Shown: positions 1 through 64,000 of the stretch, in pieces
Position numbering within the stretch: position 1 is the stretch's first letter
How the letters are laid out: each line of letters starts with the position of its first letter
Source of the DNA: Natrinema halophilum
GTDB lineage: Archaea > Halobacteriota > Halobacteria > Halobacteriales > Natrialbaceae
Direction of reading: 5' to 3'
Assembly (NCBI RefSeq): GCF_013402815.2
Contig: NZ_CP058601.1
Span: forward strand, 1,240,001-1,304,000
DNA length: 64,000 bases
Notes under the pieces: generated by a model
Told to the model about the DNA's origin: nothing
The model's input: only the letters and a program-made list of their open reading frames with translations
Databases searched by the model: none
Translations under genes and position numbers: made by a program

Positions 1-1
1 C

Positions 2-451
2 GTCAAGGCTTGCGTGTTAGCCGGCGCCGGCTTCCTCACTGTCTCGGGTGCGCCGTGGCTCGTCCTTCCGCCTACGACGCCAGGTGCGTCTCAAGCGTAC
101 GATCCGTCCCTCCGAGTCGGAATCTACCTCGGAATGATGGTAGTCGGTGCCGTCGTTGCCACCGCCTCGGTACAAGTGTATCAACGCGTATCGACCGAAC
201 ACCGGCTACTCGGGGTAGTTACAGCTGCAGCACCGATCGTCGCACTCGTCGCCAGTACGACGGTCGGCGCCCCGACCATCGTCGAGGCCGGCGGGATGCC
301 AGCCGAACTCGTGACCGTGTTCCGTGGACTGACAGCGCTGAGCCAGGCTGCGCTCTGGACATGCATCGCCGGCTGTTTCGTCTGGCTCCAGACCCGGGCT
401 GACGTTCAATCGGCAACGAAACGCTCCGACGACCTGCTTACCAACCCATGA
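2..451 (+). CDS. Probable cobalt transporter CbtA-like membrane protein, C-terminal part
   Basis: The reading frame is open to the left edge of the window, so only the last 149 or so residues are present. They are hydrophobic, with segments that look membrane-spanning (around LVLPPTTPGA, then GMMVVGAVVATASV, IVALVASTTVG and ALWTCIAGCFVWL). The pattern of a short Pro-rich loop followed by paired hydrophobic helices recalls the haloarchaeal CbtA family, which is proposed to import cobalt for cobalamin synthesis. The stop codon overlaps the ATG of the next gene (ATGA), a thin [2Fe-2S] ferredoxin, and that pairing fits a cobalt or cobalamin operon. Family assignment is from memory of the sequence pattern and is moderate; membrane location is firm. 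Confidence 0.55.
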   Translation, partial: VKACVLAGAGFLTVSGAPWLVLPPTTPGASQAYDPSLRVGIYLGMMVVGAVVATASVQVYQRVSTEHRLLGVVTAAAPIVALVASTTVGAPTIVEAGGMPAELVTVFRGLTALSQAALWTCIAGCFVWLQTRADVQSATKRSDDLLTNP

Positions 452-816
452 AAGATCGGACCGAGCAACACCGAGAGCGCCTCGAGGCTCACGTGTTCGT
501 CTGCACGAACGACCGCGATTCGCCCCACGCAAATTGCGCCGCGGCGGGTGGCGAGGAAACGGTCACTGCGATAAACGAATGGTTGCGCGACCGAGACGCG
601 TTCTGGACGACGGTATCCGTCAGCACGACTTCTTGTCTGGGATTGTGCAGCGAGGACGGAGCTGCGGTCTCCATCCAGCCGCGGAATACGTGGTATTCGG
701 ACGTGACACCGGCCGACGTCCCCGACCTGCTCGAGTCCGAATTCGGGGCGGATGCAAACCTGGACAGCGAGTCCGAATTCGGGGCGGACGCAAACTCGGA
801 CCGCGACCCCGGGTGA
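448..816 (+). CDS. Thioredoxin-like [2Fe-2S] ferredoxin domain protein
   Basis: This 122-residue protein has the layout of the thin [2Fe-2S] ferredoxins: VFVCTND near residue 16 with a further Cys about 13 residues on (HANCAAAGG), and the pair SCLGLCSEDG near residues 62-71. These four cysteines would hold the cluster. The ATG overlaps the stop of the upstream transporter by four bases, so the two are translationally coupled. A role as electron donor in cobalt or corrin metabolism is inferred from this linkage only. The C-terminal tail contains a short duplication (SEFGADAN twice) encoded by a 27-base direct repeat 36 bases apart, outside the cluster-binding part. Confidence 0.75.
   Translation: MKDRTEQHRERLEAHVFVCTNDRDSPHANCAAAGGEETVTAINEWLRDRDAFWTTVSVSTTSCLGLCSEDGAAVSIQPRNTWYSDVTPADVPDLLESEFGADANLDSESEFGADANSDRDPG
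732..794 (+). repeat. 27-base direct repeat, two copies, in the ferredoxin C-terminus
   Basis: The sequence beginning CGAGTCCGAATTCGGGGCGG is found at 732-758 and again at 768-794 with one mismatch. It encodes the repeated residues ESEFGADAN. The period of 36 keeps frame. Confidence 0.85.
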
Positions 817-922
817 GCGAGAAGGCATCCGTTTCGAGGCGACGGCAGTCTCAAAAACCCGCAGACCCCGTTGGTATCGCCGACACGTATGATTATAGGG
901 ACCGACCGCCGAAAGGACACCA

Positions 923-2281
923 ATGACCGAGACCCCCTCGAGTGGAGTCGCAACGGAACTTGCAGATTTCGTCGCCGAACGTACGACCGACGAGATTCCC
1001 GATGAAGCGCTTCGATTGGCTGAACGGGCGATCTTGGACACCGTTGGGGTGACGCTCGCCGGTGCCGATGCCGAGGCAGGAACGACTGCCGTCGCCGCGA
1101 TGGGGGACAGCCGTGGCGAGACGACTGTCCTCGGACGTGATGAACAACTGTCTCTCTCCGACGCCGTCTTCGCGAACGCGACAGCGGGACACGCGCTAGA
1201 TTTCGACGACGTCGCCCTCGCGGCGATGGACGGGCATCCGAGCGTCCCGATGGTTGCACCGCTTTTAGCCGTCGGGCAACGAAACGGAGCGTCAGGACGA
1301 GAGTTGCTGACCGCATACGTCGCCGGATTCGAGGTGCAGGGGTATCTCTCGAAACCGATCAGTCCCGGCCACTACGAAGGCGGGTGGCACGCGACGTCGA
1401 CCATCGGCCTCTTCGGCGCTACTGCCGCAGTCGCCCGACTGCTCGCACTATCTCCCGACCGCACCGAACACGCGCTCAATATCGCCGCCTCGATGCCGGC
1501 CGGCCTCAAGCGGAACTTCGGGACGACGACGAAACCGATCCACGCAGGTCAGGCCGCTCGTTCAGCGACGACCGCGGCCCTGCTCGCAAGCGAGGGAGCG
1601 ACGGCGGATTCGACGGCGATCGACGGCGACCGTGGGTTCTTCGACCTCTATCGAGGTGACAGTCCCCCGGACAAAGAGCGACTACCTGACCTCGGCTCCC
1701 GCTGGGCGCTGCTCGAGGACGGCATAGACGTCAAAAAGTACCCGTGCTGTTACTACACGCACGCCGCGATCTACGCGGCGACCGAGATCGCGGAAACGAA
1801 CGATATTCGGGCCGACGCCATCGACGACATCGTCGTGACCGCCTCCCAGGGTGCGGCCGATGCGCTCGCCCACGACGATCCGCGGACGGGTCTCGAGGCG
1901 AAGTTCTCGATGCCGTACCTGATCGCCAGCGCGATCGTCCGTCGAGGGGTCGGTCTATCGGCATTCGAGGCTGATCGGATCGAGGAACCTGCGGTCCAGG
2001 CTGTCCGCGAGCGCGTCACGCTGTCCGTCGACGAAGACTTGCCGTACGACTCGAACACCGCTCACGTCGCTGTGACGGACCGTACGGGTGACGTATACGA
2101 ACGCACACAGGAACGACCACCCGGCACGCACGACGATCCGCTTTCGAACGACGAACTTCAGGAGAAGTTCAGAATGTGTGCGGAATATGCGCCGAGACCG
2201 GTTGCGATCGACGACGCGATCACAGCCCTCGACAACCTCCGGAGCGTCGAGGACGTACGTAGCGTCATCGAATCGCTTTAA
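923..2281 (+). CDS. MmgE/PrpD family protein
   Basis: This 452-residue protein matches the MmgE/PrpD family (2-methylcitrate dehydratase and cis-aconitate decarboxylase relatives) along its length. The N-terminal helical half has the typical stretch ILDTVGVTLAGADAEA and ATAGHALDFDD. The middle has GGWHATSTIGLFGATAAVARLL, followed by the IHAGQAARS and KKYPCCYYTHAAIYA regions. The family includes dehydratases and isomerases of small carboxylates; the actual substrate cannot be told from sequence. ATTATAG at 892-898 lies about 25 bases before the ATG, consistent with leaderless transcription. No prp pathway genes are adjacent, so a methylcitrate role is not supported. Confidence 0.9.
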   Translation: MTETPSSGVATELADFVAERTTDEIPDEALRLAERAILDTVGVTLAGADAEAGTTAVAAMGDSRGETTVLGRDEQLSLSDAVFANATAGHALDFDDVALAAMDGHPSVPMVAPLLAVGQRNGASGRELLTAYVAGFEVQGYLSKPISPGHYEGGWHATSTIGLFGATAAVARLLALSPDRTEHALNIAASMPAGLKRNFGTTTKPIHAGQAARSATTAALLASEGATADSTAIDGDRGFFDLYRGDSPPDKERLPDLGSRWALLEDGIDVKKYPCCYYTHAAIYAATEIAETNDIRADAIDDIVVTASQGAADALAHDDPRTGLEAKFSMPYLIASAIVRRGVGLSAFEADRIEEPAVQAVRERVTLSVDEDLPYDSNTAHVAVTDRTGDVYERTQERPPGTHDDPLSNDELQEKFRMCAEYAPRPVAIDDAITALDNLRSVEDVRSVIESL

Positions 2282-2377
2282 CCGTCAGCCGAGCGGGCAT
2301 CCGCCTCGAAATCGGACGAGGTGGATTCCGCTCGAGGTTTCGGGACGTTTACCAGCCAGCCGTTCCGATTGCTGATA

Positions 2378-3457
2378 ATGACGCTGTACTCGCGCGTGCG
2401 GCCCCTGGCGTTTAAACTGCCGGCCGAGACTGCCCACGACCTCGGCAAGCGAACGCTCCGGGCGGCCCAGTCGACTTGGCCGACACGGGCGGCGCTATCC
2501 AGCGCGTACCAGTACGAGCATCCGGCGCTCGCGGTCGATCTGTTCGAAACGAGATTTTCAAACCCCGTCGGCGTCGCTGCGGGGTTCGACAAGAACGCGG
2601 AGGTGACTCACGCACTGGCCGCGCTCGGTTTTGGCTTCGTGGAAATCGGAACCGTCACGCCATATCCACAGGACGGCAACGACCGACCCCGACTGTTCCG
2701 GCTGCTCGAGGACGGGGGGATGATCAACCGAATGGGATTCAACGGCCAGGGAATGGAACGGGTCAAATCACGGCTCGAGAGCGACGGAACACCGGAGATT
2801 CCGCTCGGCGTGAACGTCGGCAAGATGAACTCCTCGAACGAACGCGAGGCGATCGAAGACTATCGTCGTGTGTTCGATCGACTCTCACCGTTTGCCGACT
2901 ACGTCGTGGTAAACGTCTCCTGTCCGAACACGCCCGACGAGTTCGACGAGGGCTCGCCCGAACACCTTCGTTCGATTTTCGAAACGCTCGAGGCCGAAAA
3001 CGACCGAGAGGTACCGATACTCGTGAAAATCGGCCCCGATTCACCCGACGAATCGATGTTCGATCTGGTCGACATCGTTCGGGAGTTCGACCTCGACGGA
3101 ATCGTCGCGACCAATACCTCGACGAGCCGTAGAGACCTCGAGTCACCGCAACAAGAGGAGTGGGGTGGGCTCAGCGGGAAGCCGATCGAGGAGCGCTCCA
3201 CCGAAGTCATTCGCACGCTCGCCGACTACACGGACGGCGAACTACCGATTATCGGCGTCGGCGGCGTCGATTCGGCGGCGAGCGCGTACGAAAAGATCCG
3301 AGCAGGTGCCTCGCTCGTCCAGTTGTACACCGGGTTCGTGTACGAAGGCCCCTCGACGGCGAAGCGAATCAATCGAGGGCTGGTCAAGATACTCGAGCGC
3401 GACGGGTTCTCCTCGGTCGAAGACGCGGTCGGCGCGGACGTCGTCGATCGATCGTAG
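2378..3457 (+). CDS. pyrD: Dihydroorotate dehydrogenase (class 2-like, quinone-type)
   Basis: The protein (359 residues) oxidises dihydroorotate to orotate in pyrimidine synthesis. It has the class 2 layout: a short N-terminal helical segment (MTLYSRVRPLAFKLPAETAH) that binds the membrane, then the FMN barrel with GVAAGFDKNAEV, IGTVTPYPQDGNDRPR, RMGFNGQG, VNVSCPNTP, KIGPDS, ATNTS and IGVGGV. The ATG at 2378 is chosen because the family starts at this helix; an in-frame GTG at 2321 would add an unlikely 19-residue leader. One oddity: the catalytic-base position inside VNVSCPNTP is Cys, as in class 1 enzymes, where class 2 enzymes normally have Ser. Confidence 0.95.
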   Translation: MTLYSRVRPLAFKLPAETAHDLGKRTLRAAQSTWPTRAALSSAYQYEHPALAVDLFETRFSNPVGVAAGFDKNAEVTHALAALGFGFVEIGTVTPYPQDGNDRPRLFRLLEDGGMINRMGFNGQGMERVKSRLESDGTPEIPLGVNVGKMNSSNEREAIEDYRRVFDRLSPFADYVVVNVSCPNTPDEFDEGSPEHLRSIFETLEAENDREVPILVKIGPDSPDESMFDLVDIVREFDLDGIVATNTSTSRRDLESPQQEEWGGLSGKPIEERSTEVIRTLADYTDGELPIIGVGGVDSAASAYEKIRAGASLVQLYTGFVYEGPSTAKRINRGLVKILERDGFSSVEDAVGADVVDRS

Positions 3458-4017
3458 CGGTTGACGTCTGCGGTCCCCGGCGGTGCTGTGGACGTGATGA
3501 ATTTTGAGAACATCCGTCTCGAGTGCCAGTTTTCGGGTAGGTTCCGGTTCCAATCCATCGACGACCGATATGCCTACTGACCGGGCGCCACGGTACATTC
3601 GTCAATCACTACCTCAAACAGGGGGCGAAACGAGTCGAGTTCCGCCGATAGCTTTCAGAACGGTTCGTCGCGAACGGTTTGTACGATCGGTCGATTGCCC
3701 CGAAGTATCGGACATCACGCGTCGGTATCACAATCGGAACAGTATGCTGCGAATGACAGAGTCATGTGAAGTGTCGATCGGCAAAAAGCCGCTGTTGCAA
3801 TGTATCGTTGTTCGATAGAATCGAACCCAACTGCGGCACACGGGGGCCAGGATCGGTGACTATTCGATCGTTTGGATCGAGTTCATACAACCAACGAGAC
3901 TGGTGACGAACAAACTGGCGATTGCAGGTTCTACAGGCAACAGCGTAGAAAAGTGAACGGTCTGGATTTCCTCACAACAACCGTTATGCGAGCTCATGGT
4001 GTATGTCACCACAGTGA
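3458..4017. other. Intergenic stretch after pyrD
   Basis: About 560 bases with only short or low-quality open frames on both strands. I see no conserved protein, tRNA fold or obvious repeat. The last 60 bases before 4018 probably hold the promoter of the small zinc-ribbon gene. Confidence 0.5.
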
Positions 4018-4197
4018 ATGGAGATGCAACAAGTCACAACGAAAGCGGTTACCTGTCCTCACTGTGGGGAGAATAACACTATCTCACTCCCCGACGAGGA
4101 GACAGCGCTCGCCGTACGAAAATCGGTCGCTGCGTACGGTGAATACACGACGGTCACGTGTTCACGGGGACATACCTACTGGGTATATTTCTGCTAG
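4018..4197 (+). CDS. Small zinc-ribbon protein (59 residues)
   Basis: This short frame (ATG at 4018, or in frame at 4024) encodes a protein with TCPHCGENN near residues 12-20 and VTCSRGHTYWVYFC at the C-terminus. That is two pairs of metal-binding residues (CPHC, then C...H or C...C). Acidic composition and codon use match the neighbours, and it ends in a Cys-stop. It belongs to the general class of tiny haloarchaeal zinc-finger proteins; partner and function are unknown. It is easy to miss because of its length. Confidence 0.65.
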   Translation: MEMQQVTTKAVTCPHCGENNTISLPDEETALAVRKSVAAYGEYTTVTCSRGHTYWVYFC

Positions 4198-4353
4198 CAC
4201 GCACGCGACTCACGTCCCGGGTGCCTCGTTCGGCGCCTTTTCGGAGCGTGCATTCTCGACCAGCAGATTGCAGGTGCCGTCAGCGAACCTGTGGGTCATG
4301 GACATTCGTTCGAAATCGCAGTCCGCCGGTCACTCGAGCGAGCAAATTCATGG

Positions 4354-4417
4354 CACTCGATATTCGCGACACTCAATATTCGCGACACTCGATATTCGCG
4401 ACACTCGATATTCGCGA
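4354..4417. repeat. Four tandem copies of a 16-base repeat
   Basis: Four consecutive 16-base units CACTCGATATTCGCGA, three identical and one (4370-4385) with a single G-to-A change, lie between the zinc-ribbon gene and the end of eIF1A. No gene crosses it with confidence. Confidence 0.9.
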
Positions 4418-4478
4418 TGCTAGGCCCGGTATAGGTACACGCAGGAGAATGCGACGTATCAGGTCGAAACCGAGTGAA

Positions 4479-4763
4479 TCAATCGATGTGACCTTCGCGG
4501 CGGAGCTGGTCTGCGTCCTGGCCGGTATAGCGCCACTCGATGGTGGCCTTCTCGTCTTGCCAGTCCCAGGGCTCGGCGACGACGATGTCGTCTTGTTCGA
4601 TCCAGGTGCGATATTTCATGCGCCCAGGAATGCGTCCGAGCCGTTCCTCGCCGTCCTCACAGCGGAGGCGAACGTGGTTGCCACCGAGGTGTTCGGTCAC
4701 GACGGCGAATACTTCATCGTTGTTGGGCATACGGAGGTTCCGACGCCCGGATTCTTCTGTCAC
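4479..4763 (-). CDS. eif1A: Translation initiation factor eIF1A
   Basis: The 94-residue product is archaeal eIF1A, an OB-fold protein that binds the A site of the small ribosomal subunit and promotes scanning-independent start selection together with aIF1 and aIF2. Family landmarks include [53 protein letters not shown] and [17 protein letters not shown]. The start is the GTG at 4763, because family members include the residues before NLRMP. A TTTTAAA element about 27 bases upstream (near 4790) indicates a leaderless transcript beginning at this GTG. Confidence 0.95.
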
Positions 4764-4833
4764 AGCTTACCTACGTGAGGCAGACGTTTAAAACATGGGA
4801 GAGTCATGATACCGTGACTCGCATGGAGGTCGT

Positions 4834-6921
4834 TCAATTGTCGGCGGAGAGTTTTTTCACGTTTCGGGCGTGCTCCGTTCGTCGATCGGCTTGTTCTATC
4901 CGGTTTTGCGTCGCGTTCGAGAGGGGCTCGGGCAAGTCACTCCTTGCCTCGGTGAGACGCTGCTCTACCCGCTGGAGGCGCTCAGCAACGGCGGAAAGCT
5001 GCGCGTCGGCAGTACCTCGCTCACTGTCGCGTGCCCCCTCGGCAGCCTTTCGTGCGGCCTCGACGACGGCCGCGAGGGCGCGCTCGAGTCCCTCGACGGC
5101 GCTCGACGAACCACCGCCTCGATCACCGCCACTGCCGAGCGACGCGATCTCTTCCCGCGTCTCGTCGGCGATATCCGCCACGAACGTCGCGAGCTGGGCT
5201 TTGCCCGTCTCCGGGCGTTCGATGCGGACCGTCGACTTACCCCCGGGAGTCGGGTTGACCCGGTAGGCGCCGATGGCGCCGTCGCTGTCCCGGACCGCTG
5301 TCGTATAGGCCCCGCCGGTGTGGACGTAGACGGCGTCGGTTCCGTCTACCGACGACTCGTACAGCCGACCGGCGAAATCGTCTTCGACCGCGACAGTCGA
5401 GAGATCGGCCGCAGACTTCTCGCCGCCGATTTCTAGCTTCGTCGCGCGATCACGGGCGACCAATGGAATCTCGCCGCCGATGCCGGCTGCTGTCGGTGTT
5501 CCGTCGTCTGAAACAGCGACGCGTTCGCCGTGTGGCGCGCGGCCCGCACCGTTTACTGTCAGCCGATGATCGCCTGCTGGAACGTCCTGTACGACCGCGA
5601 TGCCGCCGAACGTCGGGACGGCCTCGGGGTCGCTCTCCAGCAGAACGACCGACTCGACGGTCGTCTCTGTCGTGGTCAGCCCCTCGTTCTCCGGTGCATC
5701 GTCGGTCGTGACCGCCTCCGTCACGCGGGCGATGATGCTATTTACCGGTGCCGCCTCGCCGATGGCGTCGTAGCGGTCAGCCAGTGCCATCCGGTGGTTG
5801 GGAACGGAGATGTCAGCTGCCGGATTACCGTAGCGGGGCTGGGTCCACGGCGTCCCTGTCGTCGTGATATGGCCGGCGATGGCGTCCTCGACCACGTCGG
5901 GGACGGTGAACTCGAAGCTCAACTGCGGTCCGGTGAAGGCCGCGATATGTTCGACCTCGGTGCTCGGTACGAGGTCGTACTCGACGTCGGCGTCGGCCTC
6001 CTGATCGCGATGGCGGAAGACGAGCCCCGTCTCGCGCGTCGGCAGCTCCGTCGGCGGCGATGTCAGCGTGTCGTACGATCGGACCGTCAGATCGTCGTCG
6101 ATCAGCGACTCGCGGGTAACAGATGGCAAACGTTCGTGTTCGTATATCGGGTCCCCCTCGTACTCCGGGATAAGGTATGGGAGCCGTGACCCCTCGTCTC
6201 GCGGCAGTCCGTACGCGAGCGGTAACTCGAGGTCCGCGAGGTCTTCGACGCCCTCGAGCGCCGTGTTCGTGATATCCGCCACCAGGTCCTCGATGGCGAC
6301 CCGTTGGAAGCGATCAGGGACGTCGTTGACCGAGAGCGCACTCGAGTGTGAGCCGAGTTCCGAGAGGATGCGTGGCACCAATGCCGGATCCGGATCAAGG
6401 AATTCGTTGTTCGGCACCTTCCGGGAGTGGGAACTGGCGACGTACAGTTGCGGCTCGTCAGTCTCCGTGTCGACGAAGACGTGCAACACTTCCCAGTCGT
6501 GCCAGTGGAAGTTGGTCGTGAACTGGTCGAACACCGAATAGAACCAGAACTGGACCACGGCGAGGGGCGAGTCCTCGTACGCGACGGCGTTGTAGAACAC
6601 CGTCGGATCCGGTGGGTCCCCGTCGCTGAATCGCCCGTGGTACCCGTCGACAGCATCGAACCCGATAACGACGGTCTCGCCGTCGCGCTCGCTGGCGTAG
6701 GGTCGTGGGTCCGTCGGGAACCACGGTTCGTTGGCATCGAAGTACAACGCCGGGGCGAACTCCGACGCCAACTCTCGAGCGGCTTCGCCATCCAGTCCCT
6801 TCGTCTGGCCGTCGCTCTCACGGTTGAACGCCGAACAGCCAGCCAGCGCGGTCCCACCGATGCCGGCGAGTGCGCCGAGGACAGCCCGGCGATCCACGTC
6901 GAACTCGATGTGGCCGGTCAC
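4834..6921 (-). CDS. Large TAT-exported lipoprotein of unknown function (possible Vps62-like domain)
   Basis: The 695-residue product starts at a GTG and has a twin-arginine signal (DRRAVLGALAGIGGTALAGC) whose LAGC is a lipobox, so it should be anchored outside the cell. The next 150 residues contain ALYFDANEPWFPTDPRPY, VQFWFYSVFDQF and FHWHDWEVLHVFVDTE, a pattern that resembles the Vps62-type domain with its conserved Asp-Trp-Glu; this is a weak resemblance. The remainder is beta-rich with no motif I recognise. The last 110 residues are helical and probably coiled-coil (EGLERALAAVVEAARKAAEG onward). It stands alone between convergent or same-strand genes. Export and lipid anchoring are well supported; function is not. 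Confidence 0.8.
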   Translation of the reverse strand: MTGHIEFDVDRRAVLGALAGIGGTALAGCSAFNRESDGQTKGLDGEAARELASEFAPALYFDANEPWFPTDPRPYASERDGETVVIGFDAVDGYHGRFSDGDPPDPTVFYNAVAYEDSPLAVVQFWFYSVFDQFTTNFHWHDWEVLHVFVDTETDEPQLYVASSHSRKVPNNEFLDPDPALVPRILSELGSHSSALSVNDVPDRFQRVAIEDLVADITNTALEGVEDLADLELPLAYGLPRDEGSRLPYLIPEYEGDPIYEHERLPSVTRESLIDDDLTVRSYDTLTSPPTELPTRETGLVFRHRDQEADADVEYDLVPSTEVEHIAAFTGPQLSFEFTVPDVVEDAIAGHITTTGTPWTQPRYGNPAADISVPNHRMALADRYDAIGEAAPVNSIIARVTEAVTTDDAPENEGLTTTETTVESVVLLESDPEAVPTFGGIAVVQDVPAGDHRLTVNGAGRAPHGERVAVSDDGTPTAAGIGGEIPLVARDRATKLEIGGEKSAADLSTVAVEDDFAGRLYESSVDGTDAVYVHTGGAYTTAVRDSDGAIGAYRVNPTPGGKSTVRIERPETGKAQLATFVADIADETREEIASLGSGGDRGGGSSSAVEGLERALAAVVEAARKAAEGARDSERGTADAQLSAVAERLQRVEQRLTEARSDLPEPLSNATQNRIEQADRRTEHARNVKKLSADN

Positions 6922-7043
6922 GAGTTATCATCCCTCTTCTGAGACCCTACCGCCGGGACGTACGCGACGACAGTTCTACTGACCATACCGCTGTGTGATG
7001 CTATTTTCTCAAGAGCCTTCTGTACTGACCGCTCGCGACGCAG

Positions 7044-7583
7044 CTACAGTTCGCGATCCGAGTCAGGGTTCTCGAGGTCCCAGAGCACCGCCGGCAGGAA
7101 CGCCTCGAGGTTGTCGACCACCCGCCGCTCACTGACGTTCAACCCCTCGCAGTGATCGTGGGCCGAGTCACGGATATCCACGTGGAGGTTGCCGTCCTCG
7201 AGCCAGACACCCAGCGGGAACACGGAACACCGGGTCGGTTTCCAATCGTCCTCGAGATGAAGCGAACAGAGCCCGTCCTCCCGCAGGAAGGCACAGGCGT
7301 GGCCGTCTTCAGCGACGTGATCGTCGCGGTCTTTCTCTTCGCGCGTGACGAATTTTTCGCCGCGAAAGTCCGTCGTCGTTTCGGCGAGATTCGCTCGCTC
7401 GGCTAACTCGAGGAGGTCCCGGTCGTAGAGGAGAACGCCGTGGTGACAACACCACGTGCAATCGTCGACGCACTCGAAGGTGAGGTCCGGATCGAACTCG
7501 ACGACGACCTCGTTGTCTGGGTACACTTCGACGCGTCGCGGGGCGTCAGCGCTCACGTATCGTGGGTCGGGATTCGTCCACAA
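7044..7583 (-). CDS. YkgJ family cysteine-cluster protein
   Basis: The product (up to 179 residues) has the spaced cysteines of the YkgJ or zinc/iron-chelating family: FECVDDCTWCCHHGV, HACAFLREDGLCSLH, PTRCSVFPL and HDHCEG. These proteins probably bind a metal or an Fe-S cluster; the biochemical role is not known. The start is uncertain. TTG at 7583 and GTG at 7556 are both in frame; a TATA-like TCGTATAACG (7621-7630) would place transcription near 7600, which allows either. Confidence 0.85.
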   Translation of the reverse strand: MWTNPDPRYVSADAPRRVEVYPDNEVVVEFDPDLTFECVDDCTWCCHHGVLLYDRDLLELAERANLAETTTDFRGEKFVTREEKDRDDHVAEDGHACAFLREDGLCSLHLEDDWKPTRCSVFPLGVWLEDGNLHVDIRDSAHDHCEGLNVSERRVVDNLEAFLPAVLWDLENPDSDREL

Positions 7584-7644
7584 GTGCCTTTCTACCCGAG
7601 TTCCCCATCGGTCGGAGACACGTTATACGAGACACAGGAGAAAA

Positions 7645-7664
7645 CCCACGGCTTTAGCCGTGGG
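7645..7664. other. Hairpin typical of an IS200/IS605-type element end (relic)
   Basis: CCCACGGCTTTAGCCGTGGG is a near-perfect inverted repeat with the exact look of the terminal hairpin that ends haloarchaeal tnpB-bearing IS200/IS605/IS1341 elements, including the following GTAGCTCA. No tnpA or tnpB is near, so this would be a lone end or a domesticated remnant. It sits just upstream of the YkgJ gene. Confidence 0.6.
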
Positions 7665-7763
7665 TAGCTCAATTCGTCATACACACGAGTCCCGGAATCT
7701 TCCGTTCGTTCCAATCCGATGGGATGGTCAACGGTCAATGCTGGGAGACGCCGCGAGACGGAG

Positions 7764-8525
7764 TTACGGACGGACCGGCTCTGACTCGAGTCCGAACCGG
7801 TCTCGTTCGCTCGGGTTCACGACCGTATTCCGAAGTGTGCCAACGCCCTCGTACGTGATTTCGACGGAGTCACCGGGTTCGACCAGACCGGGGTTTGCAG
7901 GACTGCCAAAGGAGACGACGTCGCCGGGCCGAAAGGTAATCCGGCGCGAGAGATAAGCGATGACTTCGGAGGGATCGAACAGCATGCGTTCGGTGTTTGC
8001 TTCCTGTCGGCGCTCGCCGGCGACGTCCGTGTACATATCGATCCCCGTCGGATCGACGGCGGTTTCGATCCACGGGCCGAGCGGTCCGGACGCGTCGAAG
8101 GCCTTTCGCGGCGTCCGCTCGCCCTGATCGAGAGCGTCCATATCGTTCAAAATCGTGTACCCGCGGACGACACCGGGTACGTCGGCTTCGGAGAGATTTC
8201 GGCAGGGTTCATCGATGACGGCCGCGAGTTCGCCGGCGTAGGTGAGTTCGTCGGTGAACGTCGGATAGGGGATCGGATCTTCGTGTCCGACGAGCGAGGC
8301 GGGCGGCTTGATGAAGAAATCGGGCTCGTCGGGGCGTTCGTACTCCATCTGTTCGATCGTCGCTGCAAAATTTCGCCCGACGCAGTACAGCGCCGAGGGA
8401 ACGCACGGTGGGAGAAAGTCCGCATCCGTACCGACCTCGTATACGCCGTCGTCCGTGTGAACGACACCGTCTTCGTACCGCCCGGCGACAGGCCCGTCGT
8501 CCGTCGCGATTCGCACGAGTTTCAT
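7764..8525 (-). CDS. Fumarylacetoacetate hydrolase family protein
   Basis: The 253-residue product has the FAH fold: a small N-terminal domain (MKLVRIATDDGPVAGRYEDG), then CVGRNFAATIEQM, DFFIKPPASLVGHEDPI, the metal-binding stretch LTYAGELAAVIDEP, and GYTILNDMDALDQ. The C-terminal part has FRPGDVVSFGSPANPG and the typical ending EITYEGVGTLRNTVV. Family members hydrolyse or decarboxylate beta-dicarbonyl compounds in catabolism of aromatics and other acids, or act as oxaloacetate decarboxylases, using Mg or Mn. The substrate cannot be assigned; neighbours give no pathway. Confidence 0.9.
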   Translation of the reverse strand: MKLVRIATDDGPVAGRYEDGVVHTDDGVYEVGTDADFLPPCVPSALYCVGRNFAATIEQMEYERPDEPDFFIKPPASLVGHEDPIPYPTFTDELTYAGELAAVIDEPCRNLSEADVPGVVRGYTILNDMDALDQGERTPRKAFDASGPLGPWIETAVDPTGIDMYTDVAGERRQEANTERMLFDPSEVIAYLSRRITFRPGDVVSFGSPANPGLVEPGDSVEITYEGVGTLRNTVVNPSERDRFGLESEPVRP

Positions 8526-8593
8526 TAGCGGCGCTCTCGGGGCCGACGAATTAGTCGTACCGATTTGATTCGACGGGGTCCGTTCGCGGCCCG

Positions 8594-8830
8594 TTAATCC
8601 TCGAGTAGCAGGTACGTTCGGCCGCCGCGGTGTTCGAGCGAGACGGCGTCCGTTTCGACGTTCGAACGGACGAATTCGTCGATACCCGCCGCGTGTACAT
8701 CGGTAACGTCGATCCGGCGTTGCTGGTTTCGCGTTCCCGTCTGCCAGTCGACGAATGCGCTGTCCCCACGTTCATCGTACCCCTCGCTGCGATCGGTCCG
8801 GTCGTCGGTCGCTTCGACGATCAGTGACAT
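8594..8830 (-). CDS. Small conserved haloarchaeal protein (78 residues), unknown function
   Basis: An acidic 78-residue product, MSLIVEATDDRTDRSEGYDE at its start, with a C-terminal half (VHAAGIDEFVRSNVETDAVS, then LEHRGGRTYLLLED) that reads like a compact alpha/beta fold. No motif recognised. Codon use matches the neighbours and the start has a plausible promoter within 30 bases. It lies 68 bases beyond the FAH-family start on the same strand. Confidence 0.55.
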   Translation of the reverse strand: MSLIVEATDDRTDRSEGYDERGDSAFVDWQTGTRNQQRRIDVTDVHAAGIDEFVRSNVETDAVSLEHRGGRTYLLLED

Positions 8831-8991
8831 ACATTCCAGTTAGACCGACAGTATGTCAAACCGACCCGTCCGGAGTGAAAGTGAAAGTGCGGGACGCAAC
8901 GACGGTCATACGAGCAGAGCCGCGGGGTCGCTCGAACGAACCCGACCTCCGATTTGCCGACGGGATCACGGGCGGACGTAGACGTGCCACT

Positions 8992-9420
8992 TTAGCCGAT
9001 CCGTTTGACGTCGACCTCGCGCGGGCCGTCGTCGGTCTCGAGCGTGATCACGTCGACGATCGATTCGCGGGCACGATCCTGCCACTCTGCGACGGCTTCT
9101 GCATGGCGCTTGCGGATCTCGTCGGCTCCGTCGGGCGTATCGTCCTCCACACTGTCCGCGAGTTCGGTCTCGAGACCCGGATAGGCGGCGACGACCTCGT
9201 CCGCGATGACGTCGCCGGGCGACAGGTGAACCGCACCGGTTAGTTCGGTGTCGTCGACGCGGTAGACGTGAATTCGGGCCCGCATTCGACCGTGAAACGG
9301 CGGAGTCACGCGAAGAACAGCATCCCCGGGATTCTCGCGACTATAGACGTACGCATCGGCGGCGTCTTCCGGCGAGAGTGCGACCGAACGAATTGCTGTC
9401 GGATCGTCGTTCTCGGCCAT
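8992..9420 (-). CDS. Conserved haloarchaeal protein (DUF8009-like)
   Basis: A 142-residue acidic protein with the stretch ALSPEDAADAYVYSRENPGD, then LRVTPPFHGRMRARIHVY and LSPGDVIADEVVAAYP. The C-terminal part is helical (EIRKRHAEAVAEWQDRAR) and ends ITLETDDGPREVDVKRIG. I recognise it as a conserved haloarchaeal family often seen next to cobalamin genes, but no activity is known. ATG at 9420 is preferred over the TTG at 9423. It lies 26 bases beyond cbiZ on the same strand and could be its operon tail. Confidence 0.7.
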   Translation of the reverse strand: MAENDDPTAIRSVALSPEDAADAYVYSRENPGDAVLRVTPPFHGRMRARIHVYRVDDTELTGAVHLSPGDVIADEVVAAYPGLETELADSVEDDTPDGADEIRKRHAEAVAEWQDRARESIVDVITLETDDGPREVDVKRIG

Positions 9421-9446
9421 CAAAAGCGGGTACGGGCGCGGGTCGT

Positions 9447-10331
9447 TTAACCTTCGGGTTCGGCGGCCTCGTCTGGTCCCCGCGGACGAAACACGGCCGC
9501 ACGAACGTCCGTCGAGACACCGTACGCCGCGTCCGCGACAGACTCCGGAAGGACCACGTCGGAGTCCGTGTAGTGGACCCGCAACGCCGCACGGACCGCC
9601 TCTCGAACACAGGCGCGCGTCGCCCCACCCACTTCGGTTGCGCTCCCCGAGAAGTCAGTCGGCGTCCCCGACGGATCGTGACCGACGACGACCGCGTCGG
9701 TCGTAGTGCCCGGAAAGCCGGTTTCGGCGAGCAACGTCGCCGCCTTCGCCTCCGCGGCGACCGCGATCAGGTTCGCCAACGCGCCAGGTGCGAGCGCCCG
9801 CTCGGTGCCAACGATGACGTTGACGGTCCCCTGTCCCTGTCCCTGTCTCTGTCCCTGTCTCTGTCCCTGTCCCTGTCTCTGTCCCTGTCTCTCACCCTGA
9901 CCCCGCTCGAGACCCGCTTGTCCGGTCTCGGGGACGGTCGCTTCCGACTCCGATTTCATCTTCGTATCCATCTCCGACGACGGGTCCTGCGATATCGGCA
10001 ACGCTGCCGGGTTCGAAACCCCGGCGGTCGCGTAGGCTGTCACGGGACCACAGCGTGCACCGCATGCGTCTTCGATCTCCACACCGGTCAGTAAAGCCGG
10101 TCCAGTCGCGTCCGCGGCGGTCCGCTGGAAGCCCGCCCGTTCGAGCCGTTCGTCCACGTACGCGCTGAGGTCCGTCCGGTCCCAGCCCTCCGGAACCGAA
10201 ATGTTGTACGCGTGATCTGCGACGCGACGGCCGCCGTTCCAGCCGGTCGAAAGCCACTCCGTCTCCGGTCGACTGACCCGGAGGACGCCGTCTCGCCGGA
10301 TCGCGTCGAAAGCAGGCTCCGACTCAATCAT
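9447..10331 (-). CDS. cbiZ: Adenosylcobinamide amidohydrolase CbiZ with Gln-rich insertion
   Basis: CbiZ cleaves adenosylcobinamide to adenosylcobyric acid, letting archaea salvage cobinamides. Of its 294 residues, the N-terminal part (RRDGVLRVSRPETEWLSTGW, GGRRVADHAYNISVPEGW) and the C-terminal part (NVIVGTERALAPGALANLI, AAEAKAATLLAETGFPGTTT, DAVVVG) match the family. Between them lies an inserted low-complexity stretch of GQ and RQ units at about residues 148-175, encoded by a CCCTGT-type repeat. The ATG at 10331 overlaps the end of cobD by eight bases, so the pair is translationally coupled. The insertion splits a region that is short in typical members, so it is probably a surface loop. 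Confidence 0.9.
   Translation of the reverse strand: MIESEPAFDAIRRDGVLRVSRPETEWLSTGWNGGRRVADHAYNISVPEGWDRTDLSAYVDERLERAGFQRTAADATGPALLTGVEIEDACGARCGPVTAYATAGVSNPAALPISQDPSSEMDTKMKSESEATVPETGQAGLERGQGERQGQRQGQGQRQGQRQGQGQGTVNVIVGTERALAPGALANLIAVAAEAKAATLLAETGFPGTTTDAVVVGHDPSGTPTDFSGSATEVGGATRACVREAVRAALRVHYTDSDVVLPESVADAAYGVSTDVRAAVFRPRGPDEAAEPEG
9832..9898. repeat. Six-base tandem repeat (CCCTGT / CTCTGT) inside cbiZ
   Basis: About eleven consecutive 6-base units of CCCTGT with interspersed CTCTGT variants. The unit keeps frame and encodes alternating Gly-Gln and Arg-Gln on the minus strand, so copy-number change would alter loop length without a frameshift. Confidence 0.9.
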
Positions 10332-11394
10332 CGGTGGCCCCGTGGTCGGACTCGGTTCTCGAGTCGTCTGCGCCGAGCGCCGCGAGCAACCGGTCGTTCG
10401 ACGCTCGGTCCTTGACGGCGACTCGAACGTGCGAGTCGAGTCCGCGAAACGTCGTCGCGTCACGAATCGCCACGCCGTCGGCCCGCGCATCGGCGATCAC
10501 CGTCGAGACGGTGCGGTCGCCCACGTCACAGAGGAGGTACGGTGCATCCGACGGCTGGACGTCGAACCGCTCCGCGAGCGCGGCGTGCATCCGCTTTCGT
10601 TCACGGGCAACGCGCTCGCGCGTGTCGCGAACGAACTCACCCTGTCGGAGGCAGTGGGCACCGACGCGAGCCGCCGGAATCCCGAGCGACCACGTGCGAC
10701 GGGCCGTCTCGAGCGCGTCCAGTCGATCGCCGGTTGCGACGGCGAACCCGGCGCGGAGTCCGGGGAGGCCGAACAGTTTGGTAAGCGAGCGGGCGACGAC
10801 GACGTGCTCATGGTCGAGTTCGACCGCCGACGGCAGGTCGGTGAACCCGAGAAACGCTTCGTCGACGAGCAAGGTCGTCCCGGCACGAGCACAGCGGGCC
10901 GCGAGCGCCTCGAGCGCGTCCAGATCGATCGCGTCCCCAGTCGGATTGTTCGGCGTACAGCAGACCACCAGAGAACACGGCTCGAGTACGGCGGGGCCAA
11001 CCTCGCTGATTTCATCGTAGTGGACGAACCGCGGCTTCGACCCCTGGAGACGGACTTCGCGGGCGTACTCGCCGAAACTAGGGTACGGGACCAGCGCCTC
11101 GTCGCCCGGCTCGAGTGCGATTTCCATCGCCAGCCGTATCGCGGCGAGTCCGCCGGGGGTCGGCACGATACGCGTCGAATCGCAACCGACGTACTCGGCC
11201 GCGCCAGATCGGAAATCGGGGTACTCGTCGTCCGGATAGCGCCGAGAGTCCTCGAGTGCGGCCGCGAATACGTCGTCGACGCCGTCGGGAGTTCGCGGGT
11301 TAGTATTGGCGGAGAAATCCAGCAGGTTCCGGTCGGGTTCGCCGCCGTGCGGGACTCGACTCTCTCCCGGAATCGAGTCAGGATCCACGATCAC
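10324..11394 (-). CDS. cobD: Threonine-phosphate decarboxylase-like aminotransferase CobD
   Basis: This PLP-dependent class I/II aminotransferase-fold enzyme would decarboxylate L-threonine phosphate to the (R)-1-amino-2-propanol phosphate used by CbiB. Landmarks are LLDFSANTNPRTPDGV, YPDDEYPDFRSGAAEYVG, PTPGGLAAIRLAM, VVCCTPNNPTGD, LLVDEAFLGFTD and the PLP-lysine motif VARSLTKLFGLPGLRAGF. The frame runs further upstream through three 30-base repeats that are the coding end of the previous gene, so the real start is a GTG at 11394 or 11388. The GGAGGTG-like sequence just before 11388 makes both possible, giving about 354-356 residues. It overlaps both neighbours. Its place in a cobalamin operon separates it from histidinol-phosphate aminotransferase. 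Confidence 0.9.
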   Translation of the reverse strand: MIVDPDSIPGESRVPHGGEPDRNLLDFSANTNPRTPDGVDDVFAAALEDSRRYPDDEYPDFRSGAAEYVGCDSTRIVPTPGGLAAIRLAMEIALEPGDEALVPYPSFGEYAREVRLQGSKPRFVHYDEISEVGPAVLEPCSLVVCCTPNNPTGDAIDLDALEALAARCARAGTTLLVDEAFLGFTDLPSAVELDHEHVVVARSLTKLFGLPGLRAGFAVATGDRLDALETARRTWSLGIPAARVGAHCLRQGEFVRDTRERVARERKRMHAALAERFDVQPSDAPYLLCDVGDRTVSTVIADARADGVAIRDATTFRGLDSHVRVAVKDRASNDRLLAALGADDSRTESDHGATDD

Positions 11395-12544
11395 CCTCCG
11401 CGTCCATCTCTTCTGCGGCCGTCCCTTCCGCGTCCATCTCTTCTGCGGCCGTCCCTTCCGCGTCCATCTCTTCTGCGGCCGTCCCTTCCGCGTCCGCCAT
11501 CCCCACTGACGACGGCGTAGATCCGCCCTCGTTCCGACCGCCCGACTCGAGTCCCGGTTCGGTATCGATCCCGAGTCGGACACAGATCATCTCGAGTCGG
11601 TCTCTGACGTCGGACATTCGGCCCTCCGGGACGAGCGAGAGTGCCCCGCCCATCGCGACGCCCTCTTTGGCCTCGCCGGCACAATAGCGCTCCATCGCGA
11701 CGTGATCTCGCTCGTCGAAACCGGGGTCCGTGACGGTGAGATCACAGTCGAATCGCTCGCAGGCATCCCACAGTCGATCGCCTTGCTCCGCCGCGACGAA
11801 CGAGGTAGTCGCGATCGAAAGCGCCGCGTCGATCCCGGCGTGGCGCACCAGTGCAGCGACCGCGATCATCTGCGTCCCACCGGCCAAAGTTACGTCGATA
11901 CCGGCCTCGAGCGCGCCGGCCGTAATTCCGGCGACGGTCGGCTGGACGGGATCACCGACGACACCGACCGCCTCGAGCGGTGCGCCCTCGCAATCGCCGG
12001 CCTCGAGATCGCTTGCGGTCAGGGCCTCGTCGACGACGCGTCGCTTGCGCTCGATCGGGTTCTCTGGAAGCGAGGAGGAGACACCGGTCGGTTCGCCGAG
12101 CGCGGTGAGGACGCCGAGTGCAGTGGTCGTACCGCCGGGGACCGTCTCGCCGATCAGGAGCTCGTCGTCTGGGAGGCTCGTGCCGTAGTCGTACGCGCGG
12201 TCGAAGGTGGCGTCCGCGTCGGGCACGGCAATCGGTTCTCGGACATCGTTGCCCGGCCGAACGTCGAGATCGACCGTCGGCGCAGCCGTCGGTCGGGCGA
12301 GTCCCGCATCGATCACTGTGAGGTTAAAGCCGACGACCTCCCAGACGGCGCGTGTCACCGCTGCAGGTGTCGGACACCCGCTGGGACTCACCGGAGTCAC
12401 CGGCGACGCGATCGGCTCGCCGTACTCGAGGATCTCGACGTCGGCCGAGGGAGTATGCGCCATCAGCTCCGGTGTGGCTCCGGCAGCGCTGATCCCATCG
12501 ATCAGGGCCGTTTCGGTCGTTCCGGCGGGGAGGAGGACTCGCAT
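11378..12544 (-). CDS. CobT-like nicotinate-nucleotide phosphoribosyltransferase (UPF0284)
   Basis: The 388-residue product belongs to the archaeal UPF0284/TIGR00303 family related to CobT, proposed to activate the lower-ligand base as an alpha-ribotide. It carries GGTQMIAVAALVRH, LLIGETVPGGTTTALGVLTA, VGDPVQPTVAGITAGAL and GEAKEGVAMGGALSL. It lies between cobY and cobD in the nucleotide-loop assembly operon, which supports the assignment. The C-terminus is unusual: after the fold ends, a tail of three EMDAEGTAAE repeats is encoded by three perfect 30-base copies that run into the start of cobD. The two-base gap to cobY indicates tight coupling. Confidence 0.85.
   Translation of the reverse strand: MRVLLPAGTTETALIDGISAAGATPELMAHTPSADVEILEYGEPIASPVTPVSPSGCPTPAAVTRAVWEVVGFNLTVIDAGLARPTAAPTVDLDVRPGNDVREPIAVPDADATFDRAYDYGTSLPDDELLIGETVPGGTTTALGVLTALGEPTGVSSSLPENPIERKRRVVDEALTASDLEAGDCEGAPLEAVGVVGDPVQPTVAGITAGALEAGIDVTLAGGTQMIAVAALVRHAGIDAALSIATTSFVAAEQGDRLWDACERFDCDLTVTDPGFDERDHVAMERYCAGEAKEGVAMGGALSLVPEGRMSDVRDRLEMICVRLGIDTEPGLESGGRNEGGSTPSSVGMADAEGTAAEEMDAEGTAAEEMDAEGTAAEEMDAEGDRGS
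11401..11490. repeat. Three perfect 30-base tandem repeats at the cobT-like/cobD junction
   Basis: Each unit starts CGTCCATCTCTTCTGCGGCC and ends CCCTTCCG. The repeat encodes the acidic 10-residue tail repeat of the CobT-like protein on the minus strand, immediately before the overlapping cobD start. The perfect identity of the copies indicates recent expansion. Confidence 0.95.
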
Positions 12545-12545
12545 T

Positions 12546-13148
12546 CTAGCCCCCCGCAGTACGTCGATCCCGCAGCCGTCGGGCTGCGATTCCTGCGTCT
12601 TCGAGTCGGTTCACGTTCACCGCGAATCGTATGTCGTAGTACACATCGGTCATAGTCGTCGAATCATCCGCGTCGCCAACGACGTTGACCCCGGTCGGCA
12701 CGAGGTGATCGTCGGGCTCGAGTCGCGCGTCGATGCTCACTCCGAGTCGCTGTTTGAGCGCCGCCGGAACGCAGACGGTCCGCGAGCCGTCACCGCTACC
12801 GTGGGCCGCGAGCACCCGGTCGATGCACGACGCCTCGAGTAACGGCAGATCCGCGGCGACGGTCAGGACCGGCGATGAAAGGTCGTCTCGCTCGAGGGCC
12901 GCCATCAGGTCAGGGACGTAGCCGTCGCCGCTCGTTTCGATCGTCATCACGCCGGCGGCCCGCTCGAGGTGTGAACGCGTCGATGGTGCATTCGTCGACA
13001 CGGCGGCGTAGATCGTTTCGATTCCGCTCTCGCGAAGTGCCGTCACCACCCGATCGATCATCGCCGTGCCGTCGATGGGATACAGCGGTTTCTCGTGGGT
13101 CGACTCGAGGCGAGTTCCCGTCCCGCCACACATCACAAGAGCGTCCAC
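12546..13148 (-). CDS. cobY: Adenosylcobinamide-phosphate guanylyltransferase CobY
   Basis: The 200-residue product is an NTP-transferase-fold enzyme that moves GMP from GTP to adenosylcobinamide phosphate, the archaeal replacement for bacterial CobU. The nucleotide signature VDALVMCGGTGTRLES opens the protein, followed by EKPLYPIDGTAMIDRVV and VLTVAADLPLLEAS. The GTG at 13148 is chosen because it begins this signature and is preceded by GGGGGTGATC, complementary to the 3' end of archaeal 16S rRNA. It overlaps the end of cobS by 16 bases. Confidence 0.92.
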   Translation of the reverse strand: MDALVMCGGTGTRLESTHEKPLYPIDGTAMIDRVVTALRESGIETIYAAVSTNAPSTRSHLERAAGVMTIETSGDGYVPDLMAALERDDLSSPVLTVAADLPLLEASCIDRVLAAHGSGDGSRTVCVPAALKQRLGVSIDARLEPDDHLVPTGVNVVGDADDSTTMTDVYYDIRFAVNVNRLEDAGIAARRLRDRRTAGG

Positions 13149-13900
13149 GCGATCACCCCCGCGTGAACGCCGGCGATTCGACCGATTTCGTTTGCCGCGC
13201 CGAAAATGTCGCCACTGATTCCCCCCAGGTGACGGTTCGCCATGTACCACGGCAATCCGATGCCCGCGACGGCGCCACAGAGGGCAACCGCTGCGGCGGG
13301 ATCGGGCCAGGTGAGCAAAGCGGCAGGAAGGGCAACGACTGCGGGCGCGACAACAGAGCGCGGAGCGGACGCCGCGGTGAACTGTTCTCCCATCCCCTCG
13401 TAGCTCGCCGCCCCGAAACAGGCCATCGCGGCCATGCCGAGTTTCGTCCCGACCTCCGCACTGACTGCGACGCCGACGGCTGTGCGAACCGAGAGCCCCG
13501 CCAGGCCCAACCCGGCCAGCGCGAGGGCAGCGACCGTTGCCGATACCGCGAGCAGCGCGCCGACACCGGTCGTCGTGTCCGTCAGCACGTCGCGACGGCG
13601 AGCGACGTCGCCGTGTACGACCAGCGCGTCGCCCAGGTCAGCGACGCCGTCGAGATGGTGGATTCCCATCACCGCGTACACCGCGAGCAGATAGCCGAGC
13701 GCAACGGTCGGCGGAGCGAGCATCCCAGCCGCAAGTAGCGGTATCGCCGTCAGCGCACCCGCGACATATCCGACGACGGGAAACGTCGTTGGTGTCGTTC
13801 GAAACGCGTTCCAGTCCCCGTCTCGGTAGTCGATCGGAACGCGCGTCAAAAATCCGACCGCACCGCGAAGCCCACGTATCCAGCGCCCAACGAGGGTCAT
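13133..13900 (-). CDS. cobS: Adenosylcobinamide-GDP ribazoletransferase CobS
   Basis: CobS joins adenosylcobinamide-GDP to alpha-ribazole (or its phosphate) to make cobalamin and is an integral membrane protein. The 255-residue product shows the expected N-terminus FLTRVPIDYRDGDWNAF, the conserved YAVMGIHHLDGVADLGDALV that holds metal-binding acidic residues, and several hydrophobic helices. The ATG at 13900 overlaps the stop of cbiB as ATGA. It ends shortly after the start of cobY, so these genes form one continuous translational chain. Confidence 0.95.
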   Translation of the reverse strand: MTLVGRWIRGLRGAVGFLTRVPIDYRDGDWNAFRTTPTTFPVVGYVAGALTAIPLLAAGMLAPPTVALGYLLAVYAVMGIHHLDGVADLGDALVVHGDVARRRDVLTDTTTGVGALLAVSATVAALALAGLGLAGLSVRTAVGVAVSAEVGTKLGMAAMACFGAASYEGMGEQFTAASAPRSVVAPAVVALPAALLTWPDPAAAVALCGAVAGIGLPWYMANRHLGGISGDIFGAANEIGRIAGVHAGVIAWTLL

Positions 13901-14871
13901 GTCACCACCACGACAAGCGTTTGAACTCGAGTTTCGAGTCCCGTCCCGATCGCCGGTTCGACGGCCACGAGCATACCGGCCAGTACGACCGAGAAGACGG
14001 CAGCCATACCGACGAGCGAAACGGCCTGCTCGCCGTCGGCGAGCGTCGGGAGGTCGGCGTCCGGGTTGAGCACGTAGACCGACGGCTTTTCGAGACGAAC
14101 GCCGATCGAACAGGCCAGCGTGGCCATCGGCCAGCCGGAGTTCGGAGACGGTGGAACCCGTGCCCACCGTCGGGCTCGAGGGAGTGCAAGCGGATCGAGC
14201 GCCGCGACGGCGATTGCGACTGCTGCGATTCGAGCGGGAACGTACATCACGAAATCGTCCAGTCGCGCGCTCGCGGTGCCGATCGGTTTCGAGGGATAGC
14301 CGAGCATCGAATCCAGCGTGTTGACGCCTTTGACCCAGGCGGCGACCGCCGCCGCGGCGGGAAGCGAAAACGGTGCGAGAACCGCGAACGGGAGCAGACT
14401 CGCGACCAGTCCATCCGCCAGGTTTTCGGCAGCACTTTCGACTGCGGCGCTACGAAGTTCGCCGGGCGAAAGCGACGAAACGTCGCGACCGACGAGCGCG
14501 ATAACTTGCTCGCGGGCCTGCTCTGTGTCACCGTCGGTCGCTCGAACGACGTCCGCCGTCCGTTCGAGCAGTGATCGAAGGCTGGTCGTCGAAAAGAGAA
14601 CGAGTGCTGCGGCGATCCCCCCGCCCATCGGGTCGAGTTCGCTCGCGACGAGGACGGCTCCGGCGGCGGTCGCAGCGGGGACGAGCGGAGCAGCGGCGGC
14701 GATTCCGATGCCGAACAGACGCTGCCGTCGTTCGTCGGTACTCCACGGCCGATCGAGGGCGTCGACGAATCGACCGAACCACGCCACCGGGTGGACGGCA
14801 GTCGGTGGCTCACCGATCAGTAAATCGAGACTGAACGCAAGGCCGATCACGGCAAGCGTCGTCAGCGTCAC
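13897..14871 (-). CDS. cbiB: Adenosylcobinamide-phosphate synthase CbiB
   Basis: CbiB attaches aminopropanol (phosphate) to adenosylcobyric acid. The 324-residue membrane protein has the family N-terminus LDLLIGEPPTAVHPVAWFGR, ESAAENLADGLVASLLPF and the loop AWVKGVNTLDSMLGYPSKP, with several hydrophobic helices. The chosen start is the GTG at 14871, which begins a hydrophobic helix as in relatives; the longer upstream frame is antisense-like filler within the neighbouring HAD gene. It acts with CobD and CbiZ: CbiZ makes cobyric acid from salvaged cobinamide, CobD makes aminopropanol phosphate, and CbiB joins them. Confidence 0.95.
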   Translation of the reverse strand: MTLTTLAVIGLAFSLDLLIGEPPTAVHPVAWFGRFVDALDRPWSTDERRQRLFGIGIAAAAPLVPAATAAGAVLVASELDPMGGGIAAALVLFSTTSLRSLLERTADVVRATDGDTEQAREQVIALVGRDVSSLSPGELRSAAVESAAENLADGLVASLLPFAVLAPFSLPAAAAVAAWVKGVNTLDSMLGYPSKPIGTASARLDDFVMYVPARIAAVAIAVAALDPLALPRARRWARVPPSPNSGWPMATLACSIGVRLEKPSVYVLNPDADLPTLADGEQAVSLVGMAAVFSVVLAGMLVAVEPAIGTGLETRVQTLVVVVT

Positions 14872-14908
14872 GGCCGGCCCTCCGCGCTGACAGCCCGTCT
14901 CCACTCGG

Positions 14909-15544
14909 TCATGACTGCTGTGAGTCCGTCGACGACAGCCGCGACGGTACGTCGACGAGCGACACGTCCTCGAGCAACAGTGCTTTCCCGCCGACGGCTT
15001 CGACTCCGCCATCCGTCCGGGAATCGTCGCCGACGTGAACGAGCTCTGCTGCCTCGATGCCAAGTCGGTCAGCGGTCTGTTCGAAGATTTCTGGCGCCGG
15101 CTTGCGCCACCCACAACCGATGCTCGTCACGATCGCATCGAAGTCGTCGCGCTCGAAATCGGATCTGACGAGCGTCCGGCCAACCAGTTCCGGGACGCTG
15201 CAGTTCGAACAGATCGCAACGGGTCCTCGTTCACGGGCGGCCTCGACTGCTTCGAGTGCGCCCGGCCTGGTTTCGACGGTAGGATCAAACGCCGCCACGA
15301 CGGCCCGTCTAGCCGCGTTGTGCTCGTAATCGACACCGCGGCTTGCAAGCGTGCGGGAGACGTGGGCCGGCAACGGGACTTCAGCCCCCTCGGGCGCATC
15401 GACGTGAGGTTCCGCGTAGGCGTCGGCCCAATCGTCCGGAACTGCGACGTCTCGTTTCTCGAGTTCGGTCGCGACGGCTGCGGCCGGGTCGTCCGGCCCG
15501 TCGGCGGTCACCAGCGTTCCAAAGAGATCAAACGATACACCCAC
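14909..15544 (-). CDS. HAD family hydrolase at the head of the cobalamin operon
   Basis: The 211-residue product is a HAD phosphatase: motif I is SFDLFGTLVTADG (nucleophile Asp and a second residue that is Phe-Gly rather than Asp-Gly), motif II is AICSNCS, the lysine is in GCGWRKPAPEIF, and motif IV is LVHVGDDSRTDGG. Motif I reads D-L-F-G-T, as in many haloacid-dehalogenase-type members. GTG at 15544 is the start. It is the first gene of the operon and lies 37 bases before cbiB. A phosphatase acting on alpha-ribazole phosphate or adenosylcobalamin phosphate is the missing last step here, so this gene is a good candidate, but that is inference from position. Confidence 0.88.
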   Translation of the reverse strand: MGVSFDLFGTLVTADGPDDPAAAVATELEKRDVAVPDDWADAYAEPHVDAPEGAEVPLPAHVSRTLASRGVDYEHNAARRAVVAAFDPTVETRPGALEAVEAARERGPVAICSNCSVPELVGRTLVRSDFERDDFDAIVTSIGCGWRKPAPEIFEQTADRLGIEAAELVHVGDDSRTDGGVEAVGGKALLLEDVSLVDVPSRLSSTDSQQS

Positions 15545-15655
15545 AGTCGTGTCACTAGCACAAGCTGACTTTAATTTCGCGATACGCGTGTCGCTTCCAG
15601 TGAAGTCGTTCGGACAGCCACCAAAACGGAACGTCCCTGGCCGGCTAAACCGCGA

Positions 15656-16267
15656 TCAGGCGAGTCGGGCGAACGCTAGATTGCCCGAAATGTTCTTGAT
15701 GTAGATGTCGACGACGTCGCCTTCGTCTGCCCCCGGCACGAAAATGGTATAGCTTCCTTTCTCTGCGACGCCGTCTCCTTTGCGGCCAGTTCCGGTGATT
15801 TCGACCGTGTAGGTCTGGCCTTCCTCGACGGCGTCCTGTTGCTGTTGCTGCTGGCTGCTCGTCGAGCGTTTGGTAACCGGTCGGAACGCACCACACGCGT
15901 CACAACGCAGCATCGGCGTTCGGTCTTCTCGGACCAGACGGGTGTCCGGCAGCCCACACTCCGAACAGAGGACGTACTCGTCGACGTAGGCGTCGATCGC
16001 CGCGCTTATGTCGCGTTGTGAGAACGTCCCGTTGTATCGACCACGGCCGTTCTCGAGTTTGCCGCTGGTCCCGAGTTCCCGCTGGATGAACCGGTGGAGG
16101 TGTTCGGTCTCTCGAGAGAGAACGTCGGCTACTTCGTCGAGGTTCGTCACTCGCGTAAATGCACCGTCTTTCTGCGTCTGGGGGTCGGGAATCTGGAGTC
16201 GCTGTTCGTCGCCCCCGATATCTGGAACGTCCTCCATCGCTCGGTCGAGACTCGATTCGTAATCCAT
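15656..16267 (-). CDS. Translation initiation factor aIF2 subunit beta with C-terminal TRAM domain
   Basis: aIF2 beta is part of the heterotrimer that brings initiator tRNA to the ribosome. The 203-residue product contains the core (LSRETEHLHRFIQRELGTSG, GRYNGTFSQRDISAAIDAYV), the C-terminal zinc ribbon (VLCSECGLPDTRLV, LRCDACGAFRP), a short Gln run, and a TRAM domain (EEGQTYTVEITGTGRKGDGV through NISGNLAFARLA) that probably binds RNA. The TRAM fusion is a haloarchaeal feature. The ATG at 16267 begins DYESSLDRAM as in relatives. An AT-rich GGATTTACG near 16294 could be its promoter. Confidence 0.95.
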   Translation of the reverse strand: MDYESSLDRAMEDVPDIGGDEQRLQIPDPQTQKDGAFTRVTNLDEVADVLSRETEHLHRFIQRELGTSGKLENGRGRYNGTFSQRDISAAIDAYVDEYVLCSECGLPDTRLVREDRTPMLRCDACGAFRPVTKRSTSSQQQQQQDAVEEGQTYTVEITGTGRKGDGVAEKGSYTIFVPGADEGDVVDIYIKNISGNLAFARLA

Positions 16268-16396
16268 ACACGAGAACAGACGACGCGAACGTAAATCCGT
16301 TCTGCTATCGTAATCCACCCGATTGCGCGCTGATCGCTGAAGGATGAGTTGGAAGGAGGTCGTAGTGCAGTCAGCCATCCACGCGGGTGGCTCGAC

Positions 16397-16783
16397 TCAG
16401 TATCCGTCGTCGTCACTCTCGCCGATCATGCCCTCTTTTTCCGCGTCGAGTGCCTCGAGGTCGCGTTCCGCGTTGGCTTCGTTCGGGCTGCCCGCCTCAC
16501 CGGTTATTTCCCCGTAAACCGCTTCACGGACGTCTTCGGGGGACTCGTACTGCTCGTCGACCAATCGGTCGAAGACATCCCCGAACGATTCCGTCTCGTT
16601 AGGCATGTCGATCGGTTCGTCGCCGTACTCCGTGGCGAGTTCCTCGCTGGTGATCGGGTACTCCATCTCGCCGAGGTGGCGTTCGACGTCCTCGAAGATC
16701 GATTCGGTGTGTTCTGCCCGCTCGGATTTCCGCTGTTCGGCGCGGTCTTGTACTCGGTCGTGACTCCGTCCATCATCGCTCAT
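16397..16783 (-). CDS. DUF5789-type conserved haloarchaeal protein
   Basis: A 128-residue, very acidic, helical protein. The central part, FEDVERHLGEMEYPITSEEL and ATEYGDEPIDMPNETESFGD, followed by VFDRLVDEQYESPEDVREAV, matches the small haloarchaeal DUF5789 family, whose function is unknown. The flanks are low-complexity Glu/Asp. ATG at 16783. Confidence 0.75.
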   Translation of the reverse strand: MSDDGRSHDRVQDRAEQRKSERAEHTESIFEDVERHLGEMEYPITSEELATEYGDEPIDMPNETESFGDVFDRLVDEQYESPEDVREAVYGEITGEAGSPNEANAERDLEALDAEKEGMIGESDDDGY

Positions 16784-17165
16784 ACAGGAGGGTACTGGAA
16801 TCCGTCGGAAAAGCGATCGGCTGGCGGATGCGTGTTCCGCTCTGCGATGCGCTTCCGGTTACCTTCCGCACCGACCGGTACCGATGGAGGCGGTTTGCGT
16901 GGGGGTTACCGCCACACAGAGCGTCACAATGTGAACCTGCAGTCGAACCCACCATTTTCTGTGTGATACGGGGATACTGGCACCTCGTGGTCGATGGGGA
17001 GGAGTTTCACTGTCCTTTCTGTCGGTCGAGTACTCTATCAGAACCGAAGTTGTGTCCTCGAACTCGAACTCGTTCGTGTTGTTACTGAAGTAACAACAAG
17101 GAGGTTGTTATCGAACTCCTCACAGTGGGTATTTATAGAATACTTACCAACCTGTCACGACGAGA
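16784..17165. other. Intergenic region with promoter and palindrome for the zinc-ribbon gene
   Basis: No credible gene in about 380 bases. The right part contains the 20-base palindrome at 17078-17097 and a TATA-like ATTTATAG at 17131-17138, about 28 bases before the ATG at 17166. Confidence 0.6.
17078..17097. promoter_or_regulatory. Palindrome upstream of the small zinc-ribbon gene (candidate operator)
   Basis: GTTGTTACTGAAGTAACAAC consists of two perfect 9-base arms separated by two bases. It ends 34 bases before the TATA-like element of the next gene, where archaeal activators or repressors commonly bind. Confidence 0.6.
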
Positions 17166-17366
17166 ATGGACGACGCAGACGCGAACCGGCGTACGATAGC
17201 CGCATGCGAGCACTGTGGCGCACTCTATGCAGCACTGGAGTTTTCGAACGAAACGATTCGACCGATCGGCCGCAGAGACGGCTGTCGGTGCGGAAGTACG
17301 GAGTTTTCCGCTATCGAGGACGGTTCGATGATGTCTACTTCCTGTGAGAACGAAAGCGAGAAGTGA
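17166..17366 (+). CDS. Small zinc-ribbon (CPxCG-related) protein
   Basis: The 66-residue product has ACEHCGALYAALEF in the first half and DGCRCGSTEFSAI in the second, giving two Cys pairs that should bind one zinc. The upstream ATTTATAG lies about 28 bases before the ATG, consistent with a leaderless transcript. The palindrome further upstream suggests regulation. Tiny proteins of this class are frequent in haloarchaea; no function is known for this one. Confidence 0.75.
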   Translation: MDDADANRRTIAACEHCGALYAALEFSNETIRPIGRRDGCRCGSTEFSAIEDGSMMSTSCENESEK

Positions 17367-18097
17367 CGCGTCTCGAGGTCACGCCACGAGACATCCTCCT
17401 GTCGAAGTCGTTGAAACGATTTTCGTACCGCTCGCATGTTGGACCAGCGAATCCTCGCTGGCTGCGAATTCGTGACCGGGGCGTGCACTGTCAGTCGATG
17501 ACTACTCTGGGCTGCCCGTCCGCCAGACCGGGTCGCTTCCGGTTGGCTGCCCGAAATCGACCACCGTCTCGCACTACCCTCGCGGCGACTCTGCCGGCCG
17601 AGCGACGAGTTCGATAGCGACATCACGACCGCGAACACAGCCCGGTACGGCGACGGTCGGCGAACTCGATAGTGATGGAACGATATCCCGTCCGCCCCCG
17701 ATGGAAGCAGTCCTCGAGAATACGGCGGAAACGCTCACGTCGAGGTGTGTGACCCGTCAGAAATCCCGTCTTACGGGTAGTGATCGACTGTTATCGTTGC
17801 CGAAAAGCAGCAAGCAACGCGTTCACTCGGGCCCGAACGAACGTGTCGTCGATCGTGTGGGTGAATCGATGCGGCATCGGACTGGGACGTTTTCCAGTGC
17901 TTTCAGGAGAAACTCGCCAGCAAAATCGCTGCCTACTCAACGTAGAGATCCGCTACCAGCGGGTACGCTGCTCATATATAGAACGGGTTATCCGGTACGT
18001 CAACTGGATGACCCGTACTATATCAAGACAGTCGTCACGACGGAACGGTAGTTCGATCGACCCCTCATCAGCCAGAAGCGAGTTTGGAGCGTAAGTC
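17367..18097. other. Long intergenic region before the PGF-CTERM protein
   Basis: About 730 bases whose open frames have poor, Arg/Ser-rich content typical of shadow frames. TATA-like elements occur near 17970 (CATATATAGAA) and 18017 (ACTATATC), which may drive the downstream surface protein. No repeat or RNA gene seen. Confidence 0.5.
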
Positions 18098-19093
18098 ATG
18101 TCCCGTTTACGCCGACTCATGAACGGAGTTCCGGGGCGTTCGCGGACGCTTCTCGTGCTCAGCCTCGCCCTGGTCGCGATCGGCGGACTCGTCGCATCGG
18201 GTGCTGTCGGTGCGACGGCAACCGTCCTGGACCCGGATTCGAAGGACGCGAAGAACGGTGTTTCGGAGGAAGCATACCGTCAGCCTGCACCGGAACCGGG
18301 AGATCCGTACTTCGAAGCGGCAGCCGACGACGGATCCTGGATTAGCTACGAAAACCCGCGTGACGAATACCGAAGCCCCTACCTCGGAGATGGCTCCGGA
18401 AAGATTTGCGTGACGCTGGTCAACGAAAACGGCAACCCTGTCGTCGGGACGTCGGTTCCGAACACGTCCGTGACGATACCGACCGACGGGGCAACGACGT
18501 GGCACCCCGATGCCGATCCGATGACCGTCACGTTCCCGATGACCGATCATTACGAGTTCCCGCTTGACGGCGACGAATTCGGAACGAGCCCCGACATCGC
18601 ACAGGGTGATGGATACATGGACTCTCACTGTATCGAGATGCACGGAAACCCCATCGGTTCGAGCGTCGAGTACGGTAAAGCCGAAATCAACGGCAAGTAC
18701 GCAGACCGGATCGACGTCGCCGGATACATCCAGCAGACGCCCGCCGGAGATGGGTGGAATTCAGACCTCGATCCGGTCGCCGATGCCGAGTCCTACGAGC
18801 AAGCCGGCGGCGGTTGGACTACCACTCAAAACTCCACCCACGGAGGGGCAGTCGTCGTGTTGCAACTCGACGCACCGGCCGACGAGCGTATCGAATCCGG
18901 CAGTTCGAACACGTCCGAGAAGGGCGGAGTCGACTCGACCGAACCGAAAGATGGGAGCAGTGACACGACCGGTGGAACCGGAACCGGAGCCGACGGTGGC
19001 GACGGTGGCGACGGTGGCGACGCGATGCCCGGTTTCGGGGCGCTCGCAGCCGTGATCTCACTGTCGATAGCGGTCCTCGCTCGCTATCGATAA
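18098..19093 (+). CDS. Secreted PGF-CTERM surface protein, unknown function
   Basis: The 331-residue product has an N-terminal signal (RTLLVLSLALVAIGGLVASG) and a C-terminal sorting signal: PGFGALAAVISLSIAVLARY preceded by a GDGGDGGDGGDAM linker and a Thr/Ser-rich stretch. This is the PGF-CTERM arrangement processed by archaeosortase A, with lipid anchoring. The body (residues about 40-260) is beta-rich and acidic with conserved-looking KICVTLVNENGNPVVGTSV and YADRIDVAGYIQQTPAGDGW; no domain recognised. It has no obvious operon partner. Confidence 0.88.
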   Translation: MSRLRRLMNGVPGRSRTLLVLSLALVAIGGLVASGAVGATATVLDPDSKDAKNGVSEEAYRQPAPEPGDPYFEAAADDGSWISYENPRDEYRSPYLGDGSGKICVTLVNENGNPVVGTSVPNTSVTIPTDGATTWHPDADPMTVTFPMTDHYEFPLDGDEFGTSPDIAQGDGYMDSHCIEMHGNPIGSSVEYGKAEINGKYADRIDVAGYIQQTPAGDGWNSDLDPVADAESYEQAGGGWTTTQNSTHGGAVVVLQLDAPADERIESGSSNTSEKGGVDSTEPKDGSSDTTGGTGTGADGGDGGDGGDAMPGFGALAAVISLSIAVLARYR

Positions 19094-19322
19094 CGACATC
19101 GAAGAGACCGCCTGAGTCACTCCGGGGCTGATCGCGACCCGGGTGAATCCGGCGGGATCGCGGTAGACACGGACGATTAGGCGATCGTGATTCACCACGG
19201 CTACGAGTACATCGGTGATGGAAGGCGGAGACCGGGGTCACCGAAATGTGAAGCGTCGAGCTGAAAGGAATCCGCCGTCGGAATCAATTAGGTTTTGACC
19301 GTTCCCACGAGACAGCCGATAA

Positions 19323-19550
19323 ATGACGAATACAAGCGAATCTGACGAAGGGGGTCCGCGCGTCCCGGTCGTCTGTCAGGACTGCGAGACGACGACTCGC
19401 ATCCCTCTGCCGGACGTTGCCGATGCCATCGAGCGACACAACGCGCAACTCCACGACGGTGACGACGTCGCGAAGGTCGACCCAGCCATTGCCGATCGCA
19501 TCGCCGATCTCGCCGCCAGCGACCTCGGCCTGCTCGAGGACGACGGATAG
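19323..19550 (+). CDS. Small conserved haloarchaeal CxxC protein
   Basis: A 75-residue acidic protein with one VVCQDCET pair near residue 18, then a helical region (VADAIERHNAQLHDGDDVAK, VDPAIADRIADLAASDLGLL). A single Cys pair could be half of a metal site in a dimer, or redox-active. No known role. ATG at 19323; the 230 bases upstream contain no other gene. Confidence 0.65.
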   Translation: MTNTSESDEGGPRVPVVCQDCETTTRIPLPDVADAIERHNAQLHDGDDVAKVDPAIADRIADLAASDLGLLEDDG

Positions 19551-19753
19551 CGATAGATCGATCGCTGCGGTGACGCCAGCCGCCGGAACGAAAACCTATC
19601 GACGCCCCGACGGGAAGCGAGGCGGCTGGAACACTGTTGTCGGTCGAGATGCACTCGTGTTTCTCGAGCATCCGCTCATCGCCCTTACACGGTCGTCAGA
19701 CGGACGTCTACGGGAGTGATCGGATACGGTTGGTCGACGAAAGGCGGGAGCGC

Positions 19754-20092
19754 TTACACCCCTGGCGCATCAGTACGAGCGGGACACGATTTGATACACC
19801 GATCGATCGGATCGTAGTCGATGATGCCGAATTCGGCCATCACGGGGAGATGAACGTGGTGGAGCGCGATCGTGACCTCCGAGACGGTCTCGTCGTCGAC
19901 CCCGTCGATGCCGTCCTCCCGAGCGACGATCCCTGCTGCCAACTCCACCAGTTCGACGGCACCAGTCATTCCCGCAAGAATGTCGAGGGTCAGTCTCCGT
20001 CGCTTTGCTGCCAGCAATCGGTGGCGGTCGCCTTCGGTTCGGTCGTCGAGTTGAGGCTGCTCCTGCGCGGGATCGTGTGCAGATTGAGTCAT
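19754..20092 (-). CDS. DUF7344-type winged-helix protein
   Basis: The 112-residue product carries the layout of the haloarchaeal DUF7344 winged-helix domain: LAAKRRRLTLDILAGMTGAV, ELAAGIVAREDG, EVTIALHHVHLPVMAEFGII and DYDPIDRCI. Such proteins are presumed transcription regulators. It is divergent from the large sensor-regulator at 20326, with a shared 230-base promoter region. Confidence 0.75.
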   Translation of the reverse strand: MTQSAHDPAQEQPQLDDRTEGDRHRLLAAKRRRLTLDILAGMTGAVELVELAAGIVAREDGIDGVDDETVSEVTIALHHVHLPVMAEFGIIDYDPIDRCIKSCPARTDAPGV

Positions 20093-20325
20093 ACAGATGT
20101 ACTCCGACCGGTCAACGTCCGGCGTATCCTGTTCAAAGACCCAGTTATTGGTAAGAGTGTACTAGAGGTAATTAGGTATTGTCCGGTCCGCGGCGAGGTC
20201 GGTCGACCGCTTCGCATTCTATTCACGAACACGTATGGGAGACGACCGTCGTCCACCCGGTTTCTATTTCCGGGTGACACTCCTTCGGCGGAGGCTTGAT
20301 ACGCTTCGATGCGCTTTATACTGTC

Positions 20326-23300
20326 ATGACTTCCAGCCCCTTGACTGAGAGCCTCCGAGAAACGCTCGCACTCTTCGATGGATCCGGGGCCCCACGGACG
20401 ACAAACGAGATAGCGTCCCAACTCGACCTCGGTCGCCGGAGTACCTACGAACGCCTCGAGCGACTCGTCGACCACGGTGAACTGGAAACCAAGAAAGTGG
20501 GGGCAAGCGCACGCGTGTGGTGGCGGCCGACTTCGTCGAGGAACGACTGGTCGGACAGCGCTGGTGACTGGCCGGCCGTCGCCGAGTCGATGATCGACGA
20601 CGTACTCGGCGATGCCGACGTCGGTGTCGTCGTCCTCGACGCGAACTTCGAGGTAGCGTGGGTCAATGACACGTTCGAACGATACTTCGGACTCGAGTCA
20701 GAGCGCATCATCGGGCGAGACAAGCTGACGGTCGTCGAAGAACGGATCACCGACGTAGTCGAGGACGGAGCGACACTCGCGGACACTATCCGAGAGGCCT
20801 ACGAGAAGAACGAATCCGCCGAACAGTTCGAGTGTCGCGTGACCGCGACCGAGGAACGCGAGGCGCGCTGGCTCGACCACCGGAGCAAGCCGATTGAGTC
20901 AGGGGCGTACGCAGGCGGTCATGTCGAATTCTACTACATATCACGGAGCAAAAGCGGTCGGAACGCGCTCGGCAGGAAGACCACGTGCGCTTCGAATCGC
21001 TGATCGACGCGATCGAGGAGTACGCGATCTTCATGCTCGACGCCGACGGCTACGTCCGCAGCTGGAATGCCGGGGCCGAGCGGATCAAAGGCTACGAGAC
21101 TGACGACGTGCTCGGCGAACACGTCTCGATGTTCTACACCGAGACCGACCGAGAGGCCGGCATCCCCGAACGGAACCTCGCAGCCGCCGCCGAGCGGGGA
21201 TCGATCGAGGACGAAGGATGGCGCGTCGGGGCCGACGGCTCACGGTTCTGGGCGAGCATCACAATTACCGCTATCCGCGACGAGAACGGCGATCTCGAGG
21301 GGTACGCGAAGGTGACCAGGGACATGACCGACCGACGCGAGCGCGAACAGGGGATTCGACGCGAACACGATCTTCTCGAGCGAGTCATGGAGGCCAGTTC
21401 GACGGGAATCGGAATCTTCGATGCCGACGGCAGCCCACGGCGGATGAACCGCAAATTCATGGAGTTTCTCGGTGTCGACGGAGAAACGACGGAATACTCG
21501 CTGGGGGATCGGCCCGTGCTCGACGAAGACGGCACGGTGATCCCGTACGCAAAGCGACCCGCCGCTCGCGCGCTGGCGACCAACGAACCCGTGACGGGCC
21601 AGCGCGTCCGAATCGACGAATCCGACGAGCAGGCGCGGTGGCTTTCGGTGAATGCCGAGCCGCTCGTCGACGATACCGGCATCGTCGTAACGATGGCGGA
21701 CGTCACCCGACTCGAAGAGCAGTCACGGCGCCTTGAGCGCCAGCGCGACGATCTCGACAGCGAGCTAGAAGCCGTGTTCGACCGGGTCGACGATGCGTTC
21801 TACGCGCTCGACGAGAGGCTGCGGTTTACGTACGTCAACGACCGTGCCGAAGACCTCCTCGGTTTCGCCGAAGCCGAACTCCTGGGACGGAACGTCTGGG
21901 AAGCGCTTTCCGTCGCCGACGACGACCCGATTCGAGACCGGTTCGAAACGGCGATGGCCACACAGTCCGCGGTGAGTTTCGAGCGCCGTTCGGAGCCGCT
22001 CGGCATCTGGGAGGCCGTCAGACTGTATCCCTCGGAGAGCGGACTCTCCGTCTATTTCACCGACATCACGGAGCGCAAGGAGCGCGAGCGGGAACTCGAG
22101 CAGTACGAGCGCATCGTCGAGACGATCGACGACGGTATCTACGCGGTCGACGACGACGCACGGTTCGTCATGGTCAACCAGGGCTTCTGTGACATGACGG
22201 GCTACGACCGTGCGGAGCTCATCGGTGCGCACGCGACGACCGTACACGACGACGAGATCACGCAGCAGGTCGAGTCACTGACAGCGGATATCTCCGACGG
22301 AGATCGAGGCGTCGCGACCGTCGAACTCGACCTGTACACGAAAGACGGGGACGTCATCCCCTGCGAGAGCCGGTTGGCCCCGCTCCCGATGGACGATGCC
22401 AACGGTCGCTGTGGCGTGGTTCGCGACATCTCGGGGCACCTCGAGCGAGAGGAGCGGCTCACGAAGCGCATCGAGCAACAGGAAGCAGTCGCCGAGCTCG
22501 GCCAACGGGCGCTTGCGAACCGCAACGTGGACTCGTTATTAGCAGACGGAACCGATCTGGTAGTCGAAACTCTCGAGACCGACTACTGCAAGGTGTTAGA
22601 TCTCGACGAGACCGACGAGACGTTCCTGCTACGCGAGGGGGTCGGTTGGGGAGCGGACGTCGTCGGCGAAGCGACTGTCCCGGCAACCGAGAACGACTCT
22701 CTGGCGGCCTACACGCTGACCGACGAGGAGCCCGTCATGGTGGACGACCTCGCCACGGAGTCGCGCTTCGACAACGTCGAGGAGTTGACGGACGACGGCA
22801 TCACGAGTGGTATCAGCGTCGTCATCGGGACGCGAAACGATCCCTGGGGGGTGCTCGAGGTCCACGACGTCGGCCACCGGGCGTTCTCCGACCACGACGT
22901 CAGCTTCGTCCAGTCGATCGCGAACATCTTCGCAACCGCTATCGACCGTCGCGACAGCGAGCGAGAACTCGAGCGCCAACGCGAACAACTCGCCGCGCTC
23001 AACAACCTAAATGACGTCGTCCACCGGATTACCGAGGCGGTCATCAATCAATCCACGCGATCGGAGATCGAGCAGGTCGTCTGTGACCATCTCGCCGAGA
23101 CGGATTCCTACCTGTTTTCTTGGATCGGCGACATCGACGTCGCGTCGCAGACAGTGACCATGCGAACCGAAGCGGGCGTGGACGGCTACCTCGAAGGGAT
23201 CACGATCTCCGCCGATCCGGACGACAGGCGGAGTATGGGGCCGACGGGTCGGGCTATCGCGGAGCGCGAAGTGCAGACGACCCAGGACATCGAGGACGAT

Positions 23301-24185
23301 TCGAGACACGATCCCTGGCAAAGCCATACCGATGGGTACGGATTCCGCTCATCGGCAGCCATCCCGATCGTCCACGAGGACACCGTGTACGGCGTGTTGA
23401 ACATCTACGCCGAGCGGCCGAACGCATTCGAAGACAAGGAACGGACGGTACTGGGCCAACTCGGAGAGGTAGTCGGCCACGCCATCGCGGCCACTGAGCG
23501 AAAGCGGGCGTTGATGAGCGACGACGTCATCGAACTCGAGTTTCGGGCTCGAGATCTCTCCGGCACGCTGGGGGTAGACCTCGAAACCGCAGGCAGGATC
23601 ACGCTCGACCACTCCATCCCGATCGAGGACGAGGAGTATCTCGTCTACGGAAGCACAACCGAGGACGCAGTCGGAACGGTCGAGTCGCTCGTCGAAGCCA
23701 TTCCCCACTGGTCCGATGTGACGTTCCGATCGGAAAGCGGGCGAACGAGTTTCGAACTTCGCCTCTCTGAACCGCCGGTGTTATCGACGGTCGCCACACT
23801 CGGCGGTGCAATCGAAGACGTCGTCATCGAGGACGGCGATTACCAGATGACGATCTATCTGGCACCAGGAGCAGACGTTCGACGGGTCATCGACGTCGTC
23901 CAATCGGCCTATCCAACAGCGGAACTGTTGAAGCACCGCCAGATGACGCGCCGCGATACCACCGCGGAACGCATCCAGGACGTGCTGTCGGTAGACCTCA
24001 CCGACCGACAGCAGGCGACGCTCGAGGCAGCCTTTCACGCCGGCTTCTTCGAGTGGCCGCGCGACGCCACCGGCGAGGAGGTAGCTGAGTCGCTCGATAT
24101 CGCGCCAGCAACGTTCCACCAGCACCTCCGTCGAGGCCAGCAGAAAGTGTTCGCGTCGTTGCTTTCGGTTCGAACGTCGTCCTGA
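20326..24185 (+). pseudogene. PAS/GAF/HTH_10 sensor regulator (bacterio-opsin-activator type), one frameshift
   Basis: Two adjacent open frames encode one protein of about 1,285 residues. Part one has a winged-helix start (TTNEIASQLDLGRRSTYERL) and a PAS domain (DVGVVVLDANFEVAWVNDTF) ending GGHVEFYY. Part two continues from ITEQKRSERARQEDHVRFES through more PAS domains (DAIEEYAIFMLDADGYVRSW, VDDAFYALDERLRFTYVND, VETIDDGIYAVDDDARFVMV), two GAF domains (AELGQRALANRNVDSLLADG; DHLAETDSYLFSWIGDID), the BAT linker and the HTH_10 domain (LTDRQQATLEAAFHAGFFEW, ATGEEVAESLDIAPATFHQH). The frames meet between 20937 and 20938: inserting one G turns TACTACATATCACGG into YYDITE, the usual PAS ending. Either a single-base deletion or a sequencing error explains it. 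Without the repair, the 1,066-residue second frame starting at 20985 (GTG) could still be made but lacks the N-terminal HTH. Confidence 0.85.
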
Positions 24186-24446
24186 GGATTTCCGACCCAC
24201 GTCAGAATACGGTGGAATCGGCGCTTCGATGCGAGATACCGCAGCCGCGATCGTCCATAACCGACCGAGTACAGCTGACCTGATTCCGTGGTCAGCCCTG
24301 TCAGAGGATCTGTCTCGGTCGGATTGAAATCCTCTACCTTCTGCCGACATTCCCACAATCTTTCACACGAGTGGTTATATTTCGCCAATTCCGACCGTTA
24401 GTTCAGTGAGAAGGTTTATACTGACATACGCGACTGTGTCCACCAT
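24186..24446. promoter_or_regulatory. Intergenic region with TATA element before 24447
   Basis: No gene. GGTTTATACTG at 24413-24423 lies about 28 bases before the next ATG, so the following gene should have a leaderless transcript. Confidence 0.5.
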
Positions 24447-24878
24447 ATGGCACCTGAGAAAACAACAGCGAATACCGATATCGAATCAGTCACCACCGAA
24501 CCGGATCGACAACGCACAACGCCGAACGGTACCGACGGGCCGACGTCGGCGACGATCGCAGCGACGAGACAGGTTTCGGATGCCACCGTCGGAGACGGAG
24601 ACCGCTGGAACACCCTCACGATCATCGGTCAGGGGAGCCCCTCGAGTTTCGAGCTCACCGTCGACGGCGAGATAGAATTGACCGACGGCGACCGGGACGA
24701 GGACGTGACGATCCTCTCTGGATCCACGGTCGAAGGGACGATCGAGACCGGAATGGTGTCGTTTCGCTTTACCGGCGACTTGACGGACGTTACCTTCGTC
24801 GACCGCGGAATCACGGGCCAGGAACCGGCGACGACGCCGAACGTCCACGTCGATTACGGCGTCTCGGAGCAGTCGTAG
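24447..24878 (+). CDS. Conserved haloarchaeal protein, unknown function (143 residues)
   Basis: The N-terminal 50 residues are low-complexity, Thr/Asp/Arg-rich. The C-terminal 90 form a beta-rich domain: WNTLTIIGQGSPSSFELTVD, GEIELTDGDRDEDVTILSGS and FRFTGDLTDVTFVDRGITG. I recognise this as a recurring haloarchaeal hypothetical family but know no role. A good TATA element supports it as a real gene. Confidence 0.65.
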   Translation: MAPEKTTANTDIESVTTEPDRQRTTPNGTDGPTSATIAATRQVSDATVGDGDRWNTLTIIGQGSPSSFELTVDGEIELTDGDRDEDVTILSGSTVEGTIETGMVSFRFTGDLTDVTFVDRGITGQEPATTPNVHVDYGVSEQS

Positions 24879-24977
24879 TTGCCCCCTGCTCGAGCGACGA
24901 TCAACACAGTCATGTGGCGCGATCCCCTCGATTCGGTACCGACACTGGCTCCGTGGAGGGGAGCGAAGCGTACACCC

Positions 24978-25337
24978 ATGGACGACTCCACAATTGACGC
25001 AGAATCCGACACCGACGCCGAACCGGAGGCCGAATCACAACCCGACACCGACGCCGAACCGGAGGCCGAATCACAACCCGACACCGACGCCGAGTGGATG
25101 GAACCCGCGGACAGGCCGATCCTCGAGTTGCTGGAGTCGGACGAAGACATCTTCGAACCGAACCAGATAGACGATGAGGGGATCTGCCCCGCTAATTACG
25201 CCGCCTATCGGTGCCGCGAGATGACCAAGTACGGACTCCTGGAGAAGCTCATGCCCGGTTTCTACGAGGTGAGCGACCTGGGCGAACGGTATCTCGCGGG
25301 CGATCTCGATCCGAGCGAATTGGAGCCAGACGGGTAG
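24978..25337 (+). CDS. PhiH1 repressor-like winged-helix protein
   Basis: The 119-residue product has a disordered acidic start with a repeat (DTDAEPEAESQP twice) and a winged-helix domain: DRPILELLESDEDIFEPNQI, ANYAAYRCREMTKYGLLEKL and MPGFYEVSDLGERYLAGDLD. It resembles small haloarchaeal PhiH1 repressor-like proteins, which bind DNA and may control nearby genes. ATG at 24978 is chosen because it begins directly before the repeat and avoids a leader with poor composition. Its stop abuts the stop of the convergent helicase gene with no spacer. Confidence 0.75.
   Translation: MDDSTIDAESDTDAEPEAESQPDTDAEPEAESQPDTDAEWMEPADRPILELLESDEDIFEPNQIDDEGICPANYAAYRCREMTKYGLLEKLMPGFYEVSDLGERYLAGDLDPSELEPDG
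25010..25083 (+). repeat. 36-base tandem duplication in the winged-helix protein
   Basis: Two adjacent copies of a 36-base unit beginning GACACCGACGCCGAACCGGA, followed by a partial third, encode the repeated DTDAEPEAESQP. It lies outside the DNA-binding part. Confidence 0.85.
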
Positions 25338-27923
25338 TTACGAGATCGATGCGGGCGGGCGTCGCTCGTCGCTCGGCTCGTCCGGATCGTCCGCGGACTC
25401 GTGCGTACGGGTCAGAAGGTGCTCGAGGTCTCGATCGCCGAGTAGCGCGTCGATCACGTCGCTCGCCGCGGGCGCGTACAGCGGCCGATTGTCGTTACCA
25501 CAGCGAGCGTCCATGAGACAGGCGGGACACCCTTCGTCGCGCCCGCAGGGACAATCGGACATCAGATCACGAGCGCGGCGTGCGACCGCCTCGTACTCCT
25601 CGTAGATGCGGCGTGAAAACCCGAGTCCGCCCTCGACGCCGTCGTAGATGAACCAGCCGCTCGTATCCGACGCGTCGGGGAGCCGATTCGTCGCGAGGCC
25701 ACCGAGATCGGACTCGTCTACCGTCAACTCGAGGGGGGCGACGGCGATCATCGCGTGTTCGATCGCGTGAATCCCACCGAGGTAGCCGTGAAGCCGCGGT
25801 GGCAGGTCCTCGCAGTCGTCGTTGGTGTAGTCGCTGTGGTCGTCCGTCACCGCGCGTTCGACATCGTCCGGCACTTCGGCCCAGCACAGTTGGGTCCGCA
25901 TCTCGAGCGGCGGGACGCCGGTCTCGAGGCCGACGGCTCGGACGTCGCCCGAACCGATCTCCCGTTTCATGAACGTGTCGTGGTGGACCGTAACGGTCCC
26001 GTACCCCCAGTTGAGCCGAAACGGGCCGACCTCGCGTGACTCGCGGACCTCGGTGTCGTAGATCGTCGTCCGATGCTGTGACTGCGTGTAGTAATCGACG
26101 TCGACCGACTCGAGTTCGACGTAGGGCTGGGGGCGATCTTCCCGGAGATCAACGACTTCGTACTGATCCCCGCGATACAGGACCGTCGCCCCCTCGTGGT
26201 AGTCTCGATAGGCGCGTGCCCGCCCGATCGGTTGGTGATCGAACGTGTCCTCGCCGGCGAGCCGTACCTCGAATGCGTTACCGCCCGAGGCATAGAGACT
26301 GATATCCCCTTGCGGCCGGTCGCGATGTGCGTAGGTCACCCCGCCCTCGAGCGCCCCCTCGAAATCGCCCGTCCGTCGACCGTACTCGACGGCTCGCTCG
26401 AGTCGGTCGACACCGCCGAACAGGGACGCATCGTCGCGGCGCAGCGGCAATTCCTGGGCGGCACAGCGCAGGTGTTGTAAGTACACCGGGTTGTTTGCGA
26501 GGTCGACGACCGCGCTCTCGGGGTCTTCCTCGAGGAGGTACTCCGGATGATGCAGGATGTACTGATCGAGCGTCGCGTGATCGGGGACGAACACCGAGAG
26601 GGTCTCGCGCTCGCCGCGACCCGAGCGGCCGATCCGCTGCCAGAACGACTGTCGGGTACCCGGATACCCCAGTAGGACGGTGCCGTCGATCCCACCGACG
26701 TCGATGCCAACCTCGAGCGCGCTAGTCGTCGCGACGCCGTCGAGCTGACCGCTCTTGAGCCGGGACTCGGTGCCGCGACGGGATTTCTTGCCGTGACCCG
26801 CATTGTACGCAGCGAAGTCGGCGCTAGTCCCGTATGGGAGGGTCGGATTCTCGAGGTACTCTCGCGCGCGTCCGACTGCCAGTTCCGTCTGTTTGCGGGA
26901 ATCGCAGAACAGCAGCGAGGGAACGCCGTGATAGCAGCAGTGGGCCCAGACTTCTGGGGCCTCGACCGTCGCGGGACGTTTGCTCGGGGACCATCCCCCG
27001 GTGGCAGCACCGTCCTCGCCGTTTCCGGCGACACCGGTACCACCGTCATCCTCCGCCGGTGGGTCCCAGAACACGAGGCTTCGCCGACCGCTGGGTGAGC
27101 CGTCCTCCTCGATCACCGTCGCCGGTTCCCCGGTCAGAGCGCGGGCGTGTTCGGACGGGTTTCCGATCGTCGCGGTCGTCAACACGTACTGCGGGTCGCC
27201 GCCGTACCAGTCGATCACTCGCCGCGCTCGCCGGAGAATCCAGGCGGCGTGCATCCCGCTGATTCCCGTCCACGCGTGGGCCTCGTCGATCACGACCAGC
27301 GAACAGTTCGCGTGAAACGACGCCCAGCGGTGGTGGCCCTCGAGATAGTGGTTCAATCCCGCGAAATTCGTGATGACGACGTTCGCCTCCTCGCGAATCC
27401 GGGCTTTCTCCTCGCGTTTCGTATCTCCGTCGTAAACGCCGACGGTGACGTCCAGTCCGAGCGTATCGAAGAGATCGTTGAGTTCCCGTTCCTGATCACG
27501 GCTGAGCGCCTTCGTCGGATAGACCAGTAGCGCTCGGACGTCAGGGTTCTCGCGGTACCGCCGTGCGATGTGTAACCCGTAGACGTACGTCTTCCCCGAG
27601 GACGTCGAGGTGGCGACGCAGACGTTCTCGCCGTCGGCCAGTGCCGAAAGCGCCGACGCCTGATGGCTCCAGAGGTCGATCCCAAGCTTCGCGGCGAGGT
27701 TCGACGGCAACACCTCTCGAGCCGGCACGTGGGTGGGCGGCTCGGCCGGCAGCGTAAACTCCTCGTGGATCTGTCCGTGATAGCGATTCCGAGGGTAGCT
27801 CTTCCGAAGCTCCTCGCCGGTTAGCGCGAGACCGCCCGATTCGGTGGTACCGTCTCCGTCGATCGAATCCGCTGTGCTGTCCTCCGCCCTTCCCGGCTCC
27901 GTTCGGTCGTCGTCTGTAGGCAT
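25338..27923 (-). CDS. DEAD/DEAH helicase with C-terminal DUF1998 four-cysteine motif (MrfA/YprA-like)
   Basis: This 861-residue SF2 helicase has motif I TSTSSGKT (residues 105-112), motif Ia VYPTKALSRDQ, motif II VIDEAHAW (DEAH at 213-216), motif III LTTATIG, motif V TSALEVGIDVGGIDG and motif VI QRIGRSGRG. After the helicase core comes a beta-rich region. The end carries four cysteines: CPCGRDEGCPACLMDARC near residues 791-808. This combination (core plus DUF1998) is that of Bacillus MrfA/YprA, which repairs mitomycin C damage with the exonuclease MrfB. The next upstream gene, only two bases away, encodes an MrfB/YprB-like nuclease, so this is probably the archaeal version. ATG at 27923. Confidence 0.92.
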   Translation of the reverse strand: MPTDDDRTEPGRAEDSTADSIDGDGTTESGGLALTGEELRKSYPRNRYHGQIHEEFTLPAEPPTHVPAREVLPSNLAAKLGIDLWSHQASALSALADGENVCVATSTSSGKTYVYGLHIARRYRENPDVRALLVYPTKALSRDQERELNDLFDTLGLDVTVGVYDGDTKREEKARIREEANVVITNFAGLNHYLEGHHRWASFHANCSLVVIDEAHAWTGISGMHAAWILRRARRVIDWYGGDPQYVLTTATIGNPSEHARALTGEPATVIEEDGSPSGRRSLVFWDPPAEDDGGTGVAGNGEDGAATGGWSPSKRPATVEAPEVWAHCCYHGVPSLLFCDSRKQTELAVGRAREYLENPTLPYGTSADFAAYNAGHGKKSRRGTESRLKSGQLDGVATTSALEVGIDVGGIDGTVLLGYPGTRQSFWQRIGRSGRGERETLSVFVPDHATLDQYILHHPEYLLEEDPESAVVDLANNPVYLQHLRCAAQELPLRRDDASLFGGVDRLERAVEYGRRTGDFEGALEGGVTYAHRDRPQGDISLYASGGNAFEVRLAGEDTFDHQPIGRARAYRDYHEGATVLYRGDQYEVVDLREDRPQPYVELESVDVDYYTQSQHRTTIYDTEVRESREVGPFRLNWGYGTVTVHHDTFMKREIGSGDVRAVGLETGVPPLEMRTQLCWAEVPDDVERAVTDDHSDYTNDDCEDLPPRLHGYLGGIHAIEHAMIAVAPLELTVDESDLGGLATNRLPDASDTSGWFIYDGVEGGLGFSRRIYEEYEAVARRARDLMSDCPCGRDEGCPACLMDARCGNDNRPLYAPAASDVIDALLGDRDLEHLLTRTHESADDPDEPSDERRPPASIS

Positions 27924-27925
27924 GG

Positions 27926-29479
27926 TCAAAAGTCTGCGAGTCCCGTTTGCGTCGTCCCGTCGCTCGGTGACCGACCTGGGTCCCCAGCGTTTCCGGTCGT
28001 CTCGACGGGAGCGTTCTCTATGGCGTCGTAAACCGCAGCCAGTTCGCGCACGTCCGCCTCGCAATACGTCCGCGCGGCGTCCCAGTCGATGGACGGTACT
28101 GCCGCGTCCCGGTCGTCATCAGGTCCGGTAGCCGGTGTGCCCGTCTCCTCGAGCAGACGGCGAATTCGTTCGGCGAGCGACTTCCCGTCGAGAGCTGCGG
28201 CCGGCCCCGATCGATCGCGTCCCAGTGCGTCGGCGACGGCCTCGAGCCGATTCGTTCGACCCGGAAGAACGGCGTTATCCCGTCTCACGGCCCAGTCGTA
28301 GAGGTCGTAGGTCGATACGTTCTCGGCCCAGTACTCGCGATACTCGGGCGCGTAACGTGAGATGAATCGCTCCAGGTGCGGGTAGTCGAACGCGTGGCCG
28401 TTCCACGCGACGAGCGACGGGCTCTCGTACTCGGCGGCCAGCCACGAGACGAATTTGCGGGTCGCTGCACCCGGATCGTCTCGAGTCGGCTCGGTGTCCA
28501 CGAAGTCGACGTAGGCGTCGTCCACGGGATCGTAGACGCCGATCAACCAGAGTACGGTCGGCTGCAACCCGTCCGTTTCGATGTCGACGAATACCGGCGT
28601 CGCTCCCTGGGATGCCGGCGGAATCGGCTCGTCGGTCGGACGGATGACCCGCGATTCCGTGAGAGAGCGCGCGCTGTGAGCGATGTCTCGAGCCGTGGAC
28701 GCGCCGATCCCCTCCACCGAGCGAAGCTCCGCCTCGGTCGCCTCGGCAACGGCTGTACGCGTGTCGTATCCGCTGGTCCGGAGTCGGTCCGCCGTCGTCG
28801 GCCCGACGCGAGAAAGCGCTTGCAGACCGAACCGGTCGGCGGGAACCGACGATACCGACACCGAACCCTCACGGTCGCAGGTAAGACAGGCGAGTTCGGG
28901 CCCACCGGATCGCCGCAGGGGGGCCACACCTCGGACTGGAAGCCGGACCGGGTCGCCACCGACGGTCGCTGCCCAGACGTGATCGTAACTCGCTTCGAGC
29001 GCCCCGGTGAGAAACGTCGTCGGGCTGTCCGCTCGAGACTGGTAGCGGGCGATGACGTCGCAACCGTCGAGTGACGCCGAAAGCGCCACGGCGTCGGTCG
29101 TCGGCCTGAGGTCGTCACAGACGACGAAATCGGCGTTCGACGGATCGACGGAGCCGTCGGGAGCCGCCTCGATGCGATTCAGATCCTCGAGCAGCGATGC
29201 CGTCCCCGAAAACGCAAACGAAACGCCAGCCACCGTCTCGGTACGAACGTCGGCCGAGCCGCCCGCGAAGACGACCGGCCCGTCGAATGCTCGGCGAATG
29301 CGACTGACAACTCGGATGTCGGAACGGTCGCGAGCGACGTAGACGAGGTCGGGGTCGAAGTACTCGAGCACGTCGCGGAGCGCCGTCGCCTCGAAATCGG
29401 CGACAGCGTCGCAACGGAGTGCCAGTAGCTCGGCACCCATGCCCGCAGTCATAGCGAAGGAATGCGCGTGGGTAGCCAT
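27926..29479 (-). CDS. RNase H-like DEDD exonuclease with helix-hairpin-helix (MrfB/YprB-like)
   Basis: The 517-residue product has an N-terminal region of unknown fold, a helix-hairpin-helix pair (residues about 217-270: LSRVGPTTADRLRTSGYDT and LRSVEGIGASTARDIAHSAR), and a DEDDy-type exonuclease domain: FVDIETDG (Asp299, Glu301), VAWNGHAFDYPHLERF (Asp365) and TYCEADVREL (Asp476, with Tyr472 as the probable fifth residue). This is the domain set of YprB/MrfB. It ends two bases before the start of the partner helicase. The start may also be the internal ATG at 29452. A single-strand-exonuclease role beside the helicase in crosslink repair is inferred from the Bacillus pair. Confidence 0.88.
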   Translation of the reverse strand: MATHAHSFAMTAGMGAELLALRCDAVADFEATALRDVLEYFDPDLVYVARDRSDIRVVSRIRRAFDGPVVFAGGSADVRTETVAGVSFAFSGTASLLEDLNRIEAAPDGSVDPSNADFVVCDDLRPTTDAVALSASLDGCDVIARYQSRADSPTTFLTGALEASYDHVWAATVGGDPVRLPVRGVAPLRRSGGPELACLTCDREGSVSVSSVPADRFGLQALSRVGPTTADRLRTSGYDTRTAVAEATEAELRSVEGIGASTARDIAHSARSLTESRVIRPTDEPIPPASQGATPVFVDIETDGLQPTVLWLIGVYDPVDDAYVDFVDTEPTRDDPGAATRKFVSWLAAEYESPSLVAWNGHAFDYPHLERFISRYAPEYREYWAENVSTYDLYDWAVRRDNAVLPGRTNRLEAVADALGRDRSGPAAALDGKSLAERIRRLLEETGTPATGPDDDRDAAVPSIDWDAARTYCEADVRELAAVYDAIENAPVETTGNAGDPGRSPSDGTTQTGLADF

Positions 29480-29688
29480 AAGCGTTCATGGACTCGAGCG
29501 GGTGGCGGCAGCGTACGAACTCGAGCGACGGACGACAACGAAGGGGGACCGAAACGAGCACTGTTGCGTGACAGCGAGAACCGAGCGCGATTGCGTGACA
29601 GTGAGCGCCGGAGAGCGGAAATCGATCACGAGTGACACCTGGAGACGCGTGAGCAAGCAGATCCAGAAGGCCCAGTAGATAAAGATCG

Positions 29689-30039
29689 TTACGCCGTCTC
29701 GATGGCGTCGGGAACGTGTTCTGCCAGGAATTCTGTGACGGCGTCACCGCCCTGAAATCCGTCGGCCAATCGTGCGCTCTCCGCCCCATTTTCGAACAGA
29801 ATCAGCGTCGGCACTGACCGAACGTCGAATCTATCGACGAGTTCGATATCGTCCCCAGGATTGACCATGCCGATCGTAACGTCCGTCGCGCGGGCGACGT
29901 TTCCCAGTACAGGTTCCATCGCCTGGCACATCGCACACCCGCTGGTGTAGAACTCCACGAGTGCCACGTCGTGGGTTTCGACGAAGGCGTCCAGGTCTGT
30001 TCCGGTCTCGAGCCTGATCGGTTTCTCTGTCGTAGTCAT
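29689..30039 (-). CDS. Thioredoxin family protein (CAMC active site)
   Basis: The 116-residue product has the thioredoxin fold: VALVEFYTSGCAMCQAMEPV (the active site Cys-Ala-Met-Cys), RFDVRSVPTLILFENG with the cis-proline, and a C-terminal helix. CAMC differs from the usual CGPC, so redox potential and partners may be altered. It sits alone with a promoter of about 90 bases before a tandem repeat. Confidence 0.92.
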   Translation of the reverse strand: MTTTEKPIRLETGTDLDAFVETHDVALVEFYTSGCAMCQAMEPVLGNVARATDVTIGMVNPGDDIELVDRFDVRSVPTLILFENGAESARLADGFQGGDAVTEFLAEHVPDAIETA

Positions 30040-30131
30040 GTCGTTGCGTACGATCCGTTTGCGGAAAGCGGTGACGGACGTCTGTTCGGCGAGCTGAACG
30101 GATCGATCACCACGACCGATTCGACCGCTGT

Positions 30132-30263
30132 CTTCCTCGAATCGTCACAGGCGGAGGGGGCGAACTTCCTCGAACCGTCACAGGCGGAGGGGGCGAACTT
30201 CCTCGAACCGTCACAGGCGGAGGGGGCGAACTTCCTCGAACCGTCTCAAGCGGAGGGGGCGAA
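30132..30263. repeat. Four tandem copies of a 33-base intergenic repeat
   Basis: Units start CTTCCTCGAACCGTCACAGG and end GAGGGGGCGAA; the first and fourth copies have one or two changes. The array lies 90 bases upstream of the thioredoxin start and 70 bases beyond the end of the next gene. It does not appear to be coding: the frames through it are antisense to their neighbours. Confidence 0.92.
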
Positions 30264-30332
30264 TTTACCAGGAACCGATGCAAAAGCACCACCGGCCACC
30301 CCTCCCCTTCGTTTCGGTGCGGTGCTCCTCGA

Positions 30333-30575
30333 TCAGTCAGTGACGACGTACTCGGGTCCAGCCCGGTCGACGAACCCCGACCTAGAAAGCGAGTTCAGGA
30401 CGCTGAGGACGTCGAGCTTCTTCATCGCCATTATCTCGCTCAGCTCTTCGACCGTTGCACCGTCAGCCGCATCGAGGTACATATACACAAGCTTCGCTCG
30501 CGCCGACTCGAGGTCGTCGGGAACCGGGTCGAGGTTCGTTGCAAGACGGCGTTTCTGCGAGGACATTGTCATCAT
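30333..30575 (-). CDS. Small HTH transcription regulator (TrmB/MarR-like)
   Basis: The 80-residue product has a winged-helix core: ESARAKLVYMYLDAADGATV, EELSEIMAMKKLDVLSVLNS and LSRSGFVDRAGPEYVV. Three close ATG codons exist (30575, 30572, 30566); TTTAAAT-type sequence near 30600 fits a leaderless start at the first or second. It belongs to the very common haloarchaeal group of stand-alone helix-turn-helix proteins with unknown targets. Confidence 0.85.
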   Translation of the reverse strand: MMTMSSQKRRLATNLDPVPDDLESARAKLVYMYLDAADGATVEELSEIMAMKKLDVLSVLNSLSRSGFVDRAGPEYVVTD

Positions 30576-30726
30576 GACGAACGCTGCCCTCCCAGTTAAA
30601 TTTACAGTCGAGTGTGGATTACTGAATACTAGGTCTTAAACGGAGGCGCGTCAGCACGTCACAGTCCGTACCGATCGACCGGTTCGAAACGAGATATTTA
30701 GGCGGCTCGTCAGCCAAACGGCGAAC

Positions 30727-31047
30727 ATGTCCGCGGACGAACGACCGACCATGCCGGTCGAACTCGAGCGACCAGAGCGCGACGCAATTCGAGAACTCGA
30801 AGACCGAGATCCCGCGACGCTTCGGGCGGCCGGGCGATATCTCACCGCGCTCGGGTCCTGGAAAGAGCGGCGAGATACCGATCGAGACGGAGCAGAATCG
30901 ACGCCGGTGGACGCTGAGTCAGACGAGTTTCCGGATGAGGTTCCCGAGCGAGCGAGCGTCTCGGTGACCGAGATCGGTGGGACAGAATACTGCTACTACC
31001 AGTGGCGAGAGGGCGACGAAATTCGGTCGGAAACGGTGAGGCGATAG
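30727..31047 (+). CDS. Conserved haloarchaeal protein, unknown function (106 residues)
   Basis: The product has a conserved helical N-terminal part (ERDAIRELEDRDPATLRAAG, RYLTALGSWKERR), an acidic linker and a beta-hairpin-like C-terminal stretch (VTEIGGTEYCYYQWREGDEI). GATATTTAGG at 30690-30699 lies about 30 bases before the ATG. Divergent to the small HTH gene. Function unknown. Confidence 0.75.
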   Translation: MSADERPTMPVELERPERDAIRELEDRDPATLRAAGRYLTALGSWKERRDTDRDGAESTPVDAESDEFPDEVPERASVSVTEIGGTEYCYYQWREGDEIRSETVRR

Positions 31048-31385
31048 CACAAACGGGCATTCTGACAGTTGAAATGGGACTCACGCCTCGTCCCTGTCCG
31101 TTCGAATGGACGACCTCAGCTGGTTCGCCGACCGACCATCCGTATCATCACCGAGCAGTCGGCAGAAAACGATGCGTCAGCCCTGAAGGCACTCGTTGCC
31201 CGCTGGTTCGAACTCGAGCAACTGTGTAACGCCTCCGTCACCCGTTGCGGTCGTGTCAGCATCTTCGTCGCATATCGAACTGGAAGCGGCTACGGGAGTC
31301 CACGACGAACTCGAGTCGATCGTCAGTGACCGTATATGACTGCGATTGCCACCGAGAGACGAATCGGCGTCTTCGACCGATGTCA
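31048..31385. other. Intergenic region before the convergent phosphoesterase gene
   Basis: About 340 bases between convergent genes with only shadow frames. Nothing recognised. Confidence 0.5.
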
Positions 31386-32234
31386 TCACACCGAATCGTA
31401 CGGTCCGAGTCGCGTCCCATCCAGCAGGTAGGCGTCCCCCTCCGACAGCCCGGCGGGGAGAAACGGCGAGAGAAACGATTGTCCCGTCACGTTGACCCAC
31501 GTCCCGCCGACGAGATCGTTGAACGCAGGAACGACGACCACCCGCGGCGGCGTTTCGCTCGCTCGCTCGAGCCACGATACGTCCTCGTACTCGGAGCGAT
31601 CACGAAACGGGGCTGGATCGAACCAGCCGCGGAGCCAGGCTCGCTCGACGCGATTGCCACCGACTTCGTCCTCAAGTTTTACACACGGGTGTTCGTGGCC
31701 CAGACAAACGACGTCGCATTCGAGAACCTCCCTCGAGGGCCACGTGTGGCCGTGACAGACACCGATGTCGTCGAGCGCGACACCGTCGCCGGGAACGACG
31801 TCGATGTCGTCGATATCAGTGAGCCACGTTTCGATGCGACCGTCGTGGTTACCTTTGACGACAGTGATCGACAGGTCGTCGGGGGTGGACTCGAACAGCA
31901 CCTCGAGTTCGCCGCGTTCGGCCCCGCCAGGGTCCCCAATCGAATGCATGAGATCGCCGAGGACGACCAGTCGATCGGGTCGTGTGCGCTCGAGCAGGGA
32001 GCAGAGACGCTCGCGTCGCTCAGGTGCGCGGCTCGGAACGTCGATACCGCGTTCGTAGCGTAACCCTGCCTCGTAACCAGCGTGGTAATCGGCGACGAGA
32101 AGGGCTCGATGGGAGCCGATCGTTGCGTGGGCAGCCGGTTCTCCGGGAATGGGTTCGACGAGCGGCGCTGTCGACGTCGGCGGCTGTGAAGCCGTCTGAC
32201 CCGACCGATCCGACCGACGGGACTCGTCTTCCAT
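31386..32234 (-). CDS. Calcineurin-like metallophosphoesterase of the RPA operon
   Basis: The 282-residue product has metallophosphoesterase motifs: ALLVADYHAGYE (D-x-H), VVLGDLMHS (GDLxH variant), VKGNHDGRI (GNHD), GVCHGHTWP (GH) and CLGHEHPCVK (GHEH). It lies seven bases beyond the RPA-associated protein gene on the same strand, so it is the third gene of an rpa, rpap, rpe operon as described for Haloferax. It may process nucleic-acid ends or nucleotides during single-strand DNA metabolism; this is inferred. The N-terminal 40 residues are a disordered Pro/Ser/Thr extension. Confidence 0.9.
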   Translation of the reverse strand: MEDESRRSDRSGQTASQPPTSTAPLVEPIPGEPAAHATIGSHRALLVADYHAGYEAGLRYERGIDVPSRAPERRERLCSLLERTRPDRLVVLGDLMHSIGDPGGAERGELEVLFESTPDDLSITVVKGNHDGRIETWLTDIDDIDVVPGDGVALDDIGVCHGHTWPSREVLECDVVCLGHEHPCVKLEDEVGGNRVERAWLRGWFDPAPFRDRSEYEDVSWLERASETPPRVVVVPAFNDLVGGTWVNVTGQSFLSPFLPAGLSEGDAYLLDGTRLGPYDSV

Positions 32235-32241
32235 CGTGGAA

Positions 32242-34164
32242 TTAGATCGCTTTCAGCGTCTCGTCGTCGGGTTCGTAGCACTGTCCGCCCATCAGTGCAT
32301 CCTGGATCGCGTCCTCGACCTCGTCGGTGGACGCTCCGGTGTCGGCGGCGACGGTTTCGATGACCTCACCTCGATCAGCGCCGCTTCCGTCGTCGAGTTC
32401 CGCCATGGTTTCGACGACGTAGCTCTCCAGATCGACGGCAGCCGGTTCATCGTCTCCCGGTTCGTCGTCAGTTTCAGTCCCGACATCGCCGTCGGTCTCA
32501 GTCCCAACATCGCCGTCGGTCTCAGTCCCGACATCGCCTGCTGGGTCGGCTTCGGCCGCGGAATCAGCGTCCTCGATAGACCCGGGCTTCTCGGCTTCGT
32601 CCTCGATCGGCTCCGACTCGTCTGGGCCGGTCGGCTCGTCGGCTTCTGCATTCACGGGTCCGGAGTCCGACGGTGCATCGAGGTCGTCGTTCACCGGTTC
32701 GTCCGAGTCGAACGCGTCGATGTCGGCTGCACCGGGATCGTCGACTTCGCTGCCTGTCGTGAACTCGGCACCGAACTCTTCCTCGAGTTGTTCGCGTTCC
32801 TCGTCGTCCATTTCGTACATTCCGTCGTCGGCGGCCCCGGCATCGAAGTCGCCGAGTTCGTCGCCGTCGTCAGCGCCATCGACAGCGATTTGTTCGTCGT
32901 CCGCGTCGGACGTGGACCCGACCTCGGGTTCAGGAATTTCCGAGTCCGCATCGGCCGAAACCGAGTCCGCAGTGATCGACTCCGGGTCCGCAGCGGTCGA
33001 CTCCGGGTCCGCATCGGTTGACTCCGGGTCCGCAGCGGTCGACTCCGGGTCCGCATCGGTTGACTCCGGGTCTGCAGCGGTCGACTCCGGGTCCGCATCG
33101 GCCGTCGGCGACCCCGGCTCGGGGTCGGAGCCCTCTGCGGGGGGCGTCTCGTCAACATCGGCCGTCGGTTCCGCAGCGGTTCCCTCGGCCGACCCTGTGC
33201 TGGGCTCGGTACTCGTGGGGTCGGTCACAGGGTCGGTATCGGCGGTCGTTGATCCGGACTCGCTGCTTGTAGCCGTGCCGGCAGCGGAACCGGAGTGTGC
33301 CTCCGCTGAAGCCGCTTGCGTGTCGCCGCTTGCCGTAGCCGCAACCGGTTCCGTCTCGGCTGCCCCCGATTCTGGGTCGACACTCGCCTCGAGTGCGGCG
33401 AGATCGACGTCGGTGAGGTCGGTGAGCGAGGCGACGGTCGCTTCGTGTTCCGGACTCGTATCGCCGGGTGAGACGTCGAATCCGTTTACCTGATCGCGCT
33501 GGCCGGCGACGACTTCGCACGCCTCGAGTGCACACGCGCGTAACGCTGCGAGGTACGACGGCGTCGTGGCGTAGTGATCCTGTGCGAGCGGAATCCCGGC
33601 CGCAAAACCGGGTTCCACACCGGCTTCGAGAAGAGCGTCGGTCAGGGCGTCGCCGCTCGCATCCGATTGAGCGGCCGCCGCGTAGGTACCGATGCGCTCG
33701 AGCGTCTGTTCGGCCGCGCTGACGACCCAGCGGTCGCGGGTGTCGGCGTCGACTGTGGCGATGCTCTCGGGCCGAATCGACGTGTAGACCCGATCCGAAT
33801 CCTCGGGCTGGAATGTTCTGGCTTTGCCCGTGACGGCGACGAATGCGGGCGGTTCGGCTTGCTCGAGGAAGGCCAGTTCGTCCGGCTGGTATTGGCCGGC
33901 GTAGACGACGAAGGCGCCAGTCGGATCGACGAGCCGAGCGCGGACCATTTCGTCGTTGACCGATGTGACTTCGGTGAGCGTGCCGACGGCAAAGACGCGA
34001 TTGAGCCGCGCACCGGTCGGCGAGATCACGTAGTTCGGAGCGCGTTCTTCGTCGCTTTCGGCGTACGATAGCGACGCGTCGTCGTATTCGGTCGCGAACA
34101 GTCTGTAGGCGATCTCTCGTCCGGGTATCTCCTCGTCGCTGTTTTCGTTTTCGTTTGCGCTCAT
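32242..34164 (-). CDS. RPA-associated protein with long acidic low-complexity linker
   Basis: The N-terminal 200 residues (REIAYRLFATEYDDASLSY, FAVGTLTEVTSVNDEMVRAR, FVVYAGQYQPDELAFLEQ) form an OB-fold domain of the archaeal RPA-associated protein family. The C-terminal 60 residues (LESYVVETMAELDDGSGADR, GEVIETVAADTGASTDEVE) form a winged-helix-like domain ending CYEPDDETLKAI. Between them is a linker of about 300 residues of Asp, Glu, Ser, Thr and Ala with tandem repeats. It overlaps rpa by four bases (ATGA), so the two subunits are co-translated. Length (640) is well above typical members because of the linker. Confidence 0.9.
   Translation of the reverse strand: MSANENENSDEEIPGREIAYRLFATEYDDASLSYAESDEERAPNYVISPTGARLNRVFAVGTLTEVTSVNDEMVRARLVDPTGAFVVYAGQYQPDELAFLEQAEPPAFVAVTGKARTFQPEDSDRVYTSIRPESIATVDADTRDRWVVSAAEQTLERIGTYAAAAQSDASGDALTDALLEAGVEPGFAAGIPLAQDHYATTPSYLAALRACALEACEVVAGQRDQVNGFDVSPGDTSPEHEATVASLTDLTDVDLAALEASVDPESGAAETEPVAATASGDTQAASAEAHSGSAAGTATSSESGSTTADTDPVTDPTSTEPSTGSAEGTAAEPTADVDETPPAEGSDPEPGSPTADADPESTAADPESTDADPESTAADPESTDADPESTAADPESITADSVSADADSEIPEPEVGSTSDADDEQIAVDGADDGDELGDFDAGAADDGMYEMDDEEREQLEEEFGAEFTTGSEVDDPGAADIDAFDSDEPVNDDLDAPSDSGPVNAEADEPTGPDESEPIEDEAEKPGSIEDADSAAEADPAGDVGTETDGDVGTETDGDVGTETDDEPGDDEPAAVDLESYVVETMAELDDGSGADRGEVIETVAADTGASTDEVEDAIQDALMGGQCYEPDDETLKAI
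32970..33100. repeat. Coding minisatellite in the RPA-associated protein linker
   Basis: Repeated GACTCCGGGTCCGC-type units alternating with GCAGCGGTC or GCATCGGTT encode alternating DPESTAA and DPESTDA. A second shorter repeat (CCGTCGGTCTCAGTCCC) at about 32490-32540 encodes GTETDGDV three times. Confidence 0.85.
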
Positions 34165-35438
34165 CCGTTCACCTCCTCGAGGACGGCCGTCGCACGAGAA
34201 GCGGGATCGTCATCGCTTTCCTCGAAGGTCTGGGCGTCTACGTTTGCGCCGTATTCGTCGACCGAGAGGTGGCCGCGTACGCGGTATTCGCGGCCGACGA
34301 TGCGGTCGCGGATCGTATCCGCGACAACCTCCTGATCCATGGCTTCTCGGGCCTGTTCGAGCGCGTCGTCGAGGGTGCCGCCGTAGACCCGTTCGGTTAA
34401 CTCGTCGTCGAGGACGACGGTGACGGTGCCGGTGCCATCGTCGAGGATCGCTTTGACGCGCATGTCATCGATCCCGTCGACGTCGCCGTGGGTCCGACAT
34501 TGTCCTTTCTGTATGACGCGATAACACTCCGGACAGCGCTGAATCAGACCGGACCCTTCCCGAACGGCGAGTACGTTGCCGCTTACTTCGACGTCGTAGA
34601 CGCCACCCGTCCGGACCGCTTCGCCAACCTCCATGCTCGATGTATCGCTGCCGACGTCGATCGCTCGGTCGAGTCCGGTGACCGTCGAGAACTCGGAGAC
34701 GTTGACTTCGGGGACGCCCCTGAACTCCTGAACGTAGGCGTTCTCGATCCGGACCGTGCCGCCGTCCTCGATCTCCGGCGCGGGCTCCCAGTTCGTAAAC
34801 GGGAGTCGCCCACTCTCGTCGCCGAAGACGCCACTCAGGATGTCCGTCTCGCCGTCGCGGCCGTCGATCGTTTTGCGCTCGCACTCGAGGACGGCTACCT
34901 CGATCGTCACTGCGCGGTCGCCCGTTCGCAGAGCGGCTAGCTGGGCGTCGCCGCCAATATCGTGGTGCACCTCGAGCGACTCCTCCTCGAACGAGAGCGA
35001 GGTGCTCTCGCCGAGATTGAGTTCGGGATCGCCGTCCCACTCGCGAACGCCGGCGTTTCCGGCAGTGATCGTGTCGCCCGGAGAGAGGCCGAAATCCTCC
35101 CACGCCGTATAGTCGATAGCGCCGGTCTCGTCGGCCAGCCGGCCTTCGACGATGACGTGATCCTCCCCCTGATAGCGGATCGATCGTTTGCCCGCCGTCA
35201 GGACGACGCCGGAAACGGTGACGCTTCCGTCTTCGGGCGTGATTTCGGCGATGTCCTTCGCCGACGGCTTTGTGCCACCGCCACCACTGGAACCGTCGCC
35301 GTACTTCCGTCGGAGACTCTGCTTTGCTTCGTCGATCGGAACGCTGTACTCCACCAGGTTCTGCAAGTCGGATGTGACCTCCTCTTTGTCGACACCGAGG
35401 TCGGAGGCGAGATCCTCGGCATGATCGTCGAGTTCCAT
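34161..35438 (-). CDS. Replication protein A (single-stranded DNA-binding protein), OB folds plus zinc finger
   Basis: This 425-residue RPA has an N-terminal helical part (SDLQNLVEYSVPIDEAKQSL), then OB-fold domains: SVTVSGVVLTAGKRSIRYQG, VTIEVAVLECERKTIDGRDG, and VYDVEVSGNVLAVREG, followed by the zinc finger RCPECYRVIQKGQCRTHGDV and a final OB fold (RVKAILDDGTGTVTVVLDDE). It binds single-stranded DNA in replication and repair. ATG at 35438 is preferred to the GTG at 35441; TTTTTAAG near 35465 is the likely TATA element, about 27 bases upstream. It heads the operon with its associated protein and a phosphoesterase. The exact paralog (RPA1 or RPA3 type) is left open. Confidence 0.93.
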   Translation of the reverse strand: MELDDHAEDLASDLGVDKEEVTSDLQNLVEYSVPIDEAKQSLRRKYGDGSSGGGGTKPSAKDIAEITPEDGSVTVSGVVLTAGKRSIRYQGEDHVIVEGRLADETGAIDYTAWEDFGLSPGDTITAGNAGVREWDGDPELNLGESTSLSFEEESLEVHHDIGGDAQLAALRTGDRAVTIEVAVLECERKTIDGRDGETDILSGVFGDESGRLPFTNWEPAPEIEDGGTVRIENAYVQEFRGVPEVNVSEFSTVTGLDRAIDVGSDTSSMEVGEAVRTGGVYDVEVSGNVLAVREGSGLIQRCPECYRVIQKGQCRTHGDVDGIDDMRVKAILDDGTGTVTVVLDDELTERVYGGTLDDALEQAREAMDQEVVADTIRDRIVGREYRVRGHLSVDEYGANVDAQTFEESDDDPASRATAVLEEVNG

Positions 35439-35441
35439 CAC

Positions 35442-36142
35442 TTGCCTTTCGAGTTAGGGCTTAAAAAGCGTTCCCGCAGGGCGGTGAAAGTGAACCGTCG
35501 AGTGACCGATCGACCCGTTCTCGTACAGACCTGTCGCCAGACAGGTGGAAACTCCCGCTCACTCCGAACTGATCACCCGAAACCGATACTGCGGTGGCGC
35601 ACGCTGTGTCGCGGTGAGTCACTGATGAACCGTGGCCCAAATCAGCGCGAGGAATGAGTGAGGGAACGAAGTGACCGAGCGAATCAGCTGGGGAAGGCGT
35701 GGCGACTCCGTGTTTCCAGCCTGAACAGAACGCTCTGTGTCGTTCCGTTTCCTCTTTCAAGTAGACAGATAGATAGATAGATAGTAACCCAATTCTGGTA
35801 TACAGCGTCTCTCTCGCGGGTGAACCGACGGATTCGGCATGCGCGTATACGCCACTACCAAATGTCGGTTTGTCCATTTCAGACCGCAATAGCGACCGCT
35901 CGCGGTTGTTGGAAAGACGGGGTAGGTCAGTCAGGTGAACACACACGTGGAAACCACGTGTGCTGAAAGGTAACTGTCTAACCGTGCCGTCTACATCCCT
36001 CTCACTGCTATCACTACAAAACCCCTCCGGTACACGGATCCGGTGAGTGGCAGATCCCTCGAGGATCGTCGTTCGCCGATCGTCGGAGTCGGTATCGAGC
36101 GATACGTGGCACGGACTACACAGACGGCAGTACGGTCCGGTG
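35442..36142. other. Intergenic region: possible dispersed element, GATA run and hairpin
   Basis: About 700 bases between rpa and the AbrB-PhoU gene. The stretch 35575-35735 (GTGGCGCACGCTGTGTCGCG through GGCGTGGCGACTCCGTG) looks like a dispersed haloarchaeal intergenic sequence rather than a gene. A short AGAT/GATA run occurs near 35766-35785. A 9-base-pair hairpin is listed separately at 35942-35962. Confidence 0.5.
35942..35962. other. Perfect 9-base-pair hairpin
   Basis: CACACGTGG, AAA, CCACGTGTG. It lies about 180 bases beyond the AbrB-PhoU stop and about 500 bases upstream of rpa; it could be a terminator-like or protein-binding structure. No poly-T run follows on either strand. Confidence 0.6.
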
Positions 36143-37138
36143 TCAGGGACGCGGTGCCGCCTTCTGCAGCGCCGTTTCGGCGATGTTCCCGCCGTAATCG
36201 GCGCTTCTGGATAGCGAGTCGACGATCAGGCCCAGCGACTGGGCCTGTACCGGTTCGAGGTCCCGAAGCATGTCGTCGATCTGCCGAGTGTGTTCGTCGA
36301 TATCGAGGATGGCTTCGCGTGCGTCGTGACCGAGCCGATTCGCCTCGTCGGAATCGTCGGCGAACAGCGCATCCATCGACTTCTCGAGAATGGTAGCGGC
36401 AGCCGATTGAAGATCCTCGAGCGCCTCGGCGACCGATTCGGGAGTCTCGTCGAGTTTCAGCGCCAGGTTGCTGATTTTCGTCGCGTGGTCGGCGACTCGC
36501 TCGAGTTGGCGAGCGCTCGAGTGGAAGTCGAAGCAGTCTTCGCGCGGAACGCCGAGTTCTTCGGCCGCACGCGGGGAGCGGAGGGTCGCGCGGAAAATTC
36601 GCGAGACGACCAGCCAGAGGCGGTCGACATCGTCGTCCCGTTCGATGACGTCGTGGGCGATATCGTCGTCGTTCTCGATCAGCGACCGAACGGCGTCCTC
36701 GAGCATCGCTTGCGAGATCAACCGCATGCGCGTGACGGCGTTGACGATCGACAGCTCCGAGGAGTCGAGCAGGTCCTGAATGACCACGCTGTCGGTGGTC
36801 TCCTCGAGCACCTCGACGCCGACCAGTCCCTGGGTCGCGCTGCGAATCGCCCGTCGCTGGTCCGTCGTAATCCGCCCCGCTTCGAGCCTGATGATGTCGA
36901 AGCCGCTTACATACATCGTCATCACGGCACGGGTCAGCCGTTCGCCCTTGAGGTTCGAGACGTCGAGCGTTCCTTCCTGTCGATTCGTCTCGCTCTGGGG
37001 CGTTAGCAGGAGGGCGTCGTCTTCGGGATAGAATTCGACGGTCGTTCCGGCGCTAACGTCGTTTTCGGTCGCCCACGTTTTCGGAAGTGAAACCGTATAC
37101 GTTGACCCGCCGGTCACCTGTACCTTTCGCGTCTCCAT
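36143..37138 (-). CDS. PhoU domain protein with N-terminal AbrB/SpoVT DNA-binding domain
   Basis: The 331-residue product begins with an AbrB-type swapped-hairpin domain (RKVQVTGGSTYTVSLPKTWA, NDVSAGTTVEFYPEDDALLL) and continues with two PhoU three-helix units (DSSELSIVNAVTRMRLISQA; DCFDFHSSARQLERVADHAT, SLGLIVDSLSRSADYGGNI). PhoU proteins signal phosphate sufficiency; the DNA-binding part makes this a likely phosphate-responsive transcription regulator. The ATG at 37138 has a TTTATATT element about 27 bases upstream (37162-37169). It is divergent from the first pst operon, and its promoter contains an 11-base sequence shared with the pstS promoter. Confidence 0.92.
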   Translation of the reverse strand: METRKVQVTGGSTYTVSLPKTWATENDVSAGTTVEFYPEDDALLLTPQSETNRQEGTLDVSNLKGERLTRAVMTMYVSGFDIIRLEAGRITTDQRRAIRSATQGLVGVEVLEETTDSVVIQDLLDSSELSIVNAVTRMRLISQAMLEDAVRSLIENDDDIAHDVIERDDDVDRLWLVVSRIFRATLRSPRAAEELGVPREDCFDFHSSARQLERVADHATKISNLALKLDETPESVAEALEDLQSAAATILEKSMDALFADDSDEANRLGHDAREAILDIDEHTRQIDDMLRDLEPVQAQSLGLIVDSLSRSADYGGNIAETALQKAAPRP

Positions 37139-37180
37139 AGAGCGTGGTTTCAACCGCACGAATATAAATCTACGTGGATC

Positions 37181-37191
37181 TATAGAGATAT
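37181..37191. promoter_or_regulatory. Shared motif TATAGAGATAT, copy 1 (phoU-AbrB promoter)
   Basis: This 11-base sequence lies about 12 bases upstream of the TATA element of the minus-strand AbrB-PhoU gene. The identical sequence occurs at 37645-37655 ahead of pstS. Candidate phosphate-responsive site. Confidence 0.5.
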
Positions 37192-37644
37192 AGCAGACCA
37201 ACCGTACGATCGGTTGTATAGGGGCTATTTACCTCTCGTTATCGATCGGATATAACCGAGTACTACCGATGAAAACGGTACGCAAACGGATCATATATAG
37301 CATTCGAAGGTTTCCTATCCCTCCACTTCGAAGCCGATACCGGCCTCACGATTAGCCGTGTAGCCGAAACTGGCGTCGTTTTATCGGCGTCACGACCAGT
37401 TGTGGTGGGGACCTCGAGTTGTCAGTAGCTCCGGCCGCCCGCTGGCGAGACCGGTCACTGAATGTTTTTCCCATCAATCGAGTACGCTCCATCGATGATT
37501 GACAAGGTACCGCTGACCTGGCTTCCGAGAAGAACAGTGTCCGATTCGAAATGATGGCCCCCGGATCGTCGAGATGTGATTTTGCTGTGATCTAAGCGGG
37601 GGCTACGTTCGCGATCGCTCATACCATTCGAGGAAGCCGTACTA

Positions 37645-37655
37645 TATAGAGATAT
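37645..37655. promoter_or_regulatory. Shared motif TATAGAGATAT, copy 2 (pstS promoter)
   Basis: Identical to copy 1 at 37181. It ends about 38 bases before the pstS TATA element. The second pst operon has a related CTATATAGTGAT at about 44011. Confidence 0.5.
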
Positions 37656-37722
37656 GTTCCAACAGATCAATATATATGGCTCATAGCATGCCTTTTTTAT
37701 ACCGTCTCGAATCAATCTCGTG

Positions 37723-38814
37723 ATGGCAGACAACAAGTTCGGACGCGACGCAGTATCACGACGGAAGTTCATCGTCGGAACCGGTGCGGTCGGTGCTGTC
37801 GCAGCAGCCGGCTGCCTCGGAAGCGCTGACGGGAGTAGCAGTACCGGACCGCTAACGGCAGACGGTTCCTCTACCGTCTATCCAATTACGTCCGACGCGG
37901 CGTCCTTCTGGAACTCCAACCACCCCGCTGACGACGGCGAGTACTGGGGCTCCAACTCCGAAGGCACGGCGCCCGGCTACGACGAGATCGACAACCCCGA
38001 CGACAAGAACCTCGCCGATTACTGGGCGGACCTCTACGGCTTCGAGCCCAAGGACGGCGCCGCGCCCCCGTTCTCGGTCAACGTCGGTCTCAGCCACTCC
38101 GGTACCGGCATCGAGAAGGTCGCCAACGAACAGGTTGACATTGGGGACGCCAGTTCGAGCGTCGCCGACGAGCTCCCCGACGCTAGCCAGGAAGAGCTCG
38201 ACAAGTACACTGACCACGTCGTCGCGCGCGACGGCCAACCCGTCGTCGTGAGCAAGGAAATCTGGGACAGCGGCGTCGAGAAGCTGACCGGTGATCAGGT
38301 CCGCGCGATCTACACCGGCGAGATCACGAATTGGTCCGAGATCGATCAGTACTCCGGCCCCGACAGGGAGATTCAGGCGGTCGGCCGCGCGGTCGGCTCC
38401 GGTACGGACACGGCGTTCCGTGCCAACATGCTCGGCGACCCCGAGGCCGAGATGAGCGTCGACGTCCGCAAGGGCCAGAACCAGCAGGTCCAGACGACGG
38501 TCGCTGACTCCGACAACGCCATCGCGTACATGGCGCTCGCGTTCGTCGACATGGACCGCGTCCCCGCGATCTCGCTCGAACTCGACGGGACGACCTACAC
38601 GCTCGGCGAGAACCTCGGCTCGAAGGACTACCCGCTCTCTCGCGAGCTCCACTGCTACACCTACGAAGGGACGAGCAAGAAGGAGGCAGCCTTCATCAAC
38701 ATGCTGCTGAGCGAGTTCGGTCAACTCCACTTCGTCAAGCCGAACAACTACTTCATGCTCCCGCCCGAGGAGCGCGACGAACAGCGCTCGAAGCTGCCCG
38801 AACAGGAGAACTAA
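37723..38814 (+). CDS. pstS: Phosphate-binding lipoprotein PstS (first Pst system)
   Basis: The 363-residue product is a TAT-exported lipoprotein: SRRKFIVGTGAVGAVAAAGC with lipobox Cys. The binding domain has the phosphate motif TADGSSTVYPITSDAASFW, GLSHSGTGIEKVANEQVDIG, DASSSVADE, and RAVGSGTDTAFRANML. It captures phosphate outside the cell and delivers it to PstCA. It is longer than PstS of the second operon (324) because of an insertion after the first motif (ADDGEYWGSNSEGTAPGYDE onward). ATG at 37723 follows the TATA by about 22-25 bases. First gene of pstSCAB-phoU. Confidence 0.95.
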   Translation: MADNKFGRDAVSRRKFIVGTGAVGAVAAAGCLGSADGSSSTGPLTADGSSTVYPITSDAASFWNSNHPADDGEYWGSNSEGTAPGYDEIDNPDDKNLADYWADLYGFEPKDGAAPPFSVNVGLSHSGTGIEKVANEQVDIGDASSSVADELPDASQEELDKYTDHVVARDGQPVVVSKEIWDSGVEKLTGDQVRAIYTGEITNWSEIDQYSGPDREIQAVGRAVGSGTDTAFRANMLGDPEAEMSVDVRKGQNQQVQTTVADSDNAIAYMALAFVDMDRVPAISLELDGTTYTLGENLGSKDYPLSRELHCYTYEGTSKKEAAFINMLLSEFGQLHFVKPNNYFMLPPEERDEQRSKLPEQEN

Positions 38815-38844
38815 GTCGCGGCTCAGTGCAATCACCGATATTTT

Positions 38845-39921
38845 ATGTCAACATCAGAACTACACCGACAACTGAAAGACCGCATCGGGGTCGAGTCGGC
38901 CGACGACGCGGTCGTACCCCTGGGAGCGGTGGGAGCGGTGTGCCTACTCGGGTCGGCCGTCATGTTCTTGATCGGGTCCCCATTTACGGCGCTGCCCCTC
39001 GCGGGGTTCCTGTTCACGGTGGCGTATGGACTGTACGAGTACCAGGCGGCCACGGCGAAAGCGCTGAGTTTTCTCGCGACGATCGGTACCGGAGCGATCC
39101 TCGCGCTGATCACGATCTACCTGATCGTCGAGGCGCTGCCAGCGATCCGCTTCATGGGTGCGGAGATGTTCACGGCCACCTCCGAGCCGATGTGGCGCAC
39201 GCGCGGCGAGGAGATCTACTCGCTTGTCCCGATGATGTGGGGGACGCTCGTCACGACGGTGCTTGCGATGCTGATCGCCGGCCCGCTCGGCGTCGCAGGC
39301 GCGCTGTTCATCAGCGAGATCGCACCCGACGCCGTCCGCGAGGTCGTCAAGCCCGCCGTCGAGACGCTCGCCGGGATCCCCTCGATCGTTTACGGGTTCA
39401 TCGGTTTCACCATCTTGAACGACTACATGATGGAGAACCTGGAACTGACGACGTCCGGCAGCCTCGTCATCGTGGGCATGGTCGTCGGCCTGATGTCGCT
39501 ACCGACGGTCGTCTCGGTCGCGGAGGACGCCATCGCGAGCGTGCCAGAGTCGATGAAAAGTGGGTCACTCGCGCTCGGAACGACCGACTGGCAGACCACC
39601 AAGAGCATCACGATCCCCGCTGCATTCTCGGGCGTCTCCGCCGCAGTGCTTCTCGGCGTCGGTCGTGCCGTCGGCGAGACGATGGCCGCGACCGTCATCC
39701 TGGGCCACGCCCAGCGGCTCCCCGACCCGCTGTACGACGTCTTCGGCAACACCGAGACGCTGACCAGCCTGATCGCCAGCCAGTACGGGGTCGCCAGCGG
39801 CACGCACATGAGCGCACTGTTCGCCGCCGGCGTCGTGTTGTTCGTCAGCGTCACCGCGCTGTCAATCTGTTCACAATATATTGAACGACGTATGAAGCAC
39901 CAGCTACAGGGTGAATCATGA
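38845..39921 (+). CDS. pstC: Phosphate ABC transporter permease PstC (first Pst system)
   Basis: A 358-residue inner-membrane permease with MetI-like fold. It contains the ABC-interaction (EAA) loop PESMKSGSLALGTTDWQTTK followed by the typical AVLLGVGRAVGETMAATVIL. Early helices include AVGAVCLLGSAVMFLIG and LSFLATIGTGAILALITIYL. It is 30 bases after pstS and overlaps pstA by four bases (ATGA). Confidence 0.95.
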   Translation: MSTSELHRQLKDRIGVESADDAVVPLGAVGAVCLLGSAVMFLIGSPFTALPLAGFLFTVAYGLYEYQAATAKALSFLATIGTGAILALITIYLIVEALPAIRFMGAEMFTATSEPMWRTRGEEIYSLVPMMWGTLVTTVLAMLIAGPLGVAGALFISEIAPDAVREVVKPAVETLAGIPSIVYGFIGFTILNDYMMENLELTTSGSLVIVGMVVGLMSLPTVVSVAEDAIASVPESMKSGSLALGTTDWQTTKSITIPAAFSGVSAAVLLGVGRAVGETMAATVILGHAQRLPDPLYDVFGNTETLTSLIASQYGVASGTHMSALFAAGVVLFVSVTALSICSQYIERRMKHQLQGES

Positions 39922-41471
39922 GCGGGGAGACCGCCTCCCGTACGACCACACCGGGAGTCGACACGTTCGACCGCGTTGCGCTCGGCATCGTCGGGATCGC
40001 TATCGTTACGTTCCTATTCGGCTGGACGACGCTGTTCGGTCGCACGAGCCCCGACACCGCCGTCGCGGGCTTTTCGCTGTTCACGTTGTTCGGCGTCGTG
40101 TTCCTGCTGGCGGGCGTCGGACTGATCGTCTCGGGAATCGCGTCGTACGCCGACACCTTCGAGACGACCGCCGACCGGTACACCGGATTCGGCACCGGCG
40201 TCGCGTTCGGCGTCGTCGGCTTCGCGACCGGCGGTCTCGTGTCGACGATCCTGTTCGGCATCGGCGCGACGGGCAGCGTCCTCGCGGGGCTGGTCGTCGC
40301 GCTCGTCACGACGCTCGGCGTCGCAGTGCTCCCGGAAGACCTCGGCACGACTCTTCCGGTCGGCCTGCTCTCGATCCTTTGGGGCGCGCTGCTGGTCGGC
40401 GGTCTCGTCGATGCGAGCTGGTTCTGGAACCCGCCGTCGCTCGAGGCGACGTTCCACGCTCCGATCTTCGTCCCGTTCGCGACCATCGCGCTCAGCCTAC
40501 TCGTCGCCTGGAGCGGCGCTATCGTCGCCGAAGGCTTCGGCAGTCAGGGCCGCCAGAACGGCGCGTACCTGCTGATCGGCCTGAACGCATTCGGCATGAT
40601 CGCGGTGCTCCTATTACTGATCCTCTTCGTCGTCCGGAAGGGACTGCCGAAGCTTCTCGAGGGCGCGCAGTTCGGTCCAGGGCTGAGCATCTCCGTTCCC
40701 TTCCTCACGAAGGGCGTCATGCTCGGCCAGCAGTACAACGGCATCTTTCCGGCCATCGTCGGCACGGTCTGGCTCGTGATCGGCGCAGTGGTACTTGCGG
40801 TTCCGATGGGGATCGGTGCCGCCGTCTTCCTCACGGAGTACGCAGAGCAGGGCCGGTTCACCGCGGTCATCGAAACCGCAACCAATGCGCTGTGGAGTAC
40901 GCCCAGTATCGTCTACGGCCTGTTCGGCTACGCGTTCCTCGTGCCCCGGTTCGGCAACAGCAACTCGCTGCTCGCAGGGATGATGGTTCTGGGCTTCATG
41001 CTGTTGCCTCTTGTCGTCATCACAAGTCGGGAGTCGATCAAGAGCGTCCCCGACGAGTACCGCGACGCCAGCGCCGCGCTCGGCGTCAATCAGTGGCAGA
41101 CGATCCGGAGCGTCGTACTCCCGGCCGCGATGCCGGGCGTCGTGACGGGCGTGATCCTCGGCGTGGGCCGGATCGCAGGTGAGACGGCGCCGATCCTGCT
41201 CGTGACGAGTGGCCAACCGTTCCCCGCCCGCGCGCCGAACATCCTCGGCACTTTCCGATTCGTCGCGACGCCGCCGTTCGTCGAGAACGAGGCCCTGTTA
41301 CAGGCCTCGAGCGCACTCCCGTACCAACTGTACGCTGTCATCACCGCCGGCGTCGGCCAGGAGGAGGCGTTCGGATGGGGAACCGCTCTCGTACTGCTAC
41401 TGGTGGTGCTTGGATTTTACGCAGTCGGCATCGCCTCGCGGATCTATTTCAGGAGGAAGCTACGCCAATGA
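39918..41471 (+). CDS. pstA: Phosphate ABC transporter permease PstA with long N-terminal membrane extension
   Basis: The 517-residue product is much longer than PstA of the second operon (296). Residues from about 255 on are the MetI-like permease ([59 protein letters not shown]). The first 240 residues add about six hydrophobic segments ([56 protein letters not shown] and others) with no counterpart in bacterial PstA. The extension may adapt the transporter or interact with PstC or PhoU. It overlaps both neighbours by four bases. Confidence 0.93.
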
Positions 41472-42376
41472 GCAAACAGACAGCAACGCGGAAGAACGGG
41501 GAACAGAAATCAAACAGCCTCACGGTCGACGCCGAGACCGACGAGCGACTCGTCGACTCGTGGACCGACTACGAGTTCGACGGCGAGGCCGCCATCTCGG
41601 TCGAGAACCTCGACGTCTACTACGGCGACGACCACGCCATAGACAGCATCTCGATGGACATTCCCGAGCAGAGCGTGACGGCCCTGATCGGCCCGAGCGG
41701 CTGCGGAAAGTCGACGTTCCTTCGGTGTCTCAACCGGATGAACGACCGGATCGACAGCGCCCGAGTCGAGGGAGCCGTCGAGATCGACGACGAAAACATC
41801 TACGAGGGCGACACCGATCTGGTGAAGCTCCGGAAGACGGTCGGGATGGTCTTCCAGAGCCCGAACCCGTTCCCGAAGTCGATCCGAGAGAACGTCTCCT
41901 ACGGGCCGCGAAAACACGGCGACGTGAACGTCGGCCTGTTGGGCCGCCTGCTCGGAAACGACGACCGGACGGTCGAGCAGGAGATCGTCGAGCGCTCGCT
42001 CGAGCAGGCGGCGCTGTGGGAGGAGGTCTCCGACCGACTCGACGATAACGCACTCGGACTCTCGGGCGGTCAGCAACAGCGCCTGTGCATCGCGCGCTGT
42101 CTCGCCGTCGATCCCGACGTGATCCTGATGGACGAACCAGCGAGCGCGCTCGACCCAGTTGCGACCGCCAAGATCGAGGACCTCATCGAGCAACTCGCCG
42201 AGGAGTACACCGTCGTGGTCGTTACCCACAACATGCAACAGGCCGCGCGGATCAGCGACCAGACCGCCGTGTTCCTCACCGGCGGCCAGCTCGTCGAGTA
42301 CGACGAGACCGAAAAGATCTTCGAGAATCCCGAGAGCGATCGGGTCGAAGACTACGTCACCGGGAAATTCGGGTAA
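41468..42376 (+). CDS. pstB: Phosphate ABC transporter ATPase PstB (first Pst system)
   Basis: The 302-residue ATPase has Walker [21 protein letters not shown], the Q-loop [19 protein letters not shown], signature [19 protein letters not shown], Walker [16 protein letters not shown] and the H-loop [20 protein letters not shown]. It powers phosphate import with PstCA. The first 55 residues are an acidic extension. ATG at 41468 overlaps pstA; the stop shares one base with the ATG of phoU. Confidence 0.96.
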
Positions 42377-43095
42377 TGGCCCGCGAGAGGTACCGGGAGC
42401 GCCTCGAGCGTCTTCGCGAAGCGGTCGTCGCGATGGGTGATCTCGTCTACGAGCAACTCGACGACGGGTTGACCGCGCTATTTACCGGCGATCTGTCGCT
42501 CGCGCGGGAGGTTATCGCCGGAGACCGAACCGTCAATCATCGCGCCCACGAGATCGAAAACGAGTGTCTCGATCTGCTGGCACTCGAGCAACCCCTCGCC
42601 GGCGATCTGCGAATCGTCGTCGCCGCGTTCAAGATAGTCACCGACCTCGAGCGCGTCGGCGACCTCGCGACGAATGTGGCGGAGTACGCATTGACTGCGA
42701 CGGCGTCGTCGACGCTACCCGACGTCGATTTCGAGCGGATCTCGGCGCTCGCATTGGAGTTGCTCGAGCGGTCGATCGAAGCGTTCGCCGCGGAAGACCC
42801 GTCGGCCTGTTTCGCAGTTGCCGATCGTGACGACGAACTCGATGCCCGTTGTGCGGGCGTCGCCGAGCGCGTCGTCCGAATCTGCATCGATCTCCGCGTC
42901 GAGAACATCGATTCGGTCGCTTCCTCGACAGTCGAGGCCGGGTCTGTCGCCAGTCAGCCGATGCGCGATATCCTCGCCGACGTGTCGCGGACGCTGGTAA
43001 TCGTTCGCGATATCGAACGCGTCGGTGACCACGCCGTGAACGTCGCGGCCCGGACGCTGTACGCCCTCGAGACCAGCGACGAGCTGCTTTTCTGA
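42376..43095 (+). CDS. phoU: PhoU phosphate-signalling protein (last gene of the first Pst operon)
   Basis: The 239-residue product has two PhoU three-helix units: EQPLAGDLRIVVAAFKIVTD with LERVGDLATNVAEYAL, and DVSRTLVIVRDIERVGDHAV with NVAARTLYAL. These bind metal clusters at the conserved Asp/Glu pairs and contact PstB to regulate transport. The ATG shares its first base with the last base of the pstB stop, so the two are translationally coupled. Confidence 0.94.
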   Translation: MARERYRERLERLREAVVAMGDLVYEQLDDGLTALFTGDLSLAREVIAGDRTVNHRAHEIENECLDLLALEQPLAGDLRIVVAAFKIVTDLERVGDLATNVAEYALTATASSTLPDVDFERISALALELLERSIEAFAAEDPSACFAVADRDDELDARCAGVAERVVRICIDLRVENIDSVASSTVEAGSVASQPMRDILADVSRTLVIVRDIERVGDHAVNVAARTLYALETSDELLF

Positions 43096-44057
43096 CCGTA
43101 TACGCGGGTGATCACGTTGTTCGGCACCGAGGATAGCAATCGGTTCGTCGGACCAGCGGCCGTTCTCTTCGGGATAGAGAACTGTGTGTCCGATCGTGCC
43201 TCCATCGATCGCTAACCGGTCTCCGAACCATTCCCCTGCGTGTTCTTTCCCGACCGACACGTAATGCACACCGACTGCACCGCGACCAACGTCGGCGACA
43301 CCGACCACCGCAGCGTACGTCGCTACAGGGACGCCACCATCGTCCGAGGACCGAGGACTATCAGAAGAGATGGAGTACTTCCGTTACGATTCCTACGCAA
43401 AGAACGCGAATCACGCCAAGGACCTACTATCAAAGCCACAGCTGACGATGCTGAGCCGAGCTGACCCTCCCAGGTGACCGAGATGGGAACGTACCCGATG
43501 GTTCGACCGCTCTTTGAATCTTCGTCCGAGGGAACGCTGCAGCGAGAAGTCGGCTCAGCACTCGTATTGGTTCTCGAGACCTCGACTACGGACTGCACCG
43601 TCGAGATGATCACCCCGCCTGCTCGAGCAGGGGAAGCAAGCGATGAAGGGCCGCACTCGAGGACATCGGAGCACAGAATCGTTTACGATCCGTTTTCTTC
43701 GATCTATAATCTATCGGGCGTCGCGATGTGAAGTGAACGCCATTCCGCCCTCACCGCGACGAGCGGCGACCCCTCCTGGCAGACGGTGTTAGTTGACCAA
43801 CACTGAAACGCACGGTTGATGGTCCTTTTGGGACCGAGCAAGTCTATATATACAGAACTCGATACCCGGTATACCGGAGGCATTGAAATCGGGCGGCTCG
43901 CTTCTGAGAGTGTTGAAAGTCAACTATTGGCATACGTATCCGTTTGACGCGCATTCGGGGCTTCTCACTGCAGCGATTCTCGCTCCGTTCGAAGATACAT
44001 ATCGCTATATAGTGATCATAGTAGTGTACTTACCTACTCTGTGGCTTCGATCAGGTG
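43096..44057. other. Long intergenic region between the two Pst operons
   Basis: About 960 bases. On the minus strand 43100-43308 reads HYVSVGKEHAGEWFGDRLAI and DGGTIGHTVLYPEENGRWSD in one frame before running antisense into phoU; this looks like a protein fragment but no family is recognised. On the plus strand a 35-codon frame opens at 43370 (MEYFRYDSYAKNANHAKDLL); its status is unclear. The right end carries TATA-like elements at about 43846 (CTATATATAC) and 44011 (CTATATAG) that serve the second operon. Confidence 0.5.
44008..44020 (+). promoter_or_regulatory. TATA element of the second Pst operon
   Basis: TCGCTATATAGTG would place transcription near 44038-44042, leaving a leader of under 20 bases with AGGTGATG at the start of pstS. 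The element resembles the CTATATAGAGAT before the first pstS. Confidence 0.5.
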
Positions 44058-45032
44058 ATGTCGAGAGATACCACGGCGTCCCTGCCGACCGGCCTGGGTC
44101 GGCGGGAGTTCCTCGCCGCGGCGAGCGTTGGCCTCTCCGGGGGGCTCGCCGGCTGTACCGGCGTCTTCGCCGCAGAGGGAAAACAGGTAAACATCGCGGG
44201 GAGCAGTACAGTGTTTCCCGTGACCGAGGCGGTCGCCTCCGCATTCTCCGAAGAAAATCCAACCGTCAACCTCTCGCTCAGTAAGACCGGGACGGGCGGT
44301 GGATTCGGGAACTTCTTTTGTGCGGGTCGGACCGATATCAACAACGCGAGTCGGTCGATCGCCGACGCCGAAGTCGAACAGTGTGGAGACAACGATATTA
44401 CGCCGATCGAACTGCAGGTCGCGACGGACGCACTGACGGTCGTGGTTAATCCGGACGCGGACTGGGTCAACTGTCTCACCGTCGAACAGTTGCAGCAGAT
44501 CTGGAGCGCTGACGGTGTGGACCGCTGGAGCGATCTCAACGAGGAGTGGCCCGACCAGGAGTTCGAACTGTACGGTGCCGCAACGACCTCGGGAACGTTC
44601 GACTACTTCAACGAGGCCATCCTCGGCGAGGAGTTGAACCACCGAAACGACTACTACGCGACGGAGCGCGATCGCACGATCGTCCAGGGGGTTCGCGGGG
44701 ACGAAGCCGCGATGGGGTACTTCGGCTTCGCGTACTACAGCGAGAACCCGGACACGATCAAGGCAGTCTCGATCGACAACGGAAACGGCTGCGTCGAGCC
44801 GTCGATCGAGACGGCAAAATCGGGCGAGTACAAACCACTCTCGCGCCCGCTGTTCATCTACGTCGCGAAGGAGTCGCTCGCGAAACCCGCCGTCAGGGAT
44901 TTCGTTCGATTCTACATGAAACGAGCCGCAACGGATCTGGTCTCCGACGTCGGGTACGTGCCGATCACCGAGGAACAGCGCGACGAAAACCTCGAGAAGC
45001 TCGATGCGAAGATCGAGGAGGTGACCGGATGA
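44058..45032 (+). CDS. pstS: Phosphate-binding lipoprotein PstS (second Pst system)
   Basis: The 324-residue product has a TAT signal (GRREFLAAASVGLSGGLAGC, lipobox LAGC) and the binding motif VNIAGSSTVFPVTEAVASAF, TGTGGGFGNFFCAGRTDINN, ASRSIADAE and LYGAATTSGTFDYFNEAIL. This is the standard PstS length, and only distant from the first PstS. The ATG at 44058 is preceded in frame by a GTG at 44055; AGGTGATG gives a weak ribosome site. First of pstSCAB number two. Confidence 0.95.
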   Translation: MSRDTTASLPTGLGRREFLAAASVGLSGGLAGCTGVFAAEGKQVNIAGSSTVFPVTEAVASAFSEENPTVNLSLSKTGTGGGFGNFFCAGRTDINNASRSIADAEVEQCGDNDITPIELQVATDALTVVVNPDADWVNCLTVEQLQQIWSADGVDRWSDLNEEWPDQEFELYGAATTSGTFDYFNEAILGEELNHRNDYYATERDRTIVQGVRGDEAAMGYFGFAYYSENPDTIKAVSIDNGNGCVEPSIETAKSGEYKPLSRPLFIYVAKESLAKPAVRDFVRFYMKRAATDLVSDVGYVPITEEQRDENLEKLDAKIEEVTG

Positions 45033-45952
45033 GCGCGCCCGACTTCTCACACGACGGGATCCGCACAGCCCGTGGGACGGCGTTTCGCTACCTCTTCATG
45101 ATCTGTGCATTGCTGTCTATCCTCACGACGGTCGCGATTCTTCTGACGCTCCTCGTCGACGCGGTCGATTTCTTCAGGATCGTTTCGCCCGTAGAGTTCC
45201 TCACGGGCACACAGTGGAGCCCGACGAACGAGCCCGTCTCGTTCGGCGTCCTGCCGCTGATATCCGGCACGTTGATTATTACGATCGGTTCGGCGATGGT
45301 GGCGCTTCCGATCGGCCTCCTGACCGCGATTTACCTCAGCGAGTACGCCTCCGAGCGCCGTCGTGCCTATCTCAAGCCCGCGCTCGAGGTGCTTGCCGGC
45401 GTCCCGACGGTCGTCTACGGCTACTTCGCGCTCGTGTACGTCACACCGGTGCTGGATACGTTCCTTCCCCTATCGACGTTCAACGCATTATCGGCGTCGA
45501 TCATGGTCGGAATCATGATCATCCCGATGGTCTCCTCGATCAGCGAGGACGCGATGAGCGCGGTGCCTGACTCGCTGCGCCAGGCCAGTTACGGCCTCGG
45601 TGCGACGAAGTTCACCGTCTCCACATCGGTCGTGGTGCCGGCAGCGCTGTCGGGAATCTTCTCGTCGTTCATCCTCGCGCTCTCGCGAGCGATCGGCGAG
45701 ACGATGATCGTGGCGATCGCCGCCGGACAGACCCCGCGAATGGTCGACCTGACCGATCCGGCGGGGATGTTCCTGAACTCGATCCAGCCGATGACCTCGG
45801 CGATGGTCCAGATCGGTACGGGGGATATCGTCGGCCAGGGCGCTGCGTACAAGAGCCTCTTTGCGGTCGGGCTGACGCTGTTCGTCATCACCTTTGCCAT
45901 GAATCTCGTCAGCGAATTGATCGCCTCGCGGTATCGGGAGGTGTATCGCTGA
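45029..45952 (+). CDS. pstC: Phosphate ABC transporter permease PstC (second Pst system)
   Basis: The 307-residue MetI-like permease has six predicted helices and the interaction loop PDSLRQASYGLGATKFTVST followed by ALSRAIGETMIVAIAAGQTP. It starts at ATG 45029, overlapping the pstS stop by four bases, and its stop shares a base with the ATG of pstA. Confidence 0.95.
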   Translation: MSAPDFSHDGIRTARGTAFRYLFMICALLSILTTVAILLTLLVDAVDFFRIVSPVEFLTGTQWSPTNEPVSFGVLPLISGTLIITIGSAMVALPIGLLTAIYLSEYASERRRAYLKPALEVLAGVPTVVYGYFALVYVTPVLDTFLPLSTFNALSASIMVGIMIIPMVSSISEDAMSAVPDSLRQASYGLGATKFTVSTSVVVPAALSGIFSSFILALSRAIGETMIVAIAAGQTPRMVDLTDPAGMFLNSIQPMTSAMVQIGTGDIVGQGAAYKSLFAVGLTLFVITFAMNLVSELIASRYREVYR

Positions 45953-46842
45953 TGGCGGCCGATACCTCCGACGATTCGGCCGCCTCCGGATTCGGCCAGA
46001 TCAGCCGGTCGAAAGATGTCGCATTTCGACTGCTCGCGTTAGCGGCAACGCTCATCGGCATCGTCTCGCTCGCGGCGTTGCTTCTGAACGTGGCCATCGA
46101 CGCCGTCGGCTGGCTCGACTGGGGATTCCTCACGAATCCGCCGCATCCGAATCCGAACGAGGCCGGGTTCCTGCCCGCTCTCGTCGGCTCCATCGCGATC
46201 ATGCTCCTGATCGCGTTGATTACGTTCCCGGTCGGCGTCGGAGCCGCAGTGTACCTCGAAGAATACGCCAACGACGGGTACCTCACGAGGTTCATCCAGC
46301 TCAACATCGCGAACCTCGCGGGGGTTCCATCAGTCGTCTACGGGCTACTGGGTCTGGGGTTATTCGTCGGCCTGCTGAACATCGGCTACGGGTCGGTGCT
46401 GGCGGCGGCGTTTACGATCGCCCTGCTCATCCTGCCGATCGTAATCATCTCGGCTCAGGAGGCGATCCGAGCGGTACCCGACTCCCAGCGACAGGCGTCC
46501 TACGGAATGGGCGCGACGAAATGGCAGACGATACGGAACGTGGTTCTGCCGCGGGCGATGCCCGGTATTATGACCGGAACGATCCTCGCGCTCGGTCGTG
46601 CGATCGGCGAGACGGCGCCGCTGATCATGATCGCCGCACCCACGACCGTCTTCGGGATCCCTAATAGCCTCCTCAGCAAGGTCAGCGCCATGCCCTTGCA
46701 GATCTACAACTGGGCATCGTACCCACAGACGGAGTTCCAGTACGGCGTCGTCGCCGCTGGCGTCGTCACGCTGCTCGTCGTCCTCCTGACGATCAACTCG
46801 ATCGCGATCATCATCCGGAACCGATATCAACAGCGCACCTGA
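45952..46842 (+). CDS. pstA: Phosphate ABC transporter permease PstA (second Pst system)
   Basis: The 296-residue permease has the conventional PstA length, helices such as [20 protein letters not shown] and [20 protein letters not shown], the loop [20 protein letters not shown] and [19 protein letters not shown]. It lacks the N-terminal membrane extension of the first PstA. It is two bases before pstB. Confidence 0.95.
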
Positions 46843-46844
46843 CA

Positions 46845-47714
46845 ATGAGTAACAATCAGATGACTTCCTCGGAAACGGAACCGACCGACGACCAATCTGC
46901 CCCGACGCCGGGCACAGACACCCTCACTGACAGTACCGACGCCGGCGCGCGAACAATAACGGATCGAACGCTGCTCGAGGCGCGTGACCTAAGCGTCTAC
47001 TACGGGGACGACCGGGCCCTCGACAGCGTCGACATCGAAGTTCCCGAGAAACAGGTCACGGCAGTCATCGGACCGTCAGGCTGTGGGAAATCGACGTTCC
47101 TCCGGTGTATCAACCGAATGAACGACCTCGTAGACACAGCCCGCGTCGACGGCGAACTGCTGTTCGATGGCAAGAACGTCTACGACGACGACGTCGATCC
47201 CGTTGCCCTCCGTCGGAAGATCGGGATGGTCTTTCAGTCACCGAACCCGTTCCCGAAATCGATCCGCGACAACGTCGCCTACGGACTCAAAGTCCAGGAC
47301 AAGGACGACAACGTCGACGAAAAAGTCCACACTGCGCTCGAGCGAGCGGCCTTGCTCGAGGAGGTTGAGGATCAACTCGACTCGAGCGGGCTCGACCTTT
47401 CGGGCGGCCAGCAACAGCGGCTGTGTATCGCGCGGGCGATCGCGCCCGATCCGGACGTGATCCTGATGGACGAACCGGCGTCGGCGCTCGACCCCGTGGC
47501 AACCTCGAAAATCGAGGACCTCATCGAAGACCTCGCCGAAGAGTACACCGTCGTCATCGTCACGCACAACATGCAGCAGGCGGCTCGGATCTCCGACAAG
47601 ACGGCGGTGTTTCTCACCGGCGGGGAACTCGTCGAGTTCGACGACACCAGCAAGATCTTCGAGAACCCCGAACACGATCGCGTCGAGGACTACATCACCG
47701 GCAAGTTCGGATAA
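46845..47714 (+). CDS. pstB: Phosphate ABC transporter ATPase PstB (second Pst system)
   Basis: The 289-residue ATPase shows [75 protein letters not shown] and [20 protein letters not shown]. It is very similar to the first PstB but lacks the insertion after KHGDVNVG. The N-terminal 45 residues are acidic and low-complexity. It ends the second operon; no phoU follows directly. Confidence 0.96.
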
Positions 47715-47737
47715 TCGAAAGACGACCCGTTTCGGGG

Positions 47738-47793
47738 CTCGTTTTCGCCGACACCGACGCCTCGTTTTCGCCGACACCGACGCCTCGTTTTCG
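47738..47793. repeat. 23-base tandem repeat after the second pstB
   Basis: The unit CTCGTTTTCGCCGACACCGA plus CGC occurs twice in full and once in part, directly after the pstB stop. The TTTT runs could act as weak archaeal termination signals. Confidence 0.8.
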
Positions 47794-47931
47794 TCGTCAC
47801 TGTCGTTTCTACGTGCCGCAGCGAATCAGATCTGAAAACCACTGTAACCGTACGTTACTGTCTGCAAAGCCGTTTAGTGACGGATACTGTCCATGCGGTT
47901 TATCTGACGACATCGCGTGTTAGTACGACAC

Positions 47932-48423
47932 ATGGTAGCCGACGGTGTCCACATCTTGCTTAGTCTGGCACTGGTCATGATCACCTTTCGATCTCGACGA
48001 CCCGAACCGTACTTCGTCACCGCGCTCGCCGCCGCCGTTCCCGACATCGACGTCATCGTCTTTCACCCGCTGATCGATCTCGGCTATGTAGAAGGCGCCC
48101 TGTGGGTTCATCGAGGATTGACGCACTCGCTGGTGGGCGGGATCGTTATCGTCGGTCTTCTCTCCGCGTTCGGACCCTGGCGGGCCGCAGCCATCGGATT
48201 CGGCTCGCATATCGTCCTCGATTTCATGACCGGCGGTGTCCGGCTGCTCGCCCCGTTCGATGCGGCGCTGTACGGGGTGTCCTACGACTGGATGCTCATG
48301 AACTTGCTGACGTCAACCTTCGCAGTTACCGTCCTTCTCAGCGGCATGCTCGTCGCAAAATACGAATTCAGGGCGCAGATTCCGTCGAATCCGCCGGAAC
48401 CGGTACTCGAGTGGCTCCAGTAA
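47932..48423 (+). CDS. Metal-dependent membrane hydrolase (YdjM family)
   Basis: The 163-residue product matches the LexA-regulated YdjM-type inner-membrane hydrolase family: AAVPDIDVIVFHP, VHRGLTHSLVGGIVIVG (HRGxTHS), and GFGSHIVLDFMTGGVRLLAP, with several hydrophobic helices between. Conserved His and Asp residues would bind metal. The ATG at 47932 has GTTTAT about 30 bases upstream. Substrate unknown; its position after the pst operon may be coincidence. Confidence 0.9.
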   Translation: MVADGVHILLSLALVMITFRSRRPEPYFVTALAAAVPDIDVIVFHPLIDLGYVEGALWVHRGLTHSLVGGIVIVGLLSAFGPWRAAAIGFGSHIVLDFMTGGVRLLAPFDAALYGVSYDWMLMNLLTSTFAVTVLLSGMLVAKYEFRAQIPSNPPEPVLEWLQ

Positions 48424-48537
48424 CGGCCGTCGATGAGCGCACGACACGACCCGCGAGTGACGGAGTCGGTCTCCATTGCGACTGCGCGTGATACCGTTAC
48501 TGACGGAGATCACGTCCCGACGGTCGAGCATCGAACC

Positions 48538-49698
48538 ATGTCCATCAAAGGAGTCGTCTACCACGACGAACACGACGTTTCGATAGAGAAAATCGACGAG
48601 CCGGACCTGCAGAGTCCCAACGAAGCGATCCTCGAGATAACCACGACCGCGATCTGCGGCTCGGACCTGCGCATGTACGAAGGGCGGGCGGGTGCCGACG
48701 AGGGGATGGTATTCGGCCACGAAATAATGGGAACGATCGAGCAGGTCGGCGACGGCGTCGAATCGCTCGAGCCCGGCGATCGAGTCGTCCTTCCCTTCAA
48801 CGTCGCCTGCGGATTCTGCAAGAACTGCGAAGAGGGCCACTACGGGTACTGTCTGAACGTCGCGGACCCGCCGGGCGGCGCCTACGGGTACGGACAGATG
48901 GGGCCGTACCAGGGCGGACAGGCCGAGAAAGTCCGAGTGCCGTACGCTGACTTCAATGCGCTCAAACTGCCCGAGGGCGACGAACACGAGGAGGACTTCA
49001 TTCTGCTGGCGGACGTTTTTCCGACGGGCTGGCACGGCACCGAACTGGCCGACCTCCAACCCGGCGAGTCGATCGTCGTCTTCGGCGCCGGTCCCGTCGG
49101 TCTGATGGCCGCCTCTAGCGCGAAGCGCAAGGGTGCTTCGGAGATATACGTCGTCGACCGCGTCGAGAGTCGTCTCGACCTTGCCAAAGAACACTGCGAC
49201 GCGACGCCGATCAACTTCGAGGCGGCCTATCCGGTCGAGGGGATGACGGACGCCCACGGTGGTCCAGTCGACAAGGGAGTCGACGCGGTCGGCTACCAGG
49301 CGATCGCGGGTGATCGGGAAGGCGACCACCCCTATGACCCCAAACGAGAGGACCCCTCGTACGTGATCAACCACCTGATAGAGGCGGTGATGGCCGGCGG
49401 AAAGATCGGCATCGTCGGTCTCTACACCTCGCAAGATCCGAACGAACCCGACCACGTCGACGAGCAAGGCGTTTTGAACGTCGAACTCGGCCGAGCGTTC
49501 GAGAAGGGATTGTCGTTCGGCACCGGTCAGTGCCCAGTAAAACGGTACAACCGCCGGCTACGGGATATGATCGTCTCCGGGCGTGCAGAACCGAGCTTTC
49601 CGATCTCCCACCGCGTCTCGCTCGAGGATGCTCCCGAGATGTACGAACGCTTCGACAAGCGCGAAGAGGGAGTCACGAAGGTGTTGCTTTCACCGTGA
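48538..49698 (+). CDS. Zinc-dependent alcohol dehydrogenase (glutathione-independent formaldehyde dehydrogenase-like)
   Basis: The 386-residue medium-chain dehydrogenase has catalytic zinc ligands at AICGSDLRMYEGR and VFGHEIMGTI, structural zinc cysteines at ACGFCKNCEEGHYGYC, and the NAD-binding GAGPVGLMAASSAKRKGA. The loop GGAYGYGQMGPYQGGQAEKV and the long insertion near DAVGYQAIAGDREGDHPYDP resemble the glutathione-independent formaldehyde dehydrogenase subgroup. ATG at 48538 begins MSIKGVVYHDEHDVS; the longer frame upstream has no support. Substrate is not certain. Confidence 0.9.
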   Translation: MSIKGVVYHDEHDVSIEKIDEPDLQSPNEAILEITTTAICGSDLRMYEGRAGADEGMVFGHEIMGTIEQVGDGVESLEPGDRVVLPFNVACGFCKNCEEGHYGYCLNVADPPGGAYGYGQMGPYQGGQAEKVRVPYADFNALKLPEGDEHEEDFILLADVFPTGWHGTELADLQPGESIVVFGAGPVGLMAASSAKRKGASEIYVVDRVESRLDLAKEHCDATPINFEAAYPVEGMTDAHGGPVDKGVDAVGYQAIAGDREGDHPYDPKREDPSYVINHLIEAVMAGGKIGIVGLYTSQDPNEPDHVDEQGVLNVELGRAFEKGLSFGTGQCPVKRYNRRLRDMIVSGRAEPSFPISHRVSLEDAPEMYERFDKREEGVTKVLLSP

Positions 49699-49937
49699 CG
49701 CCCGCATCGCCATACCGTGCGTGGCTTTCTCCCCGCACCTTCCCCGCCCTCGAGAGCCGGCGATTCCGATGGTCGACGTCGGTCCGCTGACGAACGATCG
49801 ATTCGCAGCCGACGTCCGCTAGACCGTCTCGATCGACGACGAAAAACCGATGAGCAGATGGCCCGTCGGTCGTGTGACATACCCTCAGTACTGCGGTGAA
49901 CACAAGCTATATCTTCGCCCGCAAAGGTGCGTGAACC

Positions 49938-50609
49938 ATGGCCAGAAAATCGTATCAGGAGAAACTCACGGAGCTTCGTGAGAACGTTCTCTACATGAGC
50001 GAAGTCGTTATGGAACGACTTCGCATGGGGCTGGACGCCCTGGAGCAAAAAGACGTAGAACTCGCCCACGAAGTGATCGAGGGCGACGGCGAAATTAACC
50101 GGATGTACCTCGACTTGGAGCAGGACTGTATCGACCTACTCGCGCTTCAGCAACCGGTCGCGAGCGACCTGCGGTTCATCGCCGCCTCGTTCAAAATCAT
50201 CACCGACCTCGAGCGAATCGCGGATCTCGCGACTAATCTCGGCGAGTACACGATCGAGGCCGAACAGGACCTGTTCCCGGACGTCGACGTCCAGGAAATG
50301 GGCGACCTTACGCTCGATATGTTAGAGGACGCGATGGTCGCGTACGACGAGGAGGACACCGAACAATGTCGAAAGCTCGCGAACCGCGACGACGATCTCG
50401 ATGCGTTCGCCGAACGTGCCAGCGAGATCGTCGTCCGGGACCTCATCGAGCGCGAACTCGAAACGCCCGACGAGGTGGAACTGTTGCTCCAGGACGTCTC
50501 ACGGCTTCTGTTGACGATCCGCGACCTCGAGAGAGTCGGCGATCACACCGTCAACATCGCCGCGCGGACGCTGTATATGGTCGAAAACGACGACGAACTT
50601 ATTTACTAA
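49938..50609 (+). CDS. phoU: PhoU phosphate-signalling protein (stand-alone)
   Basis: The 223-residue product has both PhoU helical units: LQQPVASDLRFIAASFKIIT with DLERIADLATNLGEYTI, and DVSRLLLTIRDLERVGDHTV with NIAARTLYMVEN. It resembles the PhoU of the first operon at both ends (MARKSYQEKLTELRENVLYM). CTATATCTT at about 49908 lies some 28 bases before the ATG, so it has its own promoter. It is the third PhoU-domain protein in 14 kb and may pair with the second Pst operon, which has none attached. Confidence 0.94.
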   Translation: MARKSYQEKLTELRENVLYMSEVVMERLRMGLDALEQKDVELAHEVIEGDGEINRMYLDLEQDCIDLLALQQPVASDLRFIAASFKIITDLERIADLATNLGEYTIEAEQDLFPDVDVQEMGDLTLDMLEDAMVAYDEEDTEQCRKLANRDDDLDAFAERASEIVVRDLIERELETPDEVELLLQDVSRLLLTIRDLERVGDHTVNIAARTLYMVENDDELIY

Positions 50610-50652
50610 CCTACTGTCCAGCCGAGACGCGATCGATCGTCTGCCGTCGACG

Positions 50653-51285
50653 CTATTCGGTCGTGTTTCCGCCGGTCTCGTTCCCACCTGTCTCGTTCCC
50701 ACCTGTCTCGTTACCGCCGGTTTCGTTGCCGGTCTCGTTGCCGCCGGTTTCATTACCGGTCTCGTTGCCGCCGGTTTCATTGCCACCGCCACCACCACCG
50801 CCGCCCATTTGTATCTCGCCTTCCATCTGCGGGTGCGGTTGACAGCGGTAAACGGCCATATCGCTGCTGGCTGTGAAATCGAAGAACTGTCCGTCACCCG
50901 GGTCAGCGGACGCCTGGCCCGTCGTGAGTTCGTCGATGACTTCATCGTTCGAGTCACGGATTTGCATGTTGTGGGCGGAGCCGTCGCCTTCCGACCAACC
51001 GATGGTATAGTCTTCCCCTTCCTGTAAGACGAGCGTCGGGTTCTGTTCCCCTTCGATCGAGGACGGTGCGAGACCTTCCCAGTAGCTGGTCTGACCACTG
51101 AAGTCGATTTGCGTTCCGGGGTCGATTTCGACGCCGCCACCGCCACCACCGCCGTTACCGCCACCGTTGCCGCCGCCACCGTTGCCGCCGCCGCCACCAC
51201 CGCAACCGGCGACGAACGCAGTCGAAGTCGCGACACCTGTCAGTTTGAGCATCCGCCGTCGGGATAGCTTCTCGTCTCGTGCCAT
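50653..51285 (-). CDS. Halocyanin-like blue copper lipoprotein with Gly-rich linkers and sequon tail
   Basis: The 210-residue product has a TAT signal (SRRRMLKLTGVATSTAFVAG then lipobox Cys), a Gly/Asn linker, and a cupredoxin domain. The type 1 copper ligands are His in GSAHNMQI and Cys, His and Met in YRCQPHPQM. It would carry electrons at the outer membrane face. The C-terminal tail of about 45 residues is built of NETGG and NETG units, giving nine N-x-T sequons in a row, so heavy N-glycosylation is plausible. ATG at 51285 is preferred to the GTG at 51288. Confidence 0.92.
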   Translation of the reverse strand: MARDEKLSRRRMLKLTGVATSTAFVAGCGGGGGGNGGGGNGGGNGGGGGGGVEIDPGTQIDFSGQTSYWEGLAPSSIEGEQNPTLVLQEGEDYTIGWSEGDGSAHNMQIRDSNDEVIDELTTGQASADPGDGQFFDFTASSDMAVYRCQPHPQMEGEIQMGGGGGGGGNETGGNETGNETGGNETGNETGGNETGGNETGGNETGGNTTE

Positions 51286-51447
51286 CACGATGACTTTGTG
51301 CTCACCGGGAATAGACGAATACCCGTCAGCTGCGTGGGAATCAAATACGGGCGGATTTGTAGCAGTTAGAACACCGATTCTCCGTTATCCAGCGTCTCGG
51401 CTCTGCGCCACAGCCTAACTGTCAAAACTCCGCCATAATCGGGCTGC

Positions 51448-51879
51448 TTATTGCAACGGTCGCGACCCGGACTCGCGTTCGGGGATGCGAGTCAGTAGTT
51501 GCGTCGTATCGACGATGTTTCTCGTCTCGAGTAACACCTCCGCCGCTTCTCGGACCGTGAAGTCCGCCTCGAGTTCGACGCCGTGACAGTGTGCATAACA
51601 CTCGAACCAGCGGTTCATCGCGTCCTCTAGCGCATCGAGTTCGGGTTCGCTGAACGGAACCAATCGACCGCCGGTTCGAGCCTCGATGTAGAGCCAGATT
51701 GCCTGTCCTGCGCCGTCACGCAGGTACTCGTCGGCGTCGTCAGGATCGGGATCGTGATCGAGATCGGGATCGGTACAGAATGTCGTCCCTTCGGCTGAAT
51801 CGTCGGCGCTGTCGAGCGCCGCTCGTTCTCGTTCGGCTCGGCGGGAGAGCGCGGCGATTCGGGGACCGTAGCGGCTCAC
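51448..51879 (-). CDS. Conserved haloarchaeal protein downstream of the ETF operon
   Basis: The 143-residue product has a helical N-terminus (GPRIAALSRRAERERAALD), an acidic linker of Asp-Pro repeats (DPDLDHDPDPDDADEY) and a helical core (FSEPELDALEDAMNRWFECY, VREAAEVLLETRNIVDTTQL). The GTG at 51879 starts one base after the fixC-X stop, so it is the last gene of that operon. The longer frame upstream overlaps fixC-X and is not used. No function known. Confidence 0.7.
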   Translation of the reverse strand: MSRYGPRIAALSRRAERERAALDSADDSAEGTTFCTDPDLDHDPDPDDADEYLRDGAGQAIWLYIEARTGGRLVPFSEPELDALEDAMNRWFECYAHCHGVELEADFTVREAAEVLLETRNIVDTTQLLTRIPERESGSRPLQ

Positions 51880-51880
51880 G

Positions 51881-53563
51881 TTATCCCTCGCGGTACTCGA
51901 TGCCCTTGCCGCCGCGGGGGTGTTCCCACTCGGTGTCTGCCACGATGGCGCACGTGCCACATTCGACGCACGGCTGGGTGTCGAGGCTGACTAGCGTTTC
52001 CTCAGAGCCGTTGGTCTTGACCGTCTCCGAGCGGTAACAGCCGCCGCCGAAGTCCTCCGCGCTAACCGGACAGGCAGCGACAGCCGCGCCGCTCGCCCCG
52101 TAAGAATCGTCTCTGAGCTCGATGTGTGGATTGCCCACGTCGGTGTCGTAGGTCAGGTCGCCGATGCGTTGCTCGAGGGACGGCGGTTCGATCTCGTTGT
52201 CCCATTGGATCGTTCTGCCGTGTTCCTCTGCGATCAGCGTCGGAAGAGAGACGTAGCCAGTCTTTGTGTCGGGCAACATCGACACCAGGAACGGCGAGTT
52301 ATACGCACGCTTTAGCAGTCGATTCGCGATCGGATTGCCGACCGCGACCGAGCCGATCGGCGAGTCGAGTACCCGTTCGACGGCCGCGGTTACGGTATCG
52401 TTTTCGCCGACGGTCCGGCTCAGATCGTAGCGCCGGGGCCGAAGCTTGTCCATCGTCCCCGAGTCCTCGAGCATCTGCGTGTATCGCTGGCCGGCGGCTC
52501 CAGGATCGGCACTTCCACGGGTGACAGCGAATGCGTCGGCCGCAAGCGCGCCAGCGGTGACGGCGTGGTTCATCCCCTTGATGATCGGACCCTGCGCTTG
52601 CATCTGACCGGCGGCGTCACCGACGAGAACGAGTCGGTCTCGATGTGGCTCGCGGTGGGCGACCTTCTTCGAGTCGGGAACGAGCTTCGCTGCGTACTCG
52701 CGCTCGTGGTACTCGTTTTTGAACCAGCCCGCGAGCAAGGGGTGGGTCAACAAGGCGTCGAGTAGTTCGTGGGGGTTGGCTTCCTGCTCAACGAGGCTAT
52801 CGAGGTGGAACACGGTTCCGATCGACAGTGAGTCCTCGTTCGTGTAGAGGAAGCCACCGCCGCGGACGTCCTCGAAGAGGTCACCCGAGAACAGGTGTGC
52901 AGCTCCTTCGTCGGAATCGATGTCGAACCGGTCATTGATGACGTCGGGATCCATGTCCACGACCGCCTTGACGCCCTGGAACCACTCGTCGGGTTCCTCC
53001 CAGTCCATCAGGCCGGCATCGCGGGCAAGTTCCGAATTGACGCCGTCAGCACCGACGATCAGATCCGCTTTGATCGGATCGAGTTCGTCACAGGTGACCC
53101 CGACGATCTCGCCGTTTTCCCTGAGGAGACCGTTCACCCGAACGTTCGTCAGTACGCCGCCGCCAGTCTCGCTGGTCTTTTCGTGGACGCGTCGCTCGAG
53201 CCAGGAGTCCATTTCGCGGCGGAGAACGGCGTCGCACCAGTCGGTATCGTGTTCGTGGAGATCGACGAGATCGTAGGTCTTCACCGAATTACCGGCCACG
53301 TTGTGGATGTGGTAATCCGTGACCGGCCGTTCCGCGGCCTCATCCCGAAAGCCCTCGAAGAGGTCGTCGATCGTGTAGGGAGCGGAGTCCTCGGCGTATA
53401 TCAGCCCGCCGGAGACGTTCTTCGAACCCGCTTCGGTACCCCGCTCGAGGACGAGCGTTTCGACGCCGTGGTCTGCCAGCCGCGCCGCCGCCGCGGCCCC
53501 GCCGGGTCCACAGCCCACGACGACCGCCTCGTAGTGTTCGTAGTCGTCGGTTTCGGCCGCCAT
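51881..53563 (-). CDS. fixC: FixC-FixX fusion: electron-transfer-flavoprotein quinone oxidoreductase
   Basis: The 560-residue product is a FAD-dependent FixC-type oxidoreductase (AVVVGCGPGGAAAAARLADH near residues 13-32, GGLIYAEDSAPY, DLIVGADGVNSELARDAG, LVLVGDAAGQMQAQGPIIKG) fused to a FixX-like ferredoxin at the C-terminus (AACPVSAEDFGGGCYR, CVECGTCAIVADTEWEHPRG). It would take electrons from the FixAB flavoprotein and pass them to quinone or a bifurcation acceptor. The ferredoxin part has fewer cysteines than a standard 4Fe-4S FixX: the CxxCxxC at the end is clear, and the fourth ligand is probably in ACPV. ATG at 53563 overlaps fixB by one base. Confidence 0.92.
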   Translation of the reverse strand: MAAETDDYEHYEAVVVGCGPGGAAAAARLADHGVETLVLERGTEAGSKNVSGGLIYAEDSAPYTIDDLFEGFRDEAAERPVTDYHIHNVAGNSVKTYDLVDLHEHDTDWCDAVLRREMDSWLERRVHEKTSETGGGVLTNVRVNGLLRENGEIVGVTCDELDPIKADLIVGADGVNSELARDAGLMDWEEPDEWFQGVKAVVDMDPDVINDRFDIDSDEGAAHLFSGDLFEDVRGGGFLYTNEDSLSIGTVFHLDSLVEQEANPHELLDALLTHPLLAGWFKNEYHEREYAAKLVPDSKKVAHREPHRDRLVLVGDAAGQMQAQGPIIKGMNHAVTAGALAADAFAVTRGSADPGAAGQRYTQMLEDSGTMDKLRPRRYDLSRTVGENDTVTAAVERVLDSPIGSVAVGNPIANRLLKRAYNSPFLVSMLPDTKTGYVSLPTLIAEEHGRTIQWDNEIEPPSLEQRIGDLTYDTDVGNPHIELRDDSYGASGAAVAACPVSAEDFGGGCYRSETVKTNGSEETLVSLDTQPCVECGTCAIVADTEWEHPRGGKGIEYREG

Positions 53564-55128
53564 CACTCGTCACCCCCGTCAGCGACGGCCTCGGGCTCGA
53601 TCGTCATCCCGCCCGATTCGATGGCTTCGGTGAGCCGAGGCAACACCTCGAAGAGGTCGCCTTCGATGAAGTAGTCGCTGAAGTCCCGGATACGGGCGTC
53701 GGTGTCTGTGTTGATTGCGACGATGGTGTCCGACTCGTCCATTCCGACCTTGTGTTGAACCGCGCCGGAGACGCCCGCCGCAATGTATAGATCGGGCGCC
53801 ACGACCTGGCCGGTCTCGCCGATCTGACGCTCTTCTTTCGAATACTGCTCGACGTGGCCCTCGAACTGGTAGGAGGAGGTGACGATCCCACGTGTGATGC
53901 CGAGTTCGGCGTCCTCGAAGGCATCGACGAGATCGAGGCCCAGTTCCATCCCGCGAGTAGGGTCGTCAGCGATCCCGCGGCCGAGACAGATGATCACGTC
54001 GTGGTCGGTGAGGTCGATGCCGGCCTCGAGTTGATCGTATTCGGTTATTTCGACGCGGAACCAGTCGTCTTCGAGATCCATATCGTGTTCCACAACCAGT
54101 CCCTCACGGCCGTGGTCGGGCTCCATCGGCTCGAAGCTGCCCGGAATGACCGAACAGCCTTGCGGGTGGAACTCCCGTCCGGGGTTGTCGAGACAGAGGA
54201 TCGTCGAATATTCGAACCCGGAAAAATCGGGACGCTTCATGTGCAGGACCTTCTCGAACGTCTTTTTCACGCCCGGTTCGCCGGTCTTGACCGGGTTCGA
54301 GACCTCGTTTTCTTCGATAAAGAGGTCGGAACAGTCCGAGGCCAGTCCAGAGTCGAGTTCTGCCTGAACCTTCGCTGAGAGATCCCGCCCGTTGTTCGTC
54401 GCTGGAAACAGGACGTAACGGGGCTTATCGTAGTCGCGCCAGTCAGTGCTCTCGATTGTTCCCTCACCGCGGGCCATATGCGACGCGATTTCAGTATACG
54501 GTTTGTGCAGGAACCGTTCCAATCTGTCGTCGTCGTGGTACACTGCGATGTCCGCTCCGTAGGCGATACACTCCTCCGCCAGCTCCTCGCAGTCGTCGCC
54601 CATCAGGAATGCGACGACGTCTTCTTCGTCCCCGTAGTCCGCTTCGAACTCGTCCATCAACTCGCGAGCTTTCCCGAGCATCTCCCGTGACACCTCGAGC
54701 AACTCGCCGTTCTGGGTCTCGCAGAAGACCCACATGTCCGCGTAGTCGCCGTCAGCGAGCGCTCGGACGTGTCTCTTGTCGCGGGTCGGGTGGGAGAGGC
54801 CGTCGTCTTCGTCCGGTTCGGCTTCCTCGTCGGCGCCCCCGTCGTCGGCGTCCGTCTCTGGTTCGTCGATCTCCTCCTCCCCTGCTTCGTCACCGACGTC
54901 TTCGGCCGTCTCCTCGTACTCGCCTTCCGTTTCCGTTCCGTCCTCGACCCCTTCGAGGTCGGCACCGATCTCCTCGAGTCGGGTTCGAACAGCCTCCAGG
55001 GCGGTCGTCCGATCCTGACCGGACCGTTCGGCCTCGAGAATCGCCTGCAGTTCGTTCGCGTCGTCGATCGTTTCGAGTTCTTCGGTCAGTTCGTCAACGG
55101 TGTGGTCGTCGGGATCTACTGTCGTCAT
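53563..55128 (-). CDS. fixB: Electron transfer flavoprotein alpha subunit (FixB/EtfA) with acidic N-terminal extension
   Basis: Residues from about 120 form EtfA (DYADMWVFCETQNGELLEVS), with the FAD-binding C-terminus CLGRGIADDPTRGMELGLDL, GITRGIVTSSYQFEGHVEQY, QIGETGQVVAPDLYIAAGVS and GAVQHKVGMDESDTIVAINT. The first 55 residues are a predicted helical domain (TVDELTEELETIDDANELQA, ERSGQDRTTALEAVRTRLEE), and 56-115 are almost pure Asp/Glu. The protein is 521 residues against about 320 for a usual EtfA. ATG at 55128, one base after the fixA stop. Confidence 0.93.
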   Translation of the reverse strand: MTTVDPDDHTVDELTEELETIDDANELQAILEAERSGQDRTTALEAVRTRLEEIGADLEGVEDGTETEGEYEETAEDVGDEAGEEEIDEPETDADDGGADEEAEPDEDDGLSHPTRDKRHVRALADGDYADMWVFCETQNGELLEVSREMLGKARELMDEFEADYGDEEDVVAFLMGDDCEELAEECIAYGADIAVYHDDDRLERFLHKPYTEIASHMARGEGTIESTDWRDYDKPRYVLFPATNNGRDLSAKVQAELDSGLASDCSDLFIEENEVSNPVKTGEPGVKKTFEKVLHMKRPDFSGFEYSTILCLDNPGREFHPQGCSVIPGSFEPMEPDHGREGLVVEHDMDLEDDWFRVEITEYDQLEAGIDLTDHDVIICLGRGIADDPTRGMELGLDLVDAFEDAELGITRGIVTSSYQFEGHVEQYSKEERQIGETGQVVAPDLYIAAGVSGAVQHKVGMDESDTIVAINTDTDARIRDFSDYFIEGDLFEVLPRLTEAIESGGMTIEPEAVADGGDE

Positions 55129-55129
55129 T

Positions 55130-55993
55130 TCAATCACTCACCTCCACAGCATAGGGTTGCATCTCCTCGAGTACTTCTCCCATCCCGTCGTCGGGATCGA
55201 TCATCGTCGCTTCTCGTTCGGACGGGGCTTTGGGAATCGGATCGACCGACGAGACGATCGTGGGCGAGCCGTCGAGCCCAATATAATCCGGATCGAGGTT
55301 CAAGTCGACGTGGTCCCACGTCGTCAGGTGCTCGTCGTGTTCTTCGGCTCGCTCTTCCGTTTCGGCCCTGAGCCGCTTGTGTGTCAGCCGGTGTGAGGCC
55401 TTCCGATACGTCGGCTCGAACTCGGGATCGGTGACGACGAAGCAAGGCAAGGAAGCTTCGACCGTCTCGATTTCGTCGACGTCTCCCTCCACGAGGCGTT
55501 TCGCGCGCAGCATCCGCTCGTCGGGATCGATCTCGAGCGCGATGACGTGAGTGACTATCGGCCAATCCATCGCCCAGCAGGTCTGCGGGCCGGTCTGGCC
55601 AGTTTCTCCGTCAGCCGTTTTGAACCCAGCGAACACGATGTCGACGTCGGCCACTTCCTCCTGATACTTCTCGAGGCCGGCGCTGAGTGTGATCGCCGTC
55701 GCCCACGTGTCCGAGGCGGCCAGTTCTCTGTCCGAGAGCAGGTAGCTATCGTCGGCATAAACTGACTTCATCGCACCTTCCAAGACGTCCGCGTACCCCG
55801 GTGGACCCATACTCATCCCGCTGACGTGGCCGCCGTGGCGGATTTTCGTCTGCAGCGCGGCCTCCAGCGCGAACGCGTCGTTCGGGTTCATGACTGTCGG
55901 CGTTTTCCCCCGTTCTAAGTGTCCGTCCTCGTCGAACGAGACGGCCCCCTCCGAAAAGTCGGGGACGCCTTTCGTTAGAACGATTGATCGCAT
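55130..55993 (-). CDS. fixA: Electron transfer flavoprotein beta subunit (FixA/EtfB)
   Basis: The 287-residue product has the EtfB landmarks: SIVLTKGVPDFSEGAVSFDE, NPNDAFALEAALQTKI, VSGMSMGPPGYADVLEGAMK, YLLSDRELAASDTWATA and FAGFKTADGETGQTGPQTCW. The last phrase includes the nucleotide-binding loop. With FixB it accepts electrons from acyl-CoA or other dehydrogenases. ATG at 55993 begins MRSIVLTKG; a TTAAAT element near 56025 is the likely promoter. First gene of fixA-fixB-fixCX and the small tail gene. Confidence 0.94.
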   Translation of the reverse strand: MRSIVLTKGVPDFSEGAVSFDEDGHLERGKTPTVMNPNDAFALEAALQTKIRHGGHVSGMSMGPPGYADVLEGAMKSVYADDSYLLSDRELAASDTWATAITLSAGLEKYQEEVADVDIVFAGFKTADGETGQTGPQTCWAMDWPIVTHVIALEIDPDERMLRAKRLVEGDVDEIETVEASLPCFVVTDPEFEPTYRKASHRLTHKRLRAETEERAEEHDEHLTTWDHVDLNLDPDYIGLDGSPTIVSSVDPIPKAPSEREATMIDPDDGMGEVLEEMQPYAVEVSD

Positions 55994-56406
55994 GAATCTC
56001 TCCGTCGAAGAACCGAGGTTACATTTAACATGGCTGTGTTTCTCTAACGTAATTATCACTATTAAGAATACGGGTTAGAATCGCCGTCAGAAGCGGGGGA
56101 TGCAGTGATCGCTACCCGCGAACCGCCCGGAACTTCGCGTCGATGCGAACGGCGTACGCGCTCGAACCATAACCACCACTGTCCGGTGCTTCGCGCTTGT
56201 GCCCTGTATGTGCGGTGTTTTATCACGTCAGTCACGACCGTCGTCATACGCGGATCGTGATCGTTTATCCGAGACGATGTGAGGTCGTCTCAGAACCCGA
56301 GTCCACACGCCTGCTCGAGCGGGCGCCACTCGCCGTCGGCTCGGGATGTCGACGAATACGCGACGCTCTCGTGCCCGTCGACGGCGAGGGCGACCCGGAA
56401 CGTCCG
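55994..56406. other. Intergenic region between fixA and the bactofilin-like gene
   Basis: About 410 bases. The left end has the fixA promoter (AT-rich, 56000-56085). The rest carries only shadow frames; nothing else recognised. Confidence 0.5.
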
Positions 56407-57264
56407 CTATTCGACGTCCCGGTCGGTCGTTCCCATCGTGATTTCGCCGTCGGCTCGGATCGTACCGTCGATCTCGGCGTCGGGACCGAGCTCGAGGTTC
56501 TCACAGGAGACGTCACCCAGAATACGAGCATCGCGTTCGATAGTGACGTCACCGTCTCGAGTCGTCAGATCGCCGTGAATGCGGCTCCCGTCGCCAACGG
56601 TGACGTCATCTCGAGCGCGAAGACTGCCGAAAATATTGCAGTCGGGTCCGACGTCTATCGTCTCGGCGCGAACGTTACCGTGGAGACGACAATCGGACCC
56701 GATCGTCGCGGGCGTCGAGACGCGCCAGGCGTCGTCGCCGACGGTTGCGTTGCGAGGGATGATGAGCGGTTCTGTATCGGGTTCGTCGTCGTCCTCGTCG
56801 ACGAGTTTGGAGATGAGTTGCTGGGCGGCGTCTTCCTCACCGATCAGGAGGAGGTGTTTGAGGTAAACGAACAGGAAAACGATAGTCGGCATCGGATTCC
56901 GGATGACGATCCAGCCGTTGGCTTCGAACCCGTTTTCGATCTCGACGTCGTCGCCGATATCGAGGTCACCAGCGACTTTGAGCTCGCCGCCGATGTGGAC
57001 GCGCTCGCCGATGTATGCATCCTGACCGACCAGCACGTTGTCGGTGACGTCACACCACATGTCGAGTCTGCAATCGCCGTCAGCCTCGATAGCGCCGCCG
57101 AATTCGGCTGCTTCGCCGGCTAAGACGTTCCGGCCGCGCACGCCGAATTCCACGGTCGAGCGACCACCCACGAGGACGTCACCGTCGGTCACGAGGTCAC
57201 GTTCCTGGGCTTCAGTTCCGTCGGGGACGACGAGTTTGTCGAGCGGGTCCCTGCTGATCGCCAC
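56407..57264 (-). CDS. Bactofilin-like polymer-forming cytoskeletal protein (halofilin type)
   Basis: The product has two stretches of short beta-helical repeats: LVTDGDVLVGGRSTVEFGVR through IGERVHIGGELKVAGDLDIG, and IGSDCRLHGNVRAETIDVGP through LELGPDAEIDGTIRADGEIT. A hydrophobic segment (MPTIVFLFVYLKHLLLI) lies between them. This two-domain arrangement is that of the haloarchaeal bactofilins, which act in cell-shape control. I choose the GTG at 57264 (VAISRDPLDKLVVPDGTE) because relatives begin here. The TATA-like GGTTTATT near 57293 is too close to the alternative GTG at 57285 but fits 57264. Confidence 0.88.
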   Translation of the reverse strand: MAISRDPLDKLVVPDGTEAQERDLVTDGDVLVGGRSTVEFGVRGRNVLAGEAAEFGGAIEADGDCRLDMWCDVTDNVLVGQDAYIGERVHIGGELKVAGDLDIGDDVEIENGFEANGWIVIRNPMPTIVFLFVYLKHLLLIGEEDAAQQLISKLVDEDDDEPDTEPLIIPRNATVGDDAWRVSTPATIGSDCRLHGNVRAETIDVGPDCNIFGSLRARDDVTVGDGSRIHGDLTTRDGDVTIERDARILGDVSCENLELGPDAEIDGTIRADGEITMGTTDRDVE

Positions 57265-57412
57265 ACTCGCATCAAAAGGGAGCACCGCCTAATAAACCCC
57301 GCGCGTTGTCAGTCGTTCGTCTGACGCACGTCCGCCTCCGTCGCCGGCCGAGGGGACCTCGGCCTCGACGAAAGACACCCTCCTTTTACACGTCCGCTGT
57401 GTACGTGCGATC

Positions 57413-57610
57413 ATGACCACGCTTGCGTTCGACGACGACGGCGTCGACGTCGTCTACGAAGGCACCGAGTTCCGCCTCGAGCAGGCACTCATCGAGGAGG
57501 CCACCCAGAAGTCCTACTACGACGTGACTGATCACGAAGTGCTGAAGATCGTCGCTGAACAGCCGAACCTGCAGGGCGAACCTCGCCGTATCGGTGACAT
57601 TCTCGATTGA
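57413..57610 (+). CDS. DUF5800 family protein (65 residues)
   Basis: The product reads FDDDGVDVVYEGTEFRLEQA, IEEATQKSYYDVTDHEVLKI and VAEQPNLQGEPRRIGDILD, a pattern I recognise as the haloarchaeal DUF5800 family, of unknown function. TCCTTTTACAC at about 57380 lies some 30 bases before the ATG. Confidence 0.85.
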   Translation: MTTLAFDDDGVDVVYEGTEFRLEQALIEEATQKSYYDVTDHEVLKIVAEQPNLQGEPRRIGDILD

Positions 57611-57646
57611 CTGTTTTCGAGGCGCGTACGGGCACGTATTTCGACG

Positions 57647-58210
57647 TTAATAAACGACATGCAACAGGGCGAATACGACGATCCCGAGTGAAAACGAGAT
57701 GAGCCACAGCGTCGCCGCGATTCGGCCGACTCGAGCGTGAGCCGTTCGACGAAGGTCGGCGATCGAGCGAGAAAACGCCAGCAGGAGCACGTAGTACAGC
57801 AGCGGGATGCAAATGATCGCGAGGAGGATGTGCACCGCCAATAGCGGAATGTAGACGAACTGGTAGACCATATCGGGGCCGGGAAACGGCTGGGGACCGC
57901 CGGTCGCGGTGAGCCGGTAGAGGTAGAGCGTGAGAAAGCCCACGAACAGGCCGAACGAGGTGAGCATCGCTACCCTGTGGCGGTCGACGTCGCCGCGTCG
58001 GATCGCCCGCCAGCCCACCATGATCGACCCGATTGCGGCACCGCTAAGCAAGGCGTTGACGAGCGGAATCGTCTCGAGGACCCACTCCGGAGCCACGGGC
58101 ACACTCGAGGGCGGGATTCGACCACCCGCGGCTGCGAAAACCACCGCCAGCGACACCACGCTCAACACGCCGGTGAGAAGGCGCACGCGCTCTCGAGGGA
58201 CGTATTCCAT
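57647..58210 (-). CDS. DUF420 family membrane protein
   Basis: The 187-residue product has five hydrophobic segments (LLTGVLSVVSLAVVFAAAGG, PLVNALLSGAAIGSIMVGW, VAMLTSFGLFVGFLTLYLY, VYIPLLAVHILLAIICIPLL, IAATLWLISFSLGIVVFALL). It carries the DUF420 features LVNALLSGAA, RGDVDRHRVAM and VHILLAIICIPL, with His residues. Bacterial relatives (CtaM) help assemble heme-copper oxidases; that role here is by family only. ATG at 58210 begins MEYVPRERVR. Confidence 0.9.
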   Translation of the reverse strand: MEYVPRERVRLLTGVLSVVSLAVVFAAAGGRIPPSSVPVAPEWVLETIPLVNALLSGAAIGSIMVGWRAIRRGDVDRHRVAMLTSFGLFVGFLTLYLYRLTATGGPQPFPGPDMVYQFVYIPLLAVHILLAIICIPLLYYVLLLAFSRSIADLRRTAHARVGRIAATLWLISFSLGIVVFALLHVVY

Positions 58211-58495
58211 GTGTGTCCGTTCGAGCGCAGCGGGAAAGTGATTGCTCTCCGTGTCCGTGTCAGGATGCAGTCTCCCGGATTCGGTGAACAAGCGGGCGCC
58301 GCGGGTCGTCTCAACTCGGTTTGCGGGGGTGACAGACGAACCCCTGTGGAGTTGAAGCTCGAGACCCATCGAGAGCTGTGGCCACCGCCAACTATCATCC
58401 TCAGCAAAACGAATACAGGATAACTACTGACCAGGGACAGCCACACACAAATACGCCAAAAAAATGTTTGTCTCTAAATAGCAAATGATAAGAAA
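58211..58495. other. Intergenic region beyond DUF420
   Basis: About 285 bases, becoming more AT-rich to the right. No gene seen. Confidence 0.4.
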
Positions 58496-58866
58496 ATGTA
58501 TCGACGACAGGCTCTCTCTCCGCTGGCGTTCCTGTTTGGGGCTGTCGAAAACTGTCCACTACGGCTGAGACGGACTATCGAATCAGAGCCGACGAATGGA
58601 CACTCACGGATATTGAATCTGTGATGCAGGTGTCGCCCATATCGTCCCCCGTAGCGAACGTTATCGACGAGGCGAGTCGGCCAGAAAACGAAAATGGCGC
58701 CTCTCTGACCGTCACTCGTGAGAAATGGGACACGGGACTAGAGCCGTTTTGTGAGTGTGACGCCTCGAAGATCACTCCAAACGGTCCCAAGTTCGAACGC
58801 ACCTACTACGTCCGGCAATCCGGACAAATATATGAAATCCAGTTCCGGATTCGCAGCGAACACTGA
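58496..58866 (+). pseudogene. Small unidentified gene, possibly a lipoprotein with one frameshift
   Basis: The best frame is 58624-58866, coding IDEASRPENENGASLTVTRE and PKFERTYYVRQSGQIYEIQF. It remains open upstream to 58492 with coding-like residues (ETDYRIRADEWTLTDIESVM) but with no good start. In another frame an ATG at 58496 gives MYRRQALSPLAFLFGAVENC, which looks like the start of an exported lipoprotein. A one-base or two-base shift near 58545-58565 would join them. So this is either a short gene starting at 58624 or a frameshifted lipoprotein gene. No family recognised. Confidence 0.35.
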
Positions 58867-59095
58867 CGGGATCTCGGTTTTCACGGGGCGGTACTCACTT
58901 ACCGTTCCCTGGCTCTCCCCGTTCTTCTTGCCGTTACCGCTATTTTTCATGTGTGGCTGGAATTGGTCGATATGCGCCTCGATCATTGCGAGTTTTCCGG
59001 CCTTTAGGTGCGTGTGAGGTACCGTATTCCTCTTCGACACTTGTAGCCGTCTTCATTGTAGACCTTGCCAGACCCTTTGATTCGGCGGGCACTGC

Positions 59096-59674
59096 CTAGT
59101 TTAGCACCTCCGCTGGCGTTTGTCCGTTGAGTGATTGGTGCGGTCGTTATGTGTTATAATAGTGTACAAACTATTCAAGCCATTCTCTGACACTCGCCCG
59201 ACTGCCCACGATCGTGTTTCTCGGTCAATTCATGCAGGAACGCAGCGGCTGGATCGGTTCCCCGTCGTCCGAAGACTGCGACATCAAGAATCAACCGTGA
59301 CTCTACGTCTATTGCAGCGTACACCCAAGATCAGTTGCCGTTGATCTTGACAGCGGTCTCATTAATGGCGACCTGCGACAGCGAAGCCGTCCTCAGAACG
59401 CTTCGCGTTCTGATGGGCCACACGAGAGTGCAACTCTCGTGGACGGCGGCGGGTCTGACATGCTGTCAGCTAGCCGATGTACCCAGTGCCAGGTTGCTTG
59501 ATGAGACCGTTCGACGCCGATCAAGCGGAGAATCGCTCGTGTCTCTCGAAGCGAACAGCCGGTCGCGTGGAGGCGGACGGCGAATACCCTGACGGGTGTC
59601 GCCGTCCGCTCACGCTCTCAAGATTCATCAAATTCCGCCGCATCGCACTCGCTGAGCAGGTCTGCGAGCTGCAT
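59096..59674 (-). pseudogene. Decayed IS6-like transposase
   Basis: Translated in pieces, the minus strand shows MQLADLLSECDAAEFDES, stop, then RVFAVRLHATGCSLRETRAI and LRLIGVERSHQATWHWVHRL. After a frame change come AINETAVKINGN, stop, SWVYAAIDVESRLILDVAVF and GRRGTDPAAAFLHELTEKHD, and after a deletion RPHQSLNGQTPAEVLN at the end. These are clear parts of a haloarchaeal IS6-type DDE transposase. It carries at least two stop codons, a frameshift and loss of the second and third catalytic residues; the first catalytic Asp is Asn (AINE). The element is dead. No intact inverted repeats were identified. Confidence 0.85.
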
Positions 59675-59739
59675 GGCCAAACTAGCTCTACGACCTGCTC
59701 GCTTCTCAAACCGCGCTAACTAGATGATGCCCGTGAGTT

Positions 59740-61017
59740 CTACTTTCCTGCATTCCGATTGGTCGGGGCTCGTTCAATCGGTGATTCCCAGAGCAGTAGT
59801 ATGAGTGAACCAACGACCAGTACACCACCAGCGACTGATAGCGCAATCAATGGTGACACAGCATCCGAAATCATACCACTCCCGAGTTGGAACGGAATTA
59901 CAGTGAGCGCACTGACCATCGCCATGGCGCTCAATACGGTCGCGCGACCCAGTGTCTCAATGCGGTCGTTAATGTATTGTCCAGCGAGTACTCGCGTCGG
60001 TTCGACGGAAGTCCACCCGACGAATAATGCAACGATCGCTATTGGCGGTACAAACGCCATCGCCATCAATAGCCCGCCAACGACCAGTGGCACGCCAACG
60101 AACCACCGACGGAGTCCAATTCTGTCTCGAACGAGACTGATCCGGTAACTGATCGCCGCAGAGGCGAGATTGATCGCCGCATAGTAAATCCCCAAAAGCG
60201 TCTCGACGTCCTCCGTTGAGATGATGATTGTGTACGGGTCGCTTCGATCGAGGCGAGGGAGAGCCACCGTTAAATTCATATTCAGATCAGTCAGCACGGA
60301 CTCGAATACCGGTTGTAAAAAGATGAACACGAGATAGGTGACTGCTGAAAATAGCACGAAGTAGTATACGATGAACGACCGAAGGCGACGCTGACCGATT
60401 GTCTGCGTAACAACGTCGCGCGCCTCTCGGAGACCCATCTCACTTGAACCGCTCTCCTCGTACGTCGTGGGCTCGTCCAGCGTAACAATCACGAGAAGTC
60501 CGATTCCAGTGAAAAACGCGGCCACAAGAAACGGATATGTGAAATCGAGTCCGCCGAGGTACCCGCCGACGAGTGACGCGCCGACACCAACTGTCAATGC
60601 AATCGACTCACCGCGTCCGCGCACGTGAGAAAACTCACCGCTTGCAGAAACATCTGTGAGTGTTTCGTATACCCAAGCATCCTCTGTCCCTGAGCGGAAG
60701 TTGTAGCCAAACGACCAGCAGATGAACAGAACGGCGAATGCGACAAACGAACTCGCAAAAGCGATTCCGACTAACGTCGTCGTAATAAGAGCAGTCCCAA
60801 CGAGGAGGCTATTCCGGCGCCCTATTCGATCTCCAACGTACCCCGTTGGTATCTCTCCAAGAACTGTCGTCACGTTATAGAGTGCCTCTATGACGACGAT
60901 CTGTGTAAACGAGAGACCCTGTGAGAGAAAGTAGAGGTACATCACAGGCCGATAGAATTCAACCGCTTCCGTGGCCTTGAAAAGATAATATTTGGTTACC
61001 GACCGAGAAACCGTCAT
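59740..61017 (-). CDS. MFS transporter
   Basis: The 425-residue product has about twelve hydrophobic helices (VMYLYFLSQGLSFTQIVVIE, FVAFAVLFICWSFGYNF, IGLLVIVTLDE, FIVYYFVLFSAVTYLVFIFL and others). The MFS signature after helix 2 is GEIPTGYVGDRIGRRNSLLV. The substrate is unknown; drug or metabolite efflux are possible. Base composition is clearly lower in GC than the rest of the window and codons are less biased, suggesting recent arrival. It precedes, on the same strand, the DUF7521 gene by 38 bases and lies next to the dead transposase. Confidence 0.92.
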   Translation of the reverse strand: MTVSRSVTKYYLFKATEAVEFYRPVMYLYFLSQGLSFTQIVVIEALYNVTTVLGEIPTGYVGDRIGRRNSLLVGTALITTTLVGIAFASSFVAFAVLFICWSFGYNFRSGTEDAWVYETLTDVSASGEFSHVRGRGESIALTVGVGASLVGGYLGGLDFTYPFLVAAFFTGIGLLVIVTLDEPTTYEESGSSEMGLREARDVVTQTIGQRRLRSFIVYYFVLFSAVTYLVFIFLQPVFESVLTDLNMNLTVALPRLDRSDPYTIIISTEDVETLLGIYYAAINLASAAISYRISLVRDRIGLRRWFVGVPLVVGGLLMAMAFVPPIAIVALFVGWTSVEPTRVLAGQYINDRIETLGRATVLSAMAMVSALTVIPFQLGSGMISDAVSPLIALSVAGGVLVVGSLILLLWESPIERAPTNRNAGK

Positions 61018-61055
61018 ATTTGGAATTGCAATCGACTACATGATATTCCTATGGC

Positions 61056-61388
61056 TCATTCCAAATCAGACAGATCGGAACCCATTTCGTCAGATTCCAG
61101 ATTACCGCCAGATCCGACTCGTCCATAGAGAGGATACAAGACGAACAACAACCCGATGGCAACGCTCGCTGTCTGAAGCGTTGCCGCGAAAGAAATCGAG
61201 AGGCCGAATTCACCGTAGAGAATACCCTCAGCTACGGCCCCAACGCTTATGAATGCAAAGCCGATGGCGACAAAGAGCATCGGTTCGCTCCCGAACCGCT
61301 GGTACGCCTGGAACCCCTTTAGAGAAATCATCAGACCGATTCCCATTGTCAGTATTTTCGCGATCACGAGGCCGCCGTGTAAACTCAT
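61056..61388 (-). CDS. DUF7521 family small membrane protein
   Basis: The 110-residue product has three hydrophobic segments (GGLVIAKILTMGIGLMISLK, PMLFVAIGFAFISVGAVAEG, AATLQTASVAIGLLFVLYP) and the look of the haloarchaeal DUF7521 family. These genes are commonly paired with an HTH regulator, as here: the ATG overlaps the stop of the HTH gene by four bases. Confidence 0.85.
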   Translation of the reverse strand: MSLHGGLVIAKILTMGIGLMISLKGFQAYQRFGSEPMLFVAIGFAFISVGAVAEGILYGEFGLSISFAATLQTASVAIGLLFVLYPLYGRVGSGGNLESDEMGSDLSDLE

Positions 61389-61735
61389 ATGTCGCTCATT
61401 CCCTCCATGAGTTTCGTAAAGCGACTGGCGGCATCATCGGAGGGATGCAACTGACATCCCAGTTCACCGTTCTCTATTTCGATGGTCAGACGTTCGATAG
61501 CTGCCTCATAGACAGTATAATGGTGACCATCCAAGGACGTCTTCGTTTGTTCGTGAAGGAAACCCAGATCGACAAGACGATTTACTCGCCGATAAATCGT
61601 AGAACGTGCGACGTCGAGTTCTCGACTCATTTCCTTTACACCTTTCGGTTCGGTACTCGTGACTCTGAGTATCTCTCTCGTATAGTTGTCCCCCAATAAA
61701 TCGAAAACTGTCCCGAAACGAGTGGTTCCTCCCAT
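61385..61735 (-). CDS. Winged-helix transcription regulator paired with DUF7521
   Basis: The 116-residue product has an ArsR-like winged helix: TVFDLLGDNYTREILRVTS, GVKEMSRELDVARSTIYRRV and NRLVDLGFLHEQTKTSLDGH. TTTTATG about 28 bases before the ATG indicates a leaderless transcript. It is the first gene of the HTH-DUF7521-MFS run, so it may regulate its own operon. Confidence 0.9.
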   Translation of the reverse strand: MGGTTRFGTVFDLLGDNYTREILRVTSTEPKGVKEMSRELDVARSTIYRRVNRLVDLGFLHEQTKTSLDGHHYTVYEAAIERLTIEIENGELGCQLHPSDDAASRFTKLMEGMSDI

Positions 61736-61848
61736 ATTCAGTTACAGAATAGAAGATAGAACATAAAATCATAGTATCTTTTGCGAACTCAGAAAATTGA
61801 AGTGATGGGGCGGATGGCGAGAACGCGTGTCACTGTATTCGTCTACAA

Positions 61849-62607
61849 CTAGCTACACTCGATATCATTCCGAGGGCTTACTTCCGCTACGTAGTAAGGA
61901 AAACGGTCAAAATAGACATGATACGGCCATGGACTGACGTAATCAGGTCCATTTTCGTTGCCGATCATATCGAGGAATTCGAACCCTGCGTCTCGAAGTT
62001 GCCGCTTTTGGGACAGTGGATCGATAAAATACGTATCGGTATCCCCATATTTTCGTTTTTCTCGCTTGTAGCGTGACCCAACGGTCCCGTCTTGGATGGC
62101 ACGCTGCCACCACTGCTTCATTTCTTGCCAACTCGCTCTATTGAACGGTTCGAGGGCAAAGAAGTTGAAATACCACGAGTTGTGGGAATTGAACGCTACT
62201 CGGCCGCCTGGTCGAAGCACACGCCGAATTTCTGCTAACGCCCTCAATCGTTGCTCTTCAGGCTGTAAATAATCGATTCCATTGAACGAAAACAACACAT
62301 AATCAAACGAGCTGTCGGCAAAGGGGAGAGTCGCTGCGTCACCGAGTGCTAACGGAACATCCCTAAGATGCGCTCGGGCTCGATCGATCATCGGTTTGCT
62401 AACGTCTATCCCGGTGACAGTGTAACCCATTTCTACCAGTTCGTGTGTCGTCCGACCGGCACCACAACCAATGTCGAGGAGATGCCCATCTTGCTGGAAG
62501 TATTCGTCAATAACGGTACGTTCGTCTGCGAAAAGTCCGTCCTCGGCTAATTCTTCGTACGTGTTTACGGCATCTTCTGAAGAATACGTCTGAATATTAT
62601 CTGACAT
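61849..62607 (-). CDS. Class I SAM-dependent methyltransferase
   Basis: The 252-residue product has motif I LLDIGCGAGRTTHELVEMGY, motif post-I TGIDVSKPMIDRARAH, motif II SFDYVLFSFNGIDYLQPEEQ and motif III VLRPGGRVAFNSHNSWYF. It lies in the AT-richer block. The substrate is unknown. The ATG at 62607 is preferred: TATTTAAA at 62686-62693 gives a short leader, whereas longer versions of the frame would overlap this promoter. Confidence 0.9.
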   Translation of the reverse strand: MSDNIQTYSSEDAVNTYEELAEDGLFADERTVIDEYFQQDGHLLDIGCGAGRTTHELVEMGYTVTGIDVSKPMIDRARAHLRDVPLALGDAATLPFADSSFDYVLFSFNGIDYLQPEEQRLRALAEIRRVLRPGGRVAFNSHNSWYFNFFALEPFNRASWQEMKQWWQRAIQDGTVGSRYKREKRKYGDTDTYFIDPLSQKRQLRDAGFEFLDMIGNENGPDYVSPWPYHVYFDRFPYYVAEVSPRNDIECS

Positions 62608-63098
62608 ACGCGTGCTATATTCCAATTTAGCGTGTATCTCAATACGATGCTCGATGATTTGTTGTTTGAGCAAACGTCTGAGAACGTTTAAATACGGGTT
62701 CATCGTCGGATCGATCAAGGATCGAATCTCTGGTCCGGAACGTTACAGCCACCCTCTATCGACCCCGTTTAACGTATCCCCGAACTACCTCAGACTCTTT
62801 TCAAATGCCTGGGACTGACCAGTCGGAGACACCAGTACCGACGCGAGAAAGGGGTCCATCACCGTCATCTCGCGTTGAATTCCGGCGGTATCCAAAAACT
62901 AGTGTCTCATCAAACAACTGGTCGAACTCTTCGTAGTACTGCATACGAAGCGCCGACGAAATGGCTACCAGCTATCCTCAAGTCGACGCAACGGGTCGCG
63001 ATAGGCGGGATCGTCTGCTCCATCGATCCCGTCTCACAGATCGATCTTGCAGTGGTCGGCGTCGGATACGCCGGTTTACGGGTCTCGAGTATCCGCTT
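62608..63098. other. Region with possible gene fragment
   Basis: On the minus strand, 62815-62985 reads LVAISSALRMQYYEEFDQLF and DETLVFGYRRNSTRDDGDGP after a stop; this looks like the decayed end of a gene. Nothing else recognised. Confidence 0.35.
62672..62689. promoter_or_regulatory. Inverted repeat overlapping the methyltransferase promoter
   Basis: AAACGT, six bases, ACGTTT overlaps the TATTTAAA element of the minus-strand methyltransferase gene, a position suited to a repressor. Confidence 0.45.
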
Positions 63099-63521
63099 TC
63101 AAAACGCGAGTGTCGTCTGGAACATCCCGTTGCCGGCCGGGTAGATCAACGACTCGAACCCGCCGCCGGTGAATCGGGGGCCGTCGTCGGTCTCGAGACA
63201 CTCGATCCGTTCGTCGTCGAGATCGTCGATCGGCGTCTAATCTCGATCAGCGCTATCGAGCGGATCGTATTCAGCCCCGAGGACTGATTCAATACGTCTG
63301 CTATTCGGGTGATCGCTATCGAACCTCGGGTGAGAGGCTGCTTTCCCAAGCAGGTCCTCAGTCGTATTCTCGCAGCCCTCGATTATGTGCGCCGCGGTGA
63401 TGATCACGTCGGCAATGGTCGCGTTATCACGGAGGCTGGCTTCGAGTGTCTCAACCTCACCGCTTGGGCTACGCGGCCAGCGAACGCTCGCTGGCCGCGA
63501 ATTCGAGAGCGAGGTGTGCAA
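63099..63521 (-). pseudogene. Unidentified gene fragment interrupted by one in-frame TAG
   Basis: The minus strand reads LEASLRDNATIADVIITAAH, IIEGCENTTEDLLGKAASHP, SVLGAEYDPLDSADRD, then TAG (63237-63239), and continues in the same frame: TPIDDLDDERIECLETDDGP, RFTGGGFESLIYPAGNGMFQ and TTLAF before a TGA stop. Both sides have haloarchaeal coding character, so one stop codon interrupts a former gene. The start is not clear; the first 25 residues before LEASL are poor. The family is not recognised. Confidence 0.6.
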
Positions 63522-64000
63522 TGACGTTCAACGGCCATCATATTCGCGATGCCGGATGGCAGGTCTCGACAGTTGTTCGCCGCCGACGAATCGTAATGAA
63601 ACGCCAGCCTATGCGGTACCCGATACAAAGGTCGCCCCTGGCGAACCGCAGTTTCTCATGTCGCTCGAGCGTCGACGTGAAAGAGCCGTTCGGACTCAAG
63701 GCCGGTGAATGACGACGGCTAAGGCCGAAACAGCCGAGCGAACGTTCACTCAGCAGCCGCCTGGTTATCCAACCTGACTGCTAATTCCAACTATTATCTA
63801 TAAGTTTAATTACTTCCGTCGCTCCGCGTCGCTCCACGACGGCATTCGCGATTGGCGGTGGGAATCGCTCATCGGCGGACCTCGACGGGACAGCAACGCA
63901 CTCCGCGAAGCAGTCGCTCGTCAATCGTATCGTCGGAAAGAATTATGCGTGGGTGATGTCCGCGAAGGGAAATCACCTGCATCGGGTATGGTGGAGATCG
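63522..64000. other. Right-edge region without a recognisable gene
   Basis: About 480 bases with only short shadow frames. An AT-rich patch at 63775-63810 (ATTATCTATAAGTTTAATTA) could be a promoter for a gene beyond the window. Confidence 0.4.

Follow-up and report, generated by a model that had tools for sequence, protein, structure and literature searches.

A halocyanin-type copper protein of Halobacteria whose C-terminal sequon array is a probable acceptor for dense N-glycosylation

Taken together, our analyses suggest that a halocyanin-like gene in a 64-kb stretch of haloarchaeal DNA (the window, G000:C1:1240001-1304000 of a 4.84-Mb genome with Natrinema/Haloterrigena as its closest named relatives) probably encodes a Tat-exported, lipid-anchored cupredoxin with a disordered distal tail, or brush, that is N-glycosylated after translocation. 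The initial annotation had described nine consecutive N-x-T sequons at the end of this protein, and translation of 50653-51285(-) confirms them: the C-terminus reads QMGGGGGGGGNETGGNETGNETGGNETGNETGGNETGGNETGGNETGGNTTE followed by the stop, the part after Gly8 being NETGGNETGNETGGNETGNETGGNETGGNETGGNETGGNTTE, which places nine sequons (8 NET, 1 NTT) 4 or 5 residues apart in the last 41-42 residues (Table 1). The most likely translation start is the ATG at 51285, with homologue N-termini that read M(M)ARD or MTRD as evidence. In all six frames of the window we found no second cluster like it: the one other stretch with at least 4 sequons per 45 residues has just 4 and looks like an Arg/Ser-rich ORF in a wrong frame. 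Further tandem repeats occur in the window at 32939-33101 (21-bp x 7.8), 30132-30263 (33-bp x 4) and 11397-11495 (30-bp x 3.3).

Table 1. Features of the halocyanin-like gene and its neighbours, in positions of the window
Feature	Position	Strand	Details
Halocyanin-like copper lipoprotein gene	50653..51285	-	210 aa from ATG; GTG at 51288 would give 211 aa
Tat signal SRRRMLKL and lipobox FVAGC	51202..51285	-	From sequence; predicted lipidated Cys is Cys28
Gly/Asn-rich tether	51133..51201	-	No sequons (NGG/NGN); pLDDT <50
Cupredoxin domain, residues 52-161	50803..51132	-	Ligands His105, Cys148, His151, Met154; no sequon
Gly8 hinge ahead of array	50782..50805	-	From translation
Sequon array (NETGG/NETG)x8 + NTTE	50656..50781	-	Nine N-x-T sites; predicted disordered; stop 50653-50655
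phoU	49938..50609	+	Convergent neighbour, marks syntenic locus; PF01895, 4e-42
Hypothetical 170-aa ORF	51448..51960	-	Between fixCX and halocyanin; kept in syntenic loci
fixCX 51881-53566, etfA 53563-55137, etfB 55130-56059	51881..56059	-	Co-oriented electron-transfer-flavoprotein genes; Pfam; synteny conserved

That the gene encodes an exported copper protein, as also claimed initially, is supported. The four type-1 Cu ligands (His105, Cys148, His151 and Met154) are invariant in 42 sequences, and the AlphaFold model has a nine-strand cupredoxin core (residues 51-160, pLDDT ~97) whose best PDB matches in Foldseek were the cupredoxin domain of CuNIR (nitrite reductase), rusticyanin, plastocyanin and auracyanin; the tail of the model has pLDDT <50. 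A profile of the core likewise led to cupredoxins in the PDB. The Pfam family Copper-bind (PF00127) matched the window protein at 18.2-20.3 bits, against a gathering cut-off of 21.2, and 30/42 relatives at E<=0.01, while an NCBIfam search returned nothing useful. PDB matches to scFv and fusion constructs, obtained with the single sequence, were set aside as low-complexity noise driven by the Gly-rich linker. At the N-terminus both the Tat motif and the lipobox of halocyanins are present, with R9, R10, G27 and C28 nearly invariant in 42 homologues, and lipidation of Cys28 is predicted. The best reading of sequence and model is a halocyanin-type one-electron carrier, with copper binding and electron shuttling as predicted functions. 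Halocyanins are presumed to carry single electrons to terminal oxidases in haloarchaea (PMC8305020), and the lipid anchor of the Natronomonas pharaonis halocyanin is supported by MS (PMC2945643). That protein, NP_3954A, and the haloarchaeal hcp proteins are likewise archaeal lipid-anchored blue copper proteins and presumed one-electron carriers, but these papers describe no halocyanin with a sequon tail (PMC8305020, PMC2945643), and it is the free C-terminal nine-sequon array that the window protein adds.

Arrays of this kind recur well beyond the window. A DNA pattern for three N-x-T five residues apart, searched in 125 genomes of the family, gave 413 matches in 79/125 genomes and in 28/29 genomes of the genus, a count in which matches overlap inside arrays and some lie in wrong frames. 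In the same genomes the reversed pattern gave 3 matches, N-x-A 9 and D-x-T 183, the last fewer than N-x-T even though nine genes of the window contain 3.3 times as much Asp as Asn. Among 30 arrays that we read closely, ~23 belong by eye to proteins with a signal peptide, lipobox, Tat motif, membrane segment or known surface domain, and none to an evident cytosolic protein; matches L087, L088, L096, L098, L101 and L102 were discounted as Arg/Pro-rich wrong frames. The class is also found in several other families of the order, there mixed with plain DNA repeats (AACGT, AACCC). Carriers include a HiPIP (PF01355, 27.9 bits), a Ferritin_2 protein, DUF7282 proteins and AglB. The HiPIP-type iron-sulphur lipoproteins L104 and L105 (PF01355 for L104) end in C-terminal NETDG arrays and are a second kind of electron carrier so tailed, and arrays are also carried by the halocyanin-PQQ dehydrogenase fusions L099, L100 and L103 (identified by similarity to L005). 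The genome of the window itself has arrays on two halocyanins, two halocyanin-PQQ dehydrogenase fusions, an adjacent PQQ dehydrogenase-like protein, AglB and others, those of the fusions and their neighbour (L005, L007, L110; G000:C1 about 739-743 kb and 1158-1162 kb) lying in loops and tails. One array stands alone: L084:1354-1635 (+) encodes a Tat lipoprotein that, once mature, would consist of nothing but nine sequons and an acidic stretch. An msrA-like reading frame comes next, and we saw no hint of a frameshift between them.

From these sequences the array is not a one-off but a recurrent module on predicted exported haloarchaeal proteins, notably redox ones. A wider proposal, that Halobacteria own a modular N-linked mucin-like domain, we hold to be evenly balanced. 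Its sequons would be densely packed, with one N-x-S/T every 4-6 residues, and selected for nothing but their role as AglB acceptors. Such arrays would sit in the tails, linkers and loops of surface proteins, above all of redox carriers outside the cytoplasm (halocyanin, HiPIP, PQQ-halocyanin dehydrogenases), on AglB itself, and even alone as a lipid-anchored glycan carrier; if this is true, the archaeal pseudoperiplasm gains a glycan brush. We also noted L135 (G000:C1:2331811-2331980, minus), an N-terminal membrane segment with an almost pure sequon array and a few decayed units (IET, YET), as well as the secreted proteins L075, L082, L090, L091 and L093, which have 24-45 sequons and NxTIENATIE-like repeats; of these five L082 was scanned against Pfam, where no family matched. 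The D-x-T control pattern found a D-S-T-D-T repeat array in the window's genome (G000:C1:1464518-1464600, +).

At its own locus the tail persists. The order etfA-fixCX-hypothetical-halocyanin-phoU is found in twelve intact syntenic relatives, and 12/12 are tailed, with 4-9 sequons. The copper-domain tree scatters these syntenic genes over several clades, and on the core tree tail state changes 7 times by parsimony, at least 5 of the changes being forced. We dropped repeated gain and loss of the tail as the full account of this tree, since synteny and the mosaic gene L036 of N. mahii indicate that core replacement explains part of it. The signal region of L036 is identical at 57/60 nt to that of L021, a syntenic relative, whereas its core is identical at up to 54/54 nt to L037, a tailless halocyanin paralogue in the same genome, and a sequon tail follows. 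Gene conversion from the tailless paralogue appears to have replaced the core of L036 and left its tail in place, which suggests that the tail is tied to a job at the etf-fixCX locus, or at least that it survived core replacement. An apparent tailless syntenic copy in N. thermotolerans (L051/L052) was rejected, as the L052 sequence contains an N as well as a duplication and, read in another frame, shows a tail with seven sequons adjoining phoU; we treated this locus as an assembly problem and left it out of the counts.

A tail that stays with the etf-fixCX locus, and arrays concentrated on electron-transfer partners (halocyanins, PQQ-halocyanin fusions, the neighbouring PQQ dehydrogenase, HiPIP), could also speak for a glycan tail that is no passive brush but a recognition or retention tag, through which the carrier docks on the S-layer, on exopolysaccharide or on partner oxidoreductases. 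However, we identified no receptor or lectin domain, and unrelated proteins such as AglB and the Ferritin_2 and DUF7282 proteins carry arrays as well, so that we consider a tag unlikely.

Evidence for a glycan acceptor comes from relatives, for which the initial annotation had proposed asking what is conserved in the tail, the sequon or the letters themselves. It is the sequon. Among 60 loci read, 23 have tails of at least 2 sequons, which with the window protein and its paralogue L002 gives 25 tailed proteins with a median of 7 sequons (range 2-10) at a spacing of 4, 5 or 6. In these 25 proteins 163/171 tail Asn lie inside sequons, while the x residue (E134, Q9, A7, T6, M4, then G, L and D), the spacers and the copy number vary widely between tails. 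Relatives' tails read NETADNETSGNETAGNETSGNETNGNESDGNESGNESGNETSE in N. pallidum, NETDGNETDGNESMSNETAENESMGNETEGNETDDNESE in N. mahii, NASEDNASEDNASEDNATEDNATEGDNATEGDNAS in Natronococcus jeotgali and (NETGNQTGG)n in N. salsiterrestre, and arrays as unlike in appearance as NETGG (window), NETDGNESMSNETAE (L036) and NASED/NATEGD (L039) belong to one family; long Gly runs likewise occur in relatives (L009, L011, L028, L030, L040, L002). The residue at +2 of tail Asn is T in 130 cases, S in 33, G in 5 and N in 3, and Ala never, so the single-step ACN to GCN transition does not appear in true tails. Moreover, Ser at +2 is encoded by 18 TCN and 15 AGY codons, which means that it arose by more than one route. 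At most 1/3 of single-base changes in ACC give Ser, and seven independent changes, an assumed number of events, would all give Ser with p ~5e-4. In a set that still held three unrelated tails, Asn lies in sequons at 155/172 tail positions vs 4/127 in the N-linkers of the same proteins, and vs 34.6 (max 53) after within-tail shuffling, counts and shuffles that take no account of relatedness. The sequon-free Gly/Asn tether of the window protein is an internal negative control for its tail. Sequons are scarcer in the core than in its shuffles (8 vs 31), but this is no more than suggestive, since the Asn there are mostly at conserved positions (NP, HN). Combined, these sequence data point to an array that is not due to chance and to a tail selected for the sequon rather than as a random repeat. 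Many halocyanin paralogues are tailless, and the tail is therefore not needed for halocyanin function in general.

A simple-sequence repeat born of replication slippage and left unglycosylated, with sequons as by-products of repeated codons, would account for the degenerate tandem repeat in the array DNA (12/15/27-bp), for a copy number of 2-10 sequons and for the Gly/Asn simple-sequence linkers of the same proteins. Yet the units differ synonymously (AAC/AAT, GAA/GAG, ACC/ACA/ACG), at x and in the spacers, with N kept and S/T never turned into Ala. Together with the two codon routes to Ser, the ~46-fold rarity of N-x-A arrays relative to N-x-T across the family and the tail retained where the core was replaced (L036), this makes slippage quite improbable. 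It is also very unlikely, in our estimate, that the tail serves in high salt through its acidic, hydrophilic and disordered nature, as a solubility or entropic tail, with Glu and Gly the residues that count and the sequon a coincidence. Glu does occupy x in 134/163 sequons, and two distant halocyanin relatives, L059 and L061, carry acidic Asp/Glu tails with zero sequons, possibly an alternative anionic tail. But Glu gives way to Q, T, A, M, L or G at its position while N and S/T stay fixed, and L012 and L002 alternate NET with NQT/NMT/NTT. Relatives with Gly/Glu/Thr tails lacking sequons, which would have told against a conserved sequon, were not seen in the sample; L059 and L061 are instead of the Asp/Glu kind.

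Under the preferred reading, that of an N-glycosylated tail, this halocyanin would have a tail of a new kind, N-linked and mucin-like on an archaeal electron carrier, its glycans being predicted. Mucins carry many O-linked glycans on tandem acceptor sites in disordered sequence, and engineered Gly-spaced glycosylation tags are man-made repeats of acceptor sites, whereas the window tail is natural and, by its motif, N-linked, with predicted glycans. Plant phytocyanins and chimeric arabinogalactan proteins (uclacyanin, stellacyanin, ENODL) share with it a cupredoxin joined to a densely glycosylated low-complexity region (predicted glycans here) and membrane anchoring at the surface (PMC3184959). 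Their glycomodules, however, are O-linked and Pro/Hyp-rich and their GPI anchor is C-terminal, while the window protein has N-x-T sequons, an N-terminal lipid and an archaeal host, and its array contains no Pro and no C-terminal hydrophobic signal; it may work like these proteins but is not a member of their class. In Archaea the respiratory cytochrome b558/566 of Sulfolobus acidocaldarius also has N-glycans, and the 'remarkably high' density of the C-terminal domain of the S. acidocaldarius S-layer is one site per 30-40 residues (PMC2948927), compared with one per 4-5 in the disordered window tail. In Haloferax volcanii, HVO_2160 (19 sites) and the Tat-lipobox protein HVO_1624 illustrate AglB-dependent N-glycosylation of exported proteins including Tat lipoproteins, but the main text of that glycoproteome paper neither reports a copper protein with tandem sequons in its tail nor names a halocyanin (PMC8241124). 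Our searches of an open-access library turned up no account of archaeal copper proteins with tails of this kind. Archaeal N-glycosylation has so far been described at scattered sites of S-layers, pili and archaella, and an array in which the sequon is the only conserved feature gives direct access to how AglB acts after export, also on folded proteins exported by Tat, and to the question why electron carriers at the surface would bear sugars. Provided that they are occupied, the arrays would be the N-linked equivalent, found in nature, of mucins and of the arabinogalactan copper proteins of plants, and could serve as they stand to report OST occupancy in Archaea at many sites at once, and with tailed and tailless paralogues in one genome their function is testable.

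As for the arrangement at the cell surface, the initial annotation had offered a stalk or a brush, and since the lipid is N-terminal whereas the array forms the free C-terminal end, only a distal tail or brush, the latter a plausible name, fits the window protein. A glycosylated stalk holding the copper domain at a set height over the membrane would suit the Halovivax-type halocyanins L033 and L095, whose arrays lie not at the C-terminus but in the N-terminal membrane-proximal linker between lipobox and domain, and L089, with an array before a PGF-CTERM-like anchor, but is highly improbable here, where the folded domain separates array from anchor and the Gly/Asn linker that joins anchor to domain has no sequons. 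Under the brush reading, a halocyanin-type carrier would be exported via Tat, lipid-anchored by Cys28 to the outer membrane face and tethered there by the flexible Gly/Asn linker. Tat substrates cross the membrane folded, so a flexible tail would be an obvious place for later OST action. After export the disordered tail would thus be a multi-site acceptor for AglB, which may add N-glycans to many of the nine close-set sequons, although Glu in the x position is considered unfavourable for OST of eukaryotes. The free end would then bear a dense, hydrated, probably anionic glycan brush directed away from the anchor, which may keep the carrier soluble, protease-resistant and unaggregated in the brine between membrane and S-layer. 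In human OST, sequons in the last 50 residues form a post-translocational class, and those 4-5 residues apart within this region can be skipped (PMC4750078), which suggests that occupancy of the tail may be partial. In Hfx. volcanii the exported proteins that AglB glycosylates include Tat and Tat-lipobox proteins, and AglB is one of its own substrates (PMC8241124). The window protein has the features of an AglB substrate, being a predicted exported protein with N-x-S/T sequons in a genome that encodes the AglB/STT3 oligosaccharyltransferase, present once, and a glycan on it is accordingly a prediction from sequence. This AglB (L069/L073; G000:C1:1742644-1742696, minus) carries a C-terminal NETGG array of its own, PPNNETGGNETGGNETGGNETDG..., and the AglB of a relative (L086) is likewise array-bearing.
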